Source of the DNA: Patescibacteria group bacterium
GTDB taxonomy: Archaea > Nanobdellota > Nanobdellia > Pacearchaeales > GW2011-AR1
Assembly (NCBI GenBank): GCA_019428815.1
Contig: JAHYJW010000001.1
Location: 1 to 47,118, forward strand
Direction of reading: 5' to 3'
DNA length: 47,118 bases
Shown: piece by piece, positions 1 to 47,118 of the stretch
Position numbering within the stretch: the first letter of the stretch is position 1
How the letters are laid out: each line of letters begins with the position of its first letter
Made by a program: the position numbers and the translations under genes
Notes under the pieces: model-generated
Told to the model about the DNA's origin: nothing
Seen by the model: the letters and a program-made list of their open reading frames with translations, nothing else
The model's database searches: none

Positions 1-1
1 A

Positions 2-1747
2 GGTAATGTTTATTGAAGAGTTTTCATCTACTTGAATTCCAGATTCAAGAAATTCATTTAAACCTGTATTTTCTAGGGTGTAATTAATTCTTATTTCTTG
101 ATTAATTCTTTTCCAATTGAATCCCTCTGGAATTGTTCCGTTAGGATCATCAACCTCATGATTAAAAATGTAATCTGTTTCAATGTAGAATCTGTCCCCC
201 TCTATATTTGTCCAATCATTTAAAATATGAAAAAGATCCCATTGCCCATAAATAGGATCAGGAGCTAATGCATCCTGACAAACCATTAGGCTAGGATTAC
301 AAGGAGTTAAGTAGCTCATATGATACTGAAGTTCTTTAGGAACAAAGAAATCAATATGTCTTATTGTGAGATTAAGGTAGTCTTCATTATAAAATTTAAT
401 ATGACTTTGATTCACTTCTGCAATTATAGGTTTAGCTTCTAATCCATCTATAATGAATGTTGATAATGGCTTTGTTGTTGTTAATGTAAAGATTTCTGTT
501 TGATTCCAGTTTCCGGCATCATCGCTTGCATACCATCTATAACCAATTGTTCTATTGAAACTATAAGTTAAAGTTTTTGTAACATTTGCCCATTCTGGTG
601 TTTCTGTAAAATTAACAGCAGAATCATTTTCCCAGGTTCCTGAATTGTTTGTGGAGAAAATCCATTGTCCGTTAGGATGCAAAGATGTTTCATCATTCCA
701 TTTAATTGAAAAAAGTGTTAGTTCATTTATTGCAGTGTTATTGTGTGATGTGTTAGAATAACTTGGAGAAATATTATCTGGTTCAGGGGGTTCTGATTCG
801 AGGGTATAATTAACTTCTAAATAAGGTTTAAGATTGCTATTAGAAGCTTCTTTTGAATGAAAATACCAGTATCTCTGACTGTTATCTTCATTCTGGTCTT
901 TTATGAGCCAACCAAAATTTATTGAAGGATCAACAATAAAATCTTGAACATCAGAAGTAACATCCCAGCTATCCCATTTTAAACTTCCTGTCCAAGTGAT
1001 AGTTTGGATATCTGTTGCATTTTCATTAAAATCTCCACCTGCAGAAGTCCAACTTCCATTTGTAGAAAAGTTATTCCACGTTACCCCTGATTCTGTCCAG
1101 TTTCTTTCTGGTTCTTGTTGAATTAAATGAACCCCGATTTGTCTTTCAAAACCTAACGAAGATGATTCATGGAGATGTAATGTAGCGCTAGTCACTGTTG
1201 CATTTTTTGGAATTGAAGATAAATTAAATTGAATTATCCCTCTTTTAGAATATGAAGGAGACCAGGGATAGATTTCTATTTTAACGTCATTACCATAGTT
1301 AGTATTTGGTTGTCCTTGGCTCATAAAAGAATCTGCTAAGGGATAAAATGAATCAGAAAAGTTTTCAGAAGATTTAGATTCAGAAAAAATAGAAAATCCT
1401 GTAAAAGTTGGTTCTAAGTACAAATAAGAAACAAATAACAAAGAAATGAATAAAAAAGAAAATAAAAACGGAATAATGTATCTCTTAGAGAAATTTTCCC
1501 TTCTTTTTAACTCTTGATAATAATTTTTTAAATGATGATCATAATAATTAATCCATTCAAAAATATTCTTTCCATCTCGATGTTTGTTCAGAGTCTCAAC
1601 ATAGAAATTATAACTAACTTTTCCTTGTTGATAATTATCCTTCAACCTCTTAAGATAATTTTCAAAATAATCTTTTCTCTCTTTTGTGAGTTGTATTTTT
1701 TCTTTTAGTTCCCTTATTGAAGCATTAGCTAAAATAGCTCTTTTCAT
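2..1747 (-). CDS. Large surface protein with DNRLRE-like domain, partial (runs off left edge)
   Basis: My translation from ATG at 1747 is open to the window edge and absent from the ORF track because its stop is outside. N-term ~88 aa charged/coiled, one TM (RYIIPFLFSFLFISLLFVSYLYL), then FMSQGQPNTNYGND..KIEIYPWSPSYSKRGIIQFNLSSIPKNATVTSATLHL..ERNWTESGVTWNNF, typical of DNRLRE domains. Confidence 0.8.
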   Translation of the reverse strand, partial: MKRAILANASIRELKEKIQLTKERKDYFENYLKRLKDNYQQGKVSYNFYVETLNKHRDGKNIFEWINYYDHHLKNYYQELKRRENFSKRYIIPFLFSFLFISLLFVSYLYLEPTFTGFSIFSESKSSENFSDSFYPLADSFMSQGQPNTNYGNDVKIEIYPWSPSYSKRGIIQFNLSSIPKNATVTSATLHLHESSSLGFERQIGVHLIQQEPERNWTESGVTWNNFSTNGSWTSAGGDFNENATDIQTITWTGSLKWDSWDVTSDVQDFIVDPSINFGWLIKDQNEDNSQRYWYFHSKEASNSNLKPYLEVNYTLESEPPEPDNISPSYSNTSHNNTAINELTLFSIKWNDETSLHPNGQWIFSTNNSGTWENDSAVNFTETPEWANVTKTLTYSFNRTIGYRWYASDDAGNWNQTEIFTLTTTKPLSTFIIDGLEAKPIIAEVNQSHIKFYNEDYLNLTIRHIDFFVPKELQYHMSYLTPCNPSLMVCQDALAPDPIYGQWDLFHILNDWTNIEGDRFYIETDYIFNHEVDDPNGTIPEGFNWKRINQEIRINYTLENTGLNEFLESGIQVDENSSINIT

Positions 1748-1816
1748 TACTTATTATTTATGTATTTATACTTATAAACTTATGTAATAAAACATTAATA
1801 CTTATTATTTATGTAT
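1748..1816. repeat. 18-bp direct repeat tacttattatttatgtat, two copies (1748-1765, 1799-1816)
   Basis: Two identical copies with 51-bp period immediately upstream of the minus-strand surface gene start. Confidence 0.8.
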
Positions 1817-2040
1817 AAATCTTAAGATCCTTGAATCGTGCTCTTTGTAGTCTCTTTTTTTAGTTCGTTTCCCCTTTACTTTTTTTAATACTTCTAAAGG
1901 GAAATTTTTTAGAATACTTAATCTTAGAATTTTTAAGGAGTGGGATAAATTAATTTTGATAACTTTAACCTCTTAATTTTAAAATTTTTAAATAACTAGG
2001 ATTGAGCCCTAGAATGGATAAATTTTAAAAGTATGATGGT

Positions 2041-4038
2041 TTGTTCTTAGGAATGAGAAGAGCAACACCCTTTATTTTTATTGCATCATTACTAGCCGTT
2101 TCACTAGCAATTTTTTTATTTCCCGGATTTCAATTTACAGGATTGGTTATTTTTGATTTAGAAAACATTTCTCCAGTGAATAACTCTTCTTTCGAAGTAG
2201 GGGTAGTTAACTTTTCTATCTCTTTAGACGATAATGAAAGCGTAATAAAAAATGTATCTTTAATTATTAATGATTCTATTTGGGATACTAATAATTCTGG
2301 ATTAGAGGGGGTATATAATTGGACAGTTACCGATTTAGAAAATGGAGAATATAACTGGAGCATCTTAGTTTTTGATTTAGATAATGAATCTTATTCTACA
2401 GGAATAAGATACTTTTTTATTAATCTGTCTTCTTTAGAAAATTCAGTTCCTGAAAATGATTCTATAACTTATGGAAATGAATGGTCTGGCGCGCAATTTT
2501 ATTTAGATAATTTTGAATTTGAAATAAATGAATCTGAGAATTACTCTTGGTTAATCAATTATACGCCCCTTTTTGATATAAATTCTACTGGTTTTTTGAT
2601 TAATAATTTTTCTTTAGGAGTTTGGGAGTACTACCTACTTGTTACTTTAAATAACTCTCAAGGAGAGAATTATTCTCTTGTTTACAATCTTAATGTAACC
2701 CCTGCACAACCTCCTTTGAGTATAAGCTTTGAAAATTCTACAATTGAACCTGGAGATAGAGCAAATGTTAGAGGTTTGGGGTGTCCCCAAAATCAGTCTA
2801 ATTTAACATGTGTGTTCTATCGTGATGGAACTGCTGTTTCAAATCCAGACACTACGAGATTATATGATGATGATGAATATTTTTATGTTTACAATACAAC
2901 TGGAAACCAAAATTACACCAGTTATTCTAAAGGCTTCACATTAACTGTCAAAGAAGCGTTGCTTGAAGAGAACGAAATTTCTGAAGAGATGCTCTTATTT
3001 CCTCCTTTAGAAGAGATTATAACTCCGGTGATAGCTATTGGGGCTGACAGTATTTCTTCTTTTGAATTAATACAGGGCGATTCTCAAGAAATTTCATGGA
3101 AAGTTAAAAATACAGGAAACACTGAATTAAACTCTTGTTTGATCAATGTTACTGGAAATTATTCTGATTGGGTTTATTTATCCGAAGAAGATTTACAGGA
3201 AAGCTTTAATTTAACTCCCGATGAGTATCATACTACTTATTTTAATATCACTGTCCCAGGAGACGCCGAAGAAGGAGAGTACTCTTTTACAGCAAAAGCT
3301 ACATGTACACAAAAATCTGTTTCAAAAGGTTTTACTTTAACAGTTAAAGAAAAAAAGCTTGAATTAAAGATTATAGAGGTAGAAAAAGTCAGAGATGATT
3401 CTGTTAAAGTCGTTTATCGCCTTGAAGAAATCAAAGGAAGAGATCAAGATGTTAAAGTTAATTTTTCTCTTTTAGAATTAAACGGAGAAAAAATTTCTTT
3501 TATTGAAGATGAAAGGAGTATTAGGGCTAATTCTTCAAAAGACTTTAAGGTGAGGATGACTGTTGATGAATCTTTAGAGGGAGAAGTAAGTTTAATGGCA
3601 GAATTTAATTCAGAAATTTATTCAGGTTCTTTGAAAAAGGCAATTTTTCTTAGTGCACCTTTAGGAGGATTCGTAATATTTGATGAGCTTAGCACAGAAG
3701 GAAATATCCTTTTAGTTGTTGGGGTTCTTTTATTTCTTTTAGTATCTTTTTTTATCGTAAGAAAAATTAGAACTGGAAAATTTTTGAATAAACCTCTTTT
3801 TAAAAAAAAGGGGAAAAAATTAGAAAAGAACAACACAAGAGAAAAAAGGGATAATCTTAAAGAAGAAGCTAAGAATAAATCTGAAGAAAAAGAAATAGAC
3901 GAAAATAAAAGAAAAGATGTTACTAAAGAAAAAGAGGAAAAATTTAAAGAAGTAGGAGATACCGATAAAAAAGAATATTCAGCGGAAAAGGGGACGGATA
4001 AGAAAGATAGAAAATTTCCGTTTAATCTTTTTAAATAA
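2041..4038 (+). CDS. Secreted/membrane-anchored surface protein with Ig-like/NEW3-like beta domains, C-terminal TM and Lys/Glu-rich tail (ATG at 2053 is a likely alternative start)
   Basis: N-term hydrophobic signal, many NxS/T sequons, VKNTGNTELNSC..VPGDAEEGEYSFTAKATC NEW3-like region, TM ILLVVGVLLFLLVSFFIV followed by a charged tail. Confidence 0.8.
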   Translation: MFLGMRRATPFIFIASLLAVSLAIFLFPGFQFTGLVIFDLENISPVNNSSFEVGVVNFSISLDDNESVIKNVSLIINDSIWDTNNSGLEGVYNWTVTDLENGEYNWSILVFDLDNESYSTGIRYFFINLSSLENSVPENDSITYGNEWSGAQFYLDNFEFEINESENYSWLINYTPLFDINSTGFLINNFSLGVWEYYLLVTLNNSQGENYSLVYNLNVTPAQPPLSISFENSTIEPGDRANVRGLGCPQNQSNLTCVFYRDGTAVSNPDTTRLYDDDEYFYVYNTTGNQNYTSYSKGFTLTVKEALLEENEISEEMLLFPPLEEIITPVIAIGADSISSFELIQGDSQEISWKVKNTGNTELNSCLINVTGNYSDWVYLSEEDLQESFNLTPDEYHTTYFNITVPGDAEEGEYSFTAKATCTQKSVSKGFTLTVKEKKLELKIIEVEKVRDDSVKVVYRLEEIKGRDQDVKVNFSLLELNGEKISFIEDERSIRANSSKDFKVRMTVDESLEGEVSLMAEFNSEIYSGSLKKAIFLSAPLGGFVIFDELSTEGNILLVVGVLLFLLVSFFIVRKIRTGKFLNKPLFKKKGKKLEKNNTREKRDNLKEEAKNKSEEKEIDENKRKDVTKEKEEKFKEVGDTDKKEYSAEKGTDKKDRKFPFNLFK

Positions 4039-4104
4039 AAACTTTATTTTTTGTAACTTTTTTTTAATACTAAATTTTAAAAATGAATAAAGTTTTTTTT
4101 TGTT

Positions 4105-4779
4105 ATGAAAACCTTTCTTCTAGGTGTTGATGATGCGGGAAGAGGTCCTGTAATCGGTCCTATGGTACTTGCTGGATGTTTAATGGATTTAGAAACAGAA
4201 ACAGAATTTAGATCCTTAGGAGTTCGAGATAGTAAACAATTAACCCAAAAAAGAAGAGAATTCTTTGAAAAAATTATAAAAGAAAAATCTGAAGGTTTTG
4301 AGACTGTTGTTATTAGTCCTGAAGAAATAGACCAAAAGAATAGTGAAGGGTTAAAATTAAACGAGCTGGAAGGAATTGCCGCTGCAAAAATAATCAATAA
4401 ACTGAATGAAGGTAAGAAAAGATTAAAGGTTATTTTAGACTGCCCTTCTCCAAATCGGGCAAAATGGAGAGATTTTTTGATGACTAATATATCTAATCTT
4501 TCTAATTTAGAGATACACTGTGAACATAAGGCAGATAGAGACTATATTGTAGTTGCTGCAGCATCGATTTTAGCAAAAAGTGAAAGAGAAAGACAAATGG
4601 GTAAACTTAAAGAAAAATACGGAGAAGAAATTGGGTCTGGATATAGTTCTGATCCGGTTACAAAAAAATTCCTTAAAAAAAATATTCAAAAACATAATGA
4701 TTCTGGAATCTTTAGAAAAACATGGGCTACTTGGAAAAATGCTAGTCAGAACTCCAAACAAAAAAAACTTTTTGAATAA
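4105..4779 (+). CDS. rnhB: Ribonuclease HII
   Basis: LLGVDDAGRGPVIGPMVLAGC, RDSKQLTQKRRE, LDCPSPN, AAASILAKSERE, GSGYSSDP. Confidence 0.93.
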   Translation: MKTFLLGVDDAGRGPVIGPMVLAGCLMDLETETEFRSLGVRDSKQLTQKRREFFEKIIKEKSEGFETVVISPEEIDQKNSEGLKLNELEGIAAAKIINKLNEGKKRLKVILDCPSPNRAKWRDFLMTNISNLSNLEIHCEHKADRDYIVVAAASILAKSERERQMGKLKEKYGEEIGSGYSSDPVTKKFLKKNIQKHNDSGIFRKTWATWKNASQNSKQKKLFE

Positions 4780-4870
4780 TCTTTTGGGTTAAAATAACTT
4801 CCTTTTGTCTATAGTCTTTGGATGTTAAAATCATCTTAATCTTTAAAAACTTACTCAACTTTTTTTTTAA

Positions 4871-7741
4871 ATGACACACATAAAAAAGTTGGTGATGCAA
4901 GGGTTTAAAAGTTTCCCAAAGAAAACAGAAATCCCCTTTACTCCAGGGATAAATGTTGTGCTTGGTCCAAACGGTAGCGGAAAATCAAACATCTCTGATG
5001 CAATTTGTTTTGTTTTAGGTAGATTAAGTATTAAATCTATGCGTGCTGCTAAAGCGGGAAATTTAATTTTTTTAGGAACTAAAGCTGCATCGCCTTCAAA
5101 GGAAGCGGTCGTTGAAATTGTTTTTGATAACTCTAACTCTGTTTTTTCTTTAGAAGGAAAAGAAGTTTCATTAAAAAGGATAGTTAGAAGAAATGGGCAG
5201 AGTATTTATAAAATCAATAATGAGACAAAAACGAGACATGAAGTTTTAAATCTTCTTGCTCAAGGGGGAATAGACCCTCAAGGATTTAATATAGTTCTTC
5301 AAGGAGGAATTCAGAATTTTGTGAGAATGCAACCTGAAGAAAGAAGAAAAGTTATTGAAGAAGTTTCAGGAATTTCAATATATGAATCTAGAAAAGAAAA
5401 ATCTCTTAGAGAACTTGAAAAAACTGAAGAAAAATTAAAATCAATTAATTCTGTTCTTAGAGAAAGAACAGCCTATTTAAGTAATTTAGAAAAAGAAAGA
5501 GAACAAGCTCTTAAATATAAAAAATTAGAATTAGAGGTAAAAAAATTAAAGGCTAGTTTGATAAGTTATGATCTTAACAAAAAAAAGAAAGAAGCGGATA
5601 TAATAAACTCTCAAATAAAAGATAAAAACATAAGATTAGAAAAAAGTAAAAAAGATTTGGTAACTCTTCAGTCTGAGATAAAGACTTTAGAACAAAATGT
5701 TGAGAAAATAAATACCCAAATTCAAACTTCTACAGGAATTGAACAAGAAAAATTAAATCAAGAAATTGCTAACTTAAGAGCAGATCTTTCTGGGATAAGG
5801 GTAAAACTTGAGAATTATGAATCAAAAGGTTCTAATTTAGCCAAACAAAAAAAAGAATTTTATGATTCTATAAAAAATATAGAGCTAGAAATTAAAGAAC
5901 TTCAAAAAGAAACACCTACTTCTGTTAGGAAAGCAAAAGAGATAGAAGAAAAAAAGAAAGAATTAGAGAGGGTTGAAGAAAAACGTAAAAAGTTTTACAT
6001 GGCAAAATCTGATTTATCCTCTTTAAAAGATAGAATTGAAGATAAACAATCTCTTCTTCAAAATTATAACAATGAATCAGAATTCTTGATTAAGCATATT
6101 GAAACTCTCTCTTTAGAAATCTTTGATTTAAGATCAGATAAACAAAAATTGGAAAAATTAAAGATTTTTTTAAGTGAGAAAAAGGATGCTTTATCAGGTT
6201 TATTAAAAAGAGAATTAGAATTAGAAAAAAAAACTTCTGCAAATGAATCAGAGATAGAAAACCAAAAAAAAGTTTTAGAAAAAATCTCAAAATTAGATGT
6301 ATGCCCTGTTTGTAAAAATAAGATTACCCCTCAACATATGGAGGAGATTATGAAAGAAATTTCCCCTAAAATCAAAGAACTTGAAAAGGAGATTACTGAT
6401 TCTGACAAGGAATTAAGAAATATCTATCAAAAAAAAGAGATTTTTACTAATGATACTGAGCAATTAACAGATCAAATTTCTAAAATTGAATCAGATATTA
6501 ACAGATTAATGACTATAAACGAAAAAAAATCTCAAATAAAAATCCTACAAGAAAAAATAGAAATAATAAAAAAAGAATTAAGTGAATTGATTGTTAAAAG
6601 GAAAAAATTAGAAGGAATCCTAGAAGAGAACTCTAATTTGGAAGAAAAATATGAAACTTTAAAAATTGAAATTCAAGATATTTCTTTAAGGACCAGAGAA
6701 ACTTTAAGTTCTGAAGTTGACTTCAAACAAAGAGGACTTGAAAGAACAAAAATTTCATTAAAGCAGGTTATTAGAGAGGAAATTGAAGTAAATGAAGAAA
6801 TAAAATCCTTAAAGGAAATTGTTTCTAAAAAAGAGAAACTATTATCTGAAAAGAGGGTGCAGGAAGAAGAACTTAATTTTAAATTTAAAAAACTTATTTC
6901 TGAAAGAGACTCTACTCACTCTTTTATTAGAAAAAAAGAATCTGAGACTTTAGAGAAACAAAATGGTATTCGCCTAATTGAGGGCGAGATAAATGATCTT
7001 AAAATAGACCGGGCTAGAATAGACGCAGAAATAGAAAATCTTGAAATAGAGTTATCAGAATTTGGAAATGTAGAGATATTCAGACCAAAATCTGGAAAAG
7101 AGGTTTTAACTATCCGCCTGGTGAAAACTCAAGAAATTCTTTTAAAAATTGGTAATGTAAATTTACGCTCTTTAGAAGTTTATGATTCCATAAAAAAAGA
7201 ATATGATTCCATAAAAGAAAAAGCAGAGATTATTAGTCAAGAAAAAGAGGGAATTTTTAAGGTAATTCAGGAAATAGATACTAAAAAGAAAAAAACCTTT
7301 TTAAAAACCCTTAAAATTTTAAATGAACTATTTACTAGAAATTTTTCTCAATTGACTTCTAAAGGTCAAGTATCTTTAGATATTGAGAATTCTCAAGATC
7401 CGTTTGAACCGGGTTCTGGCGTTGAAATAATTGTTAAAACAGGACATGGTAAATATTTTGATGTTAAATCTTTATCTGGGGGAGAACAAACTTTAGTAGC
7501 TTTATCTCTTATTTTTGCAATTCAGGAGTATAGTCCTTATTATTTTTATTTATTAGACGAAATTGATGCAGCTTTAGATAAGAAAAATTCAGAGAGATTA
7601 GCAGGACTATTAAATAAGTATATGTTAAAAGGCCAGTACATAATTATAACCCATAATGATGAGATTATTTCTCGTGCTACAAATCTTTATGGGGTAAGTA
7701 TGCATGAGGGAGTTAGTAAAGTTTTAAGTCTTAAAGTTTGA
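4871..7741 (+). CDS. SMC-family ATPase with a central Rad50-like zinc hook (no SMC hinge seen)
   Basis: SMC-type N-head (GFKSFPKKTEIPFTPGINVVLGPNGSGKSNISDAICFVLG; LQGGIQNFVRMQPEERRKVIEEVSGI) and C-head (LSGGEQTLVALSLIFAIQEYSPYYFYLLDEIDAALDKKNSERL); coiled coils flank KLDVCPVCKNKITPQHMEEI at residues 478-481 of 956. Confidence 0.92.
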   Translation: MTHIKKLVMQGFKSFPKKTEIPFTPGINVVLGPNGSGKSNISDAICFVLGRLSIKSMRAAKAGNLIFLGTKAASPSKEAVVEIVFDNSNSVFSLEGKEVSLKRIVRRNGQSIYKINNETKTRHEVLNLLAQGGIDPQGFNIVLQGGIQNFVRMQPEERRKVIEEVSGISIYESRKEKSLRELEKTEEKLKSINSVLRERTAYLSNLEKEREQALKYKKLELEVKKLKASLISYDLNKKKKEADIINSQIKDKNIRLEKSKKDLVTLQSEIKTLEQNVEKINTQIQTSTGIEQEKLNQEIANLRADLSGIRVKLENYESKGSNLAKQKKEFYDSIKNIELEIKELQKETPTSVRKAKEIEEKKKELERVEEKRKKFYMAKSDLSSLKDRIEDKQSLLQNYNNESEFLIKHIETLSLEIFDLRSDKQKLEKLKIFLSEKKDALSGLLKRELELEKKTSANESEIENQKKVLEKISKLDVCPVCKNKITPQHMEEIMKEISPKIKELEKEITDSDKELRNIYQKKEIFTNDTEQLTDQISKIESDINRLMTINEKKSQIKILQEKIEIIKKELSELIVKRKKLEGILEENSNLEEKYETLKIEIQDISLRTRETLSSEVDFKQRGLERTKISLKQVIREEIEVNEEIKSLKEIVSKKEKLLSEKRVQEEELNFKFKKLISERDSTHSFIRKKESETLEKQNGIRLIEGEINDLKIDRARIDAEIENLEIELSEFGNVEIFRPKSGKEVLTIRLVKTQEILLKIGNVNLRSLEVYDSIKKEYDSIKEKAEIISQEKEGIFKVIQEIDTKKKKTFLKTLKILNELFTRNFSQLTSKGQVSLDIENSQDPFEPGSGVEIIVKTGHGKYFDVKSLSGGEQTLVALSLIFAIQEYSPYYFYLLDEIDAALDKKNSERLAGLLNKYMLKGQYIIITHNDEIISRATNLYGVSMHEGVSKVLSLKV

Positions 7742-7835
7742 TTTTTTTGTCTAACTTTTTAATTTTTTTGAATACTAGAAATTAAGTTTTAATTTAGATG
7801 CCTAAATATTTAAACTATGAACTCTTTTTTGAATA

Positions 7836-8462
7836 ATGAACAAAGAAAATCTTTTGGAATCTTTAAAATCCTTCGGATTCTCAAAAAATATCCTTAATGC
7901 CTTTTCTTCTGTTCGAAGAGAGGATTTTTTGCCTCCAGAATTAGAATCTAGAGCTTATGAGGATACCTCTTTACCAATTGGGGAAGGACAGACTATCTCT
8001 CAACCTTATACTATCGGGATAATGTTATCTGAGTTAGATCTTAAATTAGGACAAAAAGTTTTAGAAATTGGTTCTGGTTCAGGGTATGTTTTAGCCTTGA
8101 TTTCAAAGATAGTTGGAGAAAGGGGGAATGTTTTTGGAATAGAAGTTTTTAAGAGTTTAGCTGAAAAATCTAAAGAATCCCTTAATGATTATTCGAATAT
8201 TAAAATCTATAACAAAAATGGTTCAAAGGGGCTACCTGAAGAAGCTCCTTTTGATAGGGTTCTTATAAGTGCAGCAACTCGTCAAATCCCCAAGGAAGTA
8301 TTAAATCAACTTAAAGAAAAAGGGATTTTAGTTGCTCCGCATGGTCCAAGATTTGAGCAAGATATTGTGGTTCTTAAGAAAGAAGGGAAAGAGTTTGTCA
8401 CTAAAAGTAAAATTCCCGGGTTTATTTTTGTCCCTTTTTTAGAATCAGAAGAATGTTATTAA
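7836..8462 (+). CDS. pcm: Protein-L-isoaspartate O-methyltransferase
   Basis: REDFLPPELESRAYEDTSLPIGEGQTISQPYTIGIM; VLEIGSGSGYVLALIS SAM motif. Confidence 0.92.
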   Translation: MNKENLLESLKSFGFSKNILNAFSSVRREDFLPPELESRAYEDTSLPIGEGQTISQPYTIGIMLSELDLKLGQKVLEIGSGSGYVLALISKIVGERGNVFGIEVFKSLAEKSKESLNDYSNIKIYNKNGSKGLPEEAPFDRVLISAATRQIPKEVLNQLKEKGILVAPHGPRFEQDIVVLKKEGKEFVTKSKIPGFIFVPFLESEECY

Positions 8463-8529
8463 AAATTAGGGTATTATTTGATAATTAATTTTAAGTTAAA
8501 ACAGTTTTATATTTTAAATAAGACTAATC

Positions 8530-9516
8530 TTAAAGAATGCCTTCTTCTAGAAGTTCTTCCCAAGATTTTTCTCCTAAAGCAACTAAAGCTTCTTTTAATG
8601 TTAAAATTGGTTTGTGATATTTATGAAAATCATCAATTGCGATTCTAGGGCAAGCAAGTTCTACAAAAGCTTCAATATCATAAAAGTTCATTATTTTTTC
8701 AGGAGTAATTTCAGACATTGTAATGATTATCCCTTCTTTTCCATATTTTTTAATTTTTTTTAAAAGAATTTCAGCAGAACCAAAAATTTGACCAGACTTT
8801 ATTTCTGAGATTATCCCTACTTTTTTTGCTTCTTTAAGCTTTTCAATTGAAAATGCTCTTTGTTTGAGAATTTTGTCTTTTATATCATCCATCTCACTTA
8901 CTTCTTGGTTGTATACGTCTAGAAGGATTACTGGTTTTTTAACTGCGAGACTAGCCCCTATTGAATGAAATCTATTTCCTAAAACTAAAAAACAATCTAC
9001 TTTACTCTCAATTTTTTTTAATCCCCCATATTGACAACCAATAATGTGCCCCTTTCCCTCTACTAAGCCTACTTTTTCTGATAATATCAATTTTTTTCCT
9101 TTTTGTTCATAAAAATTTTTAATATCCTTTACTTCATGTTGGTTTTGTATAGAATAACTAAACCCTATCTTTTTGTATTTCTTCAATTCTTTAAGAGACC
9201 TTTCTAAAAGAGGTTTTAAATCCAAAATATCTTTCATTTTTATGTAAACAGTTGGAAAATTTGTTTTAATAAACTCTGCGTGCCCAAAGTGAACTATCAA
9301 ATCTACTCCTAAAGCCTTTGCTTCTTGAATGGCAATTGAGCAACCTCCCCAGGCTGTTTCACCAGAGATTATGCATCGAATTCCTAGACCCTCAACTATC
9401 TTTGAAATTTCTAGGGCATTTTTCTTTATTCCTTCTGGAAGCTGTATGAGAATTTTTTTGGGTTTTTTTAATTTTAATTCTCTAATCAATTTTTCTTTTT
9501 CAAAGTCTAATACCAT
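8530..9516 (-). CDS. dph2: Diphthamide biosynthesis enzyme Dph2
   Basis: KILIQLPEGIK; Cys positions in ETAWGGCSIA, IIGCQYG and VELACPRIAIDD match the three cluster-ligand Cys of archaeal Dph2. Confidence 0.9.
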   Translation of the reverse strand: MVLDFEKEKLIRELKLKKPKKILIQLPEGIKKNALEISKIVEGLGIRCIISGETAWGGCSIAIQEAKALGVDLIVHFGHAEFIKTNFPTVYIKMKDILDLKPLLERSLKELKKYKKIGFSYSIQNQHEVKDIKNFYEQKGKKLILSEKVGLVEGKGHIIGCQYGGLKKIESKVDCFLVLGNRFHSIGASLAVKKPVILLDVYNQEVSEMDDIKDKILKQRAFSIEKLKEAKKVGIISEIKSGQIFGSAEILLKKIKKYGKEGIIITMSEITPEKIMNFYDIEAFVELACPRIAIDDFHKYHKPILTLKEALVALGEKSWEELLEEGIL

Positions 9517-9699
9517 AGGACCCTCGAGGAAATTTTGGGTTTTATAACTTTTGGTTTTATTTTTTAAAGGAAAAATCTTACATTTGGGGGGTATTAAATT
9601 TTCTTTTGGTCCTTTAAGATTTAATTTTTAAAATCTTCATAAAAAACTTTATAAAGAATTGATTCTTGATTATGATAATTAAAATAGGGGTGTAAAATA

Positions 9700-9765
9700 A
9701 TGGCTAAAAAAAAGGCTGCAAAAAAAACCGCTGCAAAAAAGACTACAAAGAAAAAGAAAAAATAA
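9700..9765 (+). CDS. Predicted 21-aa Lys/Ala-rich basic microprotein MAKKKAAKKTAAKKTTKKKKK
   Basis: Read directly: ATG..TAA in frame, SD-like aggggtg about 9 nt upstream, TATA-like tttataaag further upstream, T-rich tract downstream. Below the ORF-track length cutoff. Confidence 0.6.
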   Translation: MAKKKAAKKTAAKKTTKKKKK

Positions 9766-9900
9766 CGCTCTAAATTTTTTATTTTTTATTTTTTATTTAA
9801 ACTTCTGAGTTAGTTTTTTATTGTTAATTTTTATTGTTAATTTTTGTATTCTTATTTAACTACTGATTAAATTTTTAAACTTCTTATTTTTTGTTAGTTT

Positions 9901-10320
9901 ATGGATGGTTGTGTTTTTTGTAATATTATTAAAAAGGTAATGCCTTCGGAGGTGATTTATGAGGACAAAGATTTGTTTTCTTTTTTAGATATAAATCCAG
10001 TTAATTATGGGCATTTATTAATTATCCCCAAGAAACATTACAAGGATATATTGGATACCCCTGAAGAAATTATTTCAAAAATTTTTATTAAAGCAAAAGA
10101 TTTAATGAAAGCTATTAAAGAATGTTTAAATGCAGATTATGTTTGTCTTTCTGTTGTGGGGGTAGATGTCCCTCATTTTCACGTACACTTAGTCCCTAGA
10201 TATTTTAATGACGGAATGGAAAATTTTTGGCCAACAAAAAAGTATCCAGAAGGAGAAATGGAGAACATTTCAAAGAAATTAACCTCTTATTTGAAAAAAA
10301 AGAGGTTAATGTTTGAATAA
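9901..10320 (+). CDS. HIT family protein
   Basis: CVFCNIIKKVMPSEVIYEDKDLFSFLDINPVNYGHLLIIPKKHY; histidine triad HFHVHLVPRY. Confidence 0.95.
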   Translation: MDGCVFCNIIKKVMPSEVIYEDKDLFSFLDINPVNYGHLLIIPKKHYKDILDTPEEIISKIFIKAKDLMKAIKECLNADYVCLSVVGVDVPHFHVHLVPRYFNDGMENFWPTKKYPEGEMENISKKLTSYLKKKRLMFE

Positions 10321-10390
10321 AGATAAAAGATTTAGATCAATAGCATATCTGGCGAGATTAGAAAAGTGGAGCTAAAGTCTACATGTTTTA

Positions 10391-10462
10391 TGGCTGCACC
10401 AGGACTTGAACCTGGGGCCTCCTGCTCATGAGACAGGCGTTCTACCACTGAACTATGCAGCC
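10391..10462 (-). tRNA. tRNA with CAT anticodon (elongator Met or Ile2; undecided)
   Basis: Minus-strand GGCTGCA TA GTTC AGTGGTA GAAC G CCTGT CTCATGA GCAGG .. CCAGG TTCAAGT CCTGG TGCAGCC A; full cloverleaf, 7-bp acceptor stem. Confidence 0.95.
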
Positions 10463-10553
10463 AATATTTCTAAAATAAATAACTGAACTTAATAAAGGGA
10501 ATTCCTTTAAAAGTTTTGAGGTTTCAGTTTTAGAAATTAATAAAATTAAGATG

Positions 10554-10733
10554 TTATTGTTGTTCTTTTTTAATTCTGACTAAGAAACCTGCAATTTGAT
10601 TTCTTATTTTTTTACTCGACATTGTTTTTCCAAGAATTCTTTTGTTTTCTTCAAAGTCTCCACTAAATTCTACCCCTCTTTTTATAAGTTCTTGAGTAGT
10701 CCTTTTTATCAACTTTGTTTTTATCTTTCCCAT
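10554..10733 (-). CDS. rps17e: Small ribosomal subunit protein eS17
   Basis: 59-aa ORF missed by the track: MGKIKTKLIKRTTQELIKRGVEFSGDFEENKRILGKTMSSKKIRNQIAGFLVRIKKEQQ; matches S17e pattern (K.KT.LIKRT..EL....F..DFE.NK..L.....SKK.RN.IAG...R). Confidence 0.93.
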   Translation of the reverse strand: MGKIKTKLIKRTTQELIKRGVEFSGDFEENKRILGKTMSSKKIRNQIAGFLVRIKKEQQ

Positions 10734-10927
10734 TACAATAAACTGGATTTTTATTGCTTTTAAATATTTTGCTATTTCATTTTGCCATCTTATTTTTCTT
10801 TTTTGTTTTATTGGGCATTTTTAAAAACCAATCTTGAGAGGTACACGAATCTTGAATTTTGACAAACAACAAATTTAAAAACATCTCTTACTTAATTTAG
10901 ATATATAAAAAAGCAAAAGAGGGAAGA

Positions 10928-11695
10928 ATGAAAAAGAAAACAAATAAAATTAACTCAAAAAAACATTTTATTTCTAATAAAAGAATTTCAAATAGACTTT
11001 CTTATACCCTTTTATCTTTAATTGCTTTAGTTATAATTTCTTTTTTGGTTTATGCTAACGTTGATCCCAGCGGACCAATCCCAAATCCGGGACATGATAT
11101 TCAGGGTATCAGGGCTCCGACGGGGTGTTTGAATGGTCAGTATTTAATGCTTTGGAGGGAAGATCCTAATTGGCCTTATCAATGGACATGTGGAACACCT
11201 AGTACAGGGGGTGATTCTTTATGGACGCTATCTGGTTCTAATATTTATAGGGGTAGTGGAAATGTTGGAATTGGGAAGAGTAACCCTCAGTATAAATTAG
11301 ATGTTAATGGGGATATTTTTAGTTCAGGAAAGATTTTTAATTATAAGGCGGTACCTTCTGTGAATGGCCTTATTTCTTGTGTAGGGGGTCTTGATTTTTT
11401 AGGTTCTAATTCTTTTAAATGTCTTGAACCGCGGGTACAACTTGGGGGTTCAGGAGATTTACTTAAGATTCTTCCGGATGATCTCTCCGGTAGAGCAATC
11501 TGTTTAGCATTAGGGGGCTATTATTTAGGGGATTATCCGGACGGAGAATTTACGGAGGGTCTTTCTCCCGGCGGATTTTTTGGTGAATTTGGGCATCCTA
11601 ATACTCAGGATGCAAATTTTTGGATAATTGCAGATTATTCGCCTGAAGATGAAGTACCCTATTTTGTTGATATTACCTGTTCTTATGTTCCTTGA
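10928..11695 (+). CDS. Secreted protein with tail-fibre-like NVGIG..NPQYKLDVNGDI motif
   Basis: N-terminal TM/signal (LLSLIALVIISFLVYANVDPSGP); GNVGIGKSNPQYKLDVNGDIFSSGKI. Confidence 0.75.
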   Translation: MKKKTNKINSKKHFISNKRISNRLSYTLLSLIALVIISFLVYANVDPSGPIPNPGHDIQGIRAPTGCLNGQYLMLWREDPNWPYQWTCGTPSTGGDSLWTLSGSNIYRGSGNVGIGKSNPQYKLDVNGDIFSSGKIFNYKAVPSVNGLISCVGGLDFLGSNSFKCLEPRVQLGGSGDLLKILPDDLSGRAICLALGGYYLGDYPDGEFTEGLSPGGFFGEFGHPNTQDANFWIIADYSPEDEVPYFVDITCSYVP

Positions 11696-11740
11696 TTATT
11701 AAACTGATTTTATTAAATAATCTCTTTTCTATTTGGGCAT

Positions 11741-12688
11741 TTATTTTAATTTTTCAAAAGAATCTAATTTTTTTGTTGCATTTATTAAATCTTCAAGTTT
11801 TTTAAGAGGCCCAGATTTGTTTAAGATTATATAATCTAAATCTAAATCTGCTGCTTTTTTTGAAGCTTTTATTATGTCAAATTCATTTATCTTATTCTTA
11901 TTATAAGCCATGAGTAATCTTTCTTGACCTGAAGATTTTTTCTTTATTCTTAAAACGATTTCATTCTTACTAAAACCAAGTATATCGACTATCTCTAATG
12001 TCTTTTTTGACAGAAATTCTTTGACTTCATCAAAAAACTGGTTTATTCTTTGTGAAGAACTGCCCCTCTTAGAAGACTTTTTTTCTCTTTGTTTTTTAAT
12101 TTTTTTGTTTTTTAAATCCTTTATTTGATGAATTACCTCTTTATTTGGAACCTTATTAATTTCAGATTTATCAAAGATATTAATTTCTTCTTTTTTTTCA
12201 ACATCTTCCCTTTCTTTTTCTTTAATTTCTTCTTTTTTTTGTTCTATTCTCTTTTCATCTTTTGATATTTCTTCAGGAGGTGCAGTATGAAATCCCCAAA
12301 ATATCTTTTTTGTTTCTGGTTCTTGGAAAGGTATTGCAAAATCTTTAATCTCTCTTAATGCAACCCTTATCGGAGGGTCTTGTTCAGAATCTGTAAGAAC
12401 CTTTTTTTCTTTGAGTAATAAAAATGCTTCTTTCTCTTTATTTCTTAAATGATTAAAAAAATTATCCAATGAAGATTCTTGTCCTTCAAGGAAATATAAA
12501 GGAGAATTCCCTACCCTCATGTGGCTCATTTTTATTCTTTTTTCCGATACTAATTCTGAAAGAAATGCAGATGTGAAGAGGGTGTTATACTCTACCCCCC
12601 TGGAAATATGAACCGGGAGGCTGGGACCCGTTTTTCTTAAAAATGAAACTATTTTATCTTTTATTTCTGAAGTATCTTGCAAAGGCAT
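11741..12688 (-). CDS. Hypothetical protein: N-terminal winged-helix-like region, charged linker, C-terminal compact alpha/beta domain
   Basis: IVSFLRKTGPSLPVHISRGVEYNTLFTSAFLSELVSEKRIKMSH resembles wHTH; the E/K linker precedes LEIVDILGFSKNEIVLRIKKKSSGQERLLMAYNKNKINEFDIIKASKKAADLDLDYIILN. Confidence 0.65.
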   Translation of the reverse strand: MPLQDTSEIKDKIVSFLRKTGPSLPVHISRGVEYNTLFTSAFLSELVSEKRIKMSHMRVGNSPLYFLEGQESSLDNFFNHLRNKEKEAFLLLKEKKVLTDSEQDPPIRVALREIKDFAIPFQEPETKKIFWGFHTAPPEEISKDEKRIEQKKEEIKEKEREDVEKKEEINIFDKSEINKVPNKEVIHQIKDLKNKKIKKQREKKSSKRGSSSQRINQFFDEVKEFLSKKTLEIVDILGFSKNEIVLRIKKKSSGQERLLMAYNKNKINEFDIIKASKKAADLDLDYIILNKSGPLKKLEDLINATKKLDSFEKLK

Positions 12689-12777
12689 AATTAATTTATA
12701 TTTAAGAAGGTTATAAAGATTTTTGTAAGAGGTAACCTTGTTAAAAATTCAGAGTTTAAGAAAGAGTTTAAGAAATA

Positions 12778-13296
12778 TTATGGTTTAATCCAACTTACTT
12801 GATAATAAGACACGTCTCCTTCTTCATCTACAATGGCTAATAAAAGATTCTTTTTAGTACTATGTGCAACACGATTTTTTGCAGAAAATTCATGCCAAGT
12901 TAATTTTTTTGATTCGTGATCTGTGAACACTATCCATCTTGCATGTTTTTGGCCAGGTTTTGCACCTTTTTCATAAACTCTAAAATCTGCCCCAAATTTT
13001 AATGCTGTCTTTACAATGTAACCCTTTTCTCTTAAATTTTTGAATACTGCGTACTTGGTATTAATCCGTTTATCAAATTTTTGAGCTTTTTTTATTAAAT
13101 CATTAAAAGAAACTTCTTTTTGTTTTTGGATAACCACTATTTTATTTTTTTCAGATAAAAATAGCGCTTCTGAAAGGGAATATTGGATTTTTTCTCCGAC
13201 AGGTTCTCCAAAATAGCTCTTTTTATATAAAGCAAATGCTTCTGAAGCATTACTTGATATAACCTCCCCTAAAAGATTAGTCTGAAATTTTTCCAT
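12778..13296 (-). CDS. endA: tRNA-splicing endonuclease (short, alpha4-type length)
   Basis: YAVFKNLREKGYIVKTALKFGADFRVYEKG..HARWIVF..NRVAHSTKKNLLLAIVDEEGDVSYYQVSW: Tyr, His and Lys of the catalytic triad present. Confidence 0.93.
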   Translation of the reverse strand: MEKFQTNLLGEVISSNASEAFALYKKSYFGEPVGEKIQYSLSEALFLSEKNKIVVIQKQKEVSFNDLIKKAQKFDKRINTKYAVFKNLREKGYIVKTALKFGADFRVYEKGAKPGQKHARWIVFTDHESKKLTWHEFSAKNRVAHSTKKNLLLAIVDEEGDVSYYQVSWIKP

Positions 13297-13394
13297 TTGT
13301 TTTAAAGTTAAGGAGAATATTTAAAAGTTACTAGATGTTCTCTATTTTTATACTAAACATTTAACAAACTTTTAGTTTAAATTTTAAACTTTTA

Positions 13395-16300
13395 ATGATG
13401 ATAGAAGAATACGAATTTAAAAAAATAGAAGAAAAGTGGCAAAAGAAGTGGGATAAAGAGAAGGTATTTGAAGCAAGAGAACTCAATAAAAAGAAAAAAT
13501 TCTTTTTGTTAGAAATGTATCCTTACCCCTCTGGTTCTGGGTTACATATGGGACATGCCTTTAATTACACTATTGGAGATATTTATGCAAGATTTAAACG
13601 AATGCAAGGATTTAATGTGCTTTATCCTATGGGTTATGATTCTTTTGGTTTACCTGCTGAAAATGCAGCTATAAAAGAAAAAACTCATCCAAAGAAGTAT
13701 ACGGAAAATTCAATTTCAAATTTTATAAACCAACAAAAAGCGTTAGGATTAAGTTATGATTGGTCTAGGATATTATGGAGCCATAATCCAGAGTATTACA
13801 AATGGAACCAACTTTTTTTCTTAAAATTTTTAGAAAAAGGGCTTGTTTATAGAAAGAAATCTCCTGTTAATTGGTGTTCTAAATGTAACACAGTATTGGC
13901 AAATGAACAAGTTCGTGATGGTAAATGTTGGAGACATGGGGATGTAGACATTGAAATTAAAAATCTTGAACAATGGTTTTTAAAAACTACTAATTATGCT
14001 GATGAGCTCTTAAATAATCTCGATTCTTTGGACTGGCCAGAAAAAATTAAGGTAATGCAAAAAAATTGGATTGGTAAATCCAAGGGTGTGGAGATTAATT
14101 TTGAGATTAGGAATCCTGATAAAAAACCTAAATTAATGATTGTACATGGTTGGGGGGGTTCTCCCAAAGAAAATTGGTTTAATTGGATTAGGGAAAAATA
14201 TAAGGATAAGTATGAAATAATAACCCCTAACTTGCCCAATTCATCAAATCCAGAAATAGAAAGTTGGTATTCAGAACTAGAAAAGTATAAAGATAAATTA
14301 GATAGTGACACGATAGTTATTGGTTATAGTTTAGGGGGCCCTACAATATGTAAATTCTTAGAAAGAAATAAAATAAAAATTAAGAAATTGATAATGATTG
14401 CACCTTCTTCCCCCAATTACACCAAAGAACATCTTGATTGGATAAAGAAACTTGATGCTCTTCCAGAAGAAATAAATTCTTTAAAGAATTACCTCCAAAG
14501 ATTGAATTTAAATCTTAATAATCTTAAGTCTTTACTTGGTGAAACGATAATTTATCTTTCAAAAGATGACCCCCATATTTGGGATTTTGATAAAAGATTA
14601 GAGGAATATACTATTTTATCTCCTAAGTTTAAAATTTTTGAAAATAAAGGACATTTTAATTCAGATTTTGGTATAACAAAAATTCCGGAATTGGAAGAGG
14701 ATTTAATTAATTCTTGGCCTATTTTTACAACTCGCCCAGATACCATCTTTGGAGTTACATTTATGGTTATCTCTGCCCAGCATCCTAAATTAGAAAATTT
14801 TATAACTAGTAATCAAAAAAAAGAAGTAAATAATTTTTTAAAGAAAATTACAACAACTAGTGAAAAAAATTCTGAAGATTTGATAAAAGAAGGAGCTTTT
14901 ACAGGGAGTTTTGCAAAAAATCCTCTTACAGGTGAAGAAGTTCCTATTTATGTTGGGAACTTTGTTGTTTCAGATTATGGTTCTGGGATGGTTATGTCTG
15001 TTCCTGCACATGATCAAAGAGATTTTGATTTTGCAAAGAAATATAATATTCCTATAAAAACAGTAATTAACCCTCCAGAGGGTCCTTTAAGAAATGAAGG
15101 TAAGTCCTCCAAAGACTTAAAGGAAGCTTATTGTGGTAAAGGAATTTTAATTAATTCTGGAGAATTTTCGGGAATGAATAGCCTAGAGGCTTTAAAAAAA
15201 ATTTCTGATAAACTTGAAATAGAAGGGAAAGGTAAAAGGTGTGTCCAGTACAAAATGAGAGATTGGCTTGTTTCTAGACAAAGATATTGGGGAACCCCTA
15301 TTCCTGTTATATACTGTGAACATTGTGGAATTGTTCCGGTTCCAGAAAAAGATTTACCAGTACTACTTCCTGAAAAAATAAAATTTGGAGAAGGAAACCC
15401 CTTACAAACAAACTCAGATTTTATTAATGTTAAATGTCCTAAATGTAATCTTAATGCAATTAGAGAAACTGATACCATGGATACTTTTTTTGATTCTAGT
15501 TGGTATTACTTAAGATTTTGTGATAATAAAAATAAGAAAGAACCTTTTGATAAAAAAAAGGTTGATTTTTGGATGCCTGTTGATCAATATATTGGAGGTG
15601 CAGAACATGCTTGCATGCATCTGATTTATGCAAGATTTTTTACTAAAGCTCTAAGAGATTTAAACTTTTTGAAGATTGATGAACCTTTTAAAAAACTGTT
15701 TAATCAAGGAATGCTTTATGGTTTAGATGGATTTGTAATGAGTAAGTCTCGAGGGAATGTTGTTTTACCAGAAGAAGTTTCAAAAAAGTATGGAATAGAC
15801 ACTGCACGAATTTTTTTGGTTTCTTTAGCTTCTCCAGATAAGGATATACAATGGAGCGAAAAAGGTATTAATGGAAGTTTAAAATTCATTAAGAGAATAA
15901 TTACTTACTTTGAAAAAAATAAATCTAAAAAAGAAAAGAATATTGATGTTAATCCAAAAACTCAACATAAGATTCATCAAACTTTGAAATTTGTTACAGA
16001 AGACATAGAAAACTTTAGATACAACTTTGCTATTATAAAAATCAGAAAACTTTTTGAACAAATCTTTGACTTGAATTTAAGTAAGAAAGACTCTGAAATC
16101 CTTTTAAAAATTTTAAATCCTTTTTGTCCACATATAACTGAGGAAATCTGGCATAGAATTGGAAACAAAAGTTTCTTGAGTTTAGAAAAATGGCCAAAAT
16201 TTGATGAGAACAAAATAGATAAGAAATTTGAAAAAGAAGATGAAATAATTGAAAAATTAATCTTAGACCTCAATAACATTATAAAAATCTTTGAAGATAA

Positions 16301-16496
16301 AAAGACTAAATTAAGTTCTCTTTATTTATACTGTATCCCTTCAGAAAAAGAGATTTATTTAAACAATTTGTTAGATTTAGAAAATAGATTTGATTTAAAA
16401 ATTAAAATTTTTTCTGTTAATGAAAAAGAAATTTATGACCCCGAGAACAAATCAAAGAAAGTTAAACCTGGAAAACCGGGAATCTATCTTGAATAG
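13395..16496 (+). CDS. leuS: Leucyl-tRNA synthetase, bacterial-type, with inserted RBBP9-like alpha/beta-hydrolase domain
   Basis: EMYPYPSGSGLHMGHAFNYTIGDIYARFKRMQGFNVLYPMGYDSFGLPAENAAI; FTTRPDTIFGVTFMV; RDWLVSRQRYWGTPIPVIYC; FVMSKSRGNVV. Confidence 0.95.
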   Translation: MMIEEYEFKKIEEKWQKKWDKEKVFEARELNKKKKFFLLEMYPYPSGSGLHMGHAFNYTIGDIYARFKRMQGFNVLYPMGYDSFGLPAENAAIKEKTHPKKYTENSISNFINQQKALGLSYDWSRILWSHNPEYYKWNQLFFLKFLEKGLVYRKKSPVNWCSKCNTVLANEQVRDGKCWRHGDVDIEIKNLEQWFLKTTNYADELLNNLDSLDWPEKIKVMQKNWIGKSKGVEINFEIRNPDKKPKLMIVHGWGGSPKENWFNWIREKYKDKYEIITPNLPNSSNPEIESWYSELEKYKDKLDSDTIVIGYSLGGPTICKFLERNKIKIKKLIMIAPSSPNYTKEHLDWIKKLDALPEEINSLKNYLQRLNLNLNNLKSLLGETIIYLSKDDPHIWDFDKRLEEYTILSPKFKIFENKGHFNSDFGITKIPELEEDLINSWPIFTTRPDTIFGVTFMVISAQHPKLENFITSNQKKEVNNFLKKITTTSEKNSEDLIKEGAFTGSFAKNPLTGEEVPIYVGNFVVSDYGSGMVMSVPAHDQRDFDFAKKYNIPIKTVINPPEGPLRNEGKSSKDLKEAYCGKGILINSGEFSGMNSLEALKKISDKLEIEGKGKRCVQYKMRDWLVSRQRYWGTPIPVIYCEHCGIVPVPEKDLPVLLPEKIKFGEGNPLQTNSDFINVKCPKCNLNAIRETDTMDTFFDSSWYYLRFCDNKNKKEPFDKKKVDFWMPVDQYIGGAEHACMHLIYARFFTKALRDLNFLKIDEPFKKLFNQGMLYGLDGFVMSKSRGNVVLPEEVSKKYGIDTARIFLVSLASPDKDIQWSEKGINGSLKFIKRIITYFEKNKSKKEKNIDVNPKTQHKIHQTLKFVTEDIENFRYNFAIIKIRKLFEQIFDLNLSKKDSEILLKILNPFCPHITEEIWHRIGNKSFLSLEKWPKFDENKIDKKFEKEDEIIEKLILDLNNIIKIFEDKKTKLSSLYLYCIPSEKEIYLNNLLDLENRFDLKIKIFSVNEKEIYDPENKSKKVKPGKPGIYLE
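14121..14717 (+). other. Inserted RBBP9/YdeN-like serine hydrolase domain within LeuRS (about residues 243-441)
   Basis: LMIVHGWGGSPKENWFNWI; VIGYSLGGPTICKFLE (GxSxG, Ser312); YLSKDDPHIWDF (Asp392); FENKGHFNSDFGITKIPELEE (His420). LeuRS sequence resumes at IFTTRPDT. Confidence 0.92.
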
Positions 16497-16581
16497 AAAT
16501 CTTTTTTTGAGATTATTCGGTTTCTTTAACGTTTGTTAGTTATATAGGTAAATTTTTATAACAGTTTTTATTCTATATTGT

Positions 16582-17742
16582 ATGGGTAATAGAGATAATT
16601 CTATTTTACTAAAAAAAGAGAAAAAAAAGAATTTACCTAAAGGACAATTAAACTCTGGAACTTCCTCTTCGACTGATTCTATTGGGACAAATTCCAAAAA
16701 AAAGGACGATTTAATCTATATCCCCTTTTTATTGATAATCCTTCTTATTATAACCTTCTTGGTTCTTAACCTCCCCTTCGAAAAAAAATATGAAGAAATG
16801 CCAAAGTGTGGAGATGGAACCTTTTATGGGTCTTGTTCTTTGGACAAACCCTATTATTGCGATAAAGGAATTTTAGTTGAAAAAGCATCTTTTTGTGGTT
16901 GTCCAGAAGAGGGTCAAATTTTATTTTATAAAAATGGAGATTTCTGTAAGTCTACTTATAATCGGGAATTTTTAGAAATGAGCTTACCCTATTTCTTGAG
17001 AGGAGAATTAAAAGAGATTAAGTTCAATCTTTCTGAAAAGTCTTTTGATTATATTTCAGAGATTCCAAGAACAATCTCCCACCTTTCTAACTCTTTTCCT
17101 TTGAGATATGATTTTAAGAATAAAGCTATAAATGAACCATTTCAAAGAGAATTAATCTTACCCCTGATTAAAGAAATTCAGAATATTGCCCCAAAAAATA
17201 AAGAAGAGCAGTTAAGGATTGCTGTAAGCTTAGTTCAAAATATTCCTTATGAATCCTCTAACAAAACTTATTTCTTTGGAATGAATGAAATAAACCATTC
17301 AAGATACCCTTACGAGGTTCTATACGAGAACCAAGGAATTTGTGGAGAAAAATCTCAATTGATGGTTTTACTCCTAAAAGAACTAGGTTATGGCACCGCA
17401 ATTTTTTATTTTAAGGAAGAAAATCATGAAGCAGTTGGAATAAAATGTCCTATTGAAAGAAGCCTTTATGGTAGTGGTTATTGTTTTGTAGAAACAGGAG
17501 GACCTTCAATCATAACAGACTCTAATCTAATTTTCCTTGGAGGTGTAAGATTAGTGTCTATACCAGAAGTGATAATTACCTCTCAGGGAATCTCTTTATC
17601 TTCTGATCTTTATGAATACAAAGATGCAAAAACTCTTAATAATATAAGAGAAAAGAATCTTGTAGGTTTTTTTAATCTATGGAGACTTCCTAAAATTAAT
17701 GAAAGGTATAATCTTTTAGAGACTCCAAAAATCTATCTTTAA
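16582..17742 (+). CDS. Membrane-anchored protein with transglutaminase-like (papain-fold) domain
   Basis: TM LIYIPFLLIILLIITFLVLNL; GICGEKSQLMVLLLKELGYGTAIFYF (Cys), NHEAVGIKC (His), GSGYCFVETG. Confidence 0.75.
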   Translation: MGNRDNSILLKKEKKKNLPKGQLNSGTSSSTDSIGTNSKKKDDLIYIPFLLIILLIITFLVLNLPFEKKYEEMPKCGDGTFYGSCSLDKPYYCDKGILVEKASFCGCPEEGQILFYKNGDFCKSTYNREFLEMSLPYFLRGELKEIKFNLSEKSFDYISEIPRTISHLSNSFPLRYDFKNKAINEPFQRELILPLIKEIQNIAPKNKEEQLRIAVSLVQNIPYESSNKTYFFGMNEINHSRYPYEVLYENQGICGEKSQLMVLLLKELGYGTAIFYFKEENHEAVGIKCPIERSLYGSGYCFVETGGPSIITDSNLIFLGGVRLVSIPEVIITSQGISLSSDLYEYKDAKTLNNIREKNLVGFFNLWRLPKINERYNLLETPKIYL

Positions 17743-17799
17743 AATTTGGAATATTACTGAAAATTTTTTTAAAGTTTTAAATTAACCTAATTTATCAAA

Positions 17800-19575
17800 T
17801 TAATCAATTGTTGCTTTTATTCTTCTTATTCCTGAAGCAACAGATTCTTCTTTAAGAATCTTAAACCTACCTATTTCTTTAGTGTTTTTTACATGTGGCC
17901 CAGAACATATCTCTTTTGAAAAAGACCCAATAGAGTAAACATCTACAACTTCCGGATAGCGAGTTCCAAACTCTGCTTGAGCGCCAATTTTGATAGCTTT
18001 TTTTAAAAGCATTTTTTCTTTTTTAACAGAAATCCCCTCTAAAATTTTTTTATTTACAAAATCTTCTACTTTTTTTATCTCTTCTTCGCTAAGCTTCCTG
18101 TTAAAATTAAAATCAAATCTTAATCTTTCAGGGGTTATATTCGATCCTTTTTGTTTTATGTTTTTATCTAACACTTTTCTTAAAGATTCATTGAGTAAGT
18201 GTGTTAACGTATGAAGTTTTATTGTTCTTTCTGAACAATCTGCTAACCCTGATTTGAATTTATCTTTACAAGAAATCTGAGATAATTCTTGATGTTTCTT
18301 TAATTCGTTTTGAAATCCTTCTTTATCTATTTGTATGTTCTTTTCTTTAGAGATCTCTTCTGTTAGTTCTAATGGAAAACCGTAACTTTGGTAAAGAAGG
18401 AATATATCTTTACACGTGATAACTTTATCTTCTTTTAATTTTTTTTCAAGTATTTTTAATCCTTTTTGAATAGTTTTATCGAATTTAATTTTTTCTTCTT
18501 CGATTATTTTTAATATTTTTTGTTTATCTTTTTTTAATTCTTCACAACTGTCTCCATATATCTCAAAAACCGGTTCAGCAATTTCTCTAATGAAGTTTGT
18601 TCCTTCTAAACTAAGATTAATTTTTGCATATTTGGTTAATCTTCTAATTAATCTTCTTAAAACATAACCCCTTTCGGTATTACTGGGGTATACCCCCTCA
18701 GAAACAATAAAAATAGAAGCTTTTATGTGGTCTGCAATTATTCTCATCGTTTTTTTAATCTCTTCACTTTCTTTATAGTCCTTTTTTGAAACCTTCTCAA
18801 TCTTTTTAATTATCGGTAAAAAAGTTTCTGTTAGATAATTGTCTTCAATTTTATTGACTACCGCCAAGGTCCTTTCAAGACCCATTCCCGTGTCAACATT
18901 TTTTTGTTTTAGTGGATTATACTCCCCTTTAATATTTTTCTCATATTCCATAAACACATCATTCCAAATTTCAACCCATCGAGTATCCTTAGGATTAAAT
19001 CTTTTTGGGGGATTTTCTTTACCTGCCCAATAAAATATTTCAGTGTCTGGTCCACAAGGCCCAGTTTTACCTGCAGGGCCCCACCAATTTTCTTTTTTTC
19101 CTAAGAAAACAATTCTTTCTTTAGGAATACCCAAAGACATCCAGATTCTTGCAGATTCTTCATCTTTTGGAACTGATCCTTCTCCTTTAAAACATGTTAT
19201 GCTTATACGATTTATATCTAACTTTAAAATTTCAGTTAAGAACTCTAAACTCCAACTAATGGCTTCTTTTTTCCAATAATCCCCTAAAGACCAATTTCCA
19301 AGCATTTCAAAAAAAGTGTGGTGGCTTTTATCTCCTACGTTATCTATATCGGTTGTTCTAATACACCTTTGTAAGCTAACTATTCTTTTTCCGAGAGGAT
19401 GTTCTTGACCTAAAAGATAAGGTACTAAAGGATGCATTCCGGCAGTTGTAAATAAAACTGTAGGATCTTTTTCTGGCGTAAGTGGAGCAGAAGGGATTTT
19501 TTTATGTTTTTTACTCTTGAAAAATTCTAAATAAGCATTAATAAGTTCCTTACGATTTAGAGTTTTGTTATCCAT
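17800..19575 (-). CDS. alaS: Alanyl-tRNA synthetase, short form ending after the editing domain (no C-Ala)
   Basis: SAPLTPEKDPTVLFTTAGMHPLVPYLLGQEHPLGKRIVSLQRCIRTTDIDNVGDKSHHTFFEMLGNWSLGDYWK; editing motifs HTLTHLLNESLRKVL and CSGPHV; the protein stops 29 aa after CSGPHV. Confidence 0.95.
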   Translation of the reverse strand: MDNKTLNRKELINAYLEFFKSKKHKKIPSAPLTPEKDPTVLFTTAGMHPLVPYLLGQEHPLGKRIVSLQRCIRTTDIDNVGDKSHHTFFEMLGNWSLGDYWKKEAISWSLEFLTEILKLDINRISITCFKGEGSVPKDEESARIWMSLGIPKERIVFLGKKENWWGPAGKTGPCGPDTEIFYWAGKENPPKRFNPKDTRWVEIWNDVFMEYEKNIKGEYNPLKQKNVDTGMGLERTLAVVNKIEDNYLTETFLPIIKKIEKVSKKDYKESEEIKKTMRIIADHIKASIFIVSEGVYPSNTERGYVLRRLIRRLTKYAKINLSLEGTNFIREIAEPVFEIYGDSCEELKKDKQKILKIIEEEKIKFDKTIQKGLKILEKKLKEDKVITCKDIFLLYQSYGFPLELTEEISKEKNIQIDKEGFQNELKKHQELSQISCKDKFKSGLADCSERTIKLHTLTHLLNESLRKVLDKNIKQKGSNITPERLRFDFNFNRKLSEEEIKKVEDFVNKKILEGISVKKEKMLLKKAIKIGAQAEFGTRYPEVVDVYSIGSFSKEICSGPHVKNTKEIGRFKILKEESVASGIRRIKATID

Positions 19576-19633
19576 CCTTCTATTTAGAACCAGACTTTTA
19601 AAAATTGTTTGATTTTATTTTAGAATTATTTTT

Positions 19634-20023
19634 TTAAAAGCTTCTGCTTTGAAGTTGGCCGAGTCTTTCTTGTATATCTTTAAGTTGCTCTTCTAAACTC
19701 TTATCATAATACTTTAGGGGTTTTGACTTGGTTTTATACTCGATATCATCTAATCTTTCTTCTTCTCTTCCTTTCTTGATCAACCCTGGTAAATCTAATG
19801 GAGGCAAAACTTTTTGGAGTTTGGTGATAATTGTTTTCAAATCTCTTATCTTCACAAAAAGGCCAGTTTTTATTTCGAGTTCTTGACTTTTATAAAAACC
19901 ATAAGCTCTTATCGCTTTAGCAATTTTTAAAAGATTCATCTCAGATAAGAGAATATCTCTTTTTGCGTTAACTGCTTCTTTATTTAAAAATTTTACATGT
20001 ATTAAGTTTGATTCTTTATTCAT
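19634..20023 (-). CDS. Hypothetical coiled-coil protein
   Basis: Intact ORF just downstream of and cooriented with the 20058-20801 ORF. Confidence 0.6.
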   Translation of the reverse strand: MNKESNLIHVKFLNKEAVNAKRDILLSEMNLLKIAKAIRAYGFYKSQELEIKTGLFVKIRDLKTIITKLQKVLPPLDLPGLIKKGREEERLDDIEYKTKSKPLKYYDKSLEEQLKDIQERLGQLQSRSF

Positions 20024-20057
20024 TTTCTAATAAACAACAAAATTTATTTTTGGAGGA

Positions 20058-20801
20058 TTATACTTTAGAAAAAACATCTCTGTCTACTTTCTCTATTTTT
20101 TCTTTCATAGACCTAACCTCGGTTTCCCACGTTTGTAATTCGTTTTCTTCTTTTTCACGTACTTTTCTTATATCTTCAAGATCTCTTTCTATTTCATTGA
20201 TTTTTTTCTTTGTTTCATTAAAAATTCTTAATGTTTCTTCAAACTTATCAATTCTTATGAAAATTGGTTCTGAAGTATCTTTTTCTTCTTCAAATTTTTC
20301 TTCTTCAAACCTTTTTCTTCTGCTTGGAGCCGGAGGTTCTATTTCGTCTAGTTCCCTTGTTCTTTTATGCTTAGCTCCAAATGAAGGGATCTCTTCTCCA
20401 ATTTCTTCACCAAGGAAAGACTCTTTTTGCATTCCCACAGAAGAAGGCATCATTGATCTGCTATAAGGACTTGGTGTTGGTTGTAATTCATCTTCTTCAA
20501 AATTAAAATCGTCTGTGTTTAAGAATTCATCTCCCTCTTTATCCCCAGAAACGGCTTCTTTTATAGTATCCTGAGAAAATTTTTTTCCGAAAGAATTAGA
20601 AGGAAAACTTGGTAATTTGTGAATATTCGTATTGTTATTCATATCAAAAGGTGAATTAGTATTCTGATTAAAATTCCCTTGAGATTGAGATTCGACGGGG
20701 GGGAAATCTGGAAGCCTTGGCAAATCTGGAAGCCTTGGCAATTCAGGTAATTGAGATACAGGTCCATCACCACCCTCTTTTTTCTTTCCAAATAAACCCA
20801 T
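20058..20801 (-). CDS. Hypothetical protein with N-terminal LPRLPD repeats and C-terminal coiled coil
   Basis: MGLFGKKKEGGDGPVSQLPELPRLPDLPRLPDFPP; C-terminal heptad-like coil ETKKKINEIERDLEDIRKVREKEENELQTWETEVRSMKEKIEKV. Confidence 0.65.
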   Translation of the reverse strand: MGLFGKKKEGGDGPVSQLPELPRLPDLPRLPDFPPVESQSQGNFNQNTNSPFDMNNNTNIHKLPSFPSNSFGKKFSQDTIKEAVSGDKEGDEFLNTDDFNFEEDELQPTPSPYSRSMMPSSVGMQKESFLGEEIGEEIPSFGAKHKRTRELDEIEPPAPSRRKRFEEEKFEEEKDTSEPIFIRIDKFEETLRIFNETKKKINEIERDLEDIRKVREKEENELQTWETEVRSMKEKIEKVDRDVFSKV

Positions 20802-20941
20802 TTTATTTTGATATAACTCTTTTGTTATATATATGATATAATATAGGTTTAAAAACTTTTATTTTTTTAGAAATAAAGGATTGTTTAAACTTATATAAAC
20901 AAACCGAAAGGTATTTATTTAAACAAAGTTTAATTTTTAAA

Positions 20942-21805
20942 ATGTTAAAAAAATTTTTAAAAGATGCCGTAATTCTAACTGCCGGGAAACCAGCAGAAGA
21001 TATTGTTGATCTTTTAGATACTTCCGGATACGTTAATGAGTTTATCATCGCAAAAAAACTGAATCTAACAATCAACCAAGTTAGAAATATTCTTTACAAA
21101 ATATCTGGTCAAGGACTTGTTTCTTCGGTAAGAAAAAAAGATAAGAGAAAAGGGTGGTATACTTATTTTTGGAGGATCGAAATACTTAAATCTTTAGAAT
21201 TTGTAAGGGATACTCTCATCAAAAAGATAGAACAAATGAATAATCAGATAAAAAGTAGAGAAACAAAAAGATTTTATTCTTGTGAGAGGTGTAATTTAGA
21301 GCTTAATGAAGAAAACGCTCTCCTTTATGATTTTACTTGTAATGAATGTGGAGCCATTTTTACTTTAAAAGATAATACTAAATTAATAAGAGAGATGAAA
21401 AGGAATATTGATAAGTTAAGTAAGGATCTTGCTTTTGTCGAAGAAGAATTAACAAAAGAAAGAAGTAAAATCGATAAGAAAAAATTAAGGGGCTTAAAGA
21501 AAGAAGAGAAGATAAAAAAGGAAAAATCATTTAAGAAAAAAGAATTAAATAAAAAAGAAAAGGCTAAAAGAATGAGTAAAAAAGAGACATCTCTTAAAAA
21601 AAATAAAACTTTAAAGAAGAATGTAAGTTTAAAAAAAACTTCAAAAACAAAACCAGTGTCAAAGGCAAAGATTAAACCAGTTAAAAAAGTTCAAAATAAA
21701 AAAAAGATTCCTGCGAATATAAAGAAAATTTCAAAAAAAGAAAAAGTAGGAGTTAAAAAAGTTCAAAATAAAAAAAAGAGTACAAGAAATCAAACTAAAT
21801 CTTAG
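20942..21805 (+). CDS. tfe: Transcription initiation factor TFE (alpha) with long Lys-rich C-terminal extension
   Basis: Winged helix (DTSGYVNEFIIAKKLNLTINQVRNILYKISGQGLVSSVRKKDKRKGWYTYFW) plus zinc ribbon (CERCNLELNEENALLYDFTCNECGAIF), then ~110 aa Lys-rich tail. Confidence 0.9.
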   Translation: MLKKFLKDAVILTAGKPAEDIVDLLDTSGYVNEFIIAKKLNLTINQVRNILYKISGQGLVSSVRKKDKRKGWYTYFWRIEILKSLEFVRDTLIKKIEQMNNQIKSRETKRFYSCERCNLELNEENALLYDFTCNECGAIFTLKDNTKLIREMKRNIDKLSKDLAFVEEELTKERSKIDKKKLRGLKKEEKIKKEKSFKKKELNKKEKAKRMSKKETSLKKNKTLKKNVSLKKTSKTKPVSKAKIKPVKKVQNKKKIPANIKKISKKEKVGVKKVQNKKKSTRNQTKS

Positions 21806-21831
21806 TTAAGATACTTAAATCAAAGTCTAAT

Positions 21832-22497
21832 ATGCCTTATGTACACCGGATTTCCTCTAAAAGAAAAAATATATTCAGTCTCTTTAATGTTAATTCTATC
21901 TTAATTGCTATTAATGTTGTCTTTTTTATTATATTTTCTATTATGTTAGGGTTAGGCGTTCCCTTAGATTATATTGCAATAAAACCTTCTAATATTCTTA
22001 ATGGAGAATACTTGTGGACATTTTTTACAAGTATGTTTATGCATGGAGGATTTTTCCATCTTTTTGCAAATATGTTTTCATTATTCTTTATTGGTGGGCT
22101 TGTTGAAAAAATTTTAGGCCATAAAAGATATACTTACTTTTATCTTTTAGCAGGATTGATTGCAGGAATATTTTTTGTTTTGTCTTCCTTCATTTTTCCC
22201 GGTGATTATAATACCTATGCTGTTGGGGCTTCTGGAGCTTTATTTGGCATTGTGGGTTTGTTGGTACTGTTAACCCCTGATCTTCCTGTTTTTGTTATGT
22301 TCATACCTATCCCTGTTAAAATGAAATATGCAGGTCCGGGAATGTTGATTATTTTATGGCTTATTTCGATTGCGGGAAATATTCCTGTTGGTAATATGGC
22401 CCATTTAGGGGGGCTTATCGCAGGGATCTTTTATGGATTATACCTCAAAAAGAAATACCGAAGAAAAACCGCTCATCTAAGGAGAATGTTTAGATGA
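21832..22497 (+). CDS. Rhomboid family intramembrane serine protease
   Basis: FHLFANMFSLFFIGGLVEKILG; GASGALFGIVG (catalytic Ser); MAHLGGLIAGIFYG (catalytic His). Confidence 0.92.
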   Translation: MPYVHRISSKRKNIFSLFNVNSILIAINVVFFIIFSIMLGLGVPLDYIAIKPSNILNGEYLWTFFTSMFMHGGFFHLFANMFSLFFIGGLVEKILGHKRYTYFYLLAGLIAGIFFVLSSFIFPGDYNTYAVGASGALFGIVGLLVLLTPDLPVFVMFIPIPVKMKYAGPGMLIILWLISIAGNIPVGNMAHLGGLIAGIFYGLYLKKKYRRKTAHLRRMFR

Positions 22498-22523
22498 ATT
22501 TTAATCTAAACTAAAAATAAACT

Positions 22524-23120
22524 ATGGCAAGAAAAAACAAAAAGAAAGAATCTTTTTTTAGGGATAATTATAAAGAAAGTTTTGATTATATTCAAAAATC
22601 TAAAATTTTCATTTACTGTTCTGTAATCTTCTTTTTTGTTTTTACTTTTTTAGGGATGTTTTTACAAACCCCTGAAAATATTGAACAAACGATCTTGGAT
22701 TTAATTGAAAAAATTTTAATCCAAACAGAGGGGCTGTCTTTAGAAGGATTAATTAGTTTTATTTTTTTAAATAACCTCCAAAGTGCGTTTTTTATTGTGA
22801 TATTTGGTATTTTTTTCGGAATTTTTCCCTTAGCTGCCATTCTTTTTAATGGATATGTTTTAGGTTTTGTCGCAATAAGAGCTGCTCAAATTGGAGGAGC
22901 TTCAGTTTTGTTAAACCTTTTACCACATGGAATCTTTGAACTTCCTGCTATTTTTATTTCCGCGGGATTAGGATTTAAGCTAGGAACTTTTCTTTTTCAA
23001 AAAGAGAAACCCTATCCTTTTAGGATTCATTTAATTAAATCCTTGAAAGTTTTTGTTTTTGTGGTTATACCTCTTTTGATTGTTGCCGCAATAATTGAGG
23101 GCATTTTAATCTCCTTATAA
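22524..23120 (+). CDS. SpoIIM/DUF95-family membrane protein
   Basis: FLNNLQSAFFIVIFGIFFGIFPLAAILFNGYVLG..LLPHGIFELPAIFISAGLGFKLG. Confidence 0.85.
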   Translation: MARKNKKKESFFRDNYKESFDYIQKSKIFIYCSVIFFFVFTFLGMFLQTPENIEQTILDLIEKILIQTEGLSLEGLISFIFLNNLQSAFFIVIFGIFFGIFPLAAILFNGYVLGFVAIRAAQIGGASVLLNLLPHGIFELPAIFISAGLGFKLGTFLFQKEKPYPFRIHLIKSLKVFVFVVIPLLIVAAIIEGILISL

Positions 23121-23223
23121 AAGTTTTAATTTTGAGATAAACTGTTTAATCTTTTTACAAAATTAATCTTATCAAAAGAATCACTTTTTAAGATAAACCT
23201 AGAGAATTAATTTAACTAAATTT

Positions 23224-23439
23224 TTATTCTTTTAAGTCTGTTATTCCTAAAATAATTAAAATAACAGATATCCCACCTAATAACCAAAAAATTCCTCCTT
23301 TTAAGAAAATCCACGCAGAATGTAATAGGTTAAAATCTTTTCCTAGAAAAGTCCAAGAGTAAACTGAAGAAGCCCACCCAATCAAAATTAAGCCAATTAG
23401 TAATACTAATCCTCCAGCGAGTTCAATCCATTTATTCAT
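23224..23439 (-). CDS. Small two-TM membrane protein
   Basis: 71-aa ORF with two hydrophobic segments and no overlap with other CDSs. Confidence 0.6.
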   Translation of the reverse strand: MNKWIELAGGLVLLIGLILIGWASSVYSWTFLGKDFNLLHSAWIFLKGGIFWLLGGISVILIILGITDLKE

Positions 23440-23609
23440 ATTTTTCCGTGGTTTTTTATATTTAAAAAGATTAAGGTGTTTGAATATTTGTTTTGATTTT
23501 TATCTTTTTTTTACATATCTTTATAAATTCCTTAATTTTTCTTTTTAAACTAATCAATAAGGAAGATATCTCTAAAATTTAGAAGAATCATCCTATCTTA
23601 ATCAGTAAT

Positions 23610-24593
23610 ATGGAAATAAAAAAAGAAGATATCGCAAGAGAAAGTATCCTTAAGCCAGGAGTAGAAATCTCAGGAGAGACCATAAAAGGGTATGAGTTTA
23701 ATCAAGGATTAGATTACAAAAAAATTATCCAGAGCTTTTCTACAAGCGGTTTTCAAGCAAGTAACCTATCTAAAGCGATAAAAATCATTAGAGAAATGCA
23801 GGAAAATAAGGCCAAGATTTATTTTGGTTATACCTCTAGTATGATAAGTTCTGGAATAAGAGAAATAATTCGATGGATTGTAGAACATAAAAAAGTGGAT
23901 ATATGTGTTACAACTGGTGGGGGTGTAGAAGAAGATATAATCAAATGTTTGGGGAATTTTATTTTAGGAGAGTTCAAGGTTGATGATGTGGAATTAAGAG
24001 ATAAAGCAATTAATCGTATTGGGAATATCTTTGTCCCTAATTCTAGATATGTGGCATTTGAAAATTTTGTGATACCAATTTTAGAAGAACTTTATCAAAT
24101 TCAAAAATCTAGAAACAAACCCCTTCTTACATATGAAATAGTCTGGAAGTTAGGGGAGAGGATTAATAATCCTGAGAGTATCTGTTATTGGGCCTGGAAA
24201 AATAAAATTCGTATACATTGTCCTACAATAATGGATGGAAGTTTGGGTGATATGATTTATTTCTTCAAAAGTAAGAGAGAAGACTTTTCTATTGATGTCT
24301 CTGAAGATACCAAAGAGTTAAATAATTCTACAATTGGCTTAGAAAAATCAGGGGTTATAATATTAGGTACAGGGGTTGTTAAACATAGCATTCTCAATGC
24401 AAATTTATACAGAAATGGTGCAGACTATGCTGTTTATATAAATAACTCTTCAGAGTTTGATGGAAGCGATGCTGGCGCCTTTCCAGAAGAGGCAGTTTCT
24501 TGGGGAAAATTGACTCAAGGAAGTAAAAGAGTTAAAGTTTTTGGGGATGTAACCATTCTTTTACCTCTTTTAGTTGCAGAAGCTTTTTATTAA
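23610..24593 (+). CDS. dys: Deoxyhypusine synthase
   Basis: YFGYTSSMISSGIREIIRWIVEHKKVDICVTTGGGVEEDIIK; NGADYAVYINNSSEFDGSDAGAFPEEAVSWGKL (catalytic Lys context). Confidence 0.95.
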   Translation: MEIKKEDIARESILKPGVEISGETIKGYEFNQGLDYKKIIQSFSTSGFQASNLSKAIKIIREMQENKAKIYFGYTSSMISSGIREIIRWIVEHKKVDICVTTGGGVEEDIIKCLGNFILGEFKVDDVELRDKAINRIGNIFVPNSRYVAFENFVIPILEELYQIQKSRNKPLLTYEIVWKLGERINNPESICYWAWKNKIRIHCPTIMDGSLGDMIYFFKSKREDFSIDVSEDTKELNNSTIGLEKSGVIILGTGVVKHSILNANLYRNGADYAVYINNSSEFDGSDAGAFPEEAVSWGKLTQGSKRVKVFGDVTILLPLLVAEAFY

Positions 24594-24670
24594 ATTAAAC
24601 TCAAAAAAACTTAATTTTTTTAAAAATTATTGAAATTTTACTAAAAATTTATATATTCTAAACATTTTTT

Positions 24671-25804
24671 TTGTTTATGAATAAGCAATTAAGCAAGGTT
24701 AAGGAAAAATCTTCCTCAAAAAACAAGGTAGAAAAGAATAGAATTCCTTTAGAAGAAAAAAGTTTAATACCAGAAGTAAAAAAATCAATGACAGAGGTAT
24801 TGAAAATCTTTTCTCCTGGAACTGCAATAAGAACTGCTCTTGATGATATCCTTCGTGCAGAGATGGGCGCTCTTATAGTTTTTGAAACAGAAGGTCTTAT
24901 GGATATAGTTGAAGGAGGGTTCAAGATTGATTGTAGATTTAGTCCACAAAAACTTGTGGAATTAGCAAAAATGGATGGGGCAATTATCCTTTCTAGAGAT
25001 TTAAAAAAGATAATCTATGCAAATACTTCTTTAACCCCTGAGGCTAGAATAGTTACCAAAGAAACCGGAACTAGGCATAAGGCTGCTGAAAGAACTGCAA
25101 AACAGTTTAAGACAATAGTTGCTGCAATTTCAGAAAGAAAGAAAAAGATTACCCTTTATTTTGATAATGAAAGCCATTTTTTAGAAGAGACCTCTGAAAT
25201 TTTAAGGAGAGCCGCAGAAACTTTACAAATCTTGGAAAAACAAAGAGAGATATTTGAAGATTTGTTATCCCATTTAAACGTTTTAGAGATTACTAATCTT
25301 ACTACGATGGAAGACGTTTGCAATGTCCTACAAACTGCAGAAATTATGAGAAGAATCTCAGAAAATGTAAAAAGATACCTTATAGAATTAGGAAAAGAAG
25401 GGATGATTGTTAGTATGAGACTAAAAGAGTTGACTAAAAATCTGAACAAAGAAAAAGACAGTATTCTTGAGGATTATTTTGGACTTGGATGGACAAAAAA
25501 AGAAGAAATTTTACATAATATTAACTTTGATGTTTTACTTGAGACATCTAATATCTTGAGGATTCTTTTTGGCGAACTTCATGATATGCCCATAGTTTCA
25601 GGAGGAAAGAGAATTTTAAGTAAGACAAACCTTATGGAAAAAGATATCCAAACACTTTTATACAATTTTAAAACGTTAGATAAAATAATCAACTTGGAAG
25701 AAAATTCTTTAAGGAAGATTTTTAATAATGAAGATTCTAAGATTTTCTTTTTAGATGAGATTAAGAATCTTAAGGAAAAAATCCTTATGGGGAAAAAATT
25801 TTAA
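24671..25804 (+). CDS. disA: DisA-type diadenylate cyclase (c-di-AMP synthase)
   Basis: SPGTAIRTALDDILRAEMGALIVFE; FSPQKLVELAKMDGAIILSRDLKKIIYANTSLTPEA; ETGTRHKAAERTAKQ; ISERKKKITLYF. DGA motif present; RHR appears as RHK. Confidence 0.9.
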   Translation: MFMNKQLSKVKEKSSSKNKVEKNRIPLEEKSLIPEVKKSMTEVLKIFSPGTAIRTALDDILRAEMGALIVFETEGLMDIVEGGFKIDCRFSPQKLVELAKMDGAIILSRDLKKIIYANTSLTPEARIVTKETGTRHKAAERTAKQFKTIVAAISERKKKITLYFDNESHFLEETSEILRRAAETLQILEKQREIFEDLLSHLNVLEITNLTTMEDVCNVLQTAEIMRRISENVKRYLIELGKEGMIVSMRLKELTKNLNKEKDSILEDYFGLGWTKKEEILHNINFDVLLETSNILRILFGELHDMPIVSGGKRILSKTNLMEKDIQTLLYNFKTLDKIINLEENSLRKIFNNEDSKIFFLDEIKNLKEKILMGKKF

Positions 25805-25895
25805 GAGATTCATCCAAATTTAAATTTCTTAAAATCCTTACTCAAACTTAGTCTTAAATCGAAGTAATTTTAAATGCCCTTTTATTAGTTCATAT

Positions 25896-26984
25896 ATGTT
25901 AACAAAAAAAGAGATAAATGAGATAAAAGAACATTTAGAAAAATCTCAAAACCCACTTTTTCTTTTTGATAATGACCAAGACGGTTTATGTTCCTTTCTT
26001 TTACTTAGGAGGTATATCGGGCGGGGTAGAGGGGTGCCGATAAAGTCCTTTCCTGATTTAATTTCAGATTATTTTAGAAAAGTTAAGGAATTTGGTTCAG
26101 ATTGCATATTCATTCTAGATAAACCCGTTATATCTGAAGAATTTTTTAAAGAAGCCAAAAAAATAAACATCCCGATTGTGTGGATAGATCATCATTTTGT
26201 CGATAAGAAATCTGTTCCATCTTTTGTTAATTATTACAATCCTTTATTTAATAAATCTAAGATTATAGAACCTACAACAGACTTATGTTACCAAGTTACA
26301 AATAGAAAAGAGGATCTATGGATCGCGATTATTGGGTGTGTATCAGATAAATTTATTCCGGATTTTTATAAAGAATTTGAAGATAAGTATCCGGATCTTT
26401 CTTTTAATTCTTCTAAATTAAAAAATCCTTTTGATGTTTATTACAAATCTGAAATTGGAAAAATCGCTAGAATTATTGGATTTAGTCTTAAGGACAGAAC
26501 AACAAGTGTTGTTAACATGATTAGATTTCTAACCAAAGTTAAAGATCCTTATGAGGTTTTAAATGAAAGTAGTCAGAACCGTACAATGCATCAAAGATTT
26601 AAGCAAATAGATTCAAAATTCCAAAAATTAATCCAAAGAGCAAAGTCAATCAATAATAAAAACTCAAAGAATTTTTCTGACGAAAATCTCCTTTTTTTTC
26701 AGTATAGTAGCGAATTGAGTATCAGTGGTGATATATCCAACGAATTGAGTTATTCTTTTCCTGAGAAAACTATTGTTGTCCTAAGAATTAAAGGATTAAA
26801 AGCGAGTATCTCTATGAGGGGTAAAAATGTGAGAGAAATCTTTTCTAATTCTATCAAAGATCTTAAAGATGCCCGAGGTGGGGGCCATGAGGAGGCTATT
26901 GGAGGTCAGATTCATACTTCAGATGTTGAAAAATTCTTAGAAAATATAAAAAAATCTGTGAATCTTTATAAGAAAAAAGATTAA
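25896..26984 (+). CDS. DHH/DHHA1 family phosphoesterase
   Basis: FLFDNDQDGLCSFLLLRRY; VWIDHHFVD; IIGCVSDKF; C-term DARGGGHEEAIGGQI. Confidence 0.88.
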   Translation: MLTKKEINEIKEHLEKSQNPLFLFDNDQDGLCSFLLLRRYIGRGRGVPIKSFPDLISDYFRKVKEFGSDCIFILDKPVISEEFFKEAKKINIPIVWIDHHFVDKKSVPSFVNYYNPLFNKSKIIEPTTDLCYQVTNRKEDLWIAIIGCVSDKFIPDFYKEFEDKYPDLSFNSSKLKNPFDVYYKSEIGKIARIIGFSLKDRTTSVVNMIRFLTKVKDPYEVLNESSQNRTMHQRFKQIDSKFQKLIQRAKSINNKNSKNFSDENLLFFQYSSELSISGDISNELSYSFPEKTIVVLRIKGLKASISMRGKNVREIFSNSIKDLKDARGGGHEEAIGGQIHTSDVEKFLENIKKSVNLYKKKD

Positions 26985-27024
26985 AATTTAAAATTTAAAA
27001 AATACCTTATTTTTTCTTTTTTAG

Positions 27025-28470
27025 TTAATAACTTTTTCCTATATAAACTACTTCTTTTGCATCTTTTTTGCAGATTATACATTTTCCCTTAGGTAATTCT
27101 TTTTTATTTGCTAGGATACCTCTAATTCCCGCACCGGTTTCTTTTTCAATTTTTTCTGCACAGTTTAATCCCTCTTTTTCAATGGAACAGAAACTTGTTT
27201 TTACTATTTTTCCTTCTTTAATCGATTTTTTTATTTCATCAATTGTTTTACACTCTTTTATTCTGCTTTCTAAGAATTTATCCGCATTATTTATTATCCT
27301 TTTATTGTATTCTTTTTCATAAAGCTTTATTTTTGAGAGATCTCTTAATAAAATCTGTTCTCTTTTCCTAATGTCTCTTATAAAAAACGTTATACTCTCT
27401 TTTTTTAACTCTTCTTCTCCAACTTCAATTCTAAAGGGAACTCCTTTTAATTCCCACTCGTTAAACTTTCTTCCAGGAGTGTTAAAATCTCTGTCATCAA
27501 TTTCGACCCTATAACCCTCTAACTTATTCAGTATTTTCTGGGCATATTTAATTATTTTTTCTTTGTTTTCTTTTTTGTAAATTGGGATTATAATTATTTG
27601 AATTGGAGATATCAAAGAGGGAATTACAAGCCCCTTGTTATCGCCGTGTACTGATATAACTGAAACAAGAATCCTAGATATTGCGGGACCATAAGCTGTC
27701 GTCCAAAGATATTCTTCATTCCCTTTTTCATCAACAAATTTTGCGTTAAAAGCTTTTGAAAACTTTTGTCCCATTAAATGAGTTGAAGGTTGTTGAATTA
27801 ATTTTCCATCTGGCATGATTACATCAGAGCCGATAGTATATTCTGCACCTGCAAATTTATCCCAAATAGGCCTTTTTAAGGGTAAAAAGGGAATCCCAAA
27901 CTTTTGATGCATTACTTTTTCTGTTGTTTCTATATCTTCTTGGACTTGTTTTTCTGCTTCTTCTTTAGTTCCGAAAGCATCATGAGCTTCTATCCATTGA
28001 AATTCTCTTTCTCGAATTAAAGGTCTCGTCGCTTTTGTATCAAGTCTGAACACTGATCCTTTTTGATAAATTTTCATAGGTAAATCTCTATGACTTCGAA
28101 TCCATAATTTAAACATCGGAGTAAAAAGCGTCTCGCTGGTGGGTCTTAAGGCAAGTCTTTCTTCTCCTTTTTGAGATTCTAACCAAAAAACTTCTGGATT
28201 AAAGCCTTCTACATGTTCTGATTCTTTTTTTAAATTTGATTCGGGAATTAAAGAGGGCATTATAACAGGTTGATGTTTATTTTTTTGTAATTCTTCTTCA
28301 TAAAGTTGGTACATTTTTTCAATAATTCTTGTTCCCCAAGCTCTTTTTACAATAAAACCCTTTAAACCTAATCTTAGATCAACTATTTCGGCTTTTTCAA
28401 TAACCTGAGAAAACCATTCGCTAAAGTCTTCTTTTTTAACTGTTAATCCCTCATTACTTTTTTTATTCAT
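27025..28470 (-). CDS. proS: Prolyl-tRNA synthetase (archaeal/eukaryotic type)
   Basis: FSEWFSQVIEKAEIVDLRLGLKGFIVKRAWGTRIIEKM; LALRPTSETLFTPMFKLWIRSHRDLPMKIYQKGSVFR; C-terminal Cys cluster. Confidence 0.95.
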   Translation of the reverse strand: MNKKSNEGLTVKKEDFSEWFSQVIEKAEIVDLRLGLKGFIVKRAWGTRIIEKMYQLYEEELQKNKHQPVIMPSLIPESNLKKESEHVEGFNPEVFWLESQKGEERLALRPTSETLFTPMFKLWIRSHRDLPMKIYQKGSVFRLDTKATRPLIREREFQWIEAHDAFGTKEEAEKQVQEDIETTEKVMHQKFGIPFLPLKRPIWDKFAGAEYTIGSDVIMPDGKLIQQPSTHLMGQKFSKAFNAKFVDEKGNEEYLWTTAYGPAISRILVSVISVHGDNKGLVIPSLISPIQIIIIPIYKKENKEKIIKYAQKILNKLEGYRVEIDDRDFNTPGRKFNEWELKGVPFRIEVGEEELKKESITFFIRDIRKREQILLRDLSKIKLYEKEYNKRIINNADKFLESRIKECKTIDEIKKSIKEGKIVKTSFCSIEKEGLNCAEKIEKETGAGIRGILANKKELPKGKCIICKKDAKEVVYIGKSY

Positions 28471-28586
28471 TTAGTCTAAAACCTTTAAAGATATTTAAAA
28501 TTAACCTTTGAAGTTTACTAAATTTTTAAAATATTAAAGTATATATACTTATTATTATTTTTTGATTTAATCGGATAGGATAATAA

Positions 28587-28658
28587 GGGCTCGTAGTTTA
28601 ATGGATAAAATGTCCGGTTTCGGCCCGGTCGATGGGGGTTCGATTCCCTCCGGGCCCA
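28587..28658 (+). tRNA. tRNA-Arg (TCG)
   Basis: GGGCTCG TA GTTT..AAAT G TCCGG TTTCGGC CCGGT CGATG GGGGG TTCGATT CCCTC CGGGCCC A; cloverleaf with a 27/43 T-T mismatch. Confidence 0.92.
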
Positions 28659-28753
28659 TTATTTTTCCTTTTTCTGATTTTAAAATTTTTTTAAGAATTC
28701 TTTGATTTATCTGATTTATAACTAAGCTTTGTCTTTATGAGCAATCTTTTTAT

Positions 28754-29938
28754 ATGTGGTTAACATTTTATAATATAAAGAACAAAATGTTAAACAGAGT
28801 GAGAATACAAGGTAAACGTTTTTTATCGATTACATTTACTTTGACAGGTACGATTATTGGTGCAGGTGTTTTAGGTTTACCTTATGTTTTTGCAGATTCT
28901 GGTTTTTTAGTGGGATTAGCTTGGCTAATTTTTTTAGGTATTGTTATGATTTTTGTTACACTTTGTTTAGGGGAAGTTACTTTAAGAACTGCAACTATTC
29001 AACAACTTCCAGGTTATGCTGAAAAGTACCTTGGAAAATTTCCTAAAAAAATAATGGTTTTTTCTATGGTTATTGGAATTTATGCGGCTCTTTTAGCTTA
29101 TCTTATCGGTCAAGGTCAAAGCCTTTCTTTATTATTCACAGGAGGTTTAGAAAATTCTTTTTATTTTGGCGTTGGTTTTTGGATTCTTATAACTGCGTTT
29201 TTACAAGGAAGTTTAAAGAGGCTTGAAGGAGTTGGATACTTCGGAGTTTCAGGCATGATTCTTGTATTCTTCATTTTACTATTAGCCCTAATGCCGGGAT
29301 TCTCTTTTAGTAACTTAACCCCCATAAATCCTTCAAAGATATTCTTCCCTTTTGGAGTAATTCTTTTTTCTCTAATGGGTTTTAACGCAATCCCTATTTT
29401 AAGAAGAGAAGTAGGGAGGAATAAGAGATACCTCTTAAAAAAAGCAATTATTATTGGAATTCTAATTTCTATTATTTTTTATTTGATTTTTAGTTTTGTT
29501 TTTGTAGGTGTTTTAGGGCGAGAAATTAATGAAGTTGCTACATTATCTTTTAAGGGTATTTTGGGGGGGTTACTACTCATCTTTGGGATGTTTACTATGA
29601 TAACAAGTTATTTTTTCTTAAGTTATGCTCTTAAGGATTACTTCCTTTTTGATCTTAAAAAGAGAAAACCAATTCTTTTTTATGTTTCTTTAGTCCCTTT
29701 GATGCTTTATCTTTTAGTTAGTTCTTTTAATAATTTAGGTTTTGTAGGAGTTTTAGGAATTGGAGGCTCAATAGCAGGGGGTATTACTGGAATATTAATA
29801 TTATTAATGACTTTAAAATCTAAAAGAAAAGGAGATATGCCTCCAGAGTATTCAATGCCCTTAAATTGGTTTTTAATTGTCCTTTTAGGGATAATCTTTT
29901 TGATGGGTATTCTTTTTGAATTTTTCTTTTTGTTTTAA
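28754..29938 (+). CDS. Amino acid permease (aromatic amino acid/AAAP-like)
   Basis: TLTGTIIGAGVLGLPYVFADSGFLVGLAWLIFLGIVMIFVTLCLGEVTLRT; about 10-11 hydrophobic segments. Confidence 0.85.
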   Translation: MWLTFYNIKNKMLNRVRIQGKRFLSITFTLTGTIIGAGVLGLPYVFADSGFLVGLAWLIFLGIVMIFVTLCLGEVTLRTATIQQLPGYAEKYLGKFPKKIMVFSMVIGIYAALLAYLIGQGQSLSLLFTGGLENSFYFGVGFWILITAFLQGSLKRLEGVGYFGVSGMILVFFILLLALMPGFSFSNLTPINPSKIFFPFGVILFSLMGFNAIPILRREVGRNKRYLLKKAIIIGILISIIFYLIFSFVFVGVLGREINEVATLSFKGILGGLLLIFGMFTMITSYFFLSYALKDYFLFDLKKRKPILFYVSLVPLMLYLLVSSFNNLGFVGVLGIGGSIAGGITGILILLMTLKSKRKGDMPPEYSMPLNWFLIVLLGIIFLMGILFEFFFLF

Positions 29939-29986
29939 TTTTAAGGCTCGCAATAACTTTTTATATTCCATTCCTTTTTATCTTGT

Positions 29987-31279
29987 ATGATTAATAAAAA
30001 GAACAATGCAAATTCAGGGGATTATGTTGAAGTCTCTATGGTTAAAAAGACATATAGCGGTTTTCTTTTAGAAACTCCAAAAGATGAGCCCGGAATTATT
30101 CTTTTAAAATTAGACACTGGTTATAATATTGGATTGATTAAGAAAGACATTCTTGAAATTAAAGTTATAAAAAAATTTTCTGAAAAAAATGAAGATAAAA
30201 AAATTCCATTATCAAATGAAAAACCCAACATTTGTTTAATCATTACCGGGGGGACAATTGCCTCAAAATATGATACCCAAAAAGGGGGGGTTTCTCCTTT
30301 ATCAAAACCCGGAGATTTTTTCAAATCTTATCCTAAATTTTTTAATAAAGTTAATGTATTGAAATTAGAAATTCCTTTTATGAAAGCTAGTGAAGATTTG
30401 GAGCCTAAAGATTGGCAGAAAATTGCAAAAATCACTGAAAAAGCATTGAACGATGAAAATATTAAAGGGGTTGTTATAACACATGGAACAGATACCCTCC
30501 ATTATACCTCTGCAGCACTTTCTTTTTTTCTTAAAAATTTAAATAAACCTGTTGTTTTAACCTATAGTCAAAGGAGTATTGATCGTGCGAGTTCTGACGC
30601 TGATTTAAACTTACAATGTTCAGCTTTAGCAGCAATTTCAGATATTGCAGAAGTTTTTTTAGTGGGTCATGCTACATTAAATGATGATTATTGTTATGCT
30701 TTAAGAGGGTGCAATGTTCTTAAATTAAATACTTCTAGGAGAGATGCTTTTAAGCCAGTTAATGATTTTCCTATTGCTAAAATTTATCCAGATAGAATAG
30801 ATATCCTCTCTGATTTTAAAATTCGAAATAAAAAAACAGTTAAATTAGACCTAAAATTTGAAGAAAAAGTCGCTTTAATAAAACTATACCCTGGGCAAAA
30901 CCCTGATATATTAGATTATTATTACAAAGAAGGTTATAAGGGACTGGTTTTAGAAGTTACAGGTTTAGGCCAGGTTCCTGGGAAAAAATGGATAAATAAA
31001 ATTAAAGAACTCCAAAAAAAAGAGATTATTATCTGTGCAGCAGCACAAAATCTTTATGGTAGATTAGATCCCCTTGTTTATTCAAATGGAAGAGAATTAT
31101 TAAAATCCGGGGTTATTTTTTTAGAAGACATGCTTTCAACAACAGCTTTAGTAAAACTAGGACATGTTCTAGGACATGAAGAATGGGCAAAAGATAAAGA
31201 GACAGTCAAAGAGAAAATGCTCTCTAATTTTTCTGGGGAGATATTTAAAAAAATTCCTTTAATTAATCCTAATGACTAA
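29987..31279 (+). CDS. gatD: Glu-tRNA(Gln) amidotransferase subunit D
   Basis: Asparaginase-like motifs ICLIITGGTIASKYD, GVVITHGTDTLHYTSAALSFFL, plus a GatD-type N-terminal domain. Confidence 0.95.
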   Translation: MINKKNNANSGDYVEVSMVKKTYSGFLLETPKDEPGIILLKLDTGYNIGLIKKDILEIKVIKKFSEKNEDKKIPLSNEKPNICLIITGGTIASKYDTQKGGVSPLSKPGDFFKSYPKFFNKVNVLKLEIPFMKASEDLEPKDWQKIAKITEKALNDENIKGVVITHGTDTLHYTSAALSFFLKNLNKPVVLTYSQRSIDRASSDADLNLQCSALAAISDIAEVFLVGHATLNDDYCYALRGCNVLKLNTSRRDAFKPVNDFPIAKIYPDRIDILSDFKIRNKKTVKLDLKFEEKVALIKLYPGQNPDILDYYYKEGYKGLVLEVTGLGQVPGKKWINKIKELQKKEIIICAAAQNLYGRLDPLVYSNGRELLKSGVIFLEDMLSTTALVKLGHVLGHEEWAKDKETVKEKMLSNFSGEIFKKIPLINPND

Positions 31280-31344
31280 ATCTTACTTTTAGTTCAATTA
31301 AGTAACTATAAAGGGGTTACAAAAGAAAGATTTATAAGTATTCC

Positions 31345-32163
31345 TTGATTCTTTTTGATATGGTTAATATAAGGAAACTAAACTTTCTTCCAAGAACTTT
31401 AGAAGACAAAATTGTTAAAGATTCTTTAGAAGCGATAAACGAATTGAAGAATAAAGAGCCTATTTACCTAGTTGGAGGAATGAGTGTTCAAAGTTATTTA
31501 TCCCACAAATACCATAGACCTACTTCAGATATGGATTTTTCTTATGTTGGACCTTTAAGCTATCCAGATTTTAGAATAATGGTAAAACCTGTTTAGGAAT
31601 TCCTTAAAGATAAGGGGTACCTTGTTGAACTTAAAAAAGATTCTAGGGCTTCTGTTTTGTCAATATACCATCCTGAAATTTCTGAGAGTTTTGCGATAGA
31701 ATTTCCTAGAAGGAATAATCATAATTTTGAATCTAAAAAACAGATTCTTGAAAGAGAATTTGATCATTCAAGAAATAAGGTTGTTATCGGAAGGCAAATT
31801 CCTTATAGAGTTGCTTCTCCTGAAGATTTAATTGTTCCAAAACTTGTGAGAGTAATAAACTCTTTAGAAAGATTTCCTGAGTTAAATAAAATACTCCCTA
31901 GAGAATTAAAATCTTTATCTGATGAAGAGGTAAAATTAAAACTTAAAAAAGTAAATTCTTTAAGAAGAGAGGCAATGATAAGCCCAGGAGACGTGGGTTT
32001 AGCAGGAGAACTACGATTTTTATCTGATTTATATGACATTTGGGTATTATCACGAGTAACTGGTTATCATGAGGATTATTTTAAGCAAGTAGAGGGAGAT
32101 TGGATATCTATAAATTCTAAACCTGAACTTAAACGTAAAATATACGAGGTTATAATCCCCTAA
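31345..32163 (+). pseudogene. Nucleotidyltransferase (AbiEii/MNT-like) gene interrupted by in-frame TAG at 31594-31596
   Basis: ORFs 31345-31596 and 31657-32163 are in the same frame. Sequence after TAG reads EFLKDKGYLVELKKDSRASVLSIYHPEISESFAIEFP. NTase-like YLVGGMSVQSYLSHKYHRPTSDMDF and YRVASPEDLIVPKLVR. ATG 31360 is the likelier start. Confidence 0.8.
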
Positions 32164-32209
32164 AAAAATAATAAAAAAACTTAATAAACTCTTATTACTT
32201 TTTTAGTTA

Positions 32210-33700
32210 ATGACTGAAAAAGATTATCAAAAATTAGGCCTTAAGTGTGGTTTAGAGATCCACCAACAACTAAACTCTTCTAGAAAACTTTTTTGTAATT
32301 GCCCAACCATTCTTAGAAAAGATGAACCAGACTTTGTTATCAAAAGAAAATTTACCCCCATTTTAGGAGAATTGGGGGAATTGGACTTAGCATCAAAGTA
32401 CGAAGCATCTTTAGCAAAAGAATTCTTTTATCAAGGGTATTTAGATACCAACTGTTCTATAGAATGTGATGAAGCCCCGCCCTTAGAAATTGATAAGGAA
32501 GCATTACACGTTGCGTTACAAATTGTTCTTTTATTAAATTGTAAGATAGTCCCAATCACCCAGATTATGAGAAAGACTGTTATTGATGGTTCTAATACTT
32601 CTGGTTTTCAAAGAACTGTTTTAATTGCTAGAGACGGTTTTGTAGATACTGCTTCTGGGAGAGTTAAGATAAGTTATGTTTATCTTGAAGAAGACTCTGC
32701 AAGAAAAGTGAAAAATCCTGAAGGGGTTGAACCTGAAAAAATTTCTGATAAAAAAATTACTTATCGATTAGATAGGCTGGGGATTCCTTTGGTGGAAATC
32801 GTAACTGCGCCAGACATAAAAACCCCTGAACAAGCTAAAGAAGTTGCATTATTCATAGGGGATTTGTTAAGATCTTGTAATGTTCGTAGGGGAATAGGGA
32901 CAATTAGGCAAGATATAAATGTGAGTATCACTGGACATCCAAGAGTAGAAATTAAAGGATTTCAAGACCCTAAGATTTTTGTTAAAGTTATTGAAAATGA
33001 AATTGATAGACAACAAAAAAATCTTGAAAAAATAAAAAGTAGTGGAGAAGTTTTTTTCCCAGAAGTTAGGGGGGCAAATCCAGACACTACTACAAGATAT
33101 CTTAGACCTTTACCAGGTTCTGCGAGAATGTATCCTGAAACAGACCTACCTTTGCTTAAGATATCCAGAAATATTATTGATAATGCTAAAAAAAATCTCC
33201 CTAAAATAAGAGGGGAATTGGAATCTGAGCTTAAACAGGAAGGGTTGAGTAAGGAGATGATTTTACTTCTCTTAAAAAGTCGTAAGGTTGAGGAGTTTAG
33301 AGAACTACTTGCTATTCTTAAAAAACCAGAACTTATTGTTAAAATGCTTTTAATTTTTCCAAAAGAAATCTCAACTAAGAGGAAAATTCCTTTTTCAGAA
33401 ATCGAGAAAAAATTGAATATTGAGACATTATCTCAAATTCTTGAAAATTTAAAAAAAGGGATAATAAAAGAATCAGAGATTAAAGGTGCCTTAGAGAAAA
33501 TTATCCAAGGGAAAAATATTCTAGAAATTACAAATACTGAAAAATTAAACTTAGAAGATACTGAAGAATTAATTTTGAAGATAATAAATAAAAAAACCGG
33601 TCTTTCATTAAATGCTTACATGGGGTTGGTAATGGCAGAATTAAAAGGAAAAATTTCTGGAAAAGAAGCTTTAGAAATTATTAAAAAGCTTATTAAATAG
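32210..33700 (+). CDS. gatE: Glu-tRNA(Gln) amidotransferase subunit E, short form lacking the GAD insert
   Basis: LKCGLEIHQQLNSSRKLFCNCP; TVIDGSNTSGFQRTVLIARDGFV; LGIPLVEIVTAPDI; TTTRYLRPLPGSARMYPETDLP; C-terminal YqeY-like tail. Confidence 0.95.
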   Translation: MTEKDYQKLGLKCGLEIHQQLNSSRKLFCNCPTILRKDEPDFVIKRKFTPILGELGELDLASKYEASLAKEFFYQGYLDTNCSIECDEAPPLEIDKEALHVALQIVLLLNCKIVPITQIMRKTVIDGSNTSGFQRTVLIARDGFVDTASGRVKISYVYLEEDSARKVKNPEGVEPEKISDKKITYRLDRLGIPLVEIVTAPDIKTPEQAKEVALFIGDLLRSCNVRRGIGTIRQDINVSITGHPRVEIKGFQDPKIFVKVIENEIDRQQKNLEKIKSSGEVFFPEVRGANPDTTTRYLRPLPGSARMYPETDLPLLKISRNIIDNAKKNLPKIRGELESELKQEGLSKEMILLLLKSRKVEEFRELLAILKKPELIVKMLLIFPKEISTKRKIPFSEIEKKLNIETLSQILENLKKGIIKESEIKGALEKIIQGKNILEITNTEKLNLEDTEELILKIINKKTGLSLNAYMGLVMAELKGKISGKEALEIIKKLIK

Positions 33701-33708
33701 AATCTAGT

Positions 33709-34983
33709 ATGAAAAGGTCTTATGTTTCAGAATTGAAACCTGGGCAAAAGGTTTTGCTTAAGGGAAGAGTTCATGAGATTAGAAATTTAGCAAAAATTTA
33801 TTTTATTTTACTCAGAGATATTACAGGCATAGTCCAGTGTGTTGTTAAGGACAATGCAATTGATTTGCATAATTTAAATCTTGAGAGTGTTGTAGAAATT
33901 ATTGGAAAAACCAAAAAATCTTTAGTAAAGGCAGAATTCTCTAGAAAAGATATTGAAATTGAAGTTTCTGAAATAAATATCTTAGATATCGCAGATAAAT
34001 TACCCATTCATGTAAATGAAAAAACTACCTCTACTAGTTTTGATAAAAGACTAGATTATCGTTCTTTAGACTTAAGAAAACCTAAAATAAGTGCTATATT
34101 CAAGATTCAGTCTACACTAATAAATGGGTTTAGAGAGTTTTTTTATAATCAAAGCTTCATTGAAATACAACCTCCGGGCATTATAGCAACATCTACTGAG
34201 GGAGGTACAGATTTATTTGAAGTTAAATATTTTGATAAAAAGGCTTATCTTGCTCAGAGTCCTCAACTTTACAAACAACTCATGGCGATATCCTTAGAAA
34301 AAGTTTTTTCTACTGGTTCTTTGTGGAGGGCTGAAAAGCATGACACTACAAAACATCTTAATGAGATAAGACAGATGGACATTGAATGTGCTTTTATAGA
34401 TGATATGGAAGTTATGGATTTATTAGGGCAGGTTGTTCAGTATATGGTTAAGAAAATAATTCGAGAATGCCCCAAAGAATTAAGCCTTTTAGACTTGTCC
34501 TTGGAAGTTCCTAAAATTAAGTATCTTACTTATTCAAAAGCGATTGAATTAGTTTCAAAGGAAGGAATTTCAATAAAAGAGGGGGATGATTTTGAACCTG
34601 AAGCTGAAAGAAAAATTTGTTCTTTATTTCCAAATACGCTTATTTTTACTTATGACTGGCCTTTAGAACTTAAACCGTTTTATATTTGGCCTAAGGATAA
34701 AGAAAAAGGAATTTCAGGGGGATTTGATGCGCTTTTTGGAGGTGTTGAAATTTCTTCAGGAGGACAAAGAGTTCATATTCCAGAGATTTTAGAGAAACAA
34801 CTTATCTCAAAAAAACTAAACCCTAAAGACTTTTCTTGGTATATTGACGCTTTTAGATACGGAAGCCCTATTCATAGTGGTTGGTCTATTGGTCTGGAAA
34901 GGTTTACTATGGCATTGCTAAAGCTTCCTAATATAAGGGAGGCTACCCTTTTCCCTAGAGATAGAAACAGGTTAATTCCTTAA
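33709..34983 (+). CDS. aspS: Aspartyl-tRNA synthetase (archaeal type)
   Basis: OB-fold, EGGTDLFEVKYFDKKAYLAQSPQLYKQLM, FSTGSLWRAEKHDTTKHLNE, GSPIHSGWSIGLERFTMALLKLPNIREATLFPRDRNRLIP. Confidence 0.95.
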   Translation: MKRSYVSELKPGQKVLLKGRVHEIRNLAKIYFILLRDITGIVQCVVKDNAIDLHNLNLESVVEIIGKTKKSLVKAEFSRKDIEIEVSEINILDIADKLPIHVNEKTTSTSFDKRLDYRSLDLRKPKISAIFKIQSTLINGFREFFYNQSFIEIQPPGIIATSTEGGTDLFEVKYFDKKAYLAQSPQLYKQLMAISLEKVFSTGSLWRAEKHDTTKHLNEIRQMDIECAFIDDMEVMDLLGQVVQYMVKKIIRECPKELSLLDLSLEVPKIKYLTYSKAIELVSKEGISIKEGDDFEPEAERKICSLFPNTLIFTYDWPLELKPFYIWPKDKEKGISGGFDALFGGVEISSGGQRVHIPEILEKQLISKKLNPKDFSWYIDAFRYGSPIHSGWSIGLERFTMALLKLPNIREATLFPRDRNRLIP

Positions 34984-35127
34984 AATGAGTCAAATTTATT
35001 AAAATTCTCTAAAATTAACCCTAAATTTTTCAAAATCAGGCTTTTTTAACTCTGTTGTTCCTCTCTTTAAGGACTGGGAAATATTTAAAAACCTTGAAAA
35101 TACAGAATTTTATCCTAAAAATTTAAA

Positions 35128-35220
35128 ATGGCAGAATACGAAGAAACTGAAGAAGAAGATCTCACTGAAAAAGATTCAGATGAAGACACTGAAAAAGATT
35201 CAGATGATGATGAAGAATAA
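35128..35220 (+). CDS. Predicted 30-aa acidic microprotein MAEYEETEEEDLTEKDSDEDTEKDSDDDEE
   Basis: ATG..TAA read directly; preceded by TATA-like tatttaaaaacc; contains a 24-bp tandem repeat. Below the ORF-track cutoff. Confidence 0.55.
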   Translation: MAEYEETEEEDLTEKDSDEDTEKDSDDDEE

Positions 35221-35379
35221 TTTTAGGAATAATTAATTCCTATAAATTAAACATATTTTTTTCTTTATTTTTTAATTTTTTTACTACTAACCTTTACTTT
35301 TGAGGCCTTTTATTACCCCCTTTAAACTTTTACATACTTTACACGCAATACTTAAAAACTTCCCCTTTTTTTAATCAAT

Positions 35380-36045
35380 ATGAAGATTAAAGACATTGAG
35401 CTTAAGTGGTTAGGACATTCGGGGTTTTTAATTAAGAATCACAAGGTTATTTACATTGATCCTTACAACTTAAAAGGAGATCTGGAGTTAGCAGATATAA
35501 TCCTAATAACCCATAGTCATCATGATCATTGTAGTTACCCTGATTTAACCAAAATTGTAAAGGAAGGGACTAAAATCCTTGTTTCTTCTGGATGTCAAAG
35601 TAAAATAGCTAAATTTAAAGTTCCCATAAAAATTTATCTTCTTGAACCGGGTCAAGAAATTGATTTAGGAGACATTAAAATAGACTCTTTTCCAGCTTAT
35701 AACACAGATAAACATTTTCATCCTGTTGAGGAAGGGGGGTTGGGTTATATCATCAAATTTGAAAACGTTGTCATTTATCATGCGGGTGATACAGACATAA
35801 TCCCTGAAATGCAAAAGATAACAGGGTATAAACATGCAGATAAAGAACTTATTGCTTTATTGCCTGTTGGCGGAAGATTTACTATGAGTGCTGAAGAAGC
35901 AGCGCAAGCAGCTAAGATAATAAAACCCAATTTAGCTATTCCAATGCATTGGGGGACGATTATTGGGGGGGAAGAAGATGCAAAAGAGTTTGTTGAACTT
36001 TGTAATGAGAATAAAATAAATGCAAAGATATTGGAAAAAGAATAA
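35380..36045 (+). CDS. Metallo-beta-lactamase-fold hydrolase (UlaG/UPF0173-like)
   Basis: LKWLGHSGFLIKNHKVIYIDPYN; THSHHDHCS; YHAGDTDIIPEM; IPMHWGTI. Confidence 0.9.
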   Translation: MKIKDIELKWLGHSGFLIKNHKVIYIDPYNLKGDLELADIILITHSHHDHCSYPDLTKIVKEGTKILVSSGCQSKIAKFKVPIKIYLLEPGQEIDLGDIKIDSFPAYNTDKHFHPVEEGGLGYIIKFENVVIYHAGDTDIIPEMQKITGYKHADKELIALLPVGGRFTMSAEEAAQAAKIIKPNLAIPMHWGTIIGGEEDAKEFVELCNENKINAKILEKE

Positions 36046-36167
36046 TTAAGATTTTTCTTATCTTTGATAACTACTTTTTCCTTAAGATTTTCTTTTAAAT
36101 TTTAAATAGATGTTCATCTAAATTATAGAAATATTTTTAAAGAAGAAGATACATCTTTCTCTATTAT

Positions 36168-36372
36168 ATTAATTTATTCAGTTGGGGGATTGAATAAATT
36201 AATTTTGTCTTTGAGTGAATTCTTTAATATTAGTTGGACGTTTGTCAACTTTTTAAACTTTTCGAAATAAAGTTTAAAAAAATTGATAATTCTTCCGACT
36301 TTAAAAAAACCTGACGGATAAAATTTCCGTAAACTCTTTGATATCAAAGAGGGGAAAAAGCTGAAAGGAGGT
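36168..36372 (+). promoter_or_regulatory. Structured 5' leader of ftsZ with hairpins and strong Shine-Dalgarno
   Basis: 13-bp inverted repeat 36168-36180/36191-36203; hairpin ACGGA..TCCGT 36314-36330; 18-nt palindrome CTCTTTGATATCAAAGAG 36334-36351; SD AAAGGAGGT 36364-36372, 6 nt before ATG. Confidence 0.7.
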
Positions 36373-36378
36373 TAAAAA

Positions 36379-37455
36379 ATGGTATTAGATTTTGCAAAAG
36401 AAGCAGTACAAAACGCAGAAACACATAGTATTAACTTTGATGACCTAAAAGCTGGAAAGGCTAATATAAAAGTTATTGGTGTTGGAGGAATGGGTTGTAA
36501 CGCAATAACTTGGTTATTCAATAAAGGGATTAATGGTGCTACAGTTTATGCAGTGAACACAGATGCTCTTCATTTAAGTGTTTCCAAATCAGACGAAAAA
36601 ATCCTTTTAGGTAAGGAACTTACAAGAGGATTGGGTGCTGGAGGAAAACCTCAAGTAGGGAGAGAATCTGCAAAAGAGGCACTTAGTGAATTGAAAAAAG
36701 CAGTCTCTGGAGCAGATATGGTCTTTGTTTTAGCAGGGCTTGGAGGAGGTACCGGAACTGGTGCTGTCCCAGTTATTGCACAACTTGCTAAGGAAACTGG
36801 AGCAGTAGTAATCGGGGTGGTTACAATGCCTTTCGAATCTGAAAAAGCAAGAATAGACAAAGCTGAATTTGGATTACAAGAACTTAGAGAGGTTACAGAT
36901 ACTTGTGTTGTTTTAGATAACAATAGACTGGTGGATATCGCAGGACAACTCCCAATTGAACAAGCATTTGCAGTAGCAAATGAACTTGTTAGTACAATGA
37001 TAAAGGGAATTGTTGAAACTATCACTTTACCAAGTTTAATTAACTTGGATTATGCAGACGTTTCAGCAATAATGAAAGATGGAGGTGTTGCAGTGATAGG
37101 TATAGGTGAAGACGATTCTTCAGAGCGTGTTAGTCAAGCTGTTAGGCAAGCCCTTACACATCCTCTACTTGACGTGGATTATAAAGGTGCCAATGGAGCT
37201 TTGATACACGTTACCTGTGGCCCAGATTTGAAATTAGAGGAATTTGATCAGATTGGTAGAATTGTCTCTGATAATTTAGGCCCAGAAGCAAATGTGATTA
37301 TTGGAGCAAGAATTAGTAAAGAATTCCAGGGTAGGGTTCGTGTCATAACTATAATGACAGGAGTTCGATCACCATATCTTATTGGAAAAGACTTTGAAGA
37401 AAAACCCGCTACTCTTAAAGAGATATCTGATTTGGGTATAGAAGTCTGGAAATAA
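36379..37455 (+). CDS. ftsZ: Cell division protein FtsZ
   Basis: IKVIGVGGMGCNAI; VLAGLGGGTGTGAVPVIA; VTMPFESEKARIDKAEFGLQEL; NNRL; YADVSAIMKDGGVAVIGIG. Confidence 0.97.
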   Translation: MVLDFAKEAVQNAETHSINFDDLKAGKANIKVIGVGGMGCNAITWLFNKGINGATVYAVNTDALHLSVSKSDEKILLGKELTRGLGAGGKPQVGRESAKEALSELKKAVSGADMVFVLAGLGGGTGTGAVPVIAQLAKETGAVVIGVVTMPFESEKARIDKAEFGLQELREVTDTCVVLDNNRLVDIAGQLPIEQAFAVANELVSTMIKGIVETITLPSLINLDYADVSAIMKDGGVAVIGIGEDDSSERVSQAVRQALTHPLLDVDYKGANGALIHVTCGPDLKLEEFDQIGRIVSDNLGPEANVIIGARISKEFQGRVRVITIMTGVRSPYLIGKDFEEKPATLKEISDLGIEVWK

Positions 37456-37486
37456 ACTAGTTTATTGAATAAGACACGTATATTTT

Positions 37487-37540
37487 AAATTCCGGGGTTT
37501 TCCCGGAATTTTTTATTTTTTTATTTTTTTAAAAATTAAG
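37487..37540 (+). terminator. Intrinsic-type terminator after ftsZ
   Basis: 10-bp perfect stem AAATTCCGGG-GTTTT-CCCGGAATTT followed by a T-rich tract. Confidence 0.8.
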
Positions 37541-37563
37541 CTTAAGAGAATTTTTCTACTTCG

Positions 37564-38121
37564 TTAAACATCCATTTTTTTCAATTTTTTCATTCTAATT
37601 TGTTTCCATTCATCAAAATAAAGTATTTCATCAAAATCTATTCTCATTTTTCTAGTTCTTCTTTTATCATAATCAAAACCAATAGGAAAAAGGGCTTCTA
37701 TTTCTATTTTTTCAGGTATTTTTAAAATTTTTTTAATCTGTTCGTCTACAAAATATCCTATCCAGCATGTTGATAAACCAAGTTCTTCTATTTTTAATAA
37801 GAAATTTTGGATTGCTGATCCTGCTTGTTGTTTTACATAACTTTCTCCTTTCTTTCCGTAAGAATTAACTGTTCTTGAAGGATCAGAACAAACTACAACT
37901 AAATACTGGGCCTTACCCACAAAGTCTTGTTGACAAGCTTTAGTAATCTTTTTTATCTTTTCTAAATCACTTACAACTATAAATCTTAATGTAAAATTTC
38001 CTCCAGCCATAGGAGCATATCTTGTTAAATCAATTGCTTCTAGTATAGATCTCCAATCAGGTTTTTTTGAATTAAATTTTCTTACACTACGTCTTGATTT
38101 TATTATCTTATCAAGTCCCAT
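37564..38121 (-). CDS. Nitroreductase family protein
   Basis: IIKSRRSVRKFNSKKPDW; LTRYAPMAGGNFTLRFIVVSD; QQAGSAIQNFLLKIEELGLSTCWIGYF. Confidence 0.9.
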   Translation of the reverse strand: MGLDKIIKSRRSVRKFNSKKPDWRSILEAIDLTRYAPMAGGNFTLRFIVVSDLEKIKKITKACQQDFVGKAQYLVVVCSDPSRTVNSYGKKGESYVKQQAGSAIQNFLLKIEELGLSTCWIGYFVDEQIKKILKIPEKIEIEALFPIGFDYDKRRTRKMRIDFDEILYFDEWKQIRMKKLKKMDV

Positions 38122-38207
38122 GTTTTAAAAAAGTTAATCCTCTTTATAAAATTAATCAAAATTAATTAAACCAGAGGTAGTAATTTAAAAAGAGGCACTC
38201 TTTTCAT

Positions 38208-39335
38208 TTAAAATTTTATAACTCCCCCTCCGAGGGTATTCTTTTTGTTGTATAAAACAATTGCTTGACCTTCTGAAATCCCTGTTATTGATTCTTTTAA
38301 GATTACTCTAAATTGTTTGATCTTCTTGTCATAAAATAGTTTACTAGGCATCAATTCACCAACTTGTCTTATTCTTGCTTTTAAATTATAAACCTTGTTC
38401 TTTTGAGGTATTTTTCCAATCCAATGGGGGTCTTTAAGGGTAATTTCTTTTCTGTAGAGAATCGGATGATTTTTTGGTGCTGCTATAATCTCGTTTTTTT
38501 CTAGGTCCTTTTTAGCAACATACCACCTTTCTACTTTCTTTCCTTCTCCTTTTTCGATTTCTATACCAAATCTGGGACCAATTCTTTGCCCAATTGTATA
38601 ATAATATATCCCGTCATGATACCCAATAAACTTTCCTGCCGGATTTAGAATTTTTCCTTTTTTTGGCTTAATTTTTTTTTGTAAGAATTCCTTTAAGTTT
38701 ATTTTTCCTATAAAACAAATACCCACAGTTCCTTTTCTATTAAAATTAGGAAAATTATTTTCTTTTGCAATTTTTCGAACCTGATTTTTGGTATATGACC
38801 CAATTGGGAACAAACTATGTTCTAAATCTTTTTGACTTAATCTATAAAGAAAATAACTTTGATCTTTTGATTCGTCTTTTGCTCTATGAAGTTCATACTT
38901 CTTTATTTTTTTGTTATGTTTTACTTGTGCATAATGCCCGGTTACGATAAAATCTGCCCCTAGTTTTTTAGCTGCAGCATATATTAATGGAAACTTTATT
39001 TTTTGATTGCAGTCTATATCTGGGTTAGGGGTTATTCCGGATTTGTAAAGCTTAAACATCCTTTCTACTACTTCTTTTCGATATTCTTTTTCAAAATCAA
39101 ACGTTATAAGAGGAATTTTTAATATTTCTGATATCTTTATTGCTTCTTTTCTGTCTTCTTTCCACCTACATTCCCCTAGATCATTTTTCGTTTCAGACCA
39201 ATTTTTCATAAAAGCACCAATAACATCATAACCTTTTTTTTTCATAATAAGAGCTGCAACACTAGAATCTACTCCTCCTGACATAGCTACCAAAACTTTC
39301 AATTTTTTTTCCTTCAATTTTCTTCTTTTGTTCAT
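38208..39335 (-). CDS. mnmA: tRNA-specific 2-thiouridylase MnmA (bacterial type)
   Basis: VLVAMSGGVDSSVAALIMKKKGYDVIGAFMKNW; GITPNPDIDCNQKIKF; GHYAQV; DQSYFLYRL; GTVGICFIG; GGGVI. Confidence 0.95.
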   Translation of the reverse strand: MNKRRKLKEKKLKVLVAMSGGVDSSVAALIMKKKGYDVIGAFMKNWSETKNDLGECRWKEDRKEAIKISEILKIPLITFDFEKEYRKEVVERMFKLYKSGITPNPDIDCNQKIKFPLIYAAAKKLGADFIVTGHYAQVKHNKKIKKYELHRAKDESKDQSYFLYRLSQKDLEHSLFPIGSYTKNQVRKIAKENNFPNFNRKGTVGICFIGKINLKEFLQKKIKPKKGKILNPAGKFIGYHDGIYYYTIGQRIGPRFGIEIEKGEGKKVERWYVAKKDLEKNEIIAAPKNHPILYRKEITLKDPHWIGKIPQKNKVYNLKARIRQVGELMPSKLFYDKKIKQFRVILKESITGISEGQAIVLYNKKNTLGGGVIKF

Positions 39336-39458
39336 TTTTTTATTAATGTTTTTTTAAAAATGTTATAAAATTTAAGTTGAATAGTTACTTAAATATTCGG
39401 TTATCTTTTTGAGACATCTTAAACCAGAAAAATAAGACTCCCAATTGAAAAAGAATTA

Positions 39459-39557
39459 CGCCCGAGACTGGACTCGAACCAGCGACCTAACGGTTTCCGC
39501 CTTTTAAATTTGCGATTTTTAACAGCCGTTCGCTCTGACCAACTGAGCTACTCGGGC
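39459..39557 (-). tRNA. tRNA-Asn (GTT) with 25-nt intron
   Basis: GCCCGAG TA GCTC..GAGC G AACGG CTGTTA[intron]A CCGTT AGGTC GCTGG TTCGAGT CCAGT CTCGGGC G; acceptor and anticodon stems pair after removing 25 nt at the canonical 37/38 site; G73. Confidence 0.93.
39495..39519 (-). other. tRNA-Asn intron AAAATCGCAAATTTAAAAGGCGGAA (37/38 position)
   Basis: Excess nucleotides in the anticodon loop; exact boundary assumes the canonical site and is ambiguous within the A-run. Confidence 0.8.
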
Positions 39558-39723
39558 AGGTTTTTATTTCTTTTACTTTGCCTATTTAACCTTAAATTAA
39601 AACCTGGTATTTGATATATAAATGTTTTGTGCTAAAACTAAAATAACCTTAATTGAAGAATTTTTTCTAGAATTTCCTAGAACATAGTAAGTTATATAAA
39701 AACAAAAAACTAAAATTAAAGAA

Positions 39724-41019
39724 ATGGAGAAAGTTAATTTTATCTCGGTTCAAGAAGCAATTAAAAAAAAGTCTGGGAAAGTTTCTTTAAGGGGGTGGGT
39801 TTATCGAGAAAGAGGCTCAAATAAAATTAAATTTATTGTTCTTAGAGATTCTTCTAATATTATCCAATGCGTTTTAGAAAGAGAAAAATTTGAGACTCAA
39901 TGGGATGAAATAGACAAATTAAAAATTGAAAGTTCAGTTGAGATACATGGGAAAATAAAAGAAGATAAAAGGGCTCCTACAGGGTATGAGGTTTTAGTCG
40001 ATAAAATAAAAATCTTCCAAATTGCAGAGGAATATCCTATTGGAAAAGATTTAAACGAAAAATTATTAGGAGATCGGAGACATCTTTGGCTAAGGAGTAG
40101 AAAGATGACCGCAATCTTAAAAATAAGATCTACACTTCTTTTTGCATTACATAAATTCTTTAGAAAAAATAACTTTATAGAAGTTGAAGCACCTTCTTTT
40201 ACAGCTTCTACTAGTGAGGGAGGTTCTACTACTTTCGAAGTCTCTTATTTTGGAAAAAAAGCTTACCTAACTCAATCCTGGCAGTTTTATGCAGAGAATA
40301 TTATCCATGCAGTTGAAAGAGCTTATGCAATTGCCCCTTCATTTAGAGCAGAGAAATCAAGAACTTCTCGACATCTTACAGAATTTTGGCATTGTGAAGT
40401 TGAAGCAGCTTGGATAAATTTAGATGATTTGATCAAACTTACTAAAGACTGTTTACACTATGTCATTGAAGAGGTTATTAAGGAGAATACCCCTGAGCTT
40501 GTTTCCTTAGGGGTAAATATCCCTCTGTTAAAGAAATCTAAAGATAGGTTCGGAAGAATAAAATATTCAGAGGCAATTGAAAAATTAAATGAGATGGGCC
40601 ATAAGATTAAGTATGGGGAGGATTTTGGTGCAGAAGAGGAGAAAAAATTAGTGGGGTATTTTAATTGTGATTTATTATTTGTAACAAATTACCCTTTAGA
40701 AATATTAAAATTCTATCATGGTGAAGATTTAAAGAATCCAGGTACAGGTACAAACTTTAATCTTCTGGCAAAAGGTTTGGGCGAAATAGTTGATGGTTCT
40801 CAGAGAGAAGAGAACCTTGATAAGATTATTAAAAGATTAAAAAAGGCTAAGATAAACTTAGGAATCTCAGATTGGTATTTAGATTCAAGGAGATACGGGA
40901 GTGTTCCTCATTCAGGATTTGGATTAGGTGTTGAGAGGGTTATCCAGTGGATTTGTGGATTAGAGAACATAAAAGAATCAATCCCATTTCCAAGAACACC
41001 AGATATGATATATCCCTAG
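39724..41019 (+). CDS. asnS: Asparaginyl-tRNA synthetase
   Basis: GDRRHLWLRSRKMTAILKIRSTLL; STSEGGSTTFEVSYFGKKAYLTQSWQFYAE; HLTEFWHCEVEAAW; RYGSVPHSGFGLGVERVIQWICGLENIKESIPFPRTPDMIYP. Confidence 0.92.
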   Translation: MEKVNFISVQEAIKKKSGKVSLRGWVYRERGSNKIKFIVLRDSSNIIQCVLEREKFETQWDEIDKLKIESSVEIHGKIKEDKRAPTGYEVLVDKIKIFQIAEEYPIGKDLNEKLLGDRRHLWLRSRKMTAILKIRSTLLFALHKFFRKNNFIEVEAPSFTASTSEGGSTTFEVSYFGKKAYLTQSWQFYAENIIHAVERAYAIAPSFRAEKSRTSRHLTEFWHCEVEAAWINLDDLIKLTKDCLHYVIEEVIKENTPELVSLGVNIPLLKKSKDRFGRIKYSEAIEKLNEMGHKIKYGEDFGAEEEKKLVGYFNCDLLFVTNYPLEILKFYHGEDLKNPGTGTNFNLLAKGLGEIVDGSQREENLDKIIKRLKKAKINLGISDWYLDSRRYGSVPHSGFGLGVERVIQWICGLENIKESIPFPRTPDMIYP

Positions 41020-41036
41020 AAGTTTGTAAAAATAAA

Positions 41037-41600
41037 TTAAATTTCTAACCTTTCATCATCCTCTTTAAGTCCAAGATCTAAAACTGGTTTTATTTGGTGT
41101 TTTTCAAGATAACTATAGACATTTCCATGTTTAGACCCCTTTATTATTAAAATAACTGCTCTTTCTGCATTCTTTATGTGTTCTGGTTCTCCAATAACCC
41201 CTATCCAATTATCTTTTATCTCAAAATAACACCCTGTAAGGGTTGAAAGTGTTTTTAGAGCTTTTCCCTTTGTTCCAATAAGTCGAGACTTTATCCTTGC
41301 GAAATCTTTTCTTTTGGTGTGTTCTTTAATGTTTATTGACTCAAAAATAAAATCTTCTTCTTTAATCAAAAGTGCTGTAGAAAAAGGAAAACCAAAATCT
41401 AAAGCCGTTATCACTTTTTCAGCTTTATATTCATCTTCAGGGGCTCCTGTAATCTGAATCTCTTTCCCCCGACTTTCTATCTTTATGTTTAATCTCTTTT
41501 CAAGCCTTTTTTTATTTTTTAATACTCTTGGAAATTTTTCTATAATTAGTCTAACCATTCTTATTTTTTTGTTACCCCCATTTTTTATTAATGAGAACAA
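41037..41600 (-). CDS. KH-domain RNA-binding protein (Dim2/Pno1-like)
   Basis: DFARIKSRLIGTKGKALKTLSTLTGCYFEIKDNWIGVIGEPEHIKNAERAVILIIKGSKHGNVYSYLEK. Confidence 0.9.
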   Translation of the reverse strand: MFSLIKNGGNKKIRMVRLIIEKFPRVLKNKKRLEKRLNIKIESRGKEIQITGAPEDEYKAEKVITALDFGFPFSTALLIKEEDFIFESINIKEHTKRKDFARIKSRLIGTKGKALKTLSTLTGCYFEIKDNWIGVIGEPEHIKNAERAVILIIKGSKHGNVYSYLEKHQIKPVLDLGLKEDDERLEI

Positions 41601-41616
41601 TTTTTAATAAACTTAA

Positions 41617-41970
41617 CTAAAATTCATCTAAATTTTCTGATTTTAAATAACCTCTTTCTTTTAACCAATTAACTTGGTTTATTCTATACTTGAAAATAAC
41701 ATCCCCTTTTTCTTTGTCAAGTTCCCAAGGTTCAATTATTACAGTATCCCCTGGACGAAGCCAAAGAGCCCTTTTCAACCTTCCTGGAACACGACAATTT
41801 CTTTTTTTACCATCTAAACAATTTACAAACATTTTATTTCCTCCTAATCTTTGTTCTATAATTCCCAACATTTCCTCACCTCTTGGGAGTCTTACTCTGA
41901 TTACTTTATCGGGATTTTCTTCTTGTTGCCCTTTCCTGTTTCCTTTTTTATTCATTTTTTTATTAGTCAC
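41617..41970 (-). CDS. eif1a: Translation initiation factor aIF1A
   Basis: RVRLPRGEEMLGIIEQRLGGNKMFVNCLDGKKRNCRVPGRLKRALWLRPGDTVIIEPWELD. Confidence 0.96.
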   Translation of the reverse strand: MTNKKMNKKGNRKGQQEENPDKVIRVRLPRGEEMLGIIEQRLGGNKMFVNCLDGKKRNCRVPGRLKRALWLRPGDTVIIEPWELDKEKGDVIFKYRINQVNWLKERGYLKSENLDEF

Positions 41971-42053
41971 GCTTTATTTATAAAATTTAAGACACCTTTA
42001 TAATCCTTATGATTATTCTTAGGCTTTTAATATCTCCTAGTGTTTCTTAATCT

Positions 42054-42350
42054 TTATAGAAGTACTAACGAATAGGGTATTCCTTGAATTGTTTTTATAT
42101 CTTTTTCAGAGATGATCTCGGATTTAATTGCGGTTTCTATAGATTTTTTACCTACAATGTTGAAAGTAGCATCTTCTCTAGACATTTTTTTTATGATTGA
42201 CAGTGTTTCCTCTTCATTTAATTCTTCCCCCTTGTAAAAATTTTCTTTGAGATCTAATTGAAATTCTCCTTCTTCAAATTTTTTATTAAGAAGTTCATTA
42301 TCACAAATAGTTACAACATCTCTATATGATTTTATTATTTTTACAAACAT
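42054..42350 (-). CDS. DUF424 family protein
   Basis: MFVKIIKSYRDVVTICDNELLNKKFEEGEFQLDLKENFYKGEEL..FNIVGKKSIETAI; location next to aIF1A/aIF2beta is typical. Confidence 0.8.
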   Translation of the reverse strand: MFVKIIKSYRDVVTICDNELLNKKFEEGEFQLDLKENFYKGEELNEEETLSIIKKMSREDATFNIVGKKSIETAIKSEIISEKDIKTIQGIPYSLVLL

Positions 42351-42458
42351 TTTAATTAGATTTTTTTCTTTTATTTAAAATTTCTGTTACAACTAAGAGA
42401 ATCTTTAAAAAACATAAAATTACCCCTTTCTTCTATTGAGAAAGATTATTCAGAGATT

Positions 42459-42650
42459 TTAGAAGGATTTTTTCGAGCCTTCTTCTAAGGCTTTTTCTGC
42501 ATTTTCTTTGGATAACATAGCACTCATTCTTGTTCCACAACGAGAACAAGTTCCTTTTGCCATAAATCCGCCCCTTACAGTCTGGGTTATTTCAGAGTCC
42601 TTCATCTCTATATCTTTTTCTTTGCATTTTACGCAATATCCTTTTACCAT
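42459..42650 (-). CDS. Small zinc-ribbon protein (DUF5679-like)
   Basis: CVKCKEKDIEMKDSEITQTVRGGFMAKGTCSRCGTRMSAML. Confidence 0.8.
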   Translation of the reverse strand: MVKGYCVKCKEKDIEMKDSEITQTVRGGFMAKGTCSRCGTRMSAMLSKENAEKALEEGSKKSF

Positions 42651-42775
42651 TTTTTTTTAAAGATTTTTAGGTTTTTAAGGCTTATTATTAAGGCTTATTT
42701 AAAAAGAATTCTTAAATTAAGAAAGAAGTTTAAAATTAATCTCAAAATTTTAATTTTTTATTTAGTTAACTATGG

Positions 42776-43195
42776 CTACCTTATGGGATGTTTAGCCCCG
42801 CAAGCTAAGCAATGTACAAAACTTATTCTGCTTTGTGCTGGTTTTATTATTTCGGTATCTGGTTTTTTGCACTCTTTACATAAAACAAATTCATGGAGGT
42901 AAGATTCTACTTTTTGGTTTATTTTAGCACTAGGTACCTTGATATTGAGAACTAACCTGTCTCCCATCTTTTGGCCAGATGCTGCAAGTTCTTTTAGCAT
43001 AAACTTTTGAAAGTGTTCTGGATTCCTCCTTAAATGAACTGCTATCTGATAAAAATTGGTAAGAATTGTTTTTTTACCTTCAAAATAACCTTCTATTTTT
43101 GGAACCTTAAATCTTTCTCCAGAGATCTCTGATTGTTTTACTTTCTTATAGGCATTTTCTAAAAGTTTGTTGTATTCATCATCTTTAATTTCCAT
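42776..43195 (-). CDS. eif2b: Translation initiation factor aIF2 subunit beta
   Basis: KTILTNFYQIAVHLRRNPEHFQKFMLKELAASGQ; zinc ribbon CKECKKPDTEI..CLACGAKHPIR. Confidence 0.95.
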   Translation of the reverse strand: MEIKDDEYNKLLENAYKKVKQSEISGERFKVPKIEGYFEGKKTILTNFYQIAVHLRRNPEHFQKFMLKELAASGQKMGDRLVLNIKVPSAKINQKVESYLHEFVLCKECKKPDTEIIKPAQSRISFVHCLACGAKHPIR

Positions 43196-43339
43196 TTTTT
43201 TGCTTTGTATTATTTAATTACCTTAACAGACTTTATCTTAGAATATTAAACGTATTTTTAAGGTTTGAGGTTTTTTAACCACTGGGCCCTACTTAAATTC
43301 CTGGTTATTTTCTTGGGGGATATTAATTATAAAAAAATA

Positions 43340-43990
43340 TTACCCTAGCCACCTAATTTTTTTTGGCCGAGGTTCAAATACAATCCCCTCTTCTAATAAT
43401 TTTTGAATCTCTTCTTCAATTAAACTTGTAGAAACTTCTTTAAATTCTGAAGTTATATCTTCTATTTCAATTCCACCCAATTCTTCAGCATTTTTGATTA
43501 AGTCCAAAATCTTATCTTTTATTGCCATAACTTGTTCTTTTTCAACAAACCCCGAATTTGGAGTCTTATCTCTTTCAGTTTCTAATTTTCTCAATAAAAG
43601 GTATTGAGTATCCATCTCTCTTATAACTTCTGGGGCAATGTATACCTCATTGTTCCAATATCTTAAGTTTCCGATTATAACCACTGTTTGTCCTTGAAAA
43701 AAATCTTTAAATCGTTCATAATCATCTCCAAAAACCTTAAGTTTAATTTGTCCAGAACCGTCATCTAAAGTAAAAAAAACATATCTTCGATTTCCTTCAC
43801 TTGAATCTAAACCCCCTGATTGTTCATATTTGTCCACAATATTCCCAATTAAGTTTATTCTCATAACCCTTCTATTTCCAATTTCAAGAAAAGAAAATCT
43901 CTCTCTATCCATAATTGGTTTACCGGTTAAGATCTCCCCAATTCTTAGTTTATATGCAATATTTCTCTTTATTTGTTGTTCGTTAGCCAT
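43340..43990 (-). CDS. RPA-like OB-fold single-strand DNA-binding protein
   Basis: RVMRINLIGNIVDKY..RRYVFFTLDDGSGQIKLKVFGDDYERFKDFFQGQTVVIIGNLRYWNNEVYIAPEVIR. Confidence 0.85.
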   Translation of the reverse strand: MANEQQIKRNIAYKLRIGEILTGKPIMDRERFSFLEIGNRRVMRINLIGNIVDKYEQSGGLDSSEGNRRYVFFTLDDGSGQIKLKVFGDDYERFKDFFQGQTVVIIGNLRYWNNEVYIAPEVIREMDTQYLLLRKLETERDKTPNSGFVEKEQVMAIKDKILDLIKNAEELGGIEIEDITSEFKEVSTSLIEEEIQKLLEEGIVFEPRPKKIRWLG

Positions 43991-44048
43991 TTTTAATAAA
44001 TTTTTTTTATTTTTTATATCTTAACTGAATTTGAGTCTTTTAAATAAC

Positions 44049-47000
44049 TTAGGTTCTAGCGACATATCCTCTTTTTGGTTTGAATATTGCTCCACTTATG
44101 TCTAATTTTGTTAGGGCTTCTTCAATTTCATCTTTTGTTAGCTTACCCTCTAGCTCTTTTTGCAATTCTTCTAGCGGAATCATCTTTCCTATTTTATTCT
44201 CTAAGTTTGTTATGGTATCTCTTACAATAAAAACTTTATTCCTTTGTGATGCAGGCATCCCCCCTGTCCCACGATCAATATCAAAAGTTTTTGATTCATA
44301 GTCATAACCTACTTTTGTGAGATAATACTTCATTATTTCTATGGCTCTTTTAGCATCTTCTATAGCTACTACCTCACTTAGCCTCATTCTAGCAGCAGCT
44401 TCTGACATTCTTATTAACGCCTGTAACTGTCTTGCAGAAATTGGAATAGGTCTTATAGAGCCTTCCGAAGAAACAGGCATATTTCTTAGTTCTACATAAA
44501 ATTTTTTTATTTCTTCAACTGCTTCATCACTCAAAGCAGGATTTATTTTTTGTTTTGTATAAGCTACATACTTTCTGAATAGTTCTTTAGGAATCATCAT
44601 ACTCTCCCCTTGATTTTGATGGGCATTAAGTACATGAGTAGCAATATGTTCGTCAGTTTTCCTGTCTGGAAGATCTCTTAGGGGGAATATAACATCAAAT
44701 CTATTAATTAAAGTTGGAGGTAGGTCGATTTGTTGCGCAATGGGTTGATAAGGGTCAAATCTTCCAAACTTGGGATTTGCTGCTGCTAAAACAGAGGTTT
44801 CAGCTCTTAATGTCGCTTGGACATTTGCTTTACTTATTGTGATTGTGTTATGGAGAATCATTCTGTTTGAAATAAAAGTTTTATGGGGTTCAATAGTTAC
44901 ATCATAAACCCAGTTTATTTTTTTATTGATAATCTTTGAAACTTTTTTGATTTTAGACCAATTAGCATATCCAAATGCTACTTTCTTAAGTTCAGAAATT
45001 TCTTTATTTATCTGAGGATCATTTCTTTTTTTAGCGTAACTTTCTAAGAGAATTAAAATTTTTTGAATAAATTTTCTGTCTTTTTGATGATTTAAATCCT
45101 TTAAATTTTCGGTTTCATTTTTGTAAGGGATATTTAATTCTTTTAATATTTCTATTATTTTTTTGTTACAATTTGGTAAATCGTCCTCTGGAATTTTAGA
45201 ATTTTTGTTTAATTTGAGATATTCTTCTAAAATTTTTTTCTTTGTTATTGAAGAAAATCCTATCTCTTTCTCAAATTTAAGTAAATTTTCTTTTCCTGAA
45301 ATATGAAGCTCCCAATATTTTTTATTTTTGGAAATAGATGATTGAATTCCAAATCTTAAAAGAAGTAAGGCTAATTGTTTTTCGAGTTCTTTATTAGATG
45401 AAATCAAACAAATTTTATAGCCTTCTTTTTTTGATTTTATTAAAGAACCACCCCCATCATAAATTGCCCTTAATAAATTTCTTAAATTTTCTGGCGGCAA
45501 TTGTACAATTTCTTCTGGAATTTTTTGTTCGTTGTAATTTTTTGATAACTTTTTGCTTAAGTCATTTATCTTTCTTAAGGATTCCTTAGAACTAATTTTA
45601 AGAGAGTATAAGCCCCCTTCTTTATTTATAACAGAATCAATTTTAAAGTATCTTTCTAAGGACTGTTTATAATCTTCTATAATTTTTAAATCATTATTAC
45701 AAAATGGCGTTTCTATTCCTTTTTTTATCGGGTTACATATTGTACTAAGATAATACCCTATGACCTTACAAAGTAAGTCATTCTTTTTTTTATATGGTTT
45801 TGATTCAATCTTAATTAAAGAAGGAATAGGGAAGTGCATTCCTTTCCTTAACTTTTCTGCAGGTATAGTAGAAATTTTTCCATCTTTTATAACCCAACAA
45901 GGATGTTCAGGTGTTACTGTTATCTCTTGGCCATTAGAAATCTCAATTTTTATAAGTTTTTTAGGAGCTTTATGCCTGCTTATTCTGTCTACATTTAGGG
46001 GGAAATGTCTTTCAAAATCAGTAGATAAAAGTTTTATATCTTTGACAGGTAAAATCTCACAATTTTTACCTTTTAGAATTTTATCTTTATTCTCACTCAT
46101 TTTTTTATCTACAAGTGGCCCTATTTCTACTTCTTTACCATCGGATAACATTAATTTAAAATCTGGTAAAACGCACTGCTGTTCCATAGCTTCATGCATT
46201 GCACTTCTGTCGTTAGGATCCATTTTTTCAAGTTCATCAATACAAACCAGCCCCTTATTTGCAAGGACCATTGCTCCAGCTTCTAATGACCATCCTCTAA
46301 GATACTCATCACGAACAACTGTTGCAGTCAACCCTGCTCCAGAGGCACTTTTTCCAACCACATATCTTCCTTTAGGAGAGATATTTGCCATAAAACCTAA
46401 TGTTGCGGATTTTGCTACTCCTGGGTCCCCTATGAGAAGTATATGTAAATCCCCCCTAATTTTTTGTCCATCTGCGTGGGTTTTACTAACTCCCCCAAAT
46501 AACTGAAGAACAAGAGACTGTTTTATTTCTTCGTAACCCCACACACTTGGGATAATACTTTTTGTTAATTTATCAAAAACTTGAGGATCTCTTGAAAGTT
46601 CTAATATCTGCCTTTCATCTTCTTCACTTATGTCTAATTCTTCAAATGTTTCTTCCATAGGGATGATATTATTTACTTCTATAGCAAGTTCAAATCTAGT
46701 TGATAACCCCCCAGATTGTAATGGAACTGGAACCTCTTTTAATGTCCCAATAACTTTAACCCTACTTCCAGGAGTTGTTTTTTCTTCCATTTTGGGTTCA
46801 ACAAGGTCTTCTTTAAGGAATGCATTAATTCTTTTTGGCTGTTCTCCTCCAGAAAGGGATTCTGGAGCTTCTTCTATCACTATTCTTTGTGTATCAACCA
46901 TCTCTTTACTTATTAATTTAAAACCCCCCCTTCTTCCACAAGAACACCTCATTGGCTCTCTAAATTTCTTTTCCATTTGTAAAACAGAGATAATTGTTCC

Positions 47001-47118
47001 GCAGGAAGGACATTCAAACTTAGCATTTACAACTTGAGGCCTGACATCACTTGCCTGCCTAATTATTCCTTCAAGAACAATCATTTCATTTAGGTTTTTT
47101 GAACGAATGTTTCTTATT
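44049..47118 (-). CDS. mcm: Replicative helicase MCM, intein-containing, 5' end beyond right edge
   Basis: ILLIGDPGVAKSATLGFMANISPKGRYVVGKSASGAGLTATV; CIDELEKMDPNDRSAMHEAMEQQ; NRFDVIFPLRDLPD. Frame stays open upstream of the track start (..IRNIRSKNLNEMIVLEGIIRQ). Confidence 0.95.
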   Translation of the reverse strand, partial: IRNIRSKNLNEMIVLEGIIRQASDVRPQVVNAKFECPSCGTIISVLQMEKKFREPMRCSCGRRGGFKLISKEMVDTQRIVIEEAPESLSGGEQPKRINAFLKEDLVEPKMEEKTTPGSRVKVIGTLKEVPVPLQSGGLSTRFELAIEVNNIIPMEETFEELDISEEDERQILELSRDPQVFDKLTKSIIPSVWGYEEIKQSLVLQLFGGVSKTHADGQKIRGDLHILLIGDPGVAKSATLGFMANISPKGRYVVGKSASGAGLTATVVRDEYLRGWSLEAGAMVLANKGLVCIDELEKMDPNDRSAMHEAMEQQCVLPDFKLMLSDGKEVEIGPLVDKKMSENKDKILKGKNCEILPVKDIKLLSTDFERHFPLNVDRISRHKAPKKLIKIEISNGQEITVTPEHPCWVIKDGKISTIPAEKLRKGMHFPIPSLIKIESKPYKKKNDLLCKVIGYYLSTICNPIKKGIETPFCNNDLKIIEDYKQSLERYFKIDSVINKEGGLYSLKISSKESLRKINDLSKKLSKNYNEQKIPEEIVQLPPENLRNLLRAIYDGGGSLIKSKKEGYKICLISSNKELEKQLALLLLRFGIQSSISKNKKYWELHISGKENLLKFEKEIGFSSITKKKILEEYLKLNKNSKIPEDDLPNCNKKIIEILKELNIPYKNETENLKDLNHQKDRKFIQKILILLESYAKKRNDPQINKEISELKKVAFGYANWSKIKKVSKIINKKINWVYDVTIEPHKTFISNRMILHNTITISKANVQATLRAETSVLAAANPKFGRFDPYQPIAQQIDLPPTLINRFDVIFPLRDLPDRKTDEHIATHVLNAHQNQGESMMIPKELFRKYVAYTKQKINPALSDEAVEEIKKFYVELRNMPVSSEGSIRPIPISARQLQALIRMSEAAARMRLSEVVAIEDAKRAIEIMKYYLTKVGYDYESKTFDIDRGTGGMPASQRNKVFIVRDTITNLENKIGKMIPLEELQKELEGKLTKDEIEEALTKLDISGAIFKPKRGYVART
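44847..46175 (-). other. MCM intein (443 aa, residues 304-746 of the track ORF)
   Basis: Cys1 after MHEAMEQQ; block B TPEHP; degenerate LAGLIDADG blocks (GYYLSTIC, LLRAIYDGGGSLI); C-terminal VYDVTIEPHKTFISNRMILHN followed by Thr; exteins rejoin as MHEAMEQQ/TITISKANVQATLRAE. Confidence 0.95.

Follow-up and report, generated by a model that had tools for sequence, protein, structure and literature searches.

The window, by which we mean the whole stretch of 47,118 nucleotides that was analysed, carries an ftsZ gene on its plus strand, and a 333-nt gap (36046-36378) lies immediately 5′ of the ftsZ ATG (36379). The host genome is 645 kb long and 85% complete, and stretches of it totalling 261,602 bases served as our genome-wide controls. 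Perfect inverted repeats with arms of at least 12 and loops of 3-12 nt occur only three times in these 261,602 bases, and two of the three fall within the ftsZ gap (36168-36203 and 36250-36280). The features of the ftsZ gap exceed chance. The first of the two repeats had been reported in the first-pass annotation and is exactly as described there, with 13-bp arms ATTAATTTATTCA/TGAATAAATTAAT at 36168-36180/36191-36203 that are 100% complementary around the 10-nt loop GTTGGGGGAT; the second, of 12 bp, had been overlooked. Elsewhere in the window, we noticed an MCM helicase gene with an apparent intein (44049-47084, minus strand; the insert lies between EQQ and TITISKANV of the helicase), a possible small ORF of 30 very acidic aa (MAEYEETEEEDLTEKDSDEDTEKDSDDDEE) between two genes (35128-35220, plus strand), and a 99-nt tRNA match that is probably an intron-containing tRNA gene (39459-39557, minus strand).

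Using a palindromic, orientation-free seed on the upstream regions of the host genome's genes, we learned a promoter profile. Its consensus, a BRE-like AA followed by TTTAWAAA, is located at about -29 from the start codon, and therefore most host genes look leaderless. The profile called 53 of 61 held-out genes forward. The promoters P1, P2 and P3 are sequence predictions of this kind, made on TATA boxes that are nearly palindromic here. The features of the gap and the gene are as follows.

36134..36141, plus strand: P1 TATA box TTTTTAAA with a BRE-like GAAATA before it; profile score 9.8 forward, 3.2 reverse
36138..36228, minus strand: predicted antisense RNA from P2, proposed from the P2 orientation; start near 36228, contains hairpin I, 3′ end a guess
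36168..36203, plus strand: hairpin I (arms 36168-36180 and 36191-36203, loop GTTGGGGGAT) at the predicted 5′ end of the leader; covariation, matches at ftsZ only
36230..36264, minus strand: conserved block with the predicted reverse promoter P2; BRE 36258-36264 (CGAAAAG, minus strand), TATA 36250-36257, initiation region at the AGTTGG end
36250..36280, no strand: second perfect inverted repeat, 12 bp with a 7-nt loop, which sets P2 and P3 back to back in the host genome
36273..36280, plus strand: TATA box of P3, a predicted second forward promoter; profile score 11.9
36334..36351, plus strand: hairpin III, an 18-nt palindrome and the host version of a small hairpin before the Shine-Dalgarno (SD) sequence; p 0.005 in the window, 12 nt before the SD
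36364..36372, plus strand: SD AAAGGAGGT, the longest match of 207 genes
36379..37455, plus strand: ftsZ; Pfam Tubulin 1.4e-46, FtsZ_C 3e-32

We compared the region with Candidatus Pacearchaeota relatives. ftsZ relatives are found in 177 of the 181 genomes of the family, mostly as two copies per genome, and upstream regions were collected from 85 ftsZ loci. Their alignment shows two conserved blocks; from the second of them to the SD, the sequences cannot be aligned. Block 1 consists of a TATA box, a spacing of about 25-30 nt and then a hairpin with an A/T stem and a G/C-rich loop; this hairpin reads TTAATTTATTCA-acttggcggt-TTGAATAAATTAA in many relatives, and the window has the loop GTTGGGGGAT. 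Block 2 reads TTAGTTGGAAGTATGTCAACTATATAAACTTTTCG in the relatives and TTAGTTGGACGTTTGTCAACTTTTTAAACTTTTCG in the window (36230-36264). A second, divergent ftsZ (47% identity) is present on contig C5 of the host genome (105107-106114, minus strand; locus L207). Neither a clear SD nor a match to the covariance model R2 of hairpin I (below) was seen upstream of this copy.

The P1 transcript is predicted to start near 36163. Folding the corresponding leader (36163-36378), we obtained -58.8 kcal/mol, compared with -35.6 ± 4.1 kcal/mol in dinucleotide shuffles (z -5.7), and 0 of 200 shuffles were as stable. The SD lies 6 nt from the ATG and has a 7-nt match, the longest among 207 genes of at least 120 aa; in 167 of these, no SD match at the first start codon reaches 4 nt. 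An SD-like sequence is also present in 84 of the 85 relatives. The earlier proposal of a specially controlled ftsZ leader thus holds as far as the structured leader, the unusually strong SD and the conserved, covarying 13-bp hairpin are concerned, and is not supported in its idea that an AACCT/AGGTT pairing masks the SD. Both sequences are present (36308-36312 and 36369-36373), and their stem is predicted when a short P3 leader (start at 36302, about 76 nt) is folded to minimum energy. However, they belong to a stretch that does not align between relatives, even within the genus. Pairing of the SD with an upstream pyrimidine tract, a further candidate, was weak over the relatives (6/49, Fisher 0.016) and absent in the window (p 0.75), and we found no conserved anti-SD pairing in the relatives of the kind that an SD-sequestering translational switch would have. 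The pair ACGGA/TCCGT is at its claimed positions (36314-36318 and 36326-36330) and lies in the same unalignable stretch. The 18-nt palindrome at 36334-36351 fares better. Its sequence also belongs to the unalignable part, but it is the local version of a recurring small hairpin of lineage-variable sequence, 10-16 nt before the SD, in 19 of 85 relatives at p<=0.05 (Fisher 4.5e-7). Searching Rfam, we found only tRNAs in the window at the gathering threshold; at E<=10 there were only far sub-threshold matches to unrelated families, and no riboswitch or described cis-regulatory RNA.

We examined hairpin I for conserved structure. When regions were selected on nothing except where they lie with respect to block 2, the best hairpin proved better than its dinucleotide shuffles at p<=0.05 in 38 of 74 loci (Fisher 1e-26). 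The first-pass annotation had suggested covariation among relatives as a check on its leader, and the 13-bp hairpin is indeed conserved and covarying upstream of ftsZ, within the family as well as in further families of its order. Of the 13 pairs, 6 changed on both sides when 18 copies were aligned with MAFFT (A2), and 1 of 500 shuffles scored as high. The 41 copies matching R2 (alignment A4) show compensatory changes at 10 of 13 pairs; 0 of 500 shuffles reach any of five measures, and sliding the pairing drops the paired fraction from 91% to at most 47%. As A4 was fitted to R2 and contains two rows that read the palindrome from the opposite strand, the 18-copy MAFFT count is the more conservative one, and in both alignments the sequences are related by descent, making the covariation counts non-independent events. 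RNAalifold returned no pairs on a MAFFT alignment of 49 mixed copies, because two stem registers are mixed there; a homogeneous subset with an explicit stem resolved this. We conclude that hairpin I is under selection as a structure.

Scanning 132 whole genomes of the order with R2, we obtained matches in 23, at one place each and always just upstream of ftsZ; the single doubtful case was checked and agrees. The matching genomes include two other families of the order (f3 and f6), and a wider sample of the class gave no match outside the order. R2 remains upstream of ftsZ although the next gene upstream varies. A dispersed repeat or a trans-acting small RNA was rejected as an identity for the element, as no copy was found away from ftsZ. 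Under the strict filters used, R2 was found in only those 23 of 132 genomes, and hairpin I was recognised in 49 of the 85 upstream regions; it has therefore been lost or become unrecognisable in many genera. Taken as a whole, the gap is probably a module for cis-regulation in Pacearchaeota that serves ftsZ alone, and its conservation is well supported. Two local elaborations were also seen. Between hairpin I and P2, some relatives (e.g. L059, L064 and L093) carry a recurring TTGTATGCATACAA palindrome followed by GAGGTGATTTCTCCTCTTTTTC, a terminator-like stem with a U tract; in the clade of L037, L043, L047, L049 and L050, an outer stem GCCTCA/TGAGGC encloses hairpin I in place of the terminator-like stem.

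The loop of hairpin I differs sharply in composition from its stem (G+C 0.56 vs 0.11). Of 49 loops, 17 contain UUGGCG or its complement, compared with 0.3 expected in shuffled loops, and the window has UUGGGG in this place. In 22 of 49 relatives, the window included, the sense-strand loop contains UUGG, a YUNR sequence. In a few lineages (L022, L051, L052 and L065) the loop is reverse-complemented, which is compatible with a sense/antisense pair because such a pair would allow either orientation.

The promoter profile also gave an orientation for the second block. P1 scores forward in 47 of 49 relatives, and block 2 scores reverse in 47 of 49 (CGAAAAG-TTTATATAG, minus strand), with a reverse score of 12.5 in the window; it is the only such site in the host genome. 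The first-pass annotation had pointed out AGTTG..CAACT in this block (36232-36236 and 36246-36250); the motif is where it was placed and is conserved, but the predicted promoter that the block holds had been missed. By its profile score, the P2 signature reads away from ftsZ. It lies about 120 bp downstream of P1, on the opposite strand and facing P1. The reverse promoter also goes together with hairpin I: it is found in 33 of 49 loci with hairpin I and in 4 of 36 without (p 1.7e-7), and several loci without hairpin I have a simple forward promoter nearer to ftsZ instead (about -60 to -115). We considered two other roles for the block. A forward ftsZ promoter was rejected on the reverse orientation given by the profile, and a promoter for a leftward upstream gene was rejected with the neighbour on the plus strand in 40 of 47 cases. 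The region thus probably makes an antisense RNA too, judging from the promoter signatures.

The window has a further peculiarity at P3, a predicted forward promoter created by the second inverted repeat. Its RNA would start near 36302, between the conserved hairpin I and ftsZ, and equivalents between P2 and the ATG are rare in the relatives. The window may use both the long P1 leader and the short P3 leader. As a separate observation, long inverted repeats flank the P2 TATA block in the window (36232-36300) and in L028, L029, L036, L052 and L055, and their sequences co-change between lineages. Tested across the loci, the long stem that they form around P2 (hairpin II) reaches significance in 12 of 49 (Fisher 7e-8), and the window is not among them by the same test.

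Combining these observations, we propose a mechanism for the control of ftsZ. The ftsZ mRNA from P1 would have a leader some 215 nt long, with hairpin I at its start and the strong SD at its end, while P2 would give a short antisense RNA overlapping the first ~65 nt of that leader. Both RNAs could fold hairpin I because it is a near-perfect palindrome, and as their G/C-rich loops are complementary, the two hairpins might first meet at their loops and pair afterwards, as the RNAs of cis-antisense systems do; an A/T stem carrying a G/C-rich loop would suit such a kissing contact. The expected outcome is a dose-dependent lowering of ftsZ expression (the sign is probably negative), in which the paired leader would be lost or ended prematurely, the two polymerases would collide, or both. 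The sequences show the covarying hairpin, its link to ftsZ alone among the matches found, the two opposed promoter signatures and the SD; the synthesis of both RNAs, their pairing and the direction of the effect are what we infer from these features. Given the predicted overlap of the two RNAs, the G/C-rich loop, the enrichment of UUGGCG and the YUNR turns, we favour cis-antisense control by loop-loop contact, convergent transcription or both. In the window, mRNA from P3 could lack hairpin I, which counts against the antisense reading, as do the UUGGGG loop of the window, the patchy occurrence of hairpin I and the absence of a pseudoknot partner for its loop (below). On balance, we regard it as an even call that the ftsZ message has a structured leader and that a convergent, cis-encoded antisense RNA shares the 5′ hairpin of this leader.

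The strongest rival is a structured 5′ leader that acts without any antisense RNA, since the hairpin evidence alone does not need P2. Hairpin I would then protect the mRNA or serve as the binding site of a ligand or protein. The reverse TATA block would be a motif within the RNA, or else a promoter that is weak or there by chance. The covarying hairpin I, the z of -5.7 for the long leader, the covarying stem around P2 in 12 of 49 loci and the small hairpin before the SD would all fit one sense-strand RNA. However, this explanation makes it a coincidence that 47 of 49 relatives have the reverse promoter signature and that this signature goes together with hairpin I. Loops are found in both orientations, which should not be possible if a ligand or protein recognised a specific sequence in a single RNA; nor does Rfam offer a match. 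We consider it rather unlikely.

The palindromes could instead act as DNA. Hairpin I, which directly follows the P1 start, and the AGTTG..CAACT block would then be operators for a transcription factor that represses ftsZ, in a role like that of CdrS/CdrL in haloarchaea. The sites are palindromic and located right at the promoters, and the AGTTGGAAGTATGTCAACT block is strongly conserved in sequence. For hairpin I, however, the arms change with the pairing kept and are replaced outright in some lineages, leaving no fixed palindromic sequence; within 3 mismatches, the host genome has no second site beyond chance-level matches, and the relatives have none away from ftsZ. We judge operators improbable as the explanation, although the AGTTG..CAACT block may be one. 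Still less credible is an independent gene for a small RNA that would lie between P1 and the T-rich stretch preceding P2, act in trans and neighbour ftsZ only by chance. P1, hairpin I and, in many relatives, the terminator-like GAGGTGATTTCTCCTCTTTTTC do make up a complete short gene, but all matches in the 132 genomes are upstream of ftsZ and the terminator-like part is absent in the window's genus, so that we give this possibility very little credence.

If antisense control is true, it would be an RNA brake on archaeal cell division that has been kept across several families of the order, and, should the antisense RNA be real, the logic of plasmid copy control and of E. coli StfZ would be applied to an archaeal division gene. 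The element itself is an RNA-like family absent from Rfam and tied to ftsZ in every match found. It bears on the control of cell division in DPANN archaea with genomes near 0.6 Mb, in a host where most genes are apparently without a leader or an SD. Searching the open-access literature (subscription papers were outside the scope), we found nothing on an ftsZ leader or an antisense RNA to ftsZ in DPANN archaea, and the archaeal ftsZ regulators in the literature searched were only proteins, CdrS/CdrL.

These proteins, of the ribbon-helix-helix type, control haloarchaeal ftsZ2 (PMC7439475, PMC8406309). Like their system, the Pacearchaeota module would control an archaeal ftsZ specifically and from the region in front of the gene; it differs in that CdrS/CdrL are protein regulators; antisense RNA is unmentioned in PMC7439475. 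Another parallel, for the proposed RNA, is E. coli StfZ. PMC9628754 describes it as a cis-antisense RNA to ftsZ mRNA, 366-552 nt long, made in the ftsA-ftsZ region from three promoters and lowering FtsZ when overexpressed. The likeness is an antisense RNA opposite the start of ftsZ, here a predicted one; the difference is that the archaeal RNA is predicted to be short and to overlap the leader only, and we claim no sequence relation.

Sense/antisense pairs, for example hok/Sok and pIP501 RNAII/RNAIII, typically make contact at loops with a YUNR turn (PMC6562991). The UUGG loop of hairpin I shares this feature on the sense strand, whereas the ftsZ element has neither a toxin gene nor a plasmid replication gene, and its pairing is putative. 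The IncI-alpha/IncB plasmids, with Inc RNA and the rep leader, are also comparable. There, leader and countertranscript have a common hairpin, as is predicted here, and 5′-rUUGGCG-3′ is the target-loop motif of the ColIb-P9 antisense system by the title of Asano et al. 1998 (cited in PMC10724649); the identical UUGGCG is found in the sense-strand loop of 16 of 49 relatives, with UUGGGG in the window. Two further IncI traits were looked for and rejected here. A pseudoknot between the loop and the stretch before the SD reached p<=0.05 in 2 of 49 relatives (Fisher 0.77), leaving the loop without such a partner, and the short frames after GAGGTG, which might have been a leader peptide, are not conserved by eye in the aligned relatives. 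The ftsZ controlled here is also chromosomal, in contrast to a plasmid rep gene, and the apparent resemblance is one of principle, not of homology. In its kind, the module would belong with cis-antisense or leader control as known elsewhere, a membership that is putative here. We hold only tentatively the fuller proposal that ftsZ in Pacearchaeota is under a cis-encoded antisense RNA of the plasmid copy-control kind, in which convergent promoters, a common hairpin and a kissing loop would set the dose of FtsZ.
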